A DNA stretch of 45,415 nucleotides, taken from positions 10,369 through 55,783 of the forward strand of contig JAUNDI010000011.1 of NCBI GenBank assembly GCA_030526155.1. The letters are read 5' to 3'. The notes beneath the pieces were generated by a model. The model ran no database searches and was not told the DNA's origin. It saw only the letters and a program-made list of their open reading frames with translations. This stretch comes from Bacteroidia bacterium (lineage in GTDB: Bacteria > Bacteroidota > Bacteroidia > Bacteroidales > Marinilabiliaceae). The translations under genes and the position numbers were made by a program. Of the stretch, positions 1 to 45,415 are shown one piece after another (position 1 is the first letter of the stretch; every line of letters begins with the position of its first letter).

Positions 1-2
1 AG

Positions 3-3000
3 TCTTCGCAGATTTCGGATGGTAATGATATAACATTTGAGAATATTGGTATTAATGGTAAGTTCTATGTTGCGGTTAACTATCCAGAAGCTTCTACATC
101 ATGTGAGAGAAGTGTTGGTGAGGTTGACATTACAGAGAATGTAATAGGATATGTTCATGCTAGCTTGACAAATCCAAATGTGTGTCAGGGTTCAGGCTCT
201 ACTCAAGTACAATTGAGTGGTGTAGCTACACTTGACTTAGATTTCTATGTAGTTAAGGTTATTAACTCGAAGACAGGAGTTGTACTTTCTACTACTGCGA
301 AGGCTACAGACTTTGTTAAGACAGGCGATGACATTCTATTCTTGAAGCAATATAGAAGCAATATTAATCTTGATATTCAAGTTGCCAAGAAGAATGGTGA
401 TGGTACAGAGAGCTGTCCTATTGAGCTTGGACATATTGAGTTCAAGGTTCACTTGCTACCTAAGTCGTTCGAGTTGACAGGTAGAAATATTTACTGTGGC
501 GGCAAGTCGGATATTCAGCTAATACTTCCAACATCTGAAACAGATGTAGAGTATGTGCTCTATGTGAAGGATGGAGAAGATTGGGTTGAGTATATCTATA
601 CAGACAATGATGGTGTAGAGCATACTGTTGCTGTAGATGGTGAGGATGGCGTTTCGGTAATGTTCCCTAAGTTCAGTTCAACAGACCCTCGATTCCTTGA
701 TAGAGGATTGTATACTGTAATTGGTATTAACAAGCTTACAGGATGTACCTCTGCGATGAAGAACGAGGTAGAGATATCACAGCAGTTAGCAATTGATGTT
801 AAAGACATAGTAAACGATGTTTATGAGTCATGCTCGAGTGAGGCTAAATATGTAGAGATATCTGCTGCTAATACTCAGAAAGATGTAATTTACTACTTCT
901 ATCATACAGATGACATGGCAGAGGTACATCGTCTTGAGTCGGGCATTACAGAAGATATGCTTGCTGATATTGTTGAGGATCAAGAGAAGGCAAATGATGT
1001 ATTTGTAAGAAAGTACACAGGTAATGATATATCATTCTTGCCACGAGTAGATGGTAACTACATTATCCTTGCATCTTATGATATGTATGCTTGTCCTGTC
1101 TTCCTTGACAAGTTCACTTACACATCATATAGACTTGACAAGTTTGTATTTAGTGCTTCAGCGCTTTGTGGAAATCAGATTGTATATACTCTCAGTGGTA
1201 CACAAGAGAATGTGCATTATGAGATTATGACAAACACAAATGGTGTAGTTCTTGATTTCTATGGCGATGGTCAGTCTTGGACCTCTGAGCCAGTTGTAAA
1301 TACACTTGATGCAGATGCATCACTTCATGTGGTTGCTTCTATGGGCAGCTGTGTGGATATAATGTCTGGTGAGGTTTATCCTTCTCAAATTGCTCAGAAT
1401 GATATCAATAAGGATATTGATTATGTGAGTGATGAGTATGTGTCATGTTCTAACAATTTGACACCTGTTGAGATATTGGCCGAGAATACACAAGAGGATG
1501 TAGTATACTACCTCTACCATACAGATGATGAGGCAGAGATACAAACTCTTGAGGCTGGCATTACAGAGGATATGCTTTCTGCTATTGTAGATAATGCTGA
1601 TAAGGCAGAGGATGTCACTATATTTAGACATACTGGTAAGAATATAACATTTATACCACGTACGACAGGTAAGTATGTACTTCTTGCTTCGTACGCACAG
1701 TATAAGTGTCCTGTATTCCTCGATAAGTTTACATACTCGTTGTTCTCTATTGATAAGTACACATTTACAGCACGTGCACTATGTGATAATCAGATTGTGT
1801 ATAACTTGAGTGGTACACAAGATGGCGTACACTATGTTGTATATAATAATGCTGGTGATATTATCATAGAGTTCTATGGTAACGGATCAGAGTGGACATC
1901 TGAACCATTGCAAAATGATGTTACTGATGAGGAGACTACTTTGTATGTGAAGGCATACTACGACGAGACAGAATGTACAGAGGTAATGCCTGGTGAGGTT
2001 AAGCCAGCATCTCTTGTAGTAGAAGAGCCTACTGGTTCGTTTGATTTCCTCATTGAGGGTACTCAATGGGATAGAACTAGTGGTGTAATGCCAGATGTAT
2101 GTAAGACAAGTTCGGTAACTCTTGTAGCTAATATTAAATGTGAGGCGGTAGTTACTAAGTATAGCTACGACTTCTATAAGATTAGAGAGGAAGAGAATGA
2201 GGAGGGTGAGATTTCTATAGTTCAAGATGAGGAAGTTTATAGAAATATCTCTTCTGTTGCTCCAAGAACTCTAACTAAGTTTGATGATTTTGACGATAGT
2301 CAGGCTTACAGAGTGGTACTTAATGTATTCCTTGGTGAGTGCTGTCCTTATGCTATAGACAATATGGACTTCGCTATTAAGCGTTCTGGTTCATTGTCGG
2401 GAAGATTCTTCCCAGATGATGCACATATTAAGAATGTTGCTGATGGAGTACAATGTTTGGTTCCTGAGCACACTACTGATATGCATGGTGACTACTGTTC
2501 TGACGAGTTGGGTGTAGGCCTCTACTTCTTGAACCCTGAGCAGGGAAGCATTTACAGATTGTACCAAAGAGTAGAGGAGCAGGTAGACGAGAATACAACA
2601 GTAGAGAAAGAGGTACTTCTTGATATGCAAGAGGTGTCTGGTACGGCTAATGTTGAGAAGTTGTGGTTTACTGGTTGGGGTACAAATGGCTCTGACAATG
2701 CTTATGGTGCTACTGGTACAGAAGAGGGTACAAGATACTTTGTTTCGGTACATCAGAAAGATGGTTGTGTACCTCAGACATCAGACCTTGTGATTTATGA
2801 AAATCCACTTCCAATAGATACTGTTAAGACATCGCCAACATATAATGAGGTATTCTATGCATTAATGGATAAGGATGGTTTACCAAACTTTGAAGTTAAG
2901 AGTAATGATTATGGTATTGTTGATGCTGGATTTGTCTTCTTGTCGCATCCTAAGGCAGGTGTAACATATCATTTGATACATGTTGATAGTGATGTTGAGC

Positions 3001-4361
3001 CTAATAAGACAGTTTCTTATGTTACTCCTAACGAAAAAGATGAGGAGCGAGGTTGGATAAACTTTGGTCTTGTTAAGAGTGATGATGAAGCTGTAGCTGC
3101 AGGTTGGGGTGCTGGCTTGTATGAGGTTATTGCCAAGAGTGATATTACAGATTGCTCGGCTTCGGTAGGTTCTATTGAGTTCATTGATGAGGAGCTTGTA
3201 GCTTACAATGTATACCTCTATATGAAGAAGAATCAATCTACGGTTAGTCAGTTGCTCTATCCTAGCGAGAATAAGTTTGGCAACCATAGATATATTGATT
3301 GGAGTAGAAAGGTAGATCTTGTTTGGGCCCCTGCTTTGGTAACTGATACAGTAACAGGTGAGCAATATATGGATCCACTTGCTGAAGAGTATCCAAATAA
3401 GTCGGGATATACTATCAACGAGAAGAGGGCAAATATCCACTTTGAGATGGTACAGGCTATGAAAGACACTGTTACTATCCACGATGTAGATATTAACGAG
3501 TTTGAGTATGCTGATTATGCTGAGAAAGATCCAGATAATACATTCAAGCAGATTCAGACACGTACAGAGAAGTACTTCTTGTATCAAGAGTATAAAGACG
3601 AAGAGACTGGTGATATAAAGAGAGATTCGACTTATACTGGTACTATTTTCATTACCTATGAAAATGGTAAAGAGGCATCACGTAAGTATTTTGATACTGT
3701 AGATGAGAATACAAAGCCAACTAACGACCTAGGAGAAGTAATAGAGACCTATAGGTATTGGAGGCAAGTATATGATACTATACAGGTAATTGATTACTCT
3801 AGGAAGTATGGAGATTATGGTTTTGATGGTGATTACGATGCTATAGAGACTCCTGATTTGGATATTGACTCTAAGAGTGGTCTATTCAGATATACTAAGA
3901 TGCCAAGCTTCTTCGGAAAGGTAGAGCTTACATATCGTATCTATAATGATTTGTTGCCAAATATTAGATTCTCTAATAATGCACAGATTGTTATTCTCTG
4001 CGGTAATAGTAATCTTCCTGGTACAGATGCTGTGTTCCTAGTTCCGAATGCGTTCTCGCCGAATGGGGATGGTTTGAATGATGAGTTTAGAATCATCTTA
4101 CCTCATGGTTATGAGAATTCGCAAGTAGTACTAGAGGTATTTAACCGTTGGGGTACTAGAGTCTACAAGTCGTCTGGTATCAGATATGGTATTGACTGTC
4201 CATACTGGGATGGTACATCTACAACTTCGAATATGGTAACGGTAGGAGAGAAACTACCAAGCGGTACATATTATTACGTTCTAACTATTAATGTTAACAA
4301 CCCAAGTACGGGCGAGACAGAAGATCTCGATCTAAAGGGCTTTATAGAGTTGAGGAGATAA
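3..4361 (+). CDS. Giant T9SS type-B sorting domain (CHU_C-type) surface protein, 5' end outside window
   Basis: The reading frame is open from the first bases of the window, so the protein starts upstream; a TTG at 165 is only an in-frame codon. About 1450 residues are visible. The last ~110 residues form a gliding-motility-associated/type-B C-terminal sorting domain: VPNAFSPNGDGLNDEF, then FNRWGTRVY, a Y-W-D-G motif, LPSGTYYYVL and a final KGFIELRR. This class of domain directs outer-membrane export by the type IX system. The body is Ig-like beta-strand modules rich in Asp/Glu and paired Cys. Two adjacent ~205-residue modules (about 798-1412 and 1413-2030) are clear tandem duplicates. The stop overlaps the start of a PorP/SprF gene, which often pairs with such cargo. 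Function is probably adhesion or motility (inference); the ligand is unknown. Confidence 0.9.
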   Translation, partial: SSQISDGNDITFENIGINGKFYVAVNYPEASTSCERSVGEVDITENVIGYVHASLTNPNVCQGSGSTQVQLSGVATLDLDFYVVKVINSKTGVVLSTTAKATDFVKTGDDILFLKQYRSNINLDIQVAKKNGDGTESCPIELGHIEFKVHLLPKSFELTGRNIYCGGKSDIQLILPTSETDVEYVLYVKDGEDWVEYIYTDNDGVEHTVAVDGEDGVSVMFPKFSSTDPRFLDRGLYTVIGINKLTGCTSAMKNEVEISQQLAIDVKDIVNDVYESCSSEAKYVEISAANTQKDVIYYFYHTDDMAEVHRLESGITEDMLADIVEDQEKANDVFVRKYTGNDISFLPRVDGNYIILASYDMYACPVFLDKFTYTSYRLDKFVFSASALCGNQIVYTLSGTQENVHYEIMTNTNGVVLDFYGDGQSWTSEPVVNTLDADASLHVVASMGSCVDIMSGEVYPSQIAQNDINKDIDYVSDEYVSCSNNLTPVEILAENTQEDVVYYLYHTDDEAEIQTLEAGITEDMLSAIVDNADKAEDVTIFRHTGKNITFIPRTTGKYVLLASYAQYKCPVFLDKFTYSLFSIDKYTFTARALCDNQIVYNLSGTQDGVHYVVYNNAGDIIIEFYGNGSEWTSEPLQNDVTDEETTLYVKAYYDETECTEVMPGEVKPASLVVEEPTGSFDFLIEGTQWDRTSGVMPDVCKTSSVTLVANIKCEAVVTKYSYDFYKIREEENEEGEISIVQDEEVYRNISSVAPRTLTKFDDFDDSQAYRVVLNVFLGECCPYAIDNMDFAIKRSGSLSGRFFPDDAHIKNVADGVQCLVPEHTTDMHGDYCSDELGVGLYFLNPEQGSIYRLYQRVEEQVDENTTVEKEVLLDMQEVSGTANVEKLWFTGWGTNGSDNAYGATGTEEGTRYFVSVHQKDGCVPQTSDLVIYENPLPIDTVKTSPTYNEVFYALMDKDGLPNFEVKSNDYGIVDAGFVFLSHPKAGVTYHLIHVDSDVEPNKTVSYVTPNEKDEERGWINFGLVKSDDEAVAAGWGAGLYEVIAKSDITDCSASVGSIEFIDEELVAYNVYLYMKKNQSTVSQLLYPSENKFGNHRYIDWSRKVDLVWAPALVTDTVTGEQYMDPLAEEYPNKSGYTINEKRANIHFEMVQAMKDTVTIHDVDINEFEYADYAEKDPDNTFKQIQTRTEKYFLYQEYKDEETGDIKRDSTYTGTIFITYENGKEASRKYFDTVDENTKPTNDLGEVIETYRYWRQVYDTIQVIDYSRKYGDYGFDGDYDAIETPDLDIDSKSGLFRYTKMPSFFGKVELTYRIYNDLLPNIRFSNNAQIVILCGNSNLPGTDAVFLVPNAFSPNGDGLNDEFRIILPHGYENSQVVLEVFNRWGTRVYKSSGIRYGIDCPYWDGTSTTSNMVTVGEKLPSGTYYYVLTINVNNPSTGETEDLDLKGFIELRR

Positions 4362-5395
4362 TGTGTATGAAGAGAAGTAGTGTTGTTACCAAAGCAGTTA
4401 AAGTTATGAGAACAATGAATGTGATGAAGATATTTATAGTATTGGCCTTTGCCTTGTGTGTATCCTCTATAGGATATGCACAGGATCAGGCGGTCTATAA
4501 TGAGTATATTAAGACACAGGGTATACTTAATCCTGGTTATAACGGTGCTCGTGGTAGTATGTCTGGTCTTATGGTCTTCAGGTCTCAGTGGACAGGTTTT
4601 GAAGGCGCTCCATACACAGTGGGTTTAAATTTTGCATCTCCTCTCGATAATTTCTCTAGAAAGTTGAAGAAGATAGGTGCTGGTATAGTCATTCAAAATG
4701 ACCATGAAGGTTTGACCAATAATTTAGAGTTCTCTGTTGCTGGATCGTACCGAGTTGTTGATGAGAGACGATTAAAGTTGCAGTTAGGTTTGTCTTTGGG
4801 TGTAAATAACAAGAGGATAAATGGAGCTGAAGCTATAACCTCTGATTATGGCGATCCAATGTTTACGGGTAATATTTCGAAGTTTGGCTTTAATTTTGGT
4901 TTTGGTGGATTCTTATGGTCGGAGAAGAACGATAATAATTTCTTTGCTGGAATTGCTATTCCAAAGTTTTTTGCGACAAAGTATGATACAAATACCCAGC
5001 AGATAAAGCATACTGTATCTATGAAAGATCTTCATACATATATTTATGGTGGATATCTTTTTGAGGTAAGTAATAATGGTACTCTTTTACGTCCAACGGC
5101 ATTGATGCGTGTTGTTCCGGGTGCGCCTATGCAGTTTGATATTTCTGGTTCCGTATTCCTTATGGATAAGCTTTGGTTAGGATTAACATATCGTACAGTA
5201 TCTGAGGCGGTATTATTTGCAGAGTATCAGATAACGAAGATGTTTTCTGTACATTATTCGTTTGATTATTCGATATCACCTATCAGAGAGTATGCTAAGT
5301 TTGGATCTCATGAGTTTTCCATCAAGTATGATTTTGTGGCTGGAAAAGGTAAGTCAAAACCAGGTACTAGATCTAAGTCGATACGATATTTCTAG
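4361..5395 (+). CDS. PorP/SprF family type IX secretion membrane protein
   Basis: A 344-residue outer-membrane beta-barrel protein of the PorP/SprF family, which in characterised Bacteroidota helps export or anchor specific type-B T9SS cargo. Seen: a hydrophobic signal peptide ending at GYAQ, followed by the family's opening signature, DQAVYNEYIKTQGILNPGYNGARG, and SQWTGFEGAPYT, then alternating aromatic/glycine strands to an FSIKYDF-type C-terminus. The ATG at 4361 overlaps the upstream stop (TAATG), suggesting translational coupling. However, this start gives an unusually long basic leader, and ATG 4424 would give a conventional signal peptide (MKIFIVLAFALC). The overlap strongly implies that it serves the large cargo protein just upstream. 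Confidence 0.9.
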   Translation: MCMKRSSVVTKAVKVMRTMNVMKIFIVLAFALCVSSIGYAQDQAVYNEYIKTQGILNPGYNGARGSMSGLMVFRSQWTGFEGAPYTVGLNFASPLDNFSRKLKKIGAGIVIQNDHEGLTNNLEFSVAGSYRVVDERRLKLQLGLSLGVNNKRINGAEAITSDYGDPMFTGNISKFGFNFGFGGFLWSEKNDNNFFAGIAIPKFFATKYDTNTQQIKHTVSMKDLHTYIYGGYLFEVSNNGTLLRPTALMRVVPGAPMQFDISGSVFLMDKLWLGLTYRTVSEAVLFAEYQITKMFSVHYSFDYSISPIREYAKFGSHEFSIKYDFVAGKGKSKPGTRSKSIRYF

Positions 5396-5475
5396 TATTA
5401 TAATATGTTGATAGGGCGAATTAATATCTTTTAGAAACAAATATTCAACGCTAATAGCAGTATTTTCTAATAGAA

Positions 5476-5508
5476 TTTGTGCTATCTAAGTTAAAAGTTG
5501 TATATTTG
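5476..5508 (+). promoter_or_regulatory. Bacteroidetes-type promoter for porE
   Basis: TTTG at 5476-5479 and TATATTTG at 5501-5508 are separated by 21 nt, matching the Bacteroidetes primary sigma consensus (TTTG, 19-21 nt, TAnnTTTG). The gene starts 30 nt downstream. This suggests that porE is transcribed separately from the cargo/PorP pair. Confidence 0.65.
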
Positions 5509-5537
5509 TCTCAAGTAATTAGAGATTTTTGAGTGAT

Positions 5538-7616
5538 ATGAAATATATATTGCCTCTTACTATTATCGCTTTTATGTTCTTATTCAGTTCAGAAGATGCT
5601 TTTGGACAGCGTAAAGAACTTAAGAAGGCACGTTCCTCTTATGAGGATGGAGATTACTATTTAGCTTCTAAGAATTATTCGGATGCAGTAGAGTTAGGTG
5701 TTGAACTTGGCCTTGAGGATAAGTTGAAACTAGGTCATTGCTATTATGAGCTCAATGAGATTTCAAGAGTTTATGATCTTTATAATCCTATTGAGAATGA
5801 CCTAACTGGGGATTATATCTTCTACTATGCTTCTGCGATTCATAATTTACCTTGGTATGAGGAGGCGATAAAGTGGTATCAGAAGGCAAAACTCTCTAAT
5901 GTAACAAGAAAGACAGTATCTGAGATTAATCAGCTTATTGAGTCGTGTAAGTGGGCTGACAATAATGATAGGAACTTACCTTGGCGTGTTAACCCATGTT
6001 TCCCATTGGCAACACAGGGTCAGTCTTTTGGTGTTCAGTACTATAAGGATAAGGTTGTATATTCTTCGGCTGCTGATGCGGATTCTGATCAGCGAGACCA
6101 ATTTGGTAAGCCCTTTTTGAACCTTTATACAACTGACCTTGATTCTCTTGGTAATGCGATTGAGGGTTCTGCAAAGGTTTTCTCGAAGAATCTTCTCTCT
6201 CCATATCACGTAGGTGCTATATCGTTTACATCTGATCTTTTACATATTTATTTTACAAAGACTGAGGATGTAGATGGTGAGAGTAGGGTAAGAATTTTCT
6301 TAGCAGATTATGATGGTAGTGACTGGACAAATGTTAGAGTTGCTAGCTTCATTAAGGATGATTTTGATTATGCTCATCCAGCAGTATCTCCTGATGACAA
6401 ATATCTCTTCTTTGTATCTAATAGAAATGGAGGATTTGGAGGAAAGGATATTTGGTATGTTGAGATACTTGGTCCGAATAAGTTCAGTTCGATTAAGAAC
6501 TGTGGTAAGAATGTAAATACATTTGAGGATGAAGTTTATCCTGTAATTAATCCTGATGGAAAACTTTATTTCAGTAGCCGTGGTCACTTCGGATTTGGAG
6601 GTTTGGATATTTTCTCTGCTGAGATGATAAATGGCAAGTGGCAGAATGTACAGAACATGTTGAAGCCATTTAACTCGCAACGTGATGACTTCTGTTATGT
6701 TCAGATGCCTGGTGAGCCACGAAGGGGATTCCTTTCTTCTAATAACTACCAGCAAGGTTTGGCGGACGTTATCTTTACTGTAGTTGATAAATCGCTTGAG
6801 CCAGATGAGCCGGTGAAGCAATCTTCTGAAGAGGATATGATATTCTTTGATGATGACATGGCGATGGTACCATTTGAGGAGGAGCCTAAGTCGGCACCTG
6901 AGCCTATTCCTGAGCCAGTAGTAGTACCAGAACCTGCACCTGCACCTGTTGTTGAGGAGGTTAAGCCATATATCTTCAGTACAGATGTAATTAGTTCGTA
7001 TAACAATGAGAAGGTAGTTGGAGCTAATGTTCTTGTAGTTAATTCTTCTACAGGTGCGATAATTGCTGACGGCGTTTCAGATTCTGAAGGTCATCTACTT
7101 CTAACTATTGATGGTAAGATTAAGAAGAATAATCCTGACGTAACAGTTAAGGTTAGCAAGGATGGATTTAATGCTCGTAGTTTTGAGACATCATGTTCTG
7201 AACTTGACCAATTGTCGCGTGAGGGCTTAAGAATGACACCTATATTTAACGATCAGGTTCTTGATGATATCTCGGGAATGGAGATTACCTATGGTAAGGA
7301 ACTTGATGCAAGTGTTAAGACGATGCTTGATAAGTTGGCTGCTTATCTCTTGCAGAATACCAATATAGTTGTTAAGGTTAATGCTCATACAGAGGCTAAG
7401 GGTAATCGTTATGGTAACCTCCAGGTGTCGCAGAATATGGCTGACAAGGCTGTTGAGTATATGGTAAGTAAGGGTGTTAATAGAGATCAGTTGATACCTC
7501 GTGGTTATGGCGAGCGTTATCTCAAGAATCGTTGTCATCGTGGTATCTATTGCGATAAGGCGCAACATGCTGAGAATCGTCGTATAGAGATTGTAGTTTG
7601 GAATGTAAGACACTAG
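5538..7616 (+). CDS. porE: PorE-like T9SS protein (TPR, PD40 propeller, CRD, OmpA C-terminal domain)
   Basis: The start is taken as ATG 5538 because it gives a clean signal peptide (MKYILPLTIIAFMFLFSS...FGQ); the frame extends only to a TTG at 5529. The 692-residue protein has TPR-like helices at about 25-145, a PD40/WD40-like propeller at about 150-420 (repeats such as SPDDKYLFFVSNRNGG and NPDGKLYFSSRG), a Pro/Glu linker at 445-475, a carboxypeptidase-regulatory-like beta domain at about 476-565, and an OmpA-like peptidoglycan-binding domain at about 580-692 ending AENRRIEIVV. This four-domain order is that of PorE, which links the T9SS core to peptidoglycan. The neighbouring cargo and PorP genes fit this role. 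A generic OmpA/PD40 protein is the main alternative. Confidence 0.8.
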   Translation: MKYILPLTIIAFMFLFSSEDAFGQRKELKKARSSYEDGDYYLASKNYSDAVELGVELGLEDKLKLGHCYYELNEISRVYDLYNPIENDLTGDYIFYYASAIHNLPWYEEAIKWYQKAKLSNVTRKTVSEINQLIESCKWADNNDRNLPWRVNPCFPLATQGQSFGVQYYKDKVVYSSAADADSDQRDQFGKPFLNLYTTDLDSLGNAIEGSAKVFSKNLLSPYHVGAISFTSDLLHIYFTKTEDVDGESRVRIFLADYDGSDWTNVRVASFIKDDFDYAHPAVSPDDKYLFFVSNRNGGFGGKDIWYVEILGPNKFSSIKNCGKNVNTFEDEVYPVINPDGKLYFSSRGHFGFGGLDIFSAEMINGKWQNVQNMLKPFNSQRDDFCYVQMPGEPRRGFLSSNNYQQGLADVIFTVVDKSLEPDEPVKQSSEEDMIFFDDDMAMVPFEEEPKSAPEPIPEPVVVPEPAPAPVVEEVKPYIFSTDVISSYNNEKVVGANVLVVNSSTGAIIADGVSDSEGHLLLTIDGKIKKNNPDVTVKVSKDGFNARSFETSCSELDQLSREGLRMTPIFNDQVLDDISGMEITYGKELDASVKTMLDKLAAYLLQNTNIVVKVNAHTEAKGNRYGNLQVSQNMADKAVEYMVSKGVNRDQLIPRGYGERYLKNRCHRGIYCDKAQHAENRRIEIVVWNVRH

Positions 7617-7632
7617 ATTAAGATATATCAAA

Positions 7633-8244
7633 ATGAAAAATCTACTAGTCATACTTGCTTTGGCATCCATTTCGTTGGTTGTTAATGCACAAGATAAAAT
7701 AGCGCATCTTAGGACTGCAAAGCGTGTAATAACGATAGATCAGCCAACTGCGCCATATTATTCGGTTCAGATTCTTGCGCTTAATAATCCTCCATCAGAT
7801 GCCTCTTTCTTTGAGAAGCTTGATGAAGTGAAGGAGTATCCTGGTCAGGATGGGTATATTCGTTATTGTGTTGGCTCTTTCAGTTCTTATGCTGAAGCAA
7901 ATAGTTCTATTGAGGTTTTGAAGGCTAAGGGTTATGAGGAGGCGTTTGTAGTAAACACCAATAGATTTAAGTTGCAGTCTTCTGCTACAAATGTCAAGGA
8001 GATTGACCCTAATAAGGATTATGTTGTTCAGCTTAGTGCTTTTAGATATCCTGTCTATCTAACATTCTTTGAGAATGTGAAGGATGTTTATGAGTATAGG
8101 TTGAATGATAAGATATTTAGATATACTACTGCACCTGTGAAGGGCTCTCAAGTACGTGATTTGCTTGCGCAGATGAAGAGTCTTGGTTATAAGAAAGCCT
8201 TCATAGTAGAGTATGATAAATATGCTCCATTTAGAATAGAGTAA
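7633..8244 (+). CDS. Secreted protein with two SPOR-like repeats
   Basis: A 203-residue protein with a signal peptide (MKNLLVILALASISLVVNAQ). Two repeats resemble SPOR folds. Each has a strand like YYSVQILAL or YVVQLSAF, then Y-I/F-RY-CVGSFSSYAEA or FRYTTAPVKG, and a closing segment LKAKGYEEAFVVN or MKSLGYKKAFIVEY. SPOR domains bind denuded peptidoglycan glycans. The gene starts 16 nt after porE and is probably co-transcribed with it, so it may help tie the secretion machinery to the cell wall (inference). It lacks a long Pro-rich linker, unlike classical division SPOR proteins. Confidence 0.7.
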   Translation: MKNLLVILALASISLVVNAQDKIAHLRTAKRVITIDQPTAPYYSVQILALNNPPSDASFFEKLDEVKEYPGQDGYIRYCVGSFSSYAEANSSIEVLKAKGYEEAFVVNTNRFKLQSSATNVKEIDPNKDYVVQLSAFRYPVYLTFFENVKDVYEYRLNDKIFRYTTAPVKGSQVRDLLAQMKSLGYKKAFIVEYDKYAPFRIE

Positions 8245-8252
8245 AGGGGAAA

Positions 8253-8632
8253 TCAGTAGGACGGTCTATCGCTGGCGTGCAAACGCGGGAGGAAAGTCCG
8301 GGCAACGCAAGGCACTATGCTTCCTAACGGGAAGAACTTCGTGAGGGGATAGTAGCGTAACAGAAAATAACCGCCAGCTTGCTGGTAAGGGTGAAAAGGT
8401 GAGGTAAGAGCTCACCGGGGTTGTGGCGACACGGCTGCCGTACGCCTCATAGGTTGAAAGAACGTGTATATTTCGATTCTACATTGTAGAGCATGGTTGC
8501 CTGCTGTGTTATACATTTTCGGATGTATTGTCGGAAGGGGTAGTTCGATTGAGGTCATGGGTGACTGTGATCCTAGATAAATGATAGACGCTCACTTTGT
8601 GAGTACAGAACTCGGCTTATAGACCTACTGAA
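8253..8632 (+). ncRNA. rnpB: RNase P RNA (M1 RNA), bacterial type A
   Basis: The P4/CRI core GAGGAAAGTCCGGGC is at 8289-8303, and the 3' signature ACAGAACTCGGCTTATAGACC begins at 8605. The ends pair as helix P1: CAGTAGG (8254-8260) with CCTACTG (8624-8630). The preceding GGTCTATCGC is the usual 5' segment. The RNA is the catalytic part of RNase P, which matures tRNA 5' ends. It begins only 8-9 nt after the SPOR gene and I see no good promoter in between, so it may be cut from the porE-SPOR transcript or use a promoter inside the CDS. The ends are approximate by a few bases. Confidence 0.97.
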
Positions 8633-8640
8633 TCTTATAT

Positions 8641-8676
8641 AGCTTCGCAATCGTTTGAGTTGCGGAGCTTTTTTCT
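8641..8676 (+). terminator. Rho-independent terminator after rnpB
   Basis: AGCTTCGCAA (8641-8650) pairs with TTGCGGAGCT (8660-8669) across a 9-nt loop, followed by a T-rich run to 8676. Confidence 0.88.
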
Positions 8677-8734
8677 TTGTTTAGTGAGGATGTAATTGTC
8701 TCTTGTAGTTGTCATACCTTTAACGCTTTTTTAC

Positions 8735-8765
8735 TTTTACTCTATAACGATTTTTCATATATTTG
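8735..8765 (+). promoter_or_regulatory. Probable promoter of the large PEPCK-like gene
   Basis: A perfect -7 element, TATATTTG (8758-8765), lies 34 nt before the chosen ATG. The -33 region is only a T-rich stretch (TTTT around 8735), so the upstream half is weak. Confidence 0.5.
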
Positions 8766-8799
8766 CGTACAGATATTAAAAACTTCAAAGCACGCAATT

Positions 8800-11700
8800 A
8801 TGAAGAACGATGCGAATAAAAAGCAGAAAGCTGTTCTCAAGGATCGTCGCGACATGATCCAGTATATTAATTTACAGCTTGCTTCTTTGGGTCAGCCTAT
8901 ATATCAAGACAATGAAGATGCTACTACAAAACTTAGTAACAGTAAGTTTCTCAATCTTACCAGTGACTTTATCAATTCTTTTAGAGAGAAGTCTAGATTG
9001 CTAGGTAAGCATCTATCGCCTGTGGATCTACGTATCCAATCTTTTATTGATTCTTATTTATCTGATGTAAAGAGACCAGAAGAGTGTCAGTTGCCAACAG
9101 AGACATTCGTTCTTAACCAGAAGGGTCTTGCTCGTGAGGTATCTCTTCCACCAGATTCAAATACATTCTTTGGTAAGTATGTATCTACGTATCGTGTAGC
9201 TCAGGGTATTCTAAATAACCCAGCTAATGATAGACGTACTACTAAGGGTACATTCCATATAGTAGAGGGCGGTCTTCCTATTCCATTGGATAAGAAGGCT
9301 GTTCCAAAGGGAGTTTTTGCAAAACTTCTTGAGGCAGCATTACATCCATCTCAGGAGTTGAATGTATTGCCATTTACAAGCAATCAGAAGGACAAGGCCC
9401 ATGTGATGGTTAGTCTTCTTGTTCGTCCAATTGTGGTTCCTGAGGTAAAAGGTGTGATGCCACAGAAGAGTATGGAGATACATCTTTTCGCTCCAGGTTC
9501 GCTTGTGTCAAGTTTGGATTTTGTTGAGACTATTTTTGGTAATGGTGGCGACTTTAACCTTGCTATTAATGATGCGGCACTTGATATTGATCATTGGACA
9601 GGACATACTGGCTGTATAATTTTTGCGCCTCAGCTTACACAGTTGAAGAAGAAAGACCTCGGTTTGCCACATTATGATCAGGCAACAGAGCGTCAACGTG
9701 CTGAGGGTATGTGTTGGCGTGAGGAGGCAGAGAACTATAATGATGGTGGTTCGTTTAAGGTAACCTGTCGTGATGAGAGAGGAGTAGTTGTTACAATTAT
9801 TGCTGATAACTATTTCGGTTATGCCAAGAAGGAGATAAAGACACAGATAAACTATTCTGCAAATCTCTATGGTTTAGCAGAGGAGGAGCATGCTGGCGGT
9901 GCTATTGCATTCCCACAGGCCATTATGTCTGATGATATCTATGCTGAGGCATACTCTAAGAAGATGGATGGCATCTATACATTCGAGGAGGCGATGTCGC
10001 TTCTTGAGGGTAAGGTAGAGGTTATGCCTGAGGGTTATGCTATTGATAAGAAGTATCCTAATGTCATCTATATCTCTGAGATGGCTAATATTGAGATTGA
10101 GAAGACTCGTATATCTTGGTCGTATAATGGTCAAGAGAAGACACTTCCACTTTCTCCAGACAAGATATATATTCACCCATCAGGAAATAAGTTCCGTTTG
10201 GTTAAGCACCCACAGCAGCCATTGTGGCGCATAATCAATACTCGTCCTGAGGGTATTCTCTGCCATAAGCCATGTACAGTATCAGGTGGTGGTAAGTCGG
10301 AGATTTCAAAATCAATGCAGAATGCCATTATCTATGGTCCATTTAACATTGTAGACCTTGAGGAGGACTTTAAGAAGGCTGACGAGATAATCAATTATGA
10401 TTATACACATCGTTGGAAAGTAGTACAAGAGGATGCTGCTCCTTCTCGTTCGTTCTTGAGTCCTAAGCGTGCTCTTGGTTCGGCTGTGAAACTTCTTACT
10501 CCATCAGATCAGTATAGTGATGAGTATAACGACTTCTTGCGTTCGATACCTCCACATATTCGTTCACTTGTGCTCTTTGTAAAGAGATTGTACCGTAGCG
10601 ATAGTGAGGCTGGCGACTGGAAGAAGTATATGTCTGTTGAGATTATCAACGGTAGACGTGGTACTACACTCTTGTATAAGAACAAGCAGGTAATAGGTAC
10701 TTATGTTCGTATCGGTTTTGATCCACAAGGTGGCAACTGGATGCTTCATAAGCTACGTTCGGATTTTGTGCCATCGCTCAAGATTCAGGTAGAGGATGAT
10801 ATTACTGCATCTGTTACTCTTCCAGCGAATAACTTCAAGAAGCTTAACCCAATATTTAAGAATCCATCGGTTAAGATAGTTGATAACTGTGAGATGCGAC
10901 TCTTCCAGCGTCCTGATGAAGCTATTCATAGAGGTTATGATCATGAGGCGGAGCGAGATATCTGTAAGCCTGATACCTTTATTACCAATTATGAGCCATT
11001 GACTCATGAGGATGGACAGAAGCTTATTGATGATGCTGTAAACTTTGATCTCTATACTCAGCCAGTTAAGGATTTGGTAAATGAGTTCATGGAGAGTGAT
11101 GAGCATGAGTTCTTTGTTGTGCCTAGTCACCCACGTATAGTAAAGGGCAAGCCAACCAAGAATCCACGTTACTTGCAGTTCAACGAGAATTCAGTAGAGA
11201 ATGTACATACTTATGTCGCTGAGGTAGGTGTAAGATTGCATCGTAAGATTTTACCTACAGAGCCTGTGGTAAATGTAGTAAATGCAGTTATGCCAGGTAG
11301 ACGTAATAACCCAGCTGATAAGTTGAACCATATTCGTCCGCTCTCGGTTTACAACCCTATCCACTATCAGGAGTTGCCAGAGTTGTTTATGGACTTTGTT
11401 TGCTCGCTTACAGGTAAGTCGCCTTCTACAACAGGCGCAGGTTCTGAGGGCGCCCTTACAAAGGGTCCATTTAACATGCTTGAGGCTACAACAGACCTTA
11501 ACAATGCGTTGTTGAGTTATATTCTCACAGAATATCAAGGCTTCACAACAGCAGCGGGATATGTAGGAAATAGCAGATTTGACCATGATATCTCGATCTT
11601 GATTCCTGAGATTTGGGCACGTATGGTACCAGAGGATAGAGATGCTAATCTACTTATCCGTGAGGGTTGCTTAGAGAAGCTTGAGGATTTTGAGTATAAT

Positions 11701-12276
11701 GGAAAGATGATATTGGCTAGTCGACTTGGTTACCGTATTACCGATAGATTTGCATTCCGTTGTATGAATAGACTCTTTGACGAGCCTCAGGCTGTATTCA
11801 ACGAGCAGATGCTAAAGCCAGAGCTTCAGGATATGGAGGCATATGTAGATGGTATTAACAATATTGTTGAGGCACAGCAGAAGGTAGCTCTCAGATATTT
11901 TGAGGAGGGTGCTGTAGAGAGTGCTATACCACCACTACAAGTATTGCTACATATAATGGCTTATGGTAATTATAACGGCAAGAATATCGATGACCCTGAG
12001 CTAAGAGATATGTTCAAGCGTGAGAATGTGTTAAAATCTGACTGGTATAAGGCTAGATTGGTTCTCAAGCAAGAGCGTGACTTGGCTTTAGCAAATCGTC
12101 AGCTTGAGTATATCACTGCATTCAGAGGGCGTTCGGAGAATGTCACATCGCTACAAGACTTACGAATTGACTATAAGATTGCTAAGCTCAAGGAGAGGAT
12201 TGTATACCTCCAAAGTCAAGAGTATATAGACAGCCTAGTTGGCACTATTGGTGCTGACCCACTCTTCAAGGCATGA
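8800..12276 (+). CDS. Large cytosolic protein, possible pyrophosphate-type PEP carboxykinase
   Basis: 1158 residues from ATG 8800. I chose this start because the upstream in-frame extension runs through a TATATTTG promoter and a terminator T-run, while the sequence from 8800 opens with a normal lysine-rich soluble N-terminus. There is no signal peptide or membrane segment. A glycine-rich motif VSGGGKSEISKS (residues 494-505) looks like a phosphate-binding loop but is not a canonical Walker A. A second conserved-looking block is at about 845-905 (RPLSVYNPIHYQELPELF, then GAGSEGALTKGPFNML). Length and anaerobic context match my recollection of PPi-type PEP carboxykinase (about 1150 residues, PEP + CO2 + Pi to oxaloacetate + PPi). 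This is not proven; it is otherwise a conserved hypothetical. It is flanked by its own promoter and terminator, so it is monocistronic. Confidence 0.5.
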   Translation: MKNDANKKQKAVLKDRRDMIQYINLQLASLGQPIYQDNEDATTKLSNSKFLNLTSDFINSFREKSRLLGKHLSPVDLRIQSFIDSYLSDVKRPEECQLPTETFVLNQKGLAREVSLPPDSNTFFGKYVSTYRVAQGILNNPANDRRTTKGTFHIVEGGLPIPLDKKAVPKGVFAKLLEAALHPSQELNVLPFTSNQKDKAHVMVSLLVRPIVVPEVKGVMPQKSMEIHLFAPGSLVSSLDFVETIFGNGGDFNLAINDAALDIDHWTGHTGCIIFAPQLTQLKKKDLGLPHYDQATERQRAEGMCWREEAENYNDGGSFKVTCRDERGVVVTIIADNYFGYAKKEIKTQINYSANLYGLAEEEHAGGAIAFPQAIMSDDIYAEAYSKKMDGIYTFEEAMSLLEGKVEVMPEGYAIDKKYPNVIYISEMANIEIEKTRISWSYNGQEKTLPLSPDKIYIHPSGNKFRLVKHPQQPLWRIINTRPEGILCHKPCTVSGGGKSEISKSMQNAIIYGPFNIVDLEEDFKKADEIINYDYTHRWKVVQEDAAPSRSFLSPKRALGSAVKLLTPSDQYSDEYNDFLRSIPPHIRSLVLFVKRLYRSDSEAGDWKKYMSVEIINGRRGTTLLYKNKQVIGTYVRIGFDPQGGNWMLHKLRSDFVPSLKIQVEDDITASVTLPANNFKKLNPIFKNPSVKIVDNCEMRLFQRPDEAIHRGYDHEAERDICKPDTFITNYEPLTHEDGQKLIDDAVNFDLYTQPVKDLVNEFMESDEHEFFVVPSHPRIVKGKPTKNPRYLQFNENSVENVHTYVAEVGVRLHRKILPTEPVVNVVNAVMPGRRNNPADKLNHIRPLSVYNPIHYQELPELFMDFVCSLTGKSPSTTGAGSEGALTKGPFNMLEATTDLNNALLSYILTEYQGFTTAAGYVGNSRFDHDISILIPEIWARMVPEDRDANLLIREGCLEKLEDFEYNGKMILASRLGYRITDRFAFRCMNRLFDEPQAVFNEQMLKPELQDMEAYVDGINNIVEAQQKVALRYFEEGAVESAIPPLQVLLHIMAYGNYNGKNIDDPELRDMFKRENVLKSDWYKARLVLKQERDLALANRQLEYITAFRGRSENVTSLQDLRIDYKIAKLKERIVYLQSQEYIDSLVGTIGADPLFKA

Positions 12277-12309
12277 TATCACTAGAAAATAGCATATAGC
12301 CAAACATTT

Positions 12310-12356
12310 CCCCTGTCAAATCAGTATTATGATTTGATAGGGGATTTTATATTTTA
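12310..12356 (+). terminator. Rho-independent terminator after the large PEPCK-like gene
   Basis: CCCCTGTCAAATCA (12310-12323) pairs with TGATTTGATAGGGG (12330-12343) in 14 pairs, one of them G-U, around a 6-nt loop. A T-rich tail, ATTTTATATTTTA, follows. Confidence 0.88.
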
Positions 12357-12373
12357 TACCAATTGTAGATTCT

Positions 12374-15031
12374 ATGGAAAGGCGTATTAGGGTTCATTAT
12401 ATCACGCAACCAGGTCAGAAGGTAGTGTTATTGGAGCGTAATTCTGAAGGTGAAGAGATAGTCAGAGCTACCGTGTCAGACTCACAGGGATATAATGTAT
12501 ATTCAGATAATGGTAGTCAGTTGATTACGTATCGTTGGGGTATTATGTATGATGATAATGTTCAGAATATAGAGCGTGAGCGACATGATAGGGTAGTTAC
12601 AGCTGTTAAGTCGGACCTTCTTGTTACCGATGAGTGGCGATCTACACAGTCATATCCTGATGTGCTCAAATCAGAGGCATTTGCGCAGGCGGTATTCCAT
12701 CAGTCAAAGTCGGTAAAGAAACTACCAATTCCCAAGCCAGGTACTATAGTAATACGACTACAAGAGCCACGTATTGGAGCTGATCAAGCCTTTTGTATTG
12801 TATCTAAGCAGATAATAAACTGGAGTACAGACAAGGCGATGGTCATGCAGCAGTATGAGCATAACTGTTGGCAACTTGAGATACCTGTAACGCCGCTATT
12901 CCATGAACTAGAGTTTAAGTTTGGTATTTGGGACACTGCTAATAAGTGCTTTGTAGAGTTTGAGCAGGGAGAGAATAGGGTATTATCCTGGTCGACAGAG
13001 GTAGATAATATCTACGTATATAATTCATACAACTATTCATCGCCATGGAGAGCTGCTGGAGTAGCTGTCCATGTATTTTCGTTACGCACATCGAAGAGTA
13101 GAGGCTGCGGTGAGTTTTTGGACCTTAAGGCATTAGCTGATTGGTGTAAGTCTAGTGGATTGAAGGTCATACAGCTATTACCTATTAATGATACTACAGC
13201 TACTTTCCTTTGGAGGGATAGCTATCCTTATAATTCAATATCTTGTCAGGCTCTTCATCCTAGCTATATTAGTGTGGATACAGTCTATAGCTATTATGGG
13301 GAGAAGATGAATTCATTGGATAGGGAGACTGGACTTTTCATTAATGATCTCACGCTATTAGATTACAATAGAGTAAGAGAGTGGAAAGATAAGACCCTTC
13401 GTGCAGTTTTTGATAAGAAGTTTGACGAGATAATATCTGAAACAGAGTTCCAGAAGTACCTTAAAGATAATGCGTGGTGGGTACGAGATTATGCTCTTTT
13501 TGCTGCATTGAGAAATGAGTTTGAGACATCAAACTTTAGGAAGTGGGGTGAGTACTCTGCATATGATAAGAAGATTGTAGATGCAGCCTTTATGCCGGAA
13601 AGTGATAGGTATAAGGCAGTTATGTATCGTGTATTCTTGCAGTATCATCTAGAGAAGCAGATAAGAGAGGCTATAGACTATGTTCATAGTCTTGATATTG
13701 CACTTAAGGGAGATTTGCCTATTGGCATTAACCCTAATAGTGTAGAGGCGTGGGTATCGCCAGAGCTCTTTGACTTCCATTTGCAGGCTGGTGCGCCACC
13801 AGATTTCTTCTCAAGAGACGGACAGAATTGGGGATTCCCAATATATAATTGGGATAAGATGGCAGAAGATGGCTATAAGTGGTGGCAGCAGAGATTTGGT
13901 AGAATGCAGCAGTTCTTTGATGCATTCCGTATAGACCATATACTTGGCTTCTTTAGAATTTGGGCTATTCCATTCCCATTTAAGAGTGGTTTGATGGGTA
14001 TGTTTGCCCCAGCGTTGCCATTCTCGAAATATGAGTTGGAGCAGAGGGGATTCTATGCTGACCCAGAGGTGCTTTCTCGTCCGATAGTTAGTGACAGCTA
14101 CTTGCGCTCGCAGTTGGCTGAGGAGTCGGACAAGGCCATTGCAGATATGTTTGAGCGCTTAAACGGCGGCTTATATAGATTGAAAGACGAGTATTTCGAC
14201 CCTAATGTAATAAATAAGTGGCTTGATCAGAAGGTGGTAAGGCCATCGGAGAGAGAGAGGATACGTCAAGGTTTCAATAATATACTTCACGAGGTACTAT
14301 TTGTCAGCAGAAAAGAGGGAGAGTGGCAACCACGTATTATGCTTACTGAGACAGCTAGATTCTCGATGTTATCGGAGTCGGACCAGCGAGCATTACGCAG
14401 TATCCATGATTATTTCTTCTATGAGAGACATAATGACTTCTGGAGGACAAATGCTATAGAGCATCTTGAGGCACTATTGTCACATTGCAATATGCTAGTT
14501 TGTGGTGAGGATTTGGGTATGATACCAGCATCTGTACCAGAGGTAATGCGTAGGATGCAGATATTAGCCCTAGAGATTCAGCGTATGCCAAAGTTGAATT
14601 GGGAGAGATATGGTAATCCTGCTATGTACGACTATATGACGGTGTGTGCTACCTCGTCTCACGACATATCATCTATCAGAGGATGGTGGGAAGAGAATAA
14701 AGAGGAGAGCCAGTGGTTCTACAGCAATGTTTTGGGAAGGCAAGGTGTAGTTCCACATGTAGCGACGGAGGATATAGTAAGGCAGATTGTGGGTAATCAT
14801 TTGAATTCGCCATCAATATTGTGTATCAATCCATTGCAAGATTATGCTGGTATGATAGACCAGATGCCGCATTTGCTACCTCATGAGGAGAAGATTAATG
14901 ACCCAGCCAATCCAAATCACGAGTGGAAATATCGTATACTATTTGCGATAGACAAGCTATCTGAGAATACACCACAGCTAGAGGAGCTAGTACGTGGTAT
15001 GGTTGTTGCGTCAGGACGTGTTGTAGATTAA
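12374..15031 (+). CDS. malQ: 4-alpha-glucanotransferase (amylomaltase, GH77) with N-terminal CBM20 modules
   Basis: This 885-residue enzyme moves maltooligosaccharide segments between glucans in starch or glycogen breakdown. Residues ~1-225 are two starch-binding (CBM20-like) beta modules (VHYITQPGQKVVLLE; IVIRLQEPRIGADQAFCIV), followed by the GH77 barrel. Catalytic residues are visible: nucleophile D521 in FRIDHILGFFRIW, acid/base E712 in CGEDLG, and D764 in TSSHD. GDLPIGINPNSVEAW is the usual GH77 substrate-loop region. The CBM20-GH77 layout is the long DPE2-like form common in Bacteroidales. It follows the large PEPCK-like gene after a terminator and precedes the PLD gene by 15 nt, so it may head that transcript. 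Confidence 0.95.
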   Translation: MERRIRVHYITQPGQKVVLLERNSEGEEIVRATVSDSQGYNVYSDNGSQLITYRWGIMYDDNVQNIERERHDRVVTAVKSDLLVTDEWRSTQSYPDVLKSEAFAQAVFHQSKSVKKLPIPKPGTIVIRLQEPRIGADQAFCIVSKQIINWSTDKAMVMQQYEHNCWQLEIPVTPLFHELEFKFGIWDTANKCFVEFEQGENRVLSWSTEVDNIYVYNSYNYSSPWRAAGVAVHVFSLRTSKSRGCGEFLDLKALADWCKSSGLKVIQLLPINDTTATFLWRDSYPYNSISCQALHPSYISVDTVYSYYGEKMNSLDRETGLFINDLTLLDYNRVREWKDKTLRAVFDKKFDEIISETEFQKYLKDNAWWVRDYALFAALRNEFETSNFRKWGEYSAYDKKIVDAAFMPESDRYKAVMYRVFLQYHLEKQIREAIDYVHSLDIALKGDLPIGINPNSVEAWVSPELFDFHLQAGAPPDFFSRDGQNWGFPIYNWDKMAEDGYKWWQQRFGRMQQFFDAFRIDHILGFFRIWAIPFPFKSGLMGMFAPALPFSKYELEQRGFYADPEVLSRPIVSDSYLRSQLAEESDKAIADMFERLNGGLYRLKDEYFDPNVINKWLDQKVVRPSERERIRQGFNNILHEVLFVSRKEGEWQPRIMLTETARFSMLSESDQRALRSIHDYFFYERHNDFWRTNAIEHLEALLSHCNMLVCGEDLGMIPASVPEVMRRMQILALEIQRMPKLNWERYGNPAMYDYMTVCATSSHDISSIRGWWEENKEESQWFYSNVLGRQGVVPHVATEDIVRQIVGNHLNSPSILCINPLQDYAGMIDQMPHLLPHEEKINDPANPNHEWKYRILFAIDKLSENTPQLEELVRGMVVASGRVVD

Positions 15032-15046
15032 TAAGAGGAGTTGCCG

Positions 15047-15928
15047 ATGAATGTACTCGATGAGATAGTAGATTATTTTCGAGATAATTATTATATCAAC
15101 AAAGATAATGATCTCCCAAAGGAGATATCAGAACAATTAAATACTTTAGACAGGGTTCAGAGAGGTGAGTTGAAAGCTAGATTAGCCAATGAGGCTAAGA
15201 AGCTAGCGACTAGCAATGCTGATGCGGTAGGGGCTATACGTTGGCTTGATAGCTCCTATTTGCTGATAGAGCATAATTCATTTAGGCTTCATGAGGTGTT
15301 GTTTAGCCCTGGGCAAGATATACCTGAGAATCTTGCCTTTTATCTCTCGCAAGCTAAAGAGTCTATTGATATCTGTGTCTATACTATCTCAGACGAGAAG
15401 CTGGCCAAGTGTCTTATAGCCATGCATAAGAAAGGTATTAAGGTAAGGGTAATTACTGATAACCATAAGATGCAAGACTCAGGGTCTCAGATTAAGAATT
15501 TAGCTAGGGAGGGAATTAGTGTTAAGATTGACAACTCCAAGTATCATATGCATAATAAATTTGGCATTATAGATGACCGAATTATATTTACGGGGAGTTA
15601 CAATTGGACTTATACGGCACAGCAGTACAACCAAGAGAATCTAATTATTACGACAAACTATACCATTGTACATAAATTCATAGATGAGTTTGCCCTTTTG
15701 TGGGATACTATGTACTGGTTGAGAGTTCAGACTAATAAAAAGGCAGATAAATCGGCCAAGAGAAGAGAAGCCAAGAGGCACAACCATGTAGGGGGAGAAG
15801 GAGAGGTAGGCAAAGTAGAAAATAAGCATAGGGTAGAAGAGCATGAGTTCCCTAATATTGACCCATTTGACCCAGAGGACTATTTAGTTCCCGATGCCGA
15901 CCCGCACCTCAATCTGCCTAAGCCATGA
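15047..15928 (+). CDS. Phospholipase D-family protein with one HKD motif (nuclease/hydrolase)
   Basis: 293 residues from ATG 15047. I preferred this start over TTG 15041 because GAGGAG at 15035-15040 lies 6 nt upstream as a rare good Shine-Dalgarno. A helical, charged N-terminus (~1-75) precedes a PLD domain (~80-225) with H169-x-K171-x4-D176 in HMHNKFGIIDDR, then TGSYNWT and ENLII. Having one HKD implies action as a homodimer, as in bacterial Nuc or eukaryotic PLD6/Zucchini-type enzymes. The C-terminus (~230-293) is charged and low complexity. No signal peptide was seen, so it is probably cytosolic. Its last bases overlap the next gene's start (ATGA), coupling it to a RecD-like helicase. A nucleic-acid substrate is likelier than lipid in this context (inference). 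Confidence 0.85.
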   Translation: MNVLDEIVDYFRDNYYINKDNDLPKEISEQLNTLDRVQRGELKARLANEAKKLATSNADAVGAIRWLDSSYLLIEHNSFRLHEVLFSPGQDIPENLAFYLSQAKESIDICVYTISDEKLAKCLIAMHKKGIKVRVITDNHKMQDSGSQIKNLAREGISVKIDNSKYHMHNKFGIIDDRIIFTGSYNWTYTAQQYNQENLIITTNYTIVHKFIDEFALLWDTMYWLRVQTNKKADKSAKRREAKRHNHVGGEGEVGKVENKHRVEEHEFPNIDPFDPEDYLVPDADPHLNLPKP

Positions 15929-17385
15929 GAGATAGAGTAGTCCAAGGCTTAGAGGCACGTATGACCTTTGAGCCTACTACATCACAGAGAGAGGCATTAT
16001 TTCATATTGCAGACTTTTTGTTGTCTACTGAGGCCAATAATGCCTTGGTAATAAATGGTTATGCCGGTACAGGTAAGACCTCGATATTAAAGGCGCTATG
16101 TGATATAGCCGCCGAGGGAGGGTATAAACTAGTGTTGATGGCCCCCACTGGAAGGGCGGCTAAGGTGTTGTCCAATGCTACGGGTAGGCCAGCGATGACC
16201 ATACATCGTACTATATATAGGCAAGAATCCAATGCCTTTGATGCGCATTTTGGATTGGGCTTTAATGCCTTTCAACATACCCTCTTTATTGTAGATGAGG
16301 CATCTATGATAGGCGATAATTATTCTGGAGAGACAGAGTTTGGAAGTGGTAGGTTGCTTACAGACTTAGTAGGTTATGTATTCTCCCATGAGGCATCTAG
16401 GCTATTATTGGTAGGAGACCCAGCGCAGTTGCCCCCAATAGGAGCCGATAGGTCGCCAGCACTCGATGAAGATGTATTAAGGAACTTAGGATTGAATGTA
16501 GATTCTGTTTGGCTTACTGATGTGGTGAGGCAAGAGCAGGATAGTTTGATATTGAATAACGCCCTTAGAATAAGAGAGATAATAGAGTCGGGTGATCCTA
16601 TATTACCACAATATCCAAGACTTGCAGAAGATAAGAAGCTTGATGTAGAGAGGGTTTCTGGTGCTGAGTTGATTGAGACATTAGCCTCGGCATACGATTA
16701 TTATGGGACGGAGAATGTGTTGGTGGTAACGAGGTCTAATAAGAGAGCTGCGCGTTTTAATCAGGGTATTAGAGGACAGGTATTGATGTCGGACGAGGAG
16801 ATATCAAGAGGAGACATGCTACTTGTGGCAAAGAATAACTATATGTGGCTATCGCGCATGGCGGCGGCAGACAGTCCCAATGAGCCATTAAAATATAAGA
16901 AAGGCGATGACTTTATAGCCAATGGTGATATAGCGCAAGTGGTGCGAGTGAGAGGGTACAAAGAGATGTACGGCTTGAAATTTGCAGATGTGCTATTGCG
17001 ATTTGCCGACCATGAGGGGGTAGATATTGATTTAAGGATACTGATGAACTGCTTGACGTCTGAGCTACCCAAGTTGACTACGGATGATGAGAGACAGCTA
17101 TTTTCGTTGGTTGAGGAGGATTATGCTGATATTAGAGATCAGAGAAAGAGGTATAATGCTATAAGGAACGACGAGTGGTTTAATGCCCTACAGGTGAAGT
17201 TTGCCTATGCGGTAACATGTCATAAAGCACAAGGTGGGCAGTGGGATTGTGTGTTTATAGATATGGGGTATGTGCCGGAGGAGACGGTTGATAAGTCGTT
17301 CTTGCAGTGGCTGTATACTGCTTTGACTCGTGCTACGCAGAAGGTTTATTTGGTTAATTTCCCGGATGAGATGTTTGGGGAGTGA
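15925..17385 (+). CDS. RecD-like superfamily 1 DNA helicase (AAA_30/UvrD_C_2)
   Basis: 486 residues with helicase motifs in order: Walker A GYAGTGKTS (K51), APTGRAAKVL (Ia), VDEASMIG (II), GDPAQLPPIG (III), and near the C-terminus VTCHKAQGGQWD (V) with LYTALTRATQKVYLV (VI). It has no RecD1 N-terminal domain, so it is the short RecD2/Pif1-like form that Bacteroidetes carry as a stand-alone ATPase. The ATG at 15925 overlaps the PLD stop by 4 nt; an internal ATG at 15961 (MTFEPTTSQ) is an alternative start. Coupling with a PLD nuclease suggests joint DNA processing. No terminator is evident downstream, where repeats begin. Confidence 0.9.
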   Translation: MRDRVVQGLEARMTFEPTTSQREALFHIADFLLSTEANNALVINGYAGTGKTSILKALCDIAAEGGYKLVLMAPTGRAAKVLSNATGRPAMTIHRTIYRQESNAFDAHFGLGFNAFQHTLFIVDEASMIGDNYSGETEFGSGRLLTDLVGYVFSHEASRLLLVGDPAQLPPIGADRSPALDEDVLRNLGLNVDSVWLTDVVRQEQDSLILNNALRIREIIESGDPILPQYPRLAEDKKLDVERVSGAELIETLASAYDYYGTENVLVVTRSNKRAARFNQGIRGQVLMSDEEISRGDMLLVAKNNYMWLSRMAAADSPNEPLKYKKGDDFIANGDIAQVVRVRGYKEMYGLKFADVLLRFADHEGVDIDLRILMNCLTSELPKLTTDDERQLFSLVEEDYADIRDQRKRYNAIRNDEWFNALQVKFAYAVTCHKAQGGQWDCVFIDMGYVPEETVDKSFLQWLYTALTRATQKVYLVNFPDEMFGE

Positions 17386-17395
17386 TATTGGGGGT

Positions 17396-17484
17396 ATACG
17401 GATTTTGGGTTTTTGTATTGCACTCGGATTTAACGGATTTAACGGATTGTTTTTTTGGGGGGGGCATACGGATTTTGGGGATTT
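17396..17484 (+). repeat. ACGGATTTA 9-mer repeats, copy 1
   Basis: CACTCGGATTTAACGGATTT (17421-17440) continues as a third near-perfect 9-nt unit, AACGGATTG. It is flanked by two exact copies of ATACGGATTTTGGG (17396-17409 and 17466-17479). The 21-nt string beginning GCACTCGG at 17420 recurs exactly at 45369. Confidence 0.75.
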
Positions 17485-17680
17485 ATGTATCGTTTTTTGT
17501 GTGGTGGTATTTAAATTAATTGCTCTAAAATAATAATTTCAAATACCCTCGCTCATACCTCGCTATATACAGGCTATACCCAAAGAGTACCCAAAGAGCA
17601 CTCGGGGAGCACCTATAAAGCAGAAAATGATAATGTTTGATATTATGGCGTGAGTAGAGTTTTGTTGTCGTCATTTTGTG

Positions 17681-17802
17681 ATTATACGGATTATACGGAT
17701 TTTGGGCTCCTATTTTGGTGCGGCTAGTTGTTGTAGATTGTCTATAGAGAGGTAGAATGGAGGGCGGGAGGATACGGTGTGGTCCCTTCTTCATCGTAAA
17801 AA
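17681..17802 (+). repeat. Composite intergenic repeat, degenerate copy
   Basis: ATTATACGGATTATACGGAT (17681-17700) runs into the third ATACGGATTTTGGG (17693-17706). It is followed by a decayed CTAG-type array (GGCTAGTTGTTGTAG...GGTAG), then AGAATGGAGGGCGGG with the GGGCGGG box at 17762-17768, and GTGTGGTCCCTTCTTCATCG with an A-tract. The order matches the loci near 28.7 and 41.6 kb. Confidence 0.6.
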
Positions 17803-17902
17803 ATGAATAAAGTGCATATGTGGGTGAGGGAACCTTTGGGGGGTGTGGGACGTATGAATTGTGTAGATAGGCAACATATAAACATATTGGATTTACTCGA
17901 TT

Positions 17903-19636
17903 GTGAATTTTATTAGACTCATTACTCTTTGGATTGTGGTGTGCTATGCTGTTGGTGTTAGCGCATTGGAGTTCACTGAGAATAGGATATCATACGAAAC
18001 CATTGGGCGAGACACTGTTGTACAGATTGTAAAAGCCACTTGTTCGGGGGATGTTGTAATACCCGATATAGTATACCATAAAGAGCAGGCATATGTGGTA
18101 AAGTCGATAAAGGCTGGGGCTTTTTCTGAGAATCGTGGTATAAATTCTGTGATTATACAAGATGGGATTACTAAGATTGGCGATAAGGCCTTTAGTAATT
18201 GTAAAAGACTTACCTCGGTAACATTGCCACAGACCCTCACTGAACTTGGAAGAAATGCCTTTGCGGATTGTGGTAACTTGACATCTATTAGTCAGCTTGG
18301 GCAGATAAAAGTACTTAACAACTCTACATTTTGGAATTGTGCTAAGCTTACGGATATTGAACTGCCGGAGACTTTGGAGCGTATAGGTGATAAGGTGTTT
18401 TACAACTGCGCTACATTAAAGAGAATAAGCATACCTGACAAGGTGAGGCGACTAGGTACATTGGTATTTGCAGGATGTACGTTGCTTAATGATGTGACAT
18501 TGAGCAAGAACATAATAATTATGGCTTCACAATGCTTTGGCAGTTGTATGTCGCTCGAGACGATAGAGCTCCCTGATGGGATAACAACCCTTACAGAGAG
18601 TACCTTTCAAGATTGCACTAGTTTGAGGAGTGTAAAGCTACCTAAAGAGTTGACTAAGATAGAGCGCAGTGCTTTTCTGCGCTGTTCAGCATTGCCGGCT
18701 ATTGATATACCTGCAAAAGTAACAAGTTTAGGGGAGAAGGTATTTGATGAGTGCTCCTCGATGGAGAATATCAATGTAGAGGAGGGGAATAGTGTATATA
18801 GCAGTGATTTAGGGTTACTACTGGCATTAGGCGGTAAGAAACTAGTACGCTGTCCTGAAGGAAGGAGGGACATTTGTACAATACCCAATAGTGTGACAGA
18901 GTTAGCTCCAAAAGCCTTTGAGGGGTGTAGTGAGCTACAGCAGATATTGATGTCGGACAGACTATATACAATAGGAGAGCGTGCCTTTGCAGGATGCAGT
19001 TCGCTTAAGAGCGTGTCCCTCCCTGCTAGTTTGGAGTATTTGGGAGAAAAGGCCTTCTTTCAGTGTACTAGTTTAGAGGTGGTAACATTTGCAGACCCAG
19101 CATCAAATAGCTCTAATCCGTACTTCAAGACATACGGTCAGCAAGTAGGCTACGATAGTGGCAGATATTTAGGCAGTATACAGTCGTACACCTTTGCCGA
19201 GTGTGAGAAACTAAAAAGCATAGTAATACCTAGTTCGGTTAAGACAATAGTTGATGATGCCTTCTTTGGATGCCGCTCACTCGAAGAGATATACTGCAGA
19301 GCTATAGTTCCCCCTGTCATTTATAACTTGTCAAACAATTACTCTTCGCGCCACACCACGGTTATTGTTATGCCCCATACGGGTAATGCATATAAGAACG
19401 CCAGTGGGTGGAAGAGATATGATATAGAAGAGTTGATAAGTGAAGAGGAGTATTTGGCGGACAGAAAACGGCAGATAGAGCAGAAGCAACAGATGGAGGC
19501 TCAAGAGGCGGCCTATAAACAGATGACTCGAGAGCAGAAAAAACTATATCGCAACCAGCAGAAAAACGCTAAGGCTGCACATAAAGCCCGTCTAAAAGCC
19601 GAAAAGCAACGCCAACGCGACAGAGAGAAAAAATAA
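17903..19636 (+). CDS. Secreted BspA-type leucine-rich-repeat protein with basic coiled C-terminus
   Basis: 577 residues from GTG 17903, the only start that gives the signal peptide MNFIRLITLWIVVCYAVGVSA. Residues ~50-490 are about 14 BspA-type (TpLRR/LRR_5) repeats of the form I-xx-xAFxxCxxLxxVxLPxxLxxIGxxAF. Such proteins are often surface adhesins in Bacteroidales. The last ~65 residues are strikingly different: a Lys/Arg/Gln-rich helix (QIEQKQQMEAQEAAYKQ..., QRQRDREKK) with no T9SS sorting domain and no lipobox, so export beyond the periplasm is uncertain. The gene stands alone between a repeat-filled gap and kdsA. Confidence 0.88.
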   Translation: MNFIRLITLWIVVCYAVGVSALEFTENRISYETIGRDTVVQIVKATCSGDVVIPDIVYHKEQAYVVKSIKAGAFSENRGINSVIIQDGITKIGDKAFSNCKRLTSVTLPQTLTELGRNAFADCGNLTSISQLGQIKVLNNSTFWNCAKLTDIELPETLERIGDKVFYNCATLKRISIPDKVRRLGTLVFAGCTLLNDVTLSKNIIIMASQCFGSCMSLETIELPDGITTLTESTFQDCTSLRSVKLPKELTKIERSAFLRCSALPAIDIPAKVTSLGEKVFDECSSMENINVEEGNSVYSSDLGLLLALGGKKLVRCPEGRRDICTIPNSVTELAPKAFEGCSELQQILMSDRLYTIGERAFAGCSSLKSVSLPASLEYLGEKAFFQCTSLEVVTFADPASNSSNPYFKTYGQQVGYDSGRYLGSIQSYTFAECEKLKSIVIPSSVKTIVDDAFFGCRSLEEIYCRAIVPPVIYNLSNNYSSRHTTVIVMPHTGNAYKNASGWKRYDIEELISEEEYLADRKRQIEQKQQMEAQEAAYKQMTREQKKLYRNQQKNAKAAHKARLKAEKQRQRDREKK

Positions 19637-19669
19637 TCACTACATTTGTAACATAAAGATATATCTGAT

Positions 19670-20488
19670 ATGAACAATATAATAAAGACTATACCACGTC
19701 TGCACAATGCAGAGACAGATCTATTTTTTGTAATGGCAGGTCCTTGTGTGATAGAGGGAGAAGATATGGCATTACGTATTGCGGAGCATTTGGTAAAGAG
19801 TTGCGATAAGTTGGGATTGCCTCTTATTTTCAAGGGTTCGTACCGCAAGGCAAATCGTTCGCGTATTGACTCATTTTCTGGCATTGGAGACGAGAAGGCG
19901 CTTAAGATACTCAAGAAGGTATCAGATACATTTGATGTCCCTACGGTTACAGACTTCCATAGTGCAGACGAGGCACAGATGGCAGCAGAGTATGTAGATG
20001 TGCTACAAGTGCCAGCATTTTTGTGTAGACAGACAGATATTTTGGTAGCGGCGGCAAAGACAGGTAAGGTAGTAAATATTAAGAAGGGACAATTCTTGGC
20101 ACCAGAATCTATGTGCCATGCAGTACAAAAAGTAAAAGATTCTGGCAATGACAAGGTGTTATTAACAGATCGTGGCACGATGTTTGGATACTATGACCTT
20201 GTGGTTGATTATCGTGGCATACCAGTAATGCAACAACAGGCGCCTGTAGTACTTGATATAACACATTCGCTACAACAGCCAAACCAGTCGTCTGGAGTTA
20301 CAGGAGGAAAGCCTGCGCTTATAGAGACAGTTGCACGTGCTGGAGTAGCTGTAGGGGTAGATGGTCTATTTTTGGAGACACATTTTGACCCTAAGAATGC
20401 GAAGTCAGATGGTGCAAATATGTTACAACTCGACCTATTTGAGGGGCTCATGGAGCGTCTAATTCGCATTAAGAGAGCCATACAATAA
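19670..20488 (+). CDS. kdsA: 3-deoxy-8-phosphooctulonate synthase (KDO8P synthase)
   Basis: This 272-residue cytosolic enzyme condenses PEP with arabinose-5-phosphate to KDO-8-P, the precursor of the lipid A-linked KDO. Family motifs are present: AGPCVIEGEDMAL, FKGSYRKANRS, DFHSADEA, LTDRGTMFGY, and LETHFDPKNAKSDG near the end. Cys26 in GPCVIE is the residue that marks the metal-dependent class; the metal-independent E. coli type has Asn there. A weak -7-like TACATTTG lies at 19641-19648. surE follows 23 nt later, so kdsA-surE-membrane protein-lpxB look like one envelope operon. Confidence 0.97.
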   Translation: MNNIIKTIPRLHNAETDLFFVMAGPCVIEGEDMALRIAEHLVKSCDKLGLPLIFKGSYRKANRSRIDSFSGIGDEKALKILKKVSDTFDVPTVTDFHSADEAQMAAEYVDVLQVPAFLCRQTDILVAAAKTGKVVNIKKGQFLAPESMCHAVQKVKDSGNDKVLLTDRGTMFGYYDLVVDYRGIPVMQQQAPVVLDITHSLQQPNQSSGVTGGKPALIETVARAGVAVGVDGLFLETHFDPKNAKSDGANMLQLDLFEGLMERLIRIKRAIQ

Positions 20489-20511
20489 CAAAACTATATA
20501 GAGACACATAT

Positions 20512-21270
20512 ATGAGATTCTTAATCACTAACGACGATGGCTATCTAAGCCAAGGTATCCGAGTATTAGCCGAAGAGGCAAAGAGATATGGAGAGGTAAT
20601 AATCGTGGCACCTGAGACAGGACAATCAGGTAAGAGTCATGCCATCACCGTATGTGAGCCATTGAAACATACTCTTCATGAGGATTATGGATTGGAGGGC
20701 GTAGAGGTATGGAGTGTAAGAGGGACGCCAGTTGACTGTATTAAGTTGGGAATATATAAGATTCTTGATGGAAGGCGTCCTGACTTTGTGCTATCGGGTA
20801 TTAACCATGGAGGTAACTACTCGTCGTCTGTTCACTATTCGGGAACATTAGGAGCGGTGAGAGAGGCGGCCTTACTAGGTATACGAGGCATAGGATTCTC
20901 ATATATGGATTATGATCCTAAAGCTAATATGGATTCGACAAGAGAGGTAGTGGCGCGACTACTTCCTAGGCTTATCAATTTCAATTGGCCTACATCTACG
21001 TATATGAATGTGAATATACCATCGGGCAAGAATATGGGTATGCATGTTTGTAGGGTAGGTCAGGGACATTGGATAGAGAAGCCACACAATGTTACAGATC
21101 CATATGAGCAGACCTATTCGTGGTTAGAAGGAGAGTTTGTAGATGATGACCATGAAGGGACAGATACAGATTATCATTGGCTAAAGAAAGGCTATACTAC
21201 TATTTCGCCATGTAAATTGGATGTTACGGATTATGATGTAATATCGCAGTTTAAGAGTATAGACCTATAG
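20512..21270 (+). CDS. surE: 5'/3'-nucleotidase SurE
   Basis: This 252-residue metal-dependent phosphatase acts on nucleoside 5'- and 3'-monophosphates. The N-terminal signature MRFLITNDDGY carries the metal ligands D8-D9. It is followed by VAPETGQSGKSHAITV with the conserved Ser, GTPVDCIKLG, SGINHGGN with the metal-binding Asn, and YSGTVGAVREA-like YSGTLGAVREA. Length is typical. It sits inside the kdsA-lpxB run and ends 18 nt before the small membrane protein. Confidence 0.96.
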   Translation: MRFLITNDDGYLSQGIRVLAEEAKRYGEVIIVAPETGQSGKSHAITVCEPLKHTLHEDYGLEGVEVWSVRGTPVDCIKLGIYKILDGRRPDFVLSGINHGGNYSSSVHYSGTLGAVREAALLGIRGIGFSYMDYDPKANMDSTREVVARLLPRLINFNWPTSTYMNVNIPSGKNMGMHVCRVGQGHWIEKPHNVTDPYEQTYSWLEGEFVDDDHEGTDTDYHWLKKGYTTISPCKLDVTDYDVISQFKSIDL

Positions 21271-21288
21271 TATATTTGATAACATATT

Positions 21289-21576
21289 ATGAACAAGCGA
21301 TATATTGGAGTAATATTAGGTCTTATTTTACCACTGCTAACAATGTGGGCGCTATATGAGTTTTCGTATGGTGGGGATAGACCTGTATCTGAGTTTATCG
21401 AGAGTTTGATAAGGCTACAGAGCATGTCGACCATGATGGCTATAGCCTGTTTGTCGAACTTAGCCATATTTACAATATTTGCTTATACAGACAAATATGA
21501 GGTATCGCGAGGTATGATACTATCTACCATACTTTGGGCTTTCGCCATAGTTGTTATTAAATTCTTTGTACAGTAG
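21289..21576 (+). CDS. Small three-helix membrane protein between surE and lpxB
   Basis: 95 residues with three hydrophobic spans: about 4-22 (IGVILGLILPLLTMWAL), 45-63 (MAIACLSNLAIFTIFAY), and 73-93 (ILSTILWAFAIVVIKFF). A short charged loop (GGDRPVSEFIESLIRLQ) follows the first span. No known domain recognised. The stop is directly abutted by the lpxB ATG with no gap, so the two are probably co-translated. A role in lipid A synthesis is suggested only by position. Confidence 0.75.
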   Translation: MNKRYIGVILGLILPLLTMWALYEFSYGGDRPVSEFIESLIRLQSMSTMMAIACLSNLAIFTIFAYTDKYEVSRGMILSTILWAFAIVVIKFFVQ

Positions 21577-22710
21577 ATGAAGTACTATATTATAGCAGGC
21601 GAGCCATCGGGTGACCTTCATGGGTCTAACCTTATGAAGGGGATATTGTCTAAAGACCAAGAGGCAGATATTCGCTTTTGGGGAGGAGACCTCATGTCGG
21701 CCGTAGGAGGAACTATGGTTAGGCATTATAAAGATACTGCTGTAATGGGAGTATGGGATGTATTGACACATCTAGGCAAGATACGACAGAATTTCAAGGT
21801 ATGTAGGAGGGACCTATTAGAGAATAGACCTGATGTACTAATCTTGATAGACTATCCAGGCTTTAATCTTCCCATGGCGGAATTTGCCCATAAGCATGGC
21901 ATTAAGGTATATTACTATATAGCACCTAAGACTTGGGCTTCTAAGGAGTATAGGGTGAAGACTATTCGCAAGGTAGTAGATAGGCTTTATACTATATTTC
22001 CATTTGAGACATCGTATTTCAAGAAGTTTGGCATTGATGTTCAGTTTAGTGGCAACCCATGTATGGATGCTATATCAGAGAGGCATCATGCGGATGAGAG
22101 TAGAGAAGAGTTTTGCAATCGTGTAGGGCTAGAGCTTGATAAGCCTATTGTAGCTCTTTTGGCAGGAAGTAGGCAAGGAGAATTGAAGTATAATCTACCG
22201 GCAATGCTAAAGGAGGCTGATAAGCACAAAGATTGTCAGTTTGTCATAGCTGGAGCTCCATCATTCACTGAGAGAGATTACGAGAAGTATATAGCGGGGC
22301 ATGATGTGAAGATAGTGTTTAATGAGACATATCAGTTAGTGCGACATGCTCGTTGTGCTATTGTGACATCGGGAACGGCTACACTTGAGACAGCCCTATT
22401 GAACTGTCCGCAGATAGTACTATACCTTATGTGGGGAGGACGATTTGCGGATTTTATGGCAAAGAGAGTGTTTATAAAGGTACCATATATAAGTTTAGTT
22501 AACCTCAATCTCAATAGGACTGCTGTAGAAGAGCTATTCCAATGTGCTTATACAGAAGAGAAGATGCATGACCTACTCAATGATCTTATAGCTGATACAC
22601 CATACCGAGAGAAGATGTTGAACGACTATGCAGAGCTACAAGAGGTAATAGGTGGACCAGGGTGTTCGTATAGAGCGGCAGAAGATATGGTAGAGGCACT
22701 CAAGAGATAA
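21577..22710 (+). CDS. lpxB: Lipid-A-disaccharide synthase
   Basis: This 377-residue GT19 glycosyltransferase joins UDP-diacylglucosamine and lipid X at the inner membrane face to form the lipid A disaccharide. Signatures: MKYYIIAGEPSGDLHGSNLM at the N-terminus, DYPGFNLPMAEFAHKHGIKVYYYIAPKTWA, FPFETSYFKKFGIDVQFSGNP, LLAGSRQGELKYNLP, and the donor-site region TSGTATLETALLNCPQIVLY. Length is as expected. It begins immediately after the small membrane gene and ends the kdsA-lpxB cluster. Confidence 0.97.
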   Translation: MKYYIIAGEPSGDLHGSNLMKGILSKDQEADIRFWGGDLMSAVGGTMVRHYKDTAVMGVWDVLTHLGKIRQNFKVCRRDLLENRPDVLILIDYPGFNLPMAEFAHKHGIKVYYYIAPKTWASKEYRVKTIRKVVDRLYTIFPFETSYFKKFGIDVQFSGNPCMDAISERHHADESREEFCNRVGLELDKPIVALLAGSRQGELKYNLPAMLKEADKHKDCQFVIAGAPSFTERDYEKYIAGHDVKIVFNETYQLVRHARCAIVTSGTATLETALLNCPQIVLYLMWGGRFADFMAKRVFIKVPYISLVNLNLNRTAVEELFQCAYTEEKMHDLLNDLIADTPYREKMLNDYAELQEVIGGPGCSYRAAEDMVEALKR

Positions 22711-22753
22711 TAGACAGAAAACACAATATTATAAACAATCAATTCAAAACAAA

Positions 22754-23608
22754 ATGGTAAAGATTAAATTAAACATCGCGTTATTAGCTCTTTTGCTAAT
22801 TAGCACATTCAATTTGAACGCAACGACCACCAAACAAGATGGTAACACTGCAACAATTGAAGGTACAGTATCACTCATTAACGATATTCATATCGTTGGT
22901 AACTATGATGCGAAATTTGTCCCTGGCGATAAGTTTAGCTACAAGGCAACATGTGAGAGTCAGTATATTGAAGACTTGATTATCAATGTTGAGGGGGATA
23001 AACTTAAGGCGTACATTAAGCAGCTAAGTAAGAAGGAGAATTTTACACCTACATTGGTAATTACCTATCCTGCTAATTATGCTTTTCAAGAGCTTGAGTT
23101 TAATATTAGCGCTGGAGCTAAGCTTGATGTAGGAGAGGTATCGGCCAAGGAGCTAGATATAGATATTGCGGCTGGAGCTAATCTTACGGCAACCTCACTA
23201 AAGTCGGATAAGGCAGATGTTAATATTAATGCTGGAGCTACTATTTCGGTAGGACAGGTTAAGTCGGAGCTTGTTGAGGTAGACTATACAAGCGGTAGTG
23301 GTATAGACATTAGGAATATAGAGGCTACCACACTTGAGGTAGATGGTAACTCTGGTGCTAGTGGTGTAATAACTGGCAATGTAAAGAAGGCAAATATTGG
23401 CCTCTCAAGCGCTGCTACTATTGAGGCACAGAAGCTTACTGCAGAGAAGGCAGAGCTAAAGGCTAGTTCTGGTGCTGGTATTAACTTCGGTACAGTAGAG
23501 AAGAATGTCAATGCCAAGGCTACAACAGGAGGAAATATATCGTACTCAGGAGACCCTTCGATAAAGATTATCAAGAGCACAACTGGCGGTTCGATTCGTG
23601 CTAATTAA
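22754..23608 (+). CDS. DUF2807 (GIN-type) adhesin-like exported protein
   Basis: 284 residues with a signal peptide (IKLNIALLALLLISTFNLNA). The rest is a right-handed beta-helix-like array of short strands with repeating SAGAxLDVGEVSAKELDIDIAAGANLTAT-type turns, alternating small residues and aliphatics. This is typical of the putative auto-transporter adhesin head domain family (DUF2807). There is no lipobox or sorting domain. It lies 43 nt after lpxB with an A-rich leader. Its stop (23606-23608) overlaps the stop of the convergent deacetylase, so its terminator lies within that gene. Confidence 0.88.
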   Translation: MVKIKLNIALLALLLISTFNLNATTTKQDGNTATIEGTVSLINDIHIVGNYDAKFVPGDKFSYKATCESQYIEDLIINVEGDKLKAYIKQLSKKENFTPTLVITYPANYAFQELEFNISAGAKLDVGEVSAKELDIDIAAGANLTATSLKSDKADVNINAGATISVGQVKSELVEVDYTSGSGIDIRNIEATTLEVDGNSGASGVITGNVKKANIGLSSAATIEAQKLTAEKAELKASSGAGINFGTVEKNVNAKATTGGNISYSGDPSIKIIKSTTGGSIRAN

Positions 23609-24789
23609 TTATGGTATAATAGAGTAATAGGCATATCATATTTTTTTGAGAGAGAGTCATACAAAGTGATTCTCTCTTTTTTTTGCTCGGGTGTCAGACC
23701 TTCGTATTGCTCCATTGTGGTATCCATAACGATTAGAGGTTGTTCTAGCAAACTCATAGCCCTACCAGTACGGAAGTCGTACGGATGGTATAGACAGCCA
23801 GTACCACATCTAAAGCCGGTACGATCGGCAAAGCCCAAGGAGGAGTCGGTATTCATATTATTATCCTCCCATATCTCCAAGGTACGTGGGACGAAGACTC
23901 TCAGGTAGTGCTGACGGCCTACTGTTAGTTGTCGCTTTACCCTATGCTCGACCTTTTCACGTTCTCTTTTCCATTCTGCTTCGTCGTCTGAGGTGTGATA
24001 GCCGGGGTGATACCCTAATAGATGACCTCTACTAGTTATTTTATTTAGCATTCTTGAAAAGGCACTCTTCTTGAGGTAGTTTTTTGAGATAGGTTTGTTT
24101 GGGTCGTAATGGGTAGCCATAATATTGAACATGCCCTTTTGGTTGCGGCTTTCGCTCATATTCATTAACGATTCAAAAGTATCATGCTCGTCGTGCCAAA
24201 GGTTTTGTATGCGCTTTATGGCAGAAATAATGTCGTGCCTTTTTAGTATATCGCCTAGCATGCCCTTAATGATAGGCTCATATGTTAGGATATCTACGTC
24301 GTGGGTATATAGGAATTTTGCCCCTTGTCTTTTTACGGGGAGGTTGACACCTTTGGAGGTGAAGATATTTACTATCAACTCGGCATATTCGTTGACCATA
24401 GGTCTATCTATAAAACCCATTTGGCATGCTAGAGAAGATGAAGCCATGAATCTTCCATGCTTATCGAAACAATCTGCGTTAGCATCTACCTCCTCTACTC
24501 TTGATAGGAGATAGAATGCAGACATAGCGATATCTATTGAGTTATTATTACCATATATAGATACGATATTTTGCTCGGGCGCCCATTCGTGGTTTACCCA
24601 TTGAGGGGAGAAGTTATTGTAGATTGGGAATGTAACACATTCGCCATTGTATTCTAAAGTGTACTCGGACGTATTGTTACCAGAGAAGATATACTCTAGC
24701 TCTAGACCTAATATTGAGACTAATATTTGCTCTAGTCCGTATATCCTTTTGTTGTCCTCCTTAGCTATGTGTATTACTATTTTCCCCAT
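23605..24789 (-). CDS. Polysaccharide deacetylase family protein with N-terminal DUF7033-type region
   Basis: 394 residues. The N-terminal ~130 residues look like the alpha/beta domain that precedes some Bacteroidales deacetylases. The catalytic part begins at YTHDVDILTYEP (residues 161-172), where H163-D164-x-D166 replaces the classical NodB TFDD. The HPGYH motif (261-265) supplies the metal histidines. The family removes acetyl groups from cell-surface polysaccharide. It lies directly after the glycosyltransferase stop with no gap, so the pair forms a two-gene operon for a surface glycan. Its 3' end carries a plus-strand terminator for the convergent gene. Confidence 0.85.
   Translation of the reverse strand: MGKIVIHIAKEDNKRIYGLEQILVSILGLELEYIFSGNNTSEYTLEYNGECVTFPIYNNFSPQWVNHEWAPEQNIVSIYGNNNSIDIAMSAFYLLSRVEEVDANADCFDKHGRFMASSSLACQMGFIDRPMVNEYAELIVNIFTSKGVNLPVKRQGAKFLYTHDVDILTYEPIIKGMLGDILKRHDIISAIKRIQNLWHDEHDTFESLMNMSESRNQKGMFNIMATHYDPNKPISKNYLKKSAFSRMLNKITSRGHLLGYHPGYHTSDDEAEWKREREKVEHRVKRQLTVGRQHYLRVFVPRTLEIWEDNNMNTDSSLGFADRTGFRCGTGCLYHPYDFRTGRAMSLLEQPLIVMDTTMEQYEGLTPEQKKERITLYDSLSKKYDMPITLLYHN
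23649..23684 (+). terminator. Rho-independent terminator for the DUF2807 gene, inside the deacetylase CDS
   Basis: AGAGAGAGTCA (23649-23659) pairs with TGATTCTCTCT (23667-23677) around a 7-nt loop and is followed by a T8 run to 23684. It lies about 40 nt after the plus-strand stop. On the minus strand the same bases code for the KKERITLYDSLSKK part of the deacetylase. Confidence 0.8.
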
Positions 24790-25986
24790 TTATTTACTTA
24801 TTATGTTGGTCATCAATTTCTCGAACTGCTTTGCTTGAGACATGCGGGAGAAATTCATTATCGTTTCGGCATTTGGTCTGATGGCTAGTTTTTCGTCTAC
24901 TAATAGTTCTAGGGTATGCATGATGCTATTCTTATCCCTTAATACGAAGCCGGTGCCGGTATCTAGGAGAGCCTTTTCGAGTTGGCTATCTGGGTTAGGC
25001 AGACATATTATGGGTCTATTCATAGCCATATATTCGAAAGACTTGGTAAGCATTACACCCTTGTTGCCATGGTTAGATAGAATTAGTAGGGCGGAACTAT
25101 CTCTGAGAATGCTAGGCACCATGTCTGATTTTACCCAGTTGTTGCATTGTACTACATCTTGCAGAGTGTATTTTTCTATTAAAGGCTTTAGGGCAGAGAT
25201 GCTATTTGAGTCGGTATATATGATTACCTCTAGTCTATTTCTTTTTGCCTTAGGCAATTCGGATATAGCTTCAAAGAGCAATATAGGGGAGTGGGCAGAT
25301 ATATCCCCTTTAGGAGTAGCAATGGTACCTGTATATACTATTCTTATCTTTTCGCCCACCCATGGCAATTGAGCAGAGAAACGCTGTTCGTCGAACCCAT
25401 TCATTATTAAGGTACAGTTGCTATTCCATTGAGATAGGTATTGGCAATGCCAACTAGAGACGCTAACTACGGCATTAGCTTTAGCGATTATCCTATTTCG
25501 TATTTTCTTTTGGAAGTGGCGTAGTATACCCGCCATACCCTTACGAGGGTAGAACGTCTCATCTTGTTCGTATATGTCTCTGAAGTCCAATATAGTTGGA
25601 ATACCCTCATCCTTTAGTCTTTCAGCCACTAAGAGAGGGTAGAAAGATGAGGTGCTACACAATAGACAATCGATATCATGGTGGGCGAGAATATCCTTGC
25701 ACATTTTGTAGTATAGAGTATCAGTGGTAGTCCACATTGGGCGCAAGGCGGTACAGGTTCCCCTAAGTATGGAAATAAGGGTATTTAGGTGAGAGGTATT
25801 GGTAGATTTAACCTCGCATACCCTATCTGCATAGCCTTGAAGGAAGTCGAAAGAGTTGAAATCTCTATGATGAGTAATGGCTACGACATATACCTTATGT
25901 CCCAGAAGTTTAAGGTTACGCGTAAGGTAGCCCATACGGGGAGCAAAAGAGGGAGGGAAATGGTCGGCCAAGAGTAATATATTCAT
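24790..25986 (-). CDS. Glycosyltransferase family 4 protein
   Basis: 398 residues with the two Rossmann-like halves of GT-B enzymes. The N-terminal MNILLLADHFPPSFAPRMGYLTRNLKLLGHKVYVV is the WbuB-like opening with the glycine-rich acceptor loop region. The C-terminal half has VYTGTIATPKGD, the segment SSALLILSNHG, and KSFEYMAMNRPIICLP in the nucleotide-sugar site, where the E-x7-E is only partly kept. It is cytosolic and transfers a sugar onto a growing surface glycan; donor and acceptor are unknown. It is the first gene of the minus-strand pair with the deacetylase and is divergent from the nitroreductase. Confidence 0.88.
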   Translation of the reverse strand: MNILLLADHFPPSFAPRMGYLTRNLKLLGHKVYVVAITHHRDFNSFDFLQGYADRVCEVKSTNTSHLNTLISILRGTCTALRPMWTTTDTLYYKMCKDILAHHDIDCLLCSTSSFYPLLVAERLKDEGIPTILDFRDIYEQDETFYPRKGMAGILRHFQKKIRNRIIAKANAVVSVSSWHCQYLSQWNSNCTLIMNGFDEQRFSAQLPWVGEKIRIVYTGTIATPKGDISAHSPILLFEAISELPKAKRNRLEVIIYTDSNSISALKPLIEKYTLQDVVQCNNWVKSDMVPSILRDSSALLILSNHGNKGVMLTKSFEYMAMNRPIICLPNPDSQLEKALLDTGTGFVLRDKNSIMHTLELLVDEKLAIRPNAETIMNFSRMSQAKQFEKLMTNIISK

Positions 25987-26007
25987 ACCACTAAATTAAT
26001 ACGCCAA

Positions 26008-26061
26008 CAAAGGTAAAAATATTTATTGTGCTAAAGAATTACACTAAACTATATAACTTTG
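26008..26061. promoter_or_regulatory. Divergent promoter region, glycosyltransferase / nitroreductase
   Basis: On minus, TACCTTTG (26008-26015) serves the glycosyltransferase. On plus, TAACTTTG (26054-26061) lies 25 nt before the nitroreductase ATG. Both match the TAnnTTTG -7 element. Neither has a convincing -33 element at the usual distance. Confidence 0.5.
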
Positions 26062-26085
26062 CGGGCGAAAGAAATAATCAAACTA

Positions 26086-26826
26086 ATGCAGACAATTTTC
26101 AATCATAGAAGTATACGCAAGTACCAAGATAAGGCTATTCCAGCTGATGTACTACGACGTATTATTGAGGCGGCCAATAGAGCTAGCAATACAGGTAATA
26201 TGCAACTAGTTAGTATTGTCGCTACTACTAATAGTGATATTAAGCAAGCATTAGCGCCTGCACACTTTAACCAGAAGATGATAACAGAGGCACCAGTGGT
26301 ACTAACTATATGTGCTGATGTAAATCGTATGAATAGGTGGTGTGACTTGCGAAATGCCAAGCATGGCTTTATGAATATGCAGACCCTCTATACAGCTACT
26401 CTAGATGCTACTATAGCGGCGCAGAATGCAGCTTTGGAGGCAGAACATTTAGGGCTTGGCATTTGTTATCTTGGCACTACGACATATAATGCGCGTCAGA
26501 TTGTTGAGGTACTTAATCTTCCTAAAGGTGTGATACCTGTAACGACTATTACTATTGGTTATCCTGCAGATATGCCTTCGTTGACAGAGCGTTTGCCTAT
26601 TGAGGCGATATTACATATGGAGCGTTATGAGGATTATACAGATGAGAAGATAGATGCGCTATATGCAGAGAGAGAGTCGTTGGAGAGCAATATTAACTTC
26701 TGCAAAGAGAATAACAAAGAGAATTTAGCGCAAGTATTTGCTGAGGTTCGTTATACCAAAGAGGGAAATGAGCACTTCTCTGACGAGTTGATGGATGTAT
26801 TGAAGCTACAAGGTTTCCTCAAATAG
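26086..26826 (+). CDS. Nitroreductase family FMN oxidoreductase
   Basis: 246 residues from ATG 26086. The upstream in-frame TTG 26059 overlaps the -7 promoter box, so it is unlikely to be the start. The N-terminus MQTIFNHRSIRKYQDKAIP has the FMN phosphate-binding HRSIRKY motif. NRASNTGNMQLVSIVATT is the usual substrate/FMN segment, and LGICYLGTTTYNARQIVEVLNLPKGVIPVTTITIGYP the flavin-binding C-terminal region. It reduces nitro or quinone compounds with NAD(P)H; the physiological substrate is not evident. Its 3' end overlaps the convergent RDD gene by 21 nt. Confidence 0.93.
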   Translation: MQTIFNHRSIRKYQDKAIPADVLRRIIEAANRASNTGNMQLVSIVATTNSDIKQALAPAHFNQKMITEAPVVLTICADVNRMNRWCDLRNAKHGFMNMQTLYTATLDATIAAQNAALEAEHLGLGICYLGTTTYNARQIVEVLNLPKGVIPVTTITIGYPADMPSLTERLPIEAILHMERYEDYTDEKIDALYAERESLESNINFCKENNKENLAQVFAEVRYTKEGNEHFSDELMDVLKLQGFLK

Positions 26827-27219
26827 GGCTACATCAGTCTCTATCCAGGTATCTATAAGACGCTTACCCGTTGATAGGAGGAAATAGATATCTACGATAT
26901 TGAGAAACGGGATAAGGATAAAAATATTACGCACCACCGCCTTAAACATCATTAGTTTAGACAGTGGTGCGTTGTCTTGTGTATTTACCACACGCATGTG
27001 GTAAACAGCCTTTCCGAAAGAGGTATGACCATTTAGGGGGACGATATCCTTGATGAGGAAGTATACACCACTCAGTACGATACCGACTACAGGTATTACG
27101 GTAAAGGCTACCATAACGAACACATCTACCACGAACGCGAAGAATCTCTCGATTATTGGCGATGATATTGCGTTTTGCAATAACTCATAAAGATGCATTA
27201 GAAGGTCGTCCTTAGCCAT
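26806..27219 (-). CDS. RDD family membrane protein
   Basis: 137 residues. ERFFAFVVDVFVMVAFTVIP holds the Arg and Asp of the RDD motif within the first membrane span (~24-45). A second span (~42-58) and a third (~95-117, VVRNIFILIPFLNIVDIYFLLST) follow, with TSFGKAVYHMRVVN between. Function is not established for most members; some are Na+/H+ related. It lies 23 nt downstream of der and is probably co-transcribed with it. Confidence 0.85.
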   Translation of the reverse strand: MAKDDLLMHLYELLQNAISSPIIERFFAFVVDVFVMVAFTVIPVVGIVLSGVYFLIKDIVPLNGHTSFGKAVYHMRVVNTQDNAPLSKLMMFKAVVRNIFILIPFLNIVDIYFLLSTGKRLIDTWIETDVALFEETL

Positions 27220-27242
27220 AACACATAATCCCTAAGAGAGTA

Positions 27243-28550
27243 TTATTTTTTACGCATTACTAGATTTACTGGGACACCGGTGAAATCCCACATTTCGCGC
27301 ATTTTGTTTTCGAGGAATCTCTTGTAAGGATCCTTTATGTATTGAGGAAGATTACAGAAGAATGCGAAAGTAGGGGTTGCGCTAGGTAGCTGAGTAATAT
27401 ACTTAATGCGGATATATTTACCCTTTGTTGCTGGAGGTGGGTATTCTCCTATTATAGGTAGGAGAGCCTCGTTGAGTTCGGATGTAGAGATACGGCGCTT
27501 ACGGTTCTCGTAAACCTTATCAGCTTGTTCGATAGCCTCGTAGATACGTTGTTTGTTAGGTACGGAGGTAAATACGATTGGGAAATCGGTATATGGAGCC
27601 ATTTCGGCACGGATTACCTCTTCCCATTTTTTAGCTGTCTTAGAGTCCTTCTGAATCAAGTCCCACTTATTCACGAGTACTACTACGCCCTTATTATTCT
27701 TTTGGATTAGAGAGAATATCTTTTTATCCTGAGCCTCGAATCCACGAGTAGCGTCGACCATAAGGATACAAACGTCGGAATTCTCGATAGCTCTAACGGA
27801 GCGCATAGTAGAGTAGAATTCGACATCATCCTTCTCCTTATTACGTTTACGAAGGCCTGCGGTATCTACTAGGTAGAAGTCGTGTCCGAACTTATTATAC
27901 CTTGTGTAGATAGAATCGCGAGTAGTACCAGCTATTGAGGTAACGATATTTCTATCCTCGCCCATGAAAGCGTTAAGGATAGAAGACTTACCAGCGTTAG
28001 GGCGGCCAACGATAGTATATTTAGGGAGAGAGTCGTCGATATCGCTCTTTACGTCCTCTGGGAGAAGTTCAAGAACGCGGTCGAGCAGATCGCCGGTACC
28101 ACTACCATTACCACCAGAGATGGTAAAGAAGTCCTTAAAGCCGAGGCGATGGAACTCATAAGTATCGCCCATGTGTTCGGTATAGTCAACCTTATTCACC
28201 ACGAGAAGAACATTCTTCTTAGAGCGGCGAAGAAGGTCGGCAATCTCCATATCGTAATCGGTGATACCCACCTGTACGTCGACGAGGAATAGGATTACAG
28301 CTGCTTCGTCTACGGCTAGCTGTACTTGGCGACGAATTTCGACTTCGAATTCATCATCAGAATTGAAAGTATAACCGCCTGTATCGATGATAGAAAACTC
28401 CTTACCATTCCAAAATACCTTTCCATATTGGCGGTCACGTGTGACACCAGCTGTCTCATCAACTATTGCTTGACGAGATTGAGTAAGTCTGTTGAAGAGA
28501 GTAGACTTGCCTACGTTAGGGCGTCCTACTATAGCTACAATATTTCCCAT
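27243..28550 (-). CDS. der: Ribosome biogenesis GTPase Der (EngA)
   Basis: This 435-residue double-GTPase helps assemble the 50S subunit. The first G domain has GRPNVGKST (residues 9-17), DTGGY and NKVD. The second has [17 protein letters not shown] and NKWD. A C-terminal KH-like domain (~355-435) has the motif [18 protein letters not shown]. Length and arrangement are standard. It has its own promoter on minus and leads the der-RDD pair. Confidence 0.98.
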
Positions 28551-28566
28551 AATCAGATATTTGGCG

Positions 28567-28598
28567 CAAATATAATTAAAGAGTTGCGTAAAGACAAA
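28567..28598 (-). promoter_or_regulatory. Bacteroidetes-type promoter for der
   Basis: On the minus strand, TTTG (28595-28598) and TATATTTG (28567-28574) are 20 nt apart, an ideal fit. It lies 17 nt before the der ATG. Confidence 0.8.
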
Positions 28599-28644
28599 GT
28601 TATTACTCGCTTTATGTTTTCTTTACATTGTTTAAGGGAGGGGA

Positions 28645-28703
28645 GTAGTTGTTTTAGTTGCTCTAGTTATTCTAGTTAATCTAGATTGACTAGATGGGGC
28701 TAG
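28645..28703 (+). repeat. 9-nt periodic CTAG array, upstream of menE
   Basis: Units read TTGTTTTAG, TTGCTCTAG, TTATTCTAG, TTAATCTAG, ATTGACTAG, ATGGGGCTAG: five-base variable part then CTAG/TTAG, mostly every 9 nt. A GGGGCGGG box (28709-28716) follows directly. Confidence 0.85.
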
Positions 28704-28726
28704 AATGAGGGGCGGGTGGACCCTTG

Positions 28727-28873
28727 TTGCTCGCAGTTTTTGGTAAAGGAGGATATAGGGAGCACCTTGTTTGCTCGCAGTTTTTTATTAGGGAGGGGAT
28801 TGGGTGGAGGCTTTTTGCTCGCAGTTTTTTTATTGTGTGGGGGTAGGGTGTGGCCTTCTTGGTCGTAAATTTT
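28727..28873 (+). repeat. 44-nt tandem units with TTGCTCGCAG plus T-tract
   Basis: TTGCTCGCAGTTTTT starts at 28727, 28771 and 28815, exactly 44 nt apart. A fourth, decayed copy (TTGGTCGTAAATTTTT) starts at 28859, again at +44. Unit ends are G-rich and similar (GGGAGCACCTTGT, GGGTGGAGGCTTT, GGGTGTGGCCTTC). The fourth unit merges into the menE -7 box TATATTTG (28874-28881). Confidence 0.85.
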
Positions 28874-28902
28874 TATATTTGCGGATATATTTTGAAGTGG
28901 TT

Positions 28903-29868
28903 ATGTTTATAGATGAGTGGAATAGTGATTTGGAGTTTGTGGAGGTGCAGACTTCGGGGTCGACGGGGGTACCTAAGGTAATGCGTGTGGAGAAGAGGCG
29001 GATGGTGGCATCGGCGCGGATGACGTTGGATTTTTTGAGGTTAGAGAGAGGGGATACGGCGTTATTGTGTTTGCCTGATAAGTATATAGCTGGGAAGATG
29101 ATGGTAGTGAGGAGTATTATTGGCGGATTGAGGTTGATATCTGTTGAGCCTTGTGGTAATCCTTTGCTTAGTGTTGAGGAGGGGGAGCATATATGTTTTG
29201 CTGCCTTTACGCCTATGCAGGTATATAATATGTTGGGAGATGAGGTGAGTAGGAGGAGATTTGAGGCTATAGATAAGATTATTATAGGAGGTGGAGCCGT
29301 TTCAGGTACTCTGGCAGAGGAGTTGAGGTGGATGAAGAATGAGATATGGTCGACCTACGGTATGACAGAGACATTATCCCATATTGCGATGAGACCATTA
29401 TCGGGAGCGGGTGCTTCTGATTGGTATGAGACATTGAAGGGTGTGAATATATCTACAAATGGCGAGGGGTGTATGGTAATAGATGCGCCACATGTAGCGG
29501 AGGGGCTATTAGAGACCAATGATATAGTAGAGATACGAGAAGATGGTAGGTTTAAGATATTGGGGAGGAGAGATAATGTGGTATGCTCTGGAGGTGTGAA
29601 GATGCAGATAGAGCAGATGGAGCAGAGGATTGCGGTGAAGTATTTAGGAGAGTTTGCGTTATCTTGGGTAGAGGATGAGAGATTGGGTCAGGCATTAGTA
29701 TTGGTATATACAAAAAAGGAGGATAGGGAAGAGATAGAGAGGGTATGTGGAGAGGTTTTGGAGAAGATTGAGAGGCCGAAGAGGTATATTTGGGTTGAGG
29801 CGTTGCCTTATACGGAGACGGGGAAGATTGCGAGGGGGATGCTTCGTGAATTGATAATTGACAAATGA
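28903..29868 (+). CDS. menE: AMP-binding acyl-CoA ligase, probable o-succinylbenzoate-CoA ligase
   Basis: 321 residues from ATG 28903; the longer frame upstream is repeat sequence. It is an ANL-superfamily enzyme with the P-loop TSGSTGVPKVM near residue 17, the aromatic loop STYGMTETLSHIA, and KILGRRDNVVCSGGVKMQIEQME at the hinge to the C-terminal lid, which ends with the Lys region ETGKIARGML. It activates o-succinylbenzoate for menaquinone synthesis if the MenE call is right. It is very short for the superfamily: most of the N-terminal domain before the P-loop is missing, as in compact Bacteroidetes MenE. It precedes dacB by 22 nt; no other men gene is in the window. Confidence 0.75.
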   Translation: MFIDEWNSDLEFVEVQTSGSTGVPKVMRVEKRRMVASARMTLDFLRLERGDTALLCLPDKYIAGKMMVVRSIIGGLRLISVEPCGNPLLSVEEGEHICFAAFTPMQVYNMLGDEVSRRRFEAIDKIIIGGGAVSGTLAEELRWMKNEIWSTYGMTETLSHIAMRPLSGAGASDWYETLKGVNISTNGEGCMVIDAPHVAEGLLETNDIVEIREDGRFKILGRRDNVVCSGGVKMQIEQMEQRIAVKYLGEFALSWVEDERLGQALVLVYTKKEDREEIERVCGEVLEKIERPKRYIWVEALPYTETGKIARGMLRELIIDK

Positions 29869-29890
29869 AAATGGACAATAATAGATTGGG

Positions 29891-31282
29891 ATGAGGTTTT
29901 TATCATTGATATTGTTTTTATGTTGGGGTGTTGTGGGGATGGCGCAGCAGCCTGTAACGAGTGTGCCTGAGACGGCGCAGAGTGCGGTAATAATGGATTT
30001 GGAGACGGGTGAGATAGTTGCTTCTTGTAATCCGTATATGATGTTAACACCAGCGTCGTTGACAAAGATGATTACTACAGCAGCCGGATTGGAGTATTTA
30101 GGGAGGAATTTTAGGTTTAAGACACGTTTTAGGTTTTCGGCTAATAAAGATGGAGAGGGGAGGATAGTAGTAATTGCGGATGGGGACCCTACAATAGATT
30201 CTAAATATTTTAGGGAGTGTACTATTGACAATATTGTTGATACGCTCTTGGCGTCGCTTGGTGGGGTAGCAAGGTATAGGCTAGAGCTTGAGGATGACTA
30301 TTTTAGAGGGGCACCATATGTTTCTAAGAGACTTTGGGAGGATATGGGTAACTATTATGGAGCAGCTTATGGGACATATAATATAGGTGATAATACACAG
30401 GTGGTTCATTTAAGTTCGTCGGATAAAGATGTGTGGCAGTCGACCTATTCCAATAAAAAAACAGCTAAGGATAGGATAGATGAAGAGGAGATGACTATTT
30501 ATGCTAAAGCATATGAAGGCAAGACAGACAGTGCGTATATCTATGGAGTAGAGAGAGGAAATAGATATATATCTGGAGCTATACCAGCAAATAGGAGAGA
30601 ATTTGAGGTAAAGGCAGCCATGACGGATGCTAGATGTGAGTATGTAAAGCGATTTAGTGAAGCTATGGAGAGGAGGGGGAAGAGAGTTGTGGGGTATGAA
30701 TATATAGAGGGAAAGAGAGAAGGTGTTGGTACTAAGCAGATATTAGAATATTCTTCACCTAAATTGATAGATATTATTAAGGAGACCAATCAGAAGAGTA
30801 TAAATCTGTTTGCGGATGCGATATGCTTTGCTTTAGGCAGAGCGAAGATAGGTGGAGGAGAGAGGACGGGTAGTTCGAGTTGGGATGATGCTATGATGCA
30901 GTTGAGAAGATATGCACGAGAGACGATGAGGACAAAAACGGAAGCCAAATTGTATGATGGGGCAGGATTATCCCCTATGAATGCAGTCTCGGTCTATCAG
31001 ATAGCCAGCATGTTGAGATATATTTCGCAACAGCCATATTATGAGGATTATAGAGGAAGTTTAGCGCAGGCGGGGAAGAGTGGGACATTAGCGTCATTTG
31101 GCAAGGGGACCAAGCTACAAGGTAAGGTAATAGGCAAGAGTGGCAGTATGACTGGAGTAATGGGTTATGCAGGTTATATATCGCATAAATATTCATTTTG
31201 TATTATATTTAATCACGATCCAAGAGATAGAAAAGAACAGCGGAGCGATATGGCGGAATGGCTTATGAGATGGGGTCTTTAA
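29891..31282 (+). CDS. dacB: D-alanyl-D-alanine carboxypeptidase/endopeptidase (PBP4, S13 family)
   Basis: 463 residues with a signal peptide (MRFLSLILFLCWGVVGMAQ). The three penicillin-binding motifs are present: S56-LT-K59 in PASLTK, S303-I-N305 in KSINLFADA, and K396-S-G398 in AGKSGTL. Between the first two lies the large insert typical of PBP4. In the periplasm it removes terminal D-Ala or cleaves cross-links. ATG 29891 gives the signal peptide directly. It follows menE by 22 nt and may be co-transcribed with it. Confidence 0.95.
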   Translation: MRFLSLILFLCWGVVGMAQQPVTSVPETAQSAVIMDLETGEIVASCNPYMMLTPASLTKMITTAAGLEYLGRNFRFKTRFRFSANKDGEGRIVVIADGDPTIDSKYFRECTIDNIVDTLLASLGGVARYRLELEDDYFRGAPYVSKRLWEDMGNYYGAAYGTYNIGDNTQVVHLSSSDKDVWQSTYSNKKTAKDRIDEEEMTIYAKAYEGKTDSAYIYGVERGNRYISGAIPANRREFEVKAAMTDARCEYVKRFSEAMERRGKRVVGYEYIEGKREGVGTKQILEYSSPKLIDIIKETNQKSINLFADAICFALGRAKIGGGERTGSSSWDDAMMQLRRYARETMRTKTEAKLYDGAGLSPMNAVSVYQIASMLRYISQQPYYEDYRGSLAQAGKSGTLASFGKGTKLQGKVIGKSGSMTGVMGYAGYISHKYSFCIIFNHDPRDRKEQRSDMAEWLMRWGL

Positions 31283-31312
31283 CTCTTTTTAAGTGTTAAT
31301 AAGTTCATTATG

Positions 31313-31344
31313 TTTGTTTTATATTGGAGGTGGCAGTAATTTTG
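31313..31344 (+). promoter_or_regulatory. Promoter for the CxxC-less thioredoxin-like gene
   Basis: TTTG (31313-31316) and TAATTTTG (31337-31344) are 20 nt apart. The gene starts 62 nt later. Confidence 0.65.
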
Positions 31345-31406
31345 CGGCGTTAATATTTGGAGCTAGGTTGTTATTTCGGTGACAATTTCCAAGTAAAACA
31401 GATTTA

Positions 31407-31931
31407 ATGTCAACTAATAAAATTTCATTATTAATTGCGATGGTAACCTTGATAGTGTTATCATCGGCTAAGAAAGAGACTGAGGAGTCTTACAAGGAAC
31501 AGATTCGAAATATTTCGAGTCTTCCTCTAGTTGGGGGTGATACTCTCACTGCCGAAGAGATAGAGGGTAAATTGATAATCTTAAACTTTTGGGCATCGTA
31601 TGATGCGGCTTCGCGCATTAATAATTACGATTTGCTAAGATTGAACCAATCATACCAAGACAAGAGCTTTTTTGAAGCAGATGGGTTGGAGGTAGTGTCT
31701 GTTTCATTGGACACATACCGTTCACAACTTGTAAAAGCCATAGCAGCAGATGAGACACAATGCTTCAAGCATATTTGTGACTTTAAGGGAACAGAGTCGG
31801 CATTGTGTAAATCATTTGATATTGACGGTCCGGTAAATATCCTGATAAGCACAGACGGCAGAGTATTGGCGAGAGACTATGGAGTAGGGAAGATTGAGTC
31901 GGCCCTAGCCACCCTACATGCCAATAATTAG
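31407..31931 (+). CDS. Thioredoxin-fold (TlpA/AhpC-like) protein lacking the CxxC
   Basis: 174 residues with a short hydrophobic N-terminus (KISLLIAMVTLIVLSSA). ILNFWASYDAASRINN aligns with the TlpA active-site segment (FWASWCGPCRxE), but both cysteines are absent. The rest is family-like: LEVVSVSLDTYRSQLVKAI, HICDFKG, and a cis-Pro-like turn DGPVNILIS. Two other Cys (CFKHIC) remain elsewhere. It is probably redox-inactive and may bind or chaperone a partner (inference). A true WCGPC paralogue lies 61 nt downstream with its own promoter. Confidence 0.8.
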   Translation: MSTNKISLLIAMVTLIVLSSAKKETEESYKEQIRNISSLPLVGGDTLTAEEIEGKLIILNFWASYDAASRINNYDLLRLNQSYQDKSFFEADGLEVVSVSLDTYRSQLVKAIAADETQCFKHICDFKGTESALCKSFDIDGPVNILISTDGRVLARDYGVGKIESALATLHANN

Positions 31932-31935
31932 GATA

Positions 31936-31966
31936 TTTGTTTGATAATATCTTTTAGCTATATTTG
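31936..31966 (+). promoter_or_regulatory. Promoter for the TlpA-like disulfide reductase
   Basis: TTTG (31936-31939) and TATATTTG (31959-31966), 19 nt apart, lie 26 nt before the ATG. Confidence 0.75.
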
Positions 31967-31992
31967 CGCGAGTTAAAAATAGGCTAAATGTT

Positions 31993-32511
31993 ATGAAGAT
32001 AATTCGCACATTACTTTTATTATTGAGTTTAGTGTTCACCACTTCGCTAATGGCGCAAGAGGTGGGTATAAATTCGGGCAATATAGCACCAGAGATAGTA
32101 GGCAAGACTCCAGACGGCAAGACTATAAAATTGTCGGACTTGAGAGGCAAGTATGTATTGATAGACTTTTGGGCATCGTGGTGTGGACCATGTAGGCATG
32201 AGAATCCTACGGTAGTAGCAGCCTATAATAAGTTTAACGGAGTGACCTTCAGAGGCGGGGTAAAAGGCTTTGAGGTATTTTCTGTATCGTTGGACAATAA
32301 AGAGGCTGCGTGGAAGAGTGCGATAGTAAAAGATGCGCTAACATGGAGCTATCATGTATGCGACTTTGGGGGATGGAGAAGTGCATTGGCAGCCAAGTAT
32401 AAGGTAAATAGTATTCCTACCAACTTCTTGATAAATGACAAAGGTGTGATTGTTGCAAAGAATTTGCGAGGCAGTGCCCTACAGTCGGTTTTGTCGAGTT
32501 TAGTTGAGTAA
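31993..32511 (+). CDS. TlpA-family thiol-disulfide oxidoreductase
   Basis: 172 residues with a signal peptide (IIRTLLLLLSLVFTTSLMAQ). The redox motif is intact in DFWASWCGPCRHENP, followed by VFSVSLDNKEAAWKSAIV and the cis-Pro loop SIPTNFLI. It acts in the periplasm, probably keeping cysteines reduced. The upstream gene is a CxxC-less paralogue; similar spacing and sequence point to an ancestral duplication. Confidence 0.92.
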   Translation: MKIIRTLLLLLSLVFTTSLMAQEVGINSGNIAPEIVGKTPDGKTIKLSDLRGKYVLIDFWASWCGPCRHENPTVVAAYNKFNGVTFRGGVKGFEVFSVSLDNKEAAWKSAIVKDALTWSYHVCDFGGWRSALAAKYKVNSIPTNFLINDKGVIVAKNLRGSALQSVLSSLVE

Positions 32512-32556
32512 GCATATACTGACATATTGACAAAAAGATAGACAGATAATATGACA

Positions 32557-32590
32557 TTAAGGCAGCCGTGAAAGGTTGCCTTAATTATTT
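32557..32590 (+). terminator. Probable rho-independent terminator after the TlpA gene
   Basis: TTAAGGCAGCC (32557-32567) pairs with GGTTGCCTTAA (32574-32584) around GTGAAA. The tail TTATTT is only moderately T-rich. Confidence 0.65.
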
Positions 32591-32676
32591 ACTGACATGT
32601 TGGCAGATAAATGCTCTTTGGCAAGGCTATTGATGTATATGAGAATGAAATAAAAAAGAAAACAACAACATAAGAT

Positions 32677-33258
32677 ATGGCAGAGAATAAAGAGAATCTA
32701 CAAGAGGAGCAGCAGTTGAATAACGAGCAAGCTGCACAGGAGACAGCACAAGAGCCACAAGCAGAGGCAGCTGCAGAGACTCAAGCAGAAGAGGTTGATC
32801 CTATAGCCGCAGAGATAGCTGCGTTGAAATCTCAAGTAGATACACTTAACGATAAATATTTGCGACTTACGGCAGAGTATGACAACTACCGCAAGCGTAC
32901 ACTTAAGGAGAAAGCTGACTTATTGAAGAGTGCTGGAGCAGACGTATTGTCGGGTTTGCTTCCAGTATTAGATGATTTTGAGAGAGGCCTTGCGCATATG
33001 ACAGATGCATCTGATGTGGCATCGTTGCGTACAGGAGTAGAGTTGATACATAAGAAATTTGTTGATTTCCTTGGTAAGAAAGGTGTAACAGAGATACCAG
33101 CAAAGGGAGAGGCATTTGATGCTGAGGTACATGAGGCTATCACTATGATGCCAGCGCCATCAGAAGATATGAAAGGCAAGTGCTTTGACTGTGTAGAGAA
33201 AGGCTACAAGTTGGGAGATAAAGTTATTCGATTCGCCAAGGTAGTAGTTTGTGAGTAA
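32677..33258 (+). CDS. grpE: Nucleotide exchange factor GrpE
   Basis: 193 residues. An acidic, Gln/Glu-rich N-terminal tail (~1-45) is followed by a long helix [29 protein letters not shown], then [12 protein letters not shown] and the beta domain with [15 protein letters not shown] and [17 protein letters not shown], the GrpE signature. It releases ADP from DnaK. dnaJ starts 2 nt after its stop, making a grpE-dnaJ operon; dnaK is not in the window. No CIRCE element was seen upstream. Confidence 0.96.
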
Positions 33259-33260
33259 CG

Positions 33261-34406
33261 ATGGCAAAGAGAGATTATTATGAAGTGTTAGGTGTCTCAA
33301 AAGGGGCATCTGCAGACGAGATAAAGAAGGCCTATAGAAAGATGGCCATTAAGTATCACCCGGATAAGAATCCAGGTGATAAAGAGGCGGAAGAGAAGTT
33401 TAAGGAGGCTGCTGAGGCCTATGATATACTCTCTGATGCTACAAAGAGACAGAAGTACGACCAATTTGGTCATGCTGCCTTTGAGAATGGCGGCGGCGGT
33501 GGAGGCTATGGTCCTGGCGGCATGTCAATGGACGATATCTTCTCGCACTTTGGCGATATCTTTGGCGGCTTTGGCGGTTTTGGTGGTTTTGGTGGATCTA
33601 GAGGCGGTTCAAGACAGAATAGAGGTACCAATTTGAGAGTACGTGTCACTCTATCCCTATCAGAAGTTGCCAACGGCGTTACGAAGAAGTTGAAGGTTAA
33701 GAAAGCCGTACAATGTCCACATTGTAAAGGTTCTGGAGCAAAAGATGCAAGTTCGGTAAAGACCTGTGCTACCTGTAAAGGTTCGGGTGTTGTGATGCGT
33801 GTAGTATCCTCTCTCTTTGGTCAGATGCAGACACAGAGTGCATGTCCTACTTGTGGAGGCGAAGGTAAGACCATTACAGACAAGTGTACACACTGTCATG
33901 GTGAAGGCATCATCATGCAAGAGAGTGTTGAGGAGGTACGTATACCAGCAGGTGTAGAGGACGGCATGCAGCTCACTGTAAGAGGCGCTGGTAATGCAGC
34001 TAAGAACGGCGGTATGGCAGGCGACCTACTTGTGGTAATACAAGAGACACCAGATAAAGAGTTGGTAAGAGATGGCTCGAACCTTATTTATCACCTATTG
34101 TTGCCAGTAACAGATATGATATTGGGAGCGCCAGTAGAGGTACCTACTGTAGACTCGAAGGTAAGAGTAACTATTGACCCGGGAACGCAGCCAGGCAAGG
34201 TGTTGCGTCTAAAGGGCAAGGGCTTGCCAGAGGTAAACTCTAGTGTGAAAGGCGACTTGTTGGTTAGGGTAGACGTATATATACCTACTGAGTTGACCAA
34301 AGATGAGAGAAAGGCAGTAGAATCGTTAAGAGGGTCGGACAATTTCAATCCCTCTTCGACTGCAAAAGACTCATTCTTCAAGAGAATGAAAAACCTTTTT
34401 AGTTGA
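33261..34406 (+). CDS. dnaJ: Molecular chaperone DnaJ (type I Hsp40)
   Basis: 381 residues. The J domain has the HPD motif at residues 33-35. A Gly/Phe-rich region (~75-115) is followed by a zinc domain with four CxxCxGxG-type repeats ([32 protein letters not shown]), then the C-terminal substrate-binding domains with [13 protein letters not shown] and [10 protein letters not shown]. It stimulates the DnaK ATPase and delivers unfolded clients. It is directly downstream of grpE. Confidence 0.98.
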
Positions 34407-34441
34407 TAATACGAATAAGGCTTAAAAAAGAAGTTAGTAAG

Positions 34442-34472
34442 TTTGATATGTCGTTGACAATATCTAATTTTA
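34442..34472 (+). promoter_or_regulatory. Putative promoter for the small lipoprotein
   Basis: TTTG (34442-34445) and TAATTTTA (34465-34472), 19 nt apart; the last base departs from TAnnTTTG. Confidence 0.45.
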
Positions 34473-34504
34473 CAGCAAATTGAAATTATTAATAAATAAG
34501 TACT

Positions 34505-34630
34505 ATGAAGAAGGTAGCATTTATATTAGTAGCATCTCTTTTGACAGCGTTCGTATTGTCATCATGTGGGTCAGAGAAAGAGTGTCCTGCATATGGTCAG
34601 TCGAATGTAGAAGTAGAGCAAATAGCATAA
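34505..34630 (+). CDS. Small lipoprotein, 41 residues
   Basis: Begins MKKVAFILVASLLTAFVLSSCG and ends NVEVEQIA. The lipobox is L-S-S-C followed by Gly-Ser. After cleavage only about 22 residues remain (GSEKECPAYGQSN...), so it would be a very small acylated peptide. It has a candidate promoter upstream and a strong inverted repeat just after the stop. No family recognised; similar tiny lipoproteins are often missed in annotation. Confidence 0.75.
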   Translation: MKKVAFILVASLLTAFVLSSCGSEKECPAYGQSNVEVEQIA

Positions 34631-34631
34631 A

Positions 34632-34672
34632 TATTTACGGGTGGAGGTATGAGTTACTTTCACCCGTAAATA
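34632..34672 (+). other. Perfect inverted repeat after the small lipoprotein gene
   Basis: TATTTACGGGTG (34632-34643) pairs perfectly with CACCCGTAAATA (34661-34672) and can extend inward with G-U pairs. No T-run follows, so it may be a weak terminator or a 3' stabiliser rather than a classical terminator. Confidence 0.7.
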
Positions 34673-34694
34673 ATGTTAAATCGGGTTGATAGCA

Positions 34695-34725
34695 TTTGCA
34701 CTATTAGTTAAATTAACTAATTTCG
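34695..34725 (+). promoter_or_regulatory. Promoter for gapA
   Basis: TTTG (34695-34698) and TAATTTCG (34718-34725), 19 nt apart, with one mismatch to TAnnTTTG. The ATG follows 48 nt later after an A-rich leader. Confidence 0.6.
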
Positions 34726-34767
34726 CGTGCGTTTGAAAAGAAACACAATACAATTCTAACATAATAA

Positions 34768-35772
<1,005 letters not shown>

Positions 35773-35807
35773 TTTTCCTTTAGGAATTTAATTCATTAAA
35801 TAACCTA

Positions 35808-35843
35808 CCCGGGTTCTGATATTCAGAATCCGGGTTTCTTTTT
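35808..35843 (+). terminator. Rho-independent terminator after gapA
   Basis: CCCGGGTTCTGA (35808-35819) pairs with TCAGAATCCGGG (35823-35834), a 12-bp stem with one G-U pair and a 3-nt loop, followed by a T-rich run. Confidence 0.92.
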
Positions 35844-35881
35844 GTATATTCGCGATAGATAAATGATGAGATATTGCATAT

Positions 35882-38866
35882 ATGAATACTACGTTTCTTG
35901 ATTCTGTAGTTGATTACTACTATAACACTAGATTGTTTTCGCAGAGAGATTGGTCGCGATATACATTTGTATTTACTTCACATCGTGCGGGTTCGTACTT
36001 TAAGCATGCGTTAAAGAGGAGAGTCGAGGTAGGTGGAGGATTTATCTTTGGGCTTAATATATGTACTATTGACGAGCTATTTTCCAAGAAGTCGCAGTAT
36101 GTAGTTGCGGATAATCTGACCTTGACATTTATGCTCTATGAGGCCTACAAAGAGGTGCTGATGGAGAAGGCATTGGTATCGGCTGAAGATAGGATGATGC
36201 AGTTTGATTTTTTCTATTCTTGGAGTCAGACCTTCATAGGAGATTTTGATGATATAGATAAATATTTGGCGGACCCAGCTAAGCTTTTTGATAATGTGTT
36301 TGAGTATGAGGCACTATCGGATGATTTGTCGCATATAGATGAAGAGCAGAGGGAGGTGATAGAGCAGTTTTGGAATGTGGTATTCAAGGAGGGGGAAGAT
36401 GGTAAGATGTATAGGGAGCAGTTTTTGATGCTCTATGGTTGTTTGCATGAGATTTATAGTAGGTTTAGGGAGAGGTTGGCATCGCAAGGGTTAGCTTATA
36501 ATGGTATGCTATATAAGGATGTGGTGGAGCGATTTGTTCCAGATGCGTCTGATGAGAATGCGATGCACTATGTCTTTATAGGGTTTAATGCATTGACATC
36601 TGCGGAGAGGGTAATATTTAATAGGTTGACCAAGGCTGGATTGGCAGACTTTTTCTGGGATTATAGTGCGGAGATTATCAAGCCTATGACAGATGAGAAG
36701 GGTAGGGCTCCGCGAAAAGTTCAGGTATTGGGAAATGTTTTGTTGCAACAACCAGAAGGCTATGGTGCTGGTAGATTTGTGACTATATATAAAGATGAGT
36801 ATCCCGCGCCAAAAGATTATAAGTTGCCCGAGAAGGTGGATAAGCTGGATGTGAAGGTCACATCTGTGGCCTACTCGCAGTCGCAAGTAGCCTGTGTGGA
36901 GAAGTGGTTAGGCAAGTTGGCAGGTGAAGGTAGGCAACTTTCGGATTCGGCATTGGTGCTTGGAGATGAGTCTATGCTGCTTTCGGTATTGCAGTCGTTG
37001 CCTGATGAGGTGGATAAGGTGAATATTACTATGGGTTATCCTATTAAGTATACCTCGGTATATTCCCTTTTGGAGTTGTTGGCATGTTTGGATGCTACTA
37101 GTGGTACTTTGCGTTCGTCGTTAGTATTACCTATTATACAACATCCTACGCTTACTGCTGTACTTGCTGATGAGTGCAATGAATTGCGTAAGCAGATTGT
37201 TGAGAGTAACTATATATATATCAAGACGGCAAAGATATCGGGAAAGTTGGCTAAGTTCTTGGTTGTACCATCTAGAGTAGAGGAGGTGCCATCGTATTTG
37301 GTTGCTGTGACGAAGGAGTTATGTGGGTGTATGAGTGACGGAGATGTTAACCTTATTGATAAGGAGGCTACGAAGAGGCTCCATGCTATAGCAACTAGGT
37401 TTGCCGAGTTGATGAAGCCAGATATGTTGCAGCAGGTAAATAGTGTTAGGCTATTGTTCTCGATGTTTAATAGCTTGGCCGGTGGTGAATCGATAGATTT
37501 TAGAGGAGATAAATATGACGGTCTTCAGATTATGGGAATGATGGAGACCCGTTGTTTGGATTTTGAGAATATATGTGTGTTGTCGCTCAATGAGGGGGAG
37601 TTTCCTAAGTCATCTACGGTGAATACCTTTATACCTCGTACATTGAGGTATTCTTATGCTTTGCCTACCCAAGAGTTTAGGGATAGTATTTTTGCGTATT
37701 ATTTCTTTAGGCTTATATCTAGGGCGGATAGTTTGGATTTGGTTTATCATTCCAATTCTGAGGGAGGTGAGCCATCTAGATTTTTGTTACAGATGCAGTA
37801 TCAGTATGGCTTGTGGGATGGGGCTGAGTTGGTAGGTAGCAGGCCGCTTACCTTAGTATCGTCGCAAGATATTGAGGTTTTGAAGAGTGATGCTGTAATG
37901 AAGAGGCTATATAGGCGTTTTGATGGAGGTGAAACGCCTGGCCGAAGAGGAAAGAGGGTGCTTAGTCCGAGTGCTATTACAGAGTATAAGACATGCTCGT
38001 TGCGATTCTATTTCTCCTATGTTGTGGGGTTGCATCAGCAAGATGGTTTGGAAGAGGAGGCATCTGCTGCTGCTATTGGTAATATTTTCCATAAGGTAAT
38101 GCAGATGTTGTATGACCCTAATAAGTATAACCATATTTATACAGAAGAGGATAAGAGACTGCTGTTGAAAGATAGGCAGAGGATAGTTGATTTGGTAGAT
38201 AGTTGTTTTCGTGAGGAGATGAATATTGAGCCAAATGAGCCTCTTCATGGTAGGAATATACTTTATAGGAGAGCCATCGAGGATTATGTGCTTAGTCTTG
38301 TAGAGAAGGATATGGTGGATATTACCTTCTTGCAGCCAGAGAAGAGATATGAGTTGAGATATCAGTTGGATGGGGAACGTACTGTTTGGCTTGGTGGAGT
38401 AGTAGATAGGATGCATTTGGACGATAAGTCGCGCCTATGGATAGTGGATTATAAGACGGGTAAGGTTAATGGTAGGTATTTTAGGGATTTGTCGGTATTG
38501 AGGAGTAGGTTTGTAGATAATAAGGTATTGTTTCAGACGTTGCTCTATACATATTTTGTCTATACTGAGGATAAGGAGTATAGTAAGAAGAGTGTTGTAC
38601 CCGGTGTTATTGTGGTAAGGGATTTGCAGAAGAGTGGTGATTTGGAGATTTCGTTTGGTAAGGGGACGCAGCAAAAACATGATATGTTGGTTTTGGCGGG
38701 AGATGAGGATCCATTGTGTATTGAGTTTAAGGATTTCCTTAAGGAGGTAGTAACGGAGATATTTGATAAGGATAAGCCATTTAGATCGGCTGAGAAGGAT
38801 AGTTATTGTGGGTATTGCCCGTATTTATCGCTTTGTTCGATGTATAAGGCGCGCGACGAGAAGTAG
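35882..38866 (+). CDS. addB: AddB-type PD-(D/E)xK nuclease with Fe-S cluster cysteines
   Basis: 994 residues in the architecture of AddB/RexB, the nuclease-bearing subunit of the AddAB recombination complex. The N-terminal helicase-like half starts FVFTSHRAGSYFKHAL, where a Walker A would be, but has lost the GKT. The C-terminal nuclease has LSPSAITEYKTCSLRFYF, D842 in GGVVDRMH and D856-Y-K858 in IVDYKTGK. Four cysteines for a 4Fe-4S cluster are present: C705, then C976-x2-C979-x5-C985, the same spacing as in AddB. It probably processes double-strand ends. No addA is adjacent; the downstream genes are on the other strand. Confidence 0.82.
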   Translation: MNTTFLDSVVDYYYNTRLFSQRDWSRYTFVFTSHRAGSYFKHALKRRVEVGGGFIFGLNICTIDELFSKKSQYVVADNLTLTFMLYEAYKEVLMEKALVSAEDRMMQFDFFYSWSQTFIGDFDDIDKYLADPAKLFDNVFEYEALSDDLSHIDEEQREVIEQFWNVVFKEGEDGKMYREQFLMLYGCLHEIYSRFRERLASQGLAYNGMLYKDVVERFVPDASDENAMHYVFIGFNALTSAERVIFNRLTKAGLADFFWDYSAEIIKPMTDEKGRAPRKVQVLGNVLLQQPEGYGAGRFVTIYKDEYPAPKDYKLPEKVDKLDVKVTSVAYSQSQVACVEKWLGKLAGEGRQLSDSALVLGDESMLLSVLQSLPDEVDKVNITMGYPIKYTSVYSLLELLACLDATSGTLRSSLVLPIIQHPTLTAVLADECNELRKQIVESNYIYIKTAKISGKLAKFLVVPSRVEEVPSYLVAVTKELCGCMSDGDVNLIDKEATKRLHAIATRFAELMKPDMLQQVNSVRLLFSMFNSLAGGESIDFRGDKYDGLQIMGMMETRCLDFENICVLSLNEGEFPKSSTVNTFIPRTLRYSYALPTQEFRDSIFAYYFFRLISRADSLDLVYHSNSEGGEPSRFLLQMQYQYGLWDGAELVGSRPLTLVSSQDIEVLKSDAVMKRLYRRFDGGETPGRRGKRVLSPSAITEYKTCSLRFYFSYVVGLHQQDGLEEEASAAAIGNIFHKVMQMLYDPNKYNHIYTEEDKRLLLKDRQRIVDLVDSCFREEMNIEPNEPLHGRNILYRRAIEDYVLSLVEKDMVDITFLQPEKRYELRYQLDGERTVWLGGVVDRMHLDDKSRLWIVDYKTGKVNGRYFRDLSVLRSRFVDNKVLFQTLLYTYFVYTEDKEYSKKSVVPGVIVVRDLQKSGDLEISFGKGTQQKHDMLVLAGDEDPLCIEFKDFLKEVVTEIFDKDKPFRSAEKDSYCGYCPYLSLCSMYKARDEK

Positions 38867-38880
38867 TCGCGCGTTTTTTT
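38850..38880 (+). terminator. Terminator overlapping the end of the AddB-type gene
   Basis: CGCGCGAC (38850-38857) pairs with GTCGCGCG (38866-38873), followed by a T7 run. The stop codon TAG (38864-38866) falls at the loop/stem edge, so the terminator is built into the coding end. Confidence 0.9.
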
Positions 38881-38902
38881 ATATAGACAAAATAATAGAC
38901 AT

Positions 38903-38941
38903 AAAAAAGCGCCACCTTCGAAGTCACATCGAAAACGGCGC
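38903..38941 (-). terminator. Rho-independent terminator on minus (small RNA / wbqC transcript)
   Basis: Arms at 38929-38941 and 38909-38921 (plus coordinates) form 13 pairs including three G-U, and the minus strand continues with TTTTTTAT. It is convergent with the plus-strand terminator at 38850-38880. Confidence 0.85.
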
Positions 38942-39053
38942 GCAACACTATTTTACACTAAGAAATATTCGCCTTGGTTAAGTGTCAGTAATGACACTTG
39001 GTATGATTGATTTACTTTGTTGTGGGAGAGATTCGCTCTTCCGTATCTCAATC
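38903..39053 (-). ncRNA. Candidate structured small RNA (~150 nt)
   Basis: On the minus strand a -7-like TAACTTTG (39060-39067) is followed by a region with no gene but clear structure. GATTGA (39053-39048) pairs with TCAATC (39010-39005), enclosing a GAGAT/ATCTC hairpin (39049-39028). A perfect 8-bp hairpin AAGTGTCA/TGACACTT is at 38999-38980. A 13-pair terminator stem (38941-38909) is followed by six U (38908-38903). The -33 element is poor (GTTA). It could instead be the 3' UTR of the wbqC transcript. No known family could be assigned from memory. Confidence 0.5.
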
Positions 39054-39134
39054 ACGATGCAAAGTTACAAATAAAATTGACAATTGTAACTTTATTGTGT
39101 ACTTTTTTACATCATTTACGTAACTTTTTTTGCA

Positions 39135-39758
39135 CTATTTCGTCATTGCGTGCAAAATTAGGCGGCTTTCGGGTCCCATATTGAATAGTAGGTCGCATAT
39201 TGAGAGCCAAGGGCGGAATCCGCAGCGGCTATTGAAGACCTGGTAATACTCTATGGGCTGGAGGTTTTCTTGGAGTCGGCATTGGTATTTAGGTTCGATG
39301 CCTATGCGCAAATCTTTTAGTTGGCCATCCATTTGAGCGTTCATCTCCTCTTCGCTTAGGATAGGGTTGAATGGGATGTCGAGAAGTTGTGCTATTACTC
39401 GATGGAGTTCCATATTCATATCCCATATTGAGGTCCAATTGCCCTCTATTACCCTTTTGATATCATCTATATAGTATTCGTAGAAGGGGGTATTAGAGTA
39501 GGCTGACATTAGGGCGTAGAGGTGTTGGTGTCGCCAATCGGTATCGTCGTTAATAAGGATATCGTGGTATGGCTTACTGTAGTTGCTCTCTGTAGGGACG
39601 GTGAGGGCCTGTTCTCCATTAGCCATTCCTATGACGGTACGTGTTCGGAAGGTACGTCTTTGGTGACGTCCCTTAATATCAAATGCGTAGCATTCACCTG
39701 ACGCAATGAGCGCCCAGTGTGCTACGCATCCGAAGTAGGGTAGATTAAGCAGAAGCAT
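39135..39758 (-). CDS. WbqC family protein
   Basis: 207 residues. The N-terminus MLLLNLPYFGCVAHWALIA and the segment YSKPYHDILINDDTDWRHQHLYALMSAYSNTPFYEYY fit the WbqC-like family. Members are found in O-antigen loci or, in Bacteroidetes, as stand-alone housekeeping-like genes; the activity is unproven. The protein is soluble, without signal peptide. It begins 2 nt after the ABC-F stop, so the two are translated from one transcript. Confidence 0.88.
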   Translation of the reverse strand: MLLLNLPYFGCVAHWALIASGECYAFDIKGRHQRRTFRTRTVIGMANGEQALTVPTESNYSKPYHDILINDDTDWRHQHLYALMSAYSNTPFYEYYIDDIKRVIEGNWTSIWDMNMELHRVIAQLLDIPFNPILSEEEMNAQMDGQLKDLRIGIEPKYQCRLQENLQPIEYYQVFNSRCGFRPWLSICDLLFNMGPESRLILHAMTK

Positions 39759-39760
39759 GT

Positions 39761-41389
<1,629 letters not shown>

Positions 41390-41518
41390 CTACTGTTATG
41401 TTGTACTTGCGCAAAGATAGTTATTTTTCTTTGGAATAGAAATTTTATTTCTTCATTTTCCTTTTGTTGTTATAGATGGTGTATCCCAACCGTTGTAGAG
41501 ACGGAGCATATCAATGGG

Positions 41519-41728
41519 CTAGGGTAGTTGTTTTAGTTGTTCTAGTGGGGCTAGTTATTCTAGTTATTCTAGTGGGGCTAGATTGGCTAGAGGGAGATAG
41601 AATGGTGGGCGGGTGGACTCTTGTTGCTCGCAGTTTTTTTAGTTGTTCTAGTTATTTTAGTGGGGCTAGATTGGCTAGAGGGGGCTAGAATGGTGGGCGG
41701 GTGGACTCTTGTTGCTCGCAGTTTTTTT
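41519..41728 (+). repeat. Composite intergenic repeat, two copies 88 nt apart
   Basis: Array 1 (41519-41600) has 9-nt units such as TTGTTCTAG, TGGGGCTAG, TTATTCTAG and ATTGGCTAG, then GGGCGGG (41607-41613) and TTGCTCGCAG at 41624 with T7. Array 2 (41641-41688) repeats the pattern, with TTGCTCGCAG at 41712. The 79-nt stretches 41562-41640 and 41650-41728 differ at only three positions. Confidence 0.9.
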
Positions 41729-41806
41729 AGTTTGGGGTTTTGGTTTTTGTTTTTTTTTGTTGGGGATTTGTTTAGGAGTGTTGGGGTGTTGAAAATGTAC
41801 GTGTAT

Positions 41807-41838
41807 CTTGTATTATTTTCTAAAAAAGTGTAACTTCG
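41807..41838 (+). promoter_or_regulatory. Promoter for the oadGAB operon
   Basis: CTTG (41807-41810) and TAACTTCG (41831-41838), 20 nt apart, each with one deviation from consensus. oadG starts 47 nt downstream. Confidence 0.55.
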
Positions 41839-41885
41839 CGCCCGACTTAAATACATTTTTTAAGAAACTAAACAAGTAGAAGTAT

Positions 41886-42146
41886 ATGGAAGGTAATTTG
41901 CTAGAAGCTGTAAAGCTGATGGTAGTGGGTATGGCTACTGTTTTTGCTGTGCTCTTTATCATTATTGGTGTGTCTAACGCACTGATTGCTTTCGTAAATA
42001 AGTTCATAGGTGAGGATGAGAAGCCTGCGGCGCAGTCGGCTTCGCAACCTACTGCTGTTAATCCTAGTGTAGCACAGGCTATTGCGCAAGCGGTGAATAT
42101 TGCTACTGCTGGTAAGGCTAAGGTTGATTCTATCAAACCTCTTTAA
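41886..42146 (+). CDS. oadG: Oxaloacetate decarboxylase gamma subunit (OadG family)
   Basis: 86 residues with one membrane helix (~10-34, MVVGMATVFAVLFIIIGVSNALIAF), then an acidic hinge and an Ala/Pro/Gln-rich tail. This is the small subunit that ties the biotin-bearing alpha chain to the membrane beta chain of the Na+-pumping decarboxylase. It is the first gene of oadG-A-B, 45 nt before oadA. The C-terminal Zn-binding His cluster known from some OadG proteins is not seen. Confidence 0.88.
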   Translation: MEGNLLEAVKLMVVGMATVFAVLFIIIGVSNALIAFVNKFIGEDEKPAAQSASQPTAVNPSVAQAIAQAVNIATAGKAKVDSIKPL

Positions 42147-42191
42147 TTTAGATATTTTCGTTTCAGGTAATAAATATAAATCTAGAGATAC

Positions 42192-44036
42192 ATGGGAAGA
42201 CAAATTAAGTTCAGTCTCGTTTTCCGCGATATGTGGCAGAGCTCAGGTAAGTATCAGCCACGCGTAGATCAGTTGGTTAAGGTAGCGCCATACATCATTA
42301 AGATGGGTTGCTTTGCACGTGTAGAGACAAATGGCGGTGGTTTTGAGCAGGTTAACCTACTCTATGGTGAGAACCCAAATAAGGCAGTAAGAGAGTGGAC
42401 TAAGCCTTTTCATGAGGCTGGCATTCAGACTCATATGCTTGACCGCGCTCTCAACGGTCTTCGTATGTCTCCAGTTCCTGCAGATGTTAGAAAGCTTTTC
42501 TATAAGGTAAAGAAGGCTCAGGGAACTGATATTACAAGAATTTTCTGTGGTCTTAATGACCCTCGTAACGTTATTCCTTCGATTAAGTATGCGAAAGAGG
42601 CTGGTATGATAGCTCAGGCTTCTCTTTGTATTACATATTCTCCTATCCATACAGTAGAGTACTACACAGATTTGGCTAAGCAGTTTATTGAGGCTGGTGC
42701 AGATGAGATCTGTTTGAAGGATATGGCTGGTATTGGTCGTCCTACATTCCTTGGTCAGCTTACAAAGAATATCAAGGCTATAAAGGATATTACTATTCAG
42801 TACCACTCGCATGCTGGTCCGGGCTTCAATATGGCATCTATTCTTGAGGTATGTAAGAATGGTTGTGATATTATCGACTGTGGTATGGAGCCTCTCTCAT
42901 GGGGTACTGGTCATGCTGACGTTATAGCAGTACTTGCTATGTTGAAGGATGCTGGTTTTGATGTACCAGAGGTAAATATGGAGGCTTATATGGAGACTCG
43001 TACTATTATCCAAGAGATGATGGATGACTTCCTTGGCTATTATATTCCAAAGCGTAACCGTTTGATGAACTCCCTCTTGATTGGTCCTGGTCTACCTGGT
43101 GGTATGATGGGTTCGCTCATGACAGACCTTGAGACAAACCTCGAGAGCCTCAATAAGTGGAAGGAGAAGAACGGCAAGCCAAAGTTGACACAAGATCAGC
43201 TTCTCATTAAGCTCTTTGATGAGGTTAAGTATGTATGGCCTATGATGGGTTATCCTTGTCTTGTTACACCATTCTCGCAGTATGTTAAGAACATGGCGCT
43301 TATGAATGTGATGCAGATGGAGAAGGGTAAGGAGCGTTGGAGCATGATAGCCGACGATATCTGGGATATGATGTTGGGCAAGGCTGGTCAGCTTCCTGGC
43401 GAATTGGCACCTGAGCTTGTAGAGCGTGCTAAGGAGCAGGGTAGAGAGTTCCATACTGAGGACCCACAATCTAACTATCCTGATGCTCTTGATACATTCC
43501 GTGAGGAGATGCAGAAAGAGGGTTGGGAGCTTGGTCAGGATGACGAGGAGCTCTTCGAGCTTGCTATGCACCCACAGCAGTATCGTGCATATAAGAGTGG
43601 TAAGGCGAAGGCAGACTTTGAGGAGGATTTGGCAAAGCGTAAGGCAGAGGCTAACAAGGGTACAGGTGCAGCGCTTGCATTGCCACAGACAATTACTGTT
43701 GATGTAAATGGCCAGAAGTATGCTGTAACACTTGGTGCAAATGATGGTTCGGCTTCGGCAGCTCCAGCAGCGGCAGCGGCTCCAGCGGCAGGTGCTCCTG
43801 GTGAGGGTGCTGAGTTGACATCGCCACTTGAGGGTAAGTTCTACTTGACAAAAGACTCATCTGAGACACCAGTGAAGGTTGGTGACACAGTAAAGAAGGG
43901 TCAGCGTGTATGTTACGTAGAGGCTATGAAGACCTTCAACGCTATTGCAGCTGAGGCAGACGGCGTAATCACAGAGATTTGCTTGACATCGGGTTCGGCA
44001 GTTTCTGAGGATGACGTGATAATGCGTATTAAATAA
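42192..44036 (+). CDS. oadA: Oxaloacetate decarboxylase alpha subunit, biotin-dependent carboxyltransferase
   Basis: 614 residues. The carboxyltransferase barrel (~1-300) has FRDMWQSSGKY with the metal-binding Asp (most relatives have RDAHQ), VETNGGGFEQ, CLKDMAGIG with the catalytic Lys, and YHSHAGPGF with the metal histidines. A PYC/OadA conserved region (~310-490) is followed by an Ala/Pro hinge (~515-535) and a biotinyl domain with VEAMKT, biotin on K580, 34 residues from the end. It transfers the carboxyl of oxaloacetate to biotin, giving pyruvate. Methylmalonyl-CoA decarboxylase is excluded by the pyruvate-carboxylase-type barrel. Confidence 0.95.
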   Translation: MGRQIKFSLVFRDMWQSSGKYQPRVDQLVKVAPYIIKMGCFARVETNGGGFEQVNLLYGENPNKAVREWTKPFHEAGIQTHMLDRALNGLRMSPVPADVRKLFYKVKKAQGTDITRIFCGLNDPRNVIPSIKYAKEAGMIAQASLCITYSPIHTVEYYTDLAKQFIEAGADEICLKDMAGIGRPTFLGQLTKNIKAIKDITIQYHSHAGPGFNMASILEVCKNGCDIIDCGMEPLSWGTGHADVIAVLAMLKDAGFDVPEVNMEAYMETRTIIQEMMDDFLGYYIPKRNRLMNSLLIGPGLPGGMMGSLMTDLETNLESLNKWKEKNGKPKLTQDQLLIKLFDEVKYVWPMMGYPCLVTPFSQYVKNMALMNVMQMEKGKERWSMIADDIWDMMLGKAGQLPGELAPELVERAKEQGREFHTEDPQSNYPDALDTFREEMQKEGWELGQDDEELFELAMHPQQYRAYKSGKAKADFEEDLAKRKAEANKGTGAALALPQTITVDVNGQKYAVTLGANDGSASAAPAAAAAPAAGAPGEGAELTSPLEGKFYLTKDSSETPVKVGDTVKKGQRVCYVEAMKTFNAIAAEADGVITEICLTSGSAVSEDDVIMRIK

Positions 44037-44059
44037 TTCATCCCATATATTATATAATA

Positions 44060-45295
44060 ATGGAAGAGATATTTCAGAAGATATATGAGATGACGGCTAT
44101 CAGTGCTATCATTGATAACCCATCTTTCTTGATAATGTATGCACTTGCTTTTGTGCTACTTTATCTTGGTATTAAGAAGGGCTATGAGCCACTTCTTCTT
44201 ATACCTATTGCATTTGGTGTTCTTATTGCCAACTTCCCAGGTGGTGATATGGGCGTAACAGCTGTAGACGGTGAGGGTATGGTAACATTGCCTGACGGTA
44301 CACAGAGATGCATTTGGGATATGAGTTTGCCATCTATTGCGCATGACCTTGGTTTGATGAACTTTATTTACTATATGCTCATCAAGACAGGTTTTATTCC
44401 ACCTATTATCTTTATGGGTGTGGGTGCGTTGACAGACTTTGGTCCGATGTTGCGTAACTTGAAGCTTGCTATCTTTGGTGCGGGTGCTCAGTTTGGTATT
44501 TTTGCTGTATTGCTCGTAGCTTGTAACTTCTTTACAATGCCTGAGTCGGCTTCGTTGGCAATCATTGGTGGTGCTGATGGTCCTACGGCTATCTTTACTA
44601 CTATTAAGTTGGCCCCACACTTGCTCGGTCCTATTGCTATTGCGGCATACTCATATATGGCATTGGTACCAGTGATTGTGCCAGCTGTAGTGAAGTTGCT
44701 CTGTACAGAGAAGGAGCTTAAGATAAATATGAAGGAGCAGGATAAGCTCTATCCTTCGAAGACTGAGTTTAAGAATATGCGAGTATTGAAGATTTTGTTC
44801 CCTATTGCTACTACCACTATTGTAGCTATCATAGTACCATCGGCTGTACCACTTGTAGGTATGTTGATGTTTGGTAACTTGATAAAGGAGGTAGGTGCTG
44901 CTACGGGCAGACTCTTTGATGCGGCTTCTAATGGCATTATGAATGCGGCTACAATATTCTTGGGTCTTTCGGTTGGTGCTACTATGACGGTAGATGCCTT
45001 CTTGAATTGGACAACAATTGGTATTGTGCTAGGTGGTTTCTTTGCCTTTGGTTTGTCTATTGCGGGTGGTATTTGCTTGGCTAAGGTATATAATCTCTTT
45101 GCTAAGAAGAAGGTTAACCCACTTATTGGTGCGACAGGTCTTTCGGCAGTGCCAATGGCTAGTCGTGTAGCTAATGATATTGCTTTGAAGTACGATTCAC
45201 GTAACCATGTGCTTAATTACTGTATGTCTTCTAACATCTCGGGTGTTATTGGATCTGCGGTTGCGGCGGGTATATTGATTTCGTTCTTGGGGTAA
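44060..45295 (+). CDS. oadB: Oxaloacetate decarboxylase beta subunit, sodium-pumping membrane decarboxylase
   Basis: 411 residues with about nine membrane helices. It carries the family's conserved IIGGADGPTAIFTTIKLAP, which holds an Asp needed for Na+ transport and decarboxylation, and NVLPxxx-like C-terminal NISGVIGSAVAAGI. It decarboxylates carboxybiotin of the alpha chain and exports Na+. It begins 23 nt after oadA, so oadG-A-B form one operon. A related methylmalonyl-CoA or glutaconyl-CoA beta chain is similar in sequence, but the OadA neighbour decides. Confidence 0.95.
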   Translation: MEEIFQKIYEMTAISAIIDNPSFLIMYALAFVLLYLGIKKGYEPLLLIPIAFGVLIANFPGGDMGVTAVDGEGMVTLPDGTQRCIWDMSLPSIAHDLGLMNFIYYMLIKTGFIPPIIFMGVGALTDFGPMLRNLKLAIFGAGAQFGIFAVLLVACNFFTMPESASLAIIGGADGPTAIFTTIKLAPHLLGPIAIAAYSYMALVPVIVPAVVKLLCTEKELKINMKEQDKLYPSKTEFKNMRVLKILFPIATTTIVAIIVPSAVPLVGMLMFGNLIKEVGAATGRLFDAASNGIMNAATIFLGLSVGATMTVDAFLNWTTIGIVLGGFFAFGLSIAGGICLAKVYNLFAKKKVNPLIGATGLSAVPMASRVANDIALKYDSRNHVLNYCMSSNISGVIGSAVAAGILISFLG

Positions 45296-45317
45296 GGAAT
45301 TTCTGTTTTGGTTATTT

Positions 45318-45349
45318 AAGGCTTGTCTCTTCGGGGGCAGGCCTTTTTT
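45318..45349 (+). terminator. Rho-independent terminator after oadB
   Basis: AAGGCTTGTC (45318-45327) pairs with the GGCAGGCCTT side (about 45336-45345), allowing G-U pairs, followed by a T-run. Confidence 0.8.
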
Positions 45350-45368
45350 GTTTTGGGATTTTGGAGGG

Positions 45369-45415
45369 GCACTCGGATTTAACGGATTTTTTTTAGTTGG
45401 ACTAGATAGACTAGA
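45369..45415 (+). repeat. ACGGATTTA plus CTAG array, cut by window end
   Basis: The exact 21-nt string starting GCACTCGG seen at 17420 recurs at 45369-45389. It runs straight into TTTTAG, TTGGACTAG, ATAGACTAG, the start of a 9-nt CTAG array. Confidence 0.75.

Follow-up and report, generated by a model that had tools for sequence, protein, structure and literature searches.

Bacterial intergenic repeats are usually explained as parts of promoters or as REPs moved by RAYTs. A tandem repeat lying directly upstream of a menE-like gene raises the question of whether such an array serves its neighbor or belongs to something larger. The array was found in the window considered here, i.e., the whole 45,415-nt stretch of DNA that was analyzed from the genome of a member of the Bacteroidales. 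It is flanked by the gene for the ribosome biogenesis GTPase Der (27243..28550, minus strand; NCBIfam TIGR03594, 529.8 bits, above cut-off) and by the gene for a menE-like acyl-CoA ligase (28903..29868, plus strand), whose best NCBIfam match, menE TIGR01923, lies at 127 bits below the cut-off of 330.

A repeat search of the window bore out the four copies at exact 44-nt steps that an earlier note on this DNA had described: the tandem array spans 28714-28889 with spacings of 44, 44 and 44 nt, and copies 2-4 are 68-73% identical to copy 1 (TRF: 28714-28830, period 44, score 130). All units lie on the plus strand. Unit 1 (28714..28757) carries the core TTGCTCGCAGTTTTT at 28727-28741 and gives an HMM match of 22.3 bits, unit 2 (28758..28801) has its core at 28771-28785 (29.9 bits), and unit 3 (28802..28845) at 28815-28829 (16.9 bits). 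Exact matches to TTGCTCGCAG stand within these cores at 28727, 28771 and 28815, followed by an in-register decayed copy, TTGGTCGTAA, at 28859. Unit 4 (28846..28889), recovered by the repeat search and giving nothing above 5 bits with the HMM, has a decayed core, TTGGTCGTAAATTTTT, at 28859-28874 and runs into the TATATTTGC box at 28874-28882, which is separated by 20 nt from the start codon of the menE-like gene (ATG, 28903). The T-tract after every core, the G-rich stretch, and the merging of the last copy into the -7 box of menE, all reported previously, were likewise confirmed. Upstream of the first core, a TAG-phased stretch (28646..28713, plus strand) is part of the same element; it consists of a 9-bp module resembling (TAGTTRTTC)n (TRF period 9/18 at 28646-28684) followed by TAGATTGACTAGATGGGGCTAGAATG, which can fold into a CTAG-based hairpin. 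Neither this part nor a second array at 41525..41735 had been noticed before. The second array, also on the plus strand, is built of two 88-nt units that contain 9-bp TAG modules, with exact cores at 41624-41638 and 41712-41726 (TRF 88-nt unit, 95% matches, score 334), and both arrays of the window lie within strongly positive skew. Inside the window alone the enrichment is only moderately above chance, as six 10-mers with one mismatch were found compared with a shuffle mean of 1.68, and 3 of 100 shuffles reached six. A scan against Rfam 15 returned no array match above the gathering score, the two matches at 28500-29000 being far below threshold; the sole Rfam match in the window above that score is a bacterial class A RNase P RNA at 8253-8635 (RF00010, 228 bits).

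The repeat is far from local. In the 2.6-Mb source genome of the window (G000), the exact 15-mer TTGCTCGCAGTTTTT has 46 copies and the degenerate core TTSMTCGYARTTTTT has 118, compared with none for either reversed control. A BLAST search of the same genome with the second array picked out 53 places with E values of up to 1, and an HMM trained on other loci, run over 545 kb, gave 57 matches scoring 8 bits or more and none on the reversed sequence. Steps of 44 nt recur at other loci, so the genome-wide motif check proposed in the earlier note came out in favor of a dispersed, phased repeat. The exact core occurs in six of the 71 genomes of the taxonomic family, namely G000 (46), G011 (109), G012 (78), G013 (30), G001 (1) and G048 (1); beyond single matches, the repeat is thus found in four of the 71, all of one genus and representing four species. 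A pattern one T shorter gave 171 matches versus 0 for its reversal in G011 and 267 versus 1 in G012, and three of the four carriers have more than 100 core copies. Across 392 other genomes of the order (G011-G013 set apart), TTSMTCGYARTTTTT matched four times in each of two genomes, nine times in G163 and 0-3 times in the rest, near the control level. In G163, an order-level relative, the nine TTGATCGYAATTTTT matches, compared with 0-3 in most genomes, may be another repeat. The TAG module CTAGTTRTTCTAG has 87 copies in G000 only and is lacking in the genus's other 14 genomes; with a core common to four species and a TAG module private to one, the core is shared while the upstream part differs.

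Among the matches listed, three horse-faeces Bacteroidales MAGs had many matches and 16 unrelated records had one match each; the three MAGs match the carriers G011-G013 with 100% identity where checked. The horse loci referred to below are at least 110 stretches among the matches listed, mostly from such MAGs. The 16 one-match records (and L061 where relevant) were dropped from the horse set in later analyses, from the logo onward, and the first context count and the early spacing and autocorrelation counts still included chance matches from unrelated organisms. A phage origin was rejected: 15 viral contigs containing a 16-mer have one site each, one with a near-match 107 nt away and none with a pair at a multiple of 11, and were treated as chance. 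Among the papers listed in the literature searched, mostly titles and abstract openings with few subscription papers, no description of this family was seen, in keeping with the earlier note, to which no known Bacteroidales repeat family had suggested itself.

The underlying step of the family is 11 bp. Same-strand spacings in G000 (44, 88, 132) are multiples of 11 in 19 of 22 cases, the exceptions being 43, 79 and 79, and among the horse loci listed (55, 66, 77, 88, 110, 132, 176) in 24 of 26, with exceptions of 67 and 104. With more sequence, 25 of 29 spacings in G000 are multiples of 11 (adding 55, 99 and 110; exceptions 43, 79, 79 and 89), as are 10 of 11 on the horse contigs, each of these sets overlapping the earlier one from the same source. 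Since spacings within one array and in homologous arrays are not independent, small p-values overstate the case, and the distinct spacing values, of which 6 of 9 and 7 of 10 are multiples of 11, provide a fairer figure. The two 79-nt spacings in G000 equal 88 minus one 9-bp module; the lattice is therefore a unit-counting rule with exceptions. As regards possible selection for one helical face, relaxed B-DNA has 10.5 bp per turn and supercoiled DNA about 11 bp, and spacings in multiples of 11 at 110-132 bp are out of step with the relaxed form. Autocorrelation upstream of the core peaks at 11, 22, 33 and 44 in the horse loci listed and is highest at 9, 18, 44 and 11 in G000.

The sequence logo is likewise 11-bp-periodic, with horse modules of CTRG/GARG plus TATAAGG and similar, then TTGCTCGCAGT, then TTTTTTATT. 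In the general layout, 11-bp modules in varying number, joined in G000 by 9-bp TAG modules, come before a terminal module of TTGCTCGCAGT with TTTTT(T)ATT. The exact core was the search key for the autocorrelation, context, logo and first skew counts, so its sharpness in the logo arises by construction. Among matches of a degenerate pattern, TTGCTCGCAG is exact in 42 of 79 in G000 and 115 of 155 in the horse set, and conservation is much stronger in the core than in the modules. In 117 listed horse arrays, module similarity is 0.457 between neighbors in one array, 0.347 between different arrays and 0.23 off the lattice (within-array z 7.2); similarity on the lattice across arrays, and higher similarity within them, indicates a shared consensus plus local copying. 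These values support repeated slippage with conserved anchors, and a motif that is real and constrained agrees with selection on the spaced motif; both had been offered as explanations of the window array. Arrays would gain and lose complete 11-bp modules, either by slippage or by local recombination.

Most arrays point along the leading, G-rich strand, whatever the direction of the genes. When the array is left out of the calculation, the core's strand agrees with the regional GC skew in 62 of 70 listed horse loci and 17 of 21 G000 loci, while agreement with coding direction at those loci is 33 of 70 and 9 of 21. Around the loci, the mean skew stays above zero in all bins out to about 6 kb. 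Among the 70 loci for which two flanks were available, both flanks have positive skew in 50, both have negative skew in 5, and the signs differ in 15. The skew at third codon positions agrees for 34 of 41 arrays in G000 and 33 of 42 on the horse contigs, leaving 7 (about one in six) and 9 (about one in five), respectively, that oppose it; where this skew exceeds 0.05, the split is 33 versus 4 and 29 versus 6. Coding direction agrees for 21 of the same 41 and 26 of the same 42 arrays. The horse contigs overlap the horse loci of the GC-skew count, the G000 sets used for spacing and skew overlap, and the G000 and G003 stretches for the skew counts were chosen at known sites. In two whole contigs, the third-position skew of plus- and minus-strand genes mostly has the same sign, as expected for replication skew. 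Element direction there mostly follows the skew domains and tends to switch together with the sign of the skew; the exceptions include an array of four copies at 132 kb of G012:C1. In G011:C1, the region at about 150-220 kb has weakly positive skew, and its seven elements are all on the plus strand. This region (L223-L226) has reversed skew, with the elements reversed too, in a mostly negative contig, and is possibly an inversion. In both G000:C58 and G012:C44, the G-rich strand carries the ribosomal protein gene rplB and was therefore taken as leading; five of eight arrays on G000:C58 agree with the skew. Differential decay as the source of this polarity was ruled out: copies against the skew are no more decayed than the others (30.5 versus 29.8 bits, n = 42 and 15), so the orientation bias does not stem from it.

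Other members of the genus have repeats of their own. In G003, the unrelated repeat CTCGCTTAATCGRAA has 188 copies, compared with 0 for its control, does not occur in the 14 remaining members of the genus, and is accompanied by TTTCTCACGCTCGGC modules (e.g., L296:1627-6460; C32:11627-16462). Its spacing shows no 11-bp lattice. It nonetheless has the same polarity, as 32 of 36 arrays on 25 stretches agree with the skew (31 versus 2 where the skew is clear), and rplB of G003 is a plus-strand gene in a stretch of positive skew. In G003 there is a bias in coding direction as well (28 of 36; 3 of 36 arrays overlap ORFs of at least 100 aa), and the separation from gene direction is therefore weaker than in G000. 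In addition, G004 and G005 have gaps (e.g., L303:1365) with a 7-bp periodicity, lag 7 being highest, with further peaks at 28 and at 21 or 14; the G004 gaps contain AAATTGAAAATT runs.

A genome-wide family with mostly 11-bp steps and mostly replication-oriented copies suggests a spreading or chromosome-marking element rather than a switch for a neighboring gene. The explanation we favor, to which we would give an even chance, is a lineage-specific, mostly intergenic, non-coding repeat family that grows in 11-bp units and spreads in a replication-strand-dependent manner by means of an enzyme acting in trans, any effect on menE being incidental. Spread would then depend on reading one of the replication strands; the simplest route would be insertion into the single-stranded lagging-strand template by a putative enzyme supplied in trans. 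The unrelated G003 family has the same polarity (32 of 36), in line with what is predicted if the bias is driven by a process. That four diverged species have kept the core, however, could equally reflect selection for function.

The main rival to spread by insertion is that the arrays form a polar chromosome mark, i.e., sites for a direction-sensing DNA-binding protein or translocase, comparable to KOPS or AIMS, with a motif that changes fast between species. Such a mark accounts for the polarity and for core conservation as well as replication-dependent spread does. The strong leading-strand polarity, the tendency of element direction to flip with the sign of the skew inside contigs, the shared polarity of the G003 family, the far better preservation of the core than of the modules, and the undiminished integrity of copies against the skew are all in its favor, and an 11-bp lattice suits a bound protein. 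The arrays may be protein-binding, as had been proposed for the window, but the lattice is 11 rather than 44 bp and the polarity tracks replication rather than the gene. Against a polar mark, the motif occurs beyond single matches in only four of the 71 family genomes, the arrays are far longer than the 8-bp AIMS, and a 9-bp step is tolerated in the two 79-nt spacings. Its sites also turn over. Taken together, we regard a polar mark as possible, though doubtful.

Turnover is apparent from gaps between conserved gene pairs. Among 27 such gaps compared between the horse genomes H91 and H90, an element is present in both in one case, in one genome only in four, and in neither in 22. Between G000 and 8-kb horse loci picked for having elements, the counts are one in both, one in the horse only and 14 in neither; compared with H90 contigs, one gap is filled in the horse only and 26 in neither, and with an H91 contig all eight are empty. 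The differing presence at these 27 gaps, with crude ORF calls, suggests that sites turn over between species. One filled/empty pair differs by about 80 extra bases containing the element, located after the end of a short ORF. In seven gap alignments inspected for target-site duplications, the flanks were mostly too diverged. No terminal inverted repeats were found, the inverted match across arrays being 6.91 with native versus 7.00 with shuffled pairing for the horse arrays and 6.97 versus 6.79 for G000. Similarly, no leader or tail emerged, as no flanking 9-mer occurs in more than 10 of 116 listed horse arrays or more than 8 of 37 G000 arrays; the most frequent ones are T-rich, promoter-box-like or TAG-repeat words.

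Mostly intergenic, high-copy sites bring to mind REP/REPIN-like elements mobilized by a RAYT, a Y1 transposase of the IS200/IS605 group, which we consider unlikely. The orientation of the arrays is as expected of lagging-strand insertion, the Y1 transposase domain (Y1_Tnp, PF01797) gave one match in G011, and a few opposite-strand neighbors lie within 100 nt among the sites listed. In G000, TAG arrays can form hairpins: of 67 windows, a count that includes both strands of an array, 49 reach a folding z of -2 or below on one strand or both. However, the horse-type arrays are unstructured (z -0.26; complement -0.76; upstream control -0.11), and arrays are mostly head-to-tail rather than inverted doublets. 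Y1_Tnp gave no match in G000, G012 or G013, and RVT_1 was found in three of four carriers and is absent from G000, but these genomes are fragmented drafts, 86-97% complete, and a missing enzyme is therefore weak evidence. Furthermore, G001, with Y1_Tnp matches and REP-like hairpins, has only one exact core match. These hairpins are of the AGCAAGGCTCCTGCCTTGC type (L293:13147, L293:14292, L309:12771-15801).

The folding of some arrays also invites the reading that they are intrinsic terminators, with the core as the 3' hairpin arm plus U-tract. Three of the four window copies have a terminator-like stem whose end is the core (four such stems in the stretch versus 0.6 expected), and the second array has a good stem. 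The window array (L025) folds with z values of -2.82 and -2.72 (complements -3.63 and -4.24). Native upstream arms fold with the core better than base-shuffled ones (-7.09 versus -5.64 in G000 and -5.01 versus -4.56 in the horse set). Swapped arms, however, are equally good: same-core and other-core swaps gave -7.28 and -6.88 in G000, and -4.98 and -5.12 in the horse set. Since the hairpin is not weakened by the swaps, the arms do not covary, and with no compensatory conservation of the hairpin, an intrinsic terminator was ruled out as the general role. CTAG is itself a palindrome, so folding of the TAG modules may be a by-product, and RNA structure as a general basis was dismissed on the z of the horse-type arrays. 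In a family of terminators, the arms should covary and the arrays should sit where genes end; neither pattern was observed, and 30 of 96 intergenic clusters lie between divergent genes. This reading is thus highly improbable.

This leaves the promoter. In the first count, with ORFs called crudely by length and unverified as real, 96 of 129 clusters fell between ORFs and 33 overlapped an ORF of at least 80 aa. The intergenic clusters were distributed over the four gene-orientation contexts as 22, 25, 19 and 30, with no gene-direction preference. Boxes of the TANNTTTGC type occur within 210 nt downstream of 34 of 153 arrays (22%) compared with 3% of random windows, an excess that intergenic positions lead one to expect; such boxes are also found upstream, reading away, for 36 of 153. 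The distance from array to box varies from 15 to 198 nt. In genome H91, the element beside der faces that gene rather than away from it, and the other neighbor is a different ORF. On these distances and orientations, a promoter element was rejected as a general role. Thus, of the interpretation in the earlier note, motif constraint and slippage stand, and the tie to a promoter does not. A role of the array in regulating the adjacent promoter, whether as an upstream element or as a phased operator, has scarcely any probability, even with the last window copy adjoining the -7-like box of the menE-like gene and boxes common near arrays, given the unfixed box distance, the neutral gene direction and the opposite orientation at der in H91. 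Any effect of the array on menE would be incidental, and a repeat beside a promoter should not be taken as evidence of regulation.

Considered together, the repeats of this genus suggest, tentatively, a wider pattern in which sister species of one gut Bacteroidales genus each have their own unrelated high-copy intergenic tandem repeats, leading-strand-oriented in the lineages tested. Such a pattern might represent either a fast-evolving polar code, satellite-like and read by a co-evolving DNA-binding protein or translocase, or a new form of replication-coupled spread without a known transposase. If the polarity holds on closed genomes, the genus would offer a natural system for asking whether it is imposed by the mode of insertion or by a need of the chromosome.

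Several known systems share features with this family, in each case as far as the available portions of the cited reports describe them. Like REP and REPIN sequences with their RAYTs, the arrays are abundant, intergenic and non-coding, and some form hairpins; unlike them, they consist mostly of head-to-tail, same-strand modules with few opposite-strand neighbors, and a Y1 transposase is missing in three of four carriers (PMC3116915, PMC3733652). Single-strand transposition of the IS200/IS605 type differs in that horse-type arrays have no hairpins and its enzyme was not found in three of four carriers, but lagging-strand insertion of this kind would fix the orientation of an element relative to the fork (PMC6006769). 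AIMS, which are 8 bp long and increase towards the terminus (PMC5993296), and KOPS resemble the family as leading-strand-biased motifs at many genomic sites; the present repeats, in contrast to AIMS, are long, mostly intergenic arrays in four species, known from draft genomes. The nearest known system is BrickBuilt of Porphyromonas gingivalis, a minisatellite/MITE with a 23-nt unit, a leader and tail, inverted-repeat ends and 19 copies, for which 4-nt target duplications are described at two sites (PMC4596501); it is also covered elsewhere (PMC5771137). Here, by comparison, the modules are 11 bp, a terminal core is present, no leader, tail or inverted ends were found, more than 100 core copies occur in three genomes, and there is a leading-strand polarity that the available text of PMC4596501 does not mention for BrickBuilt. 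Both families nevertheless belong to the Bacteroidales and comprise imperfect tandem repeats between genes, as seen here in the majority of clusters, and both are multi-copy, limited in their hosts, variable in length by whole units, and marked by signs of mobility.
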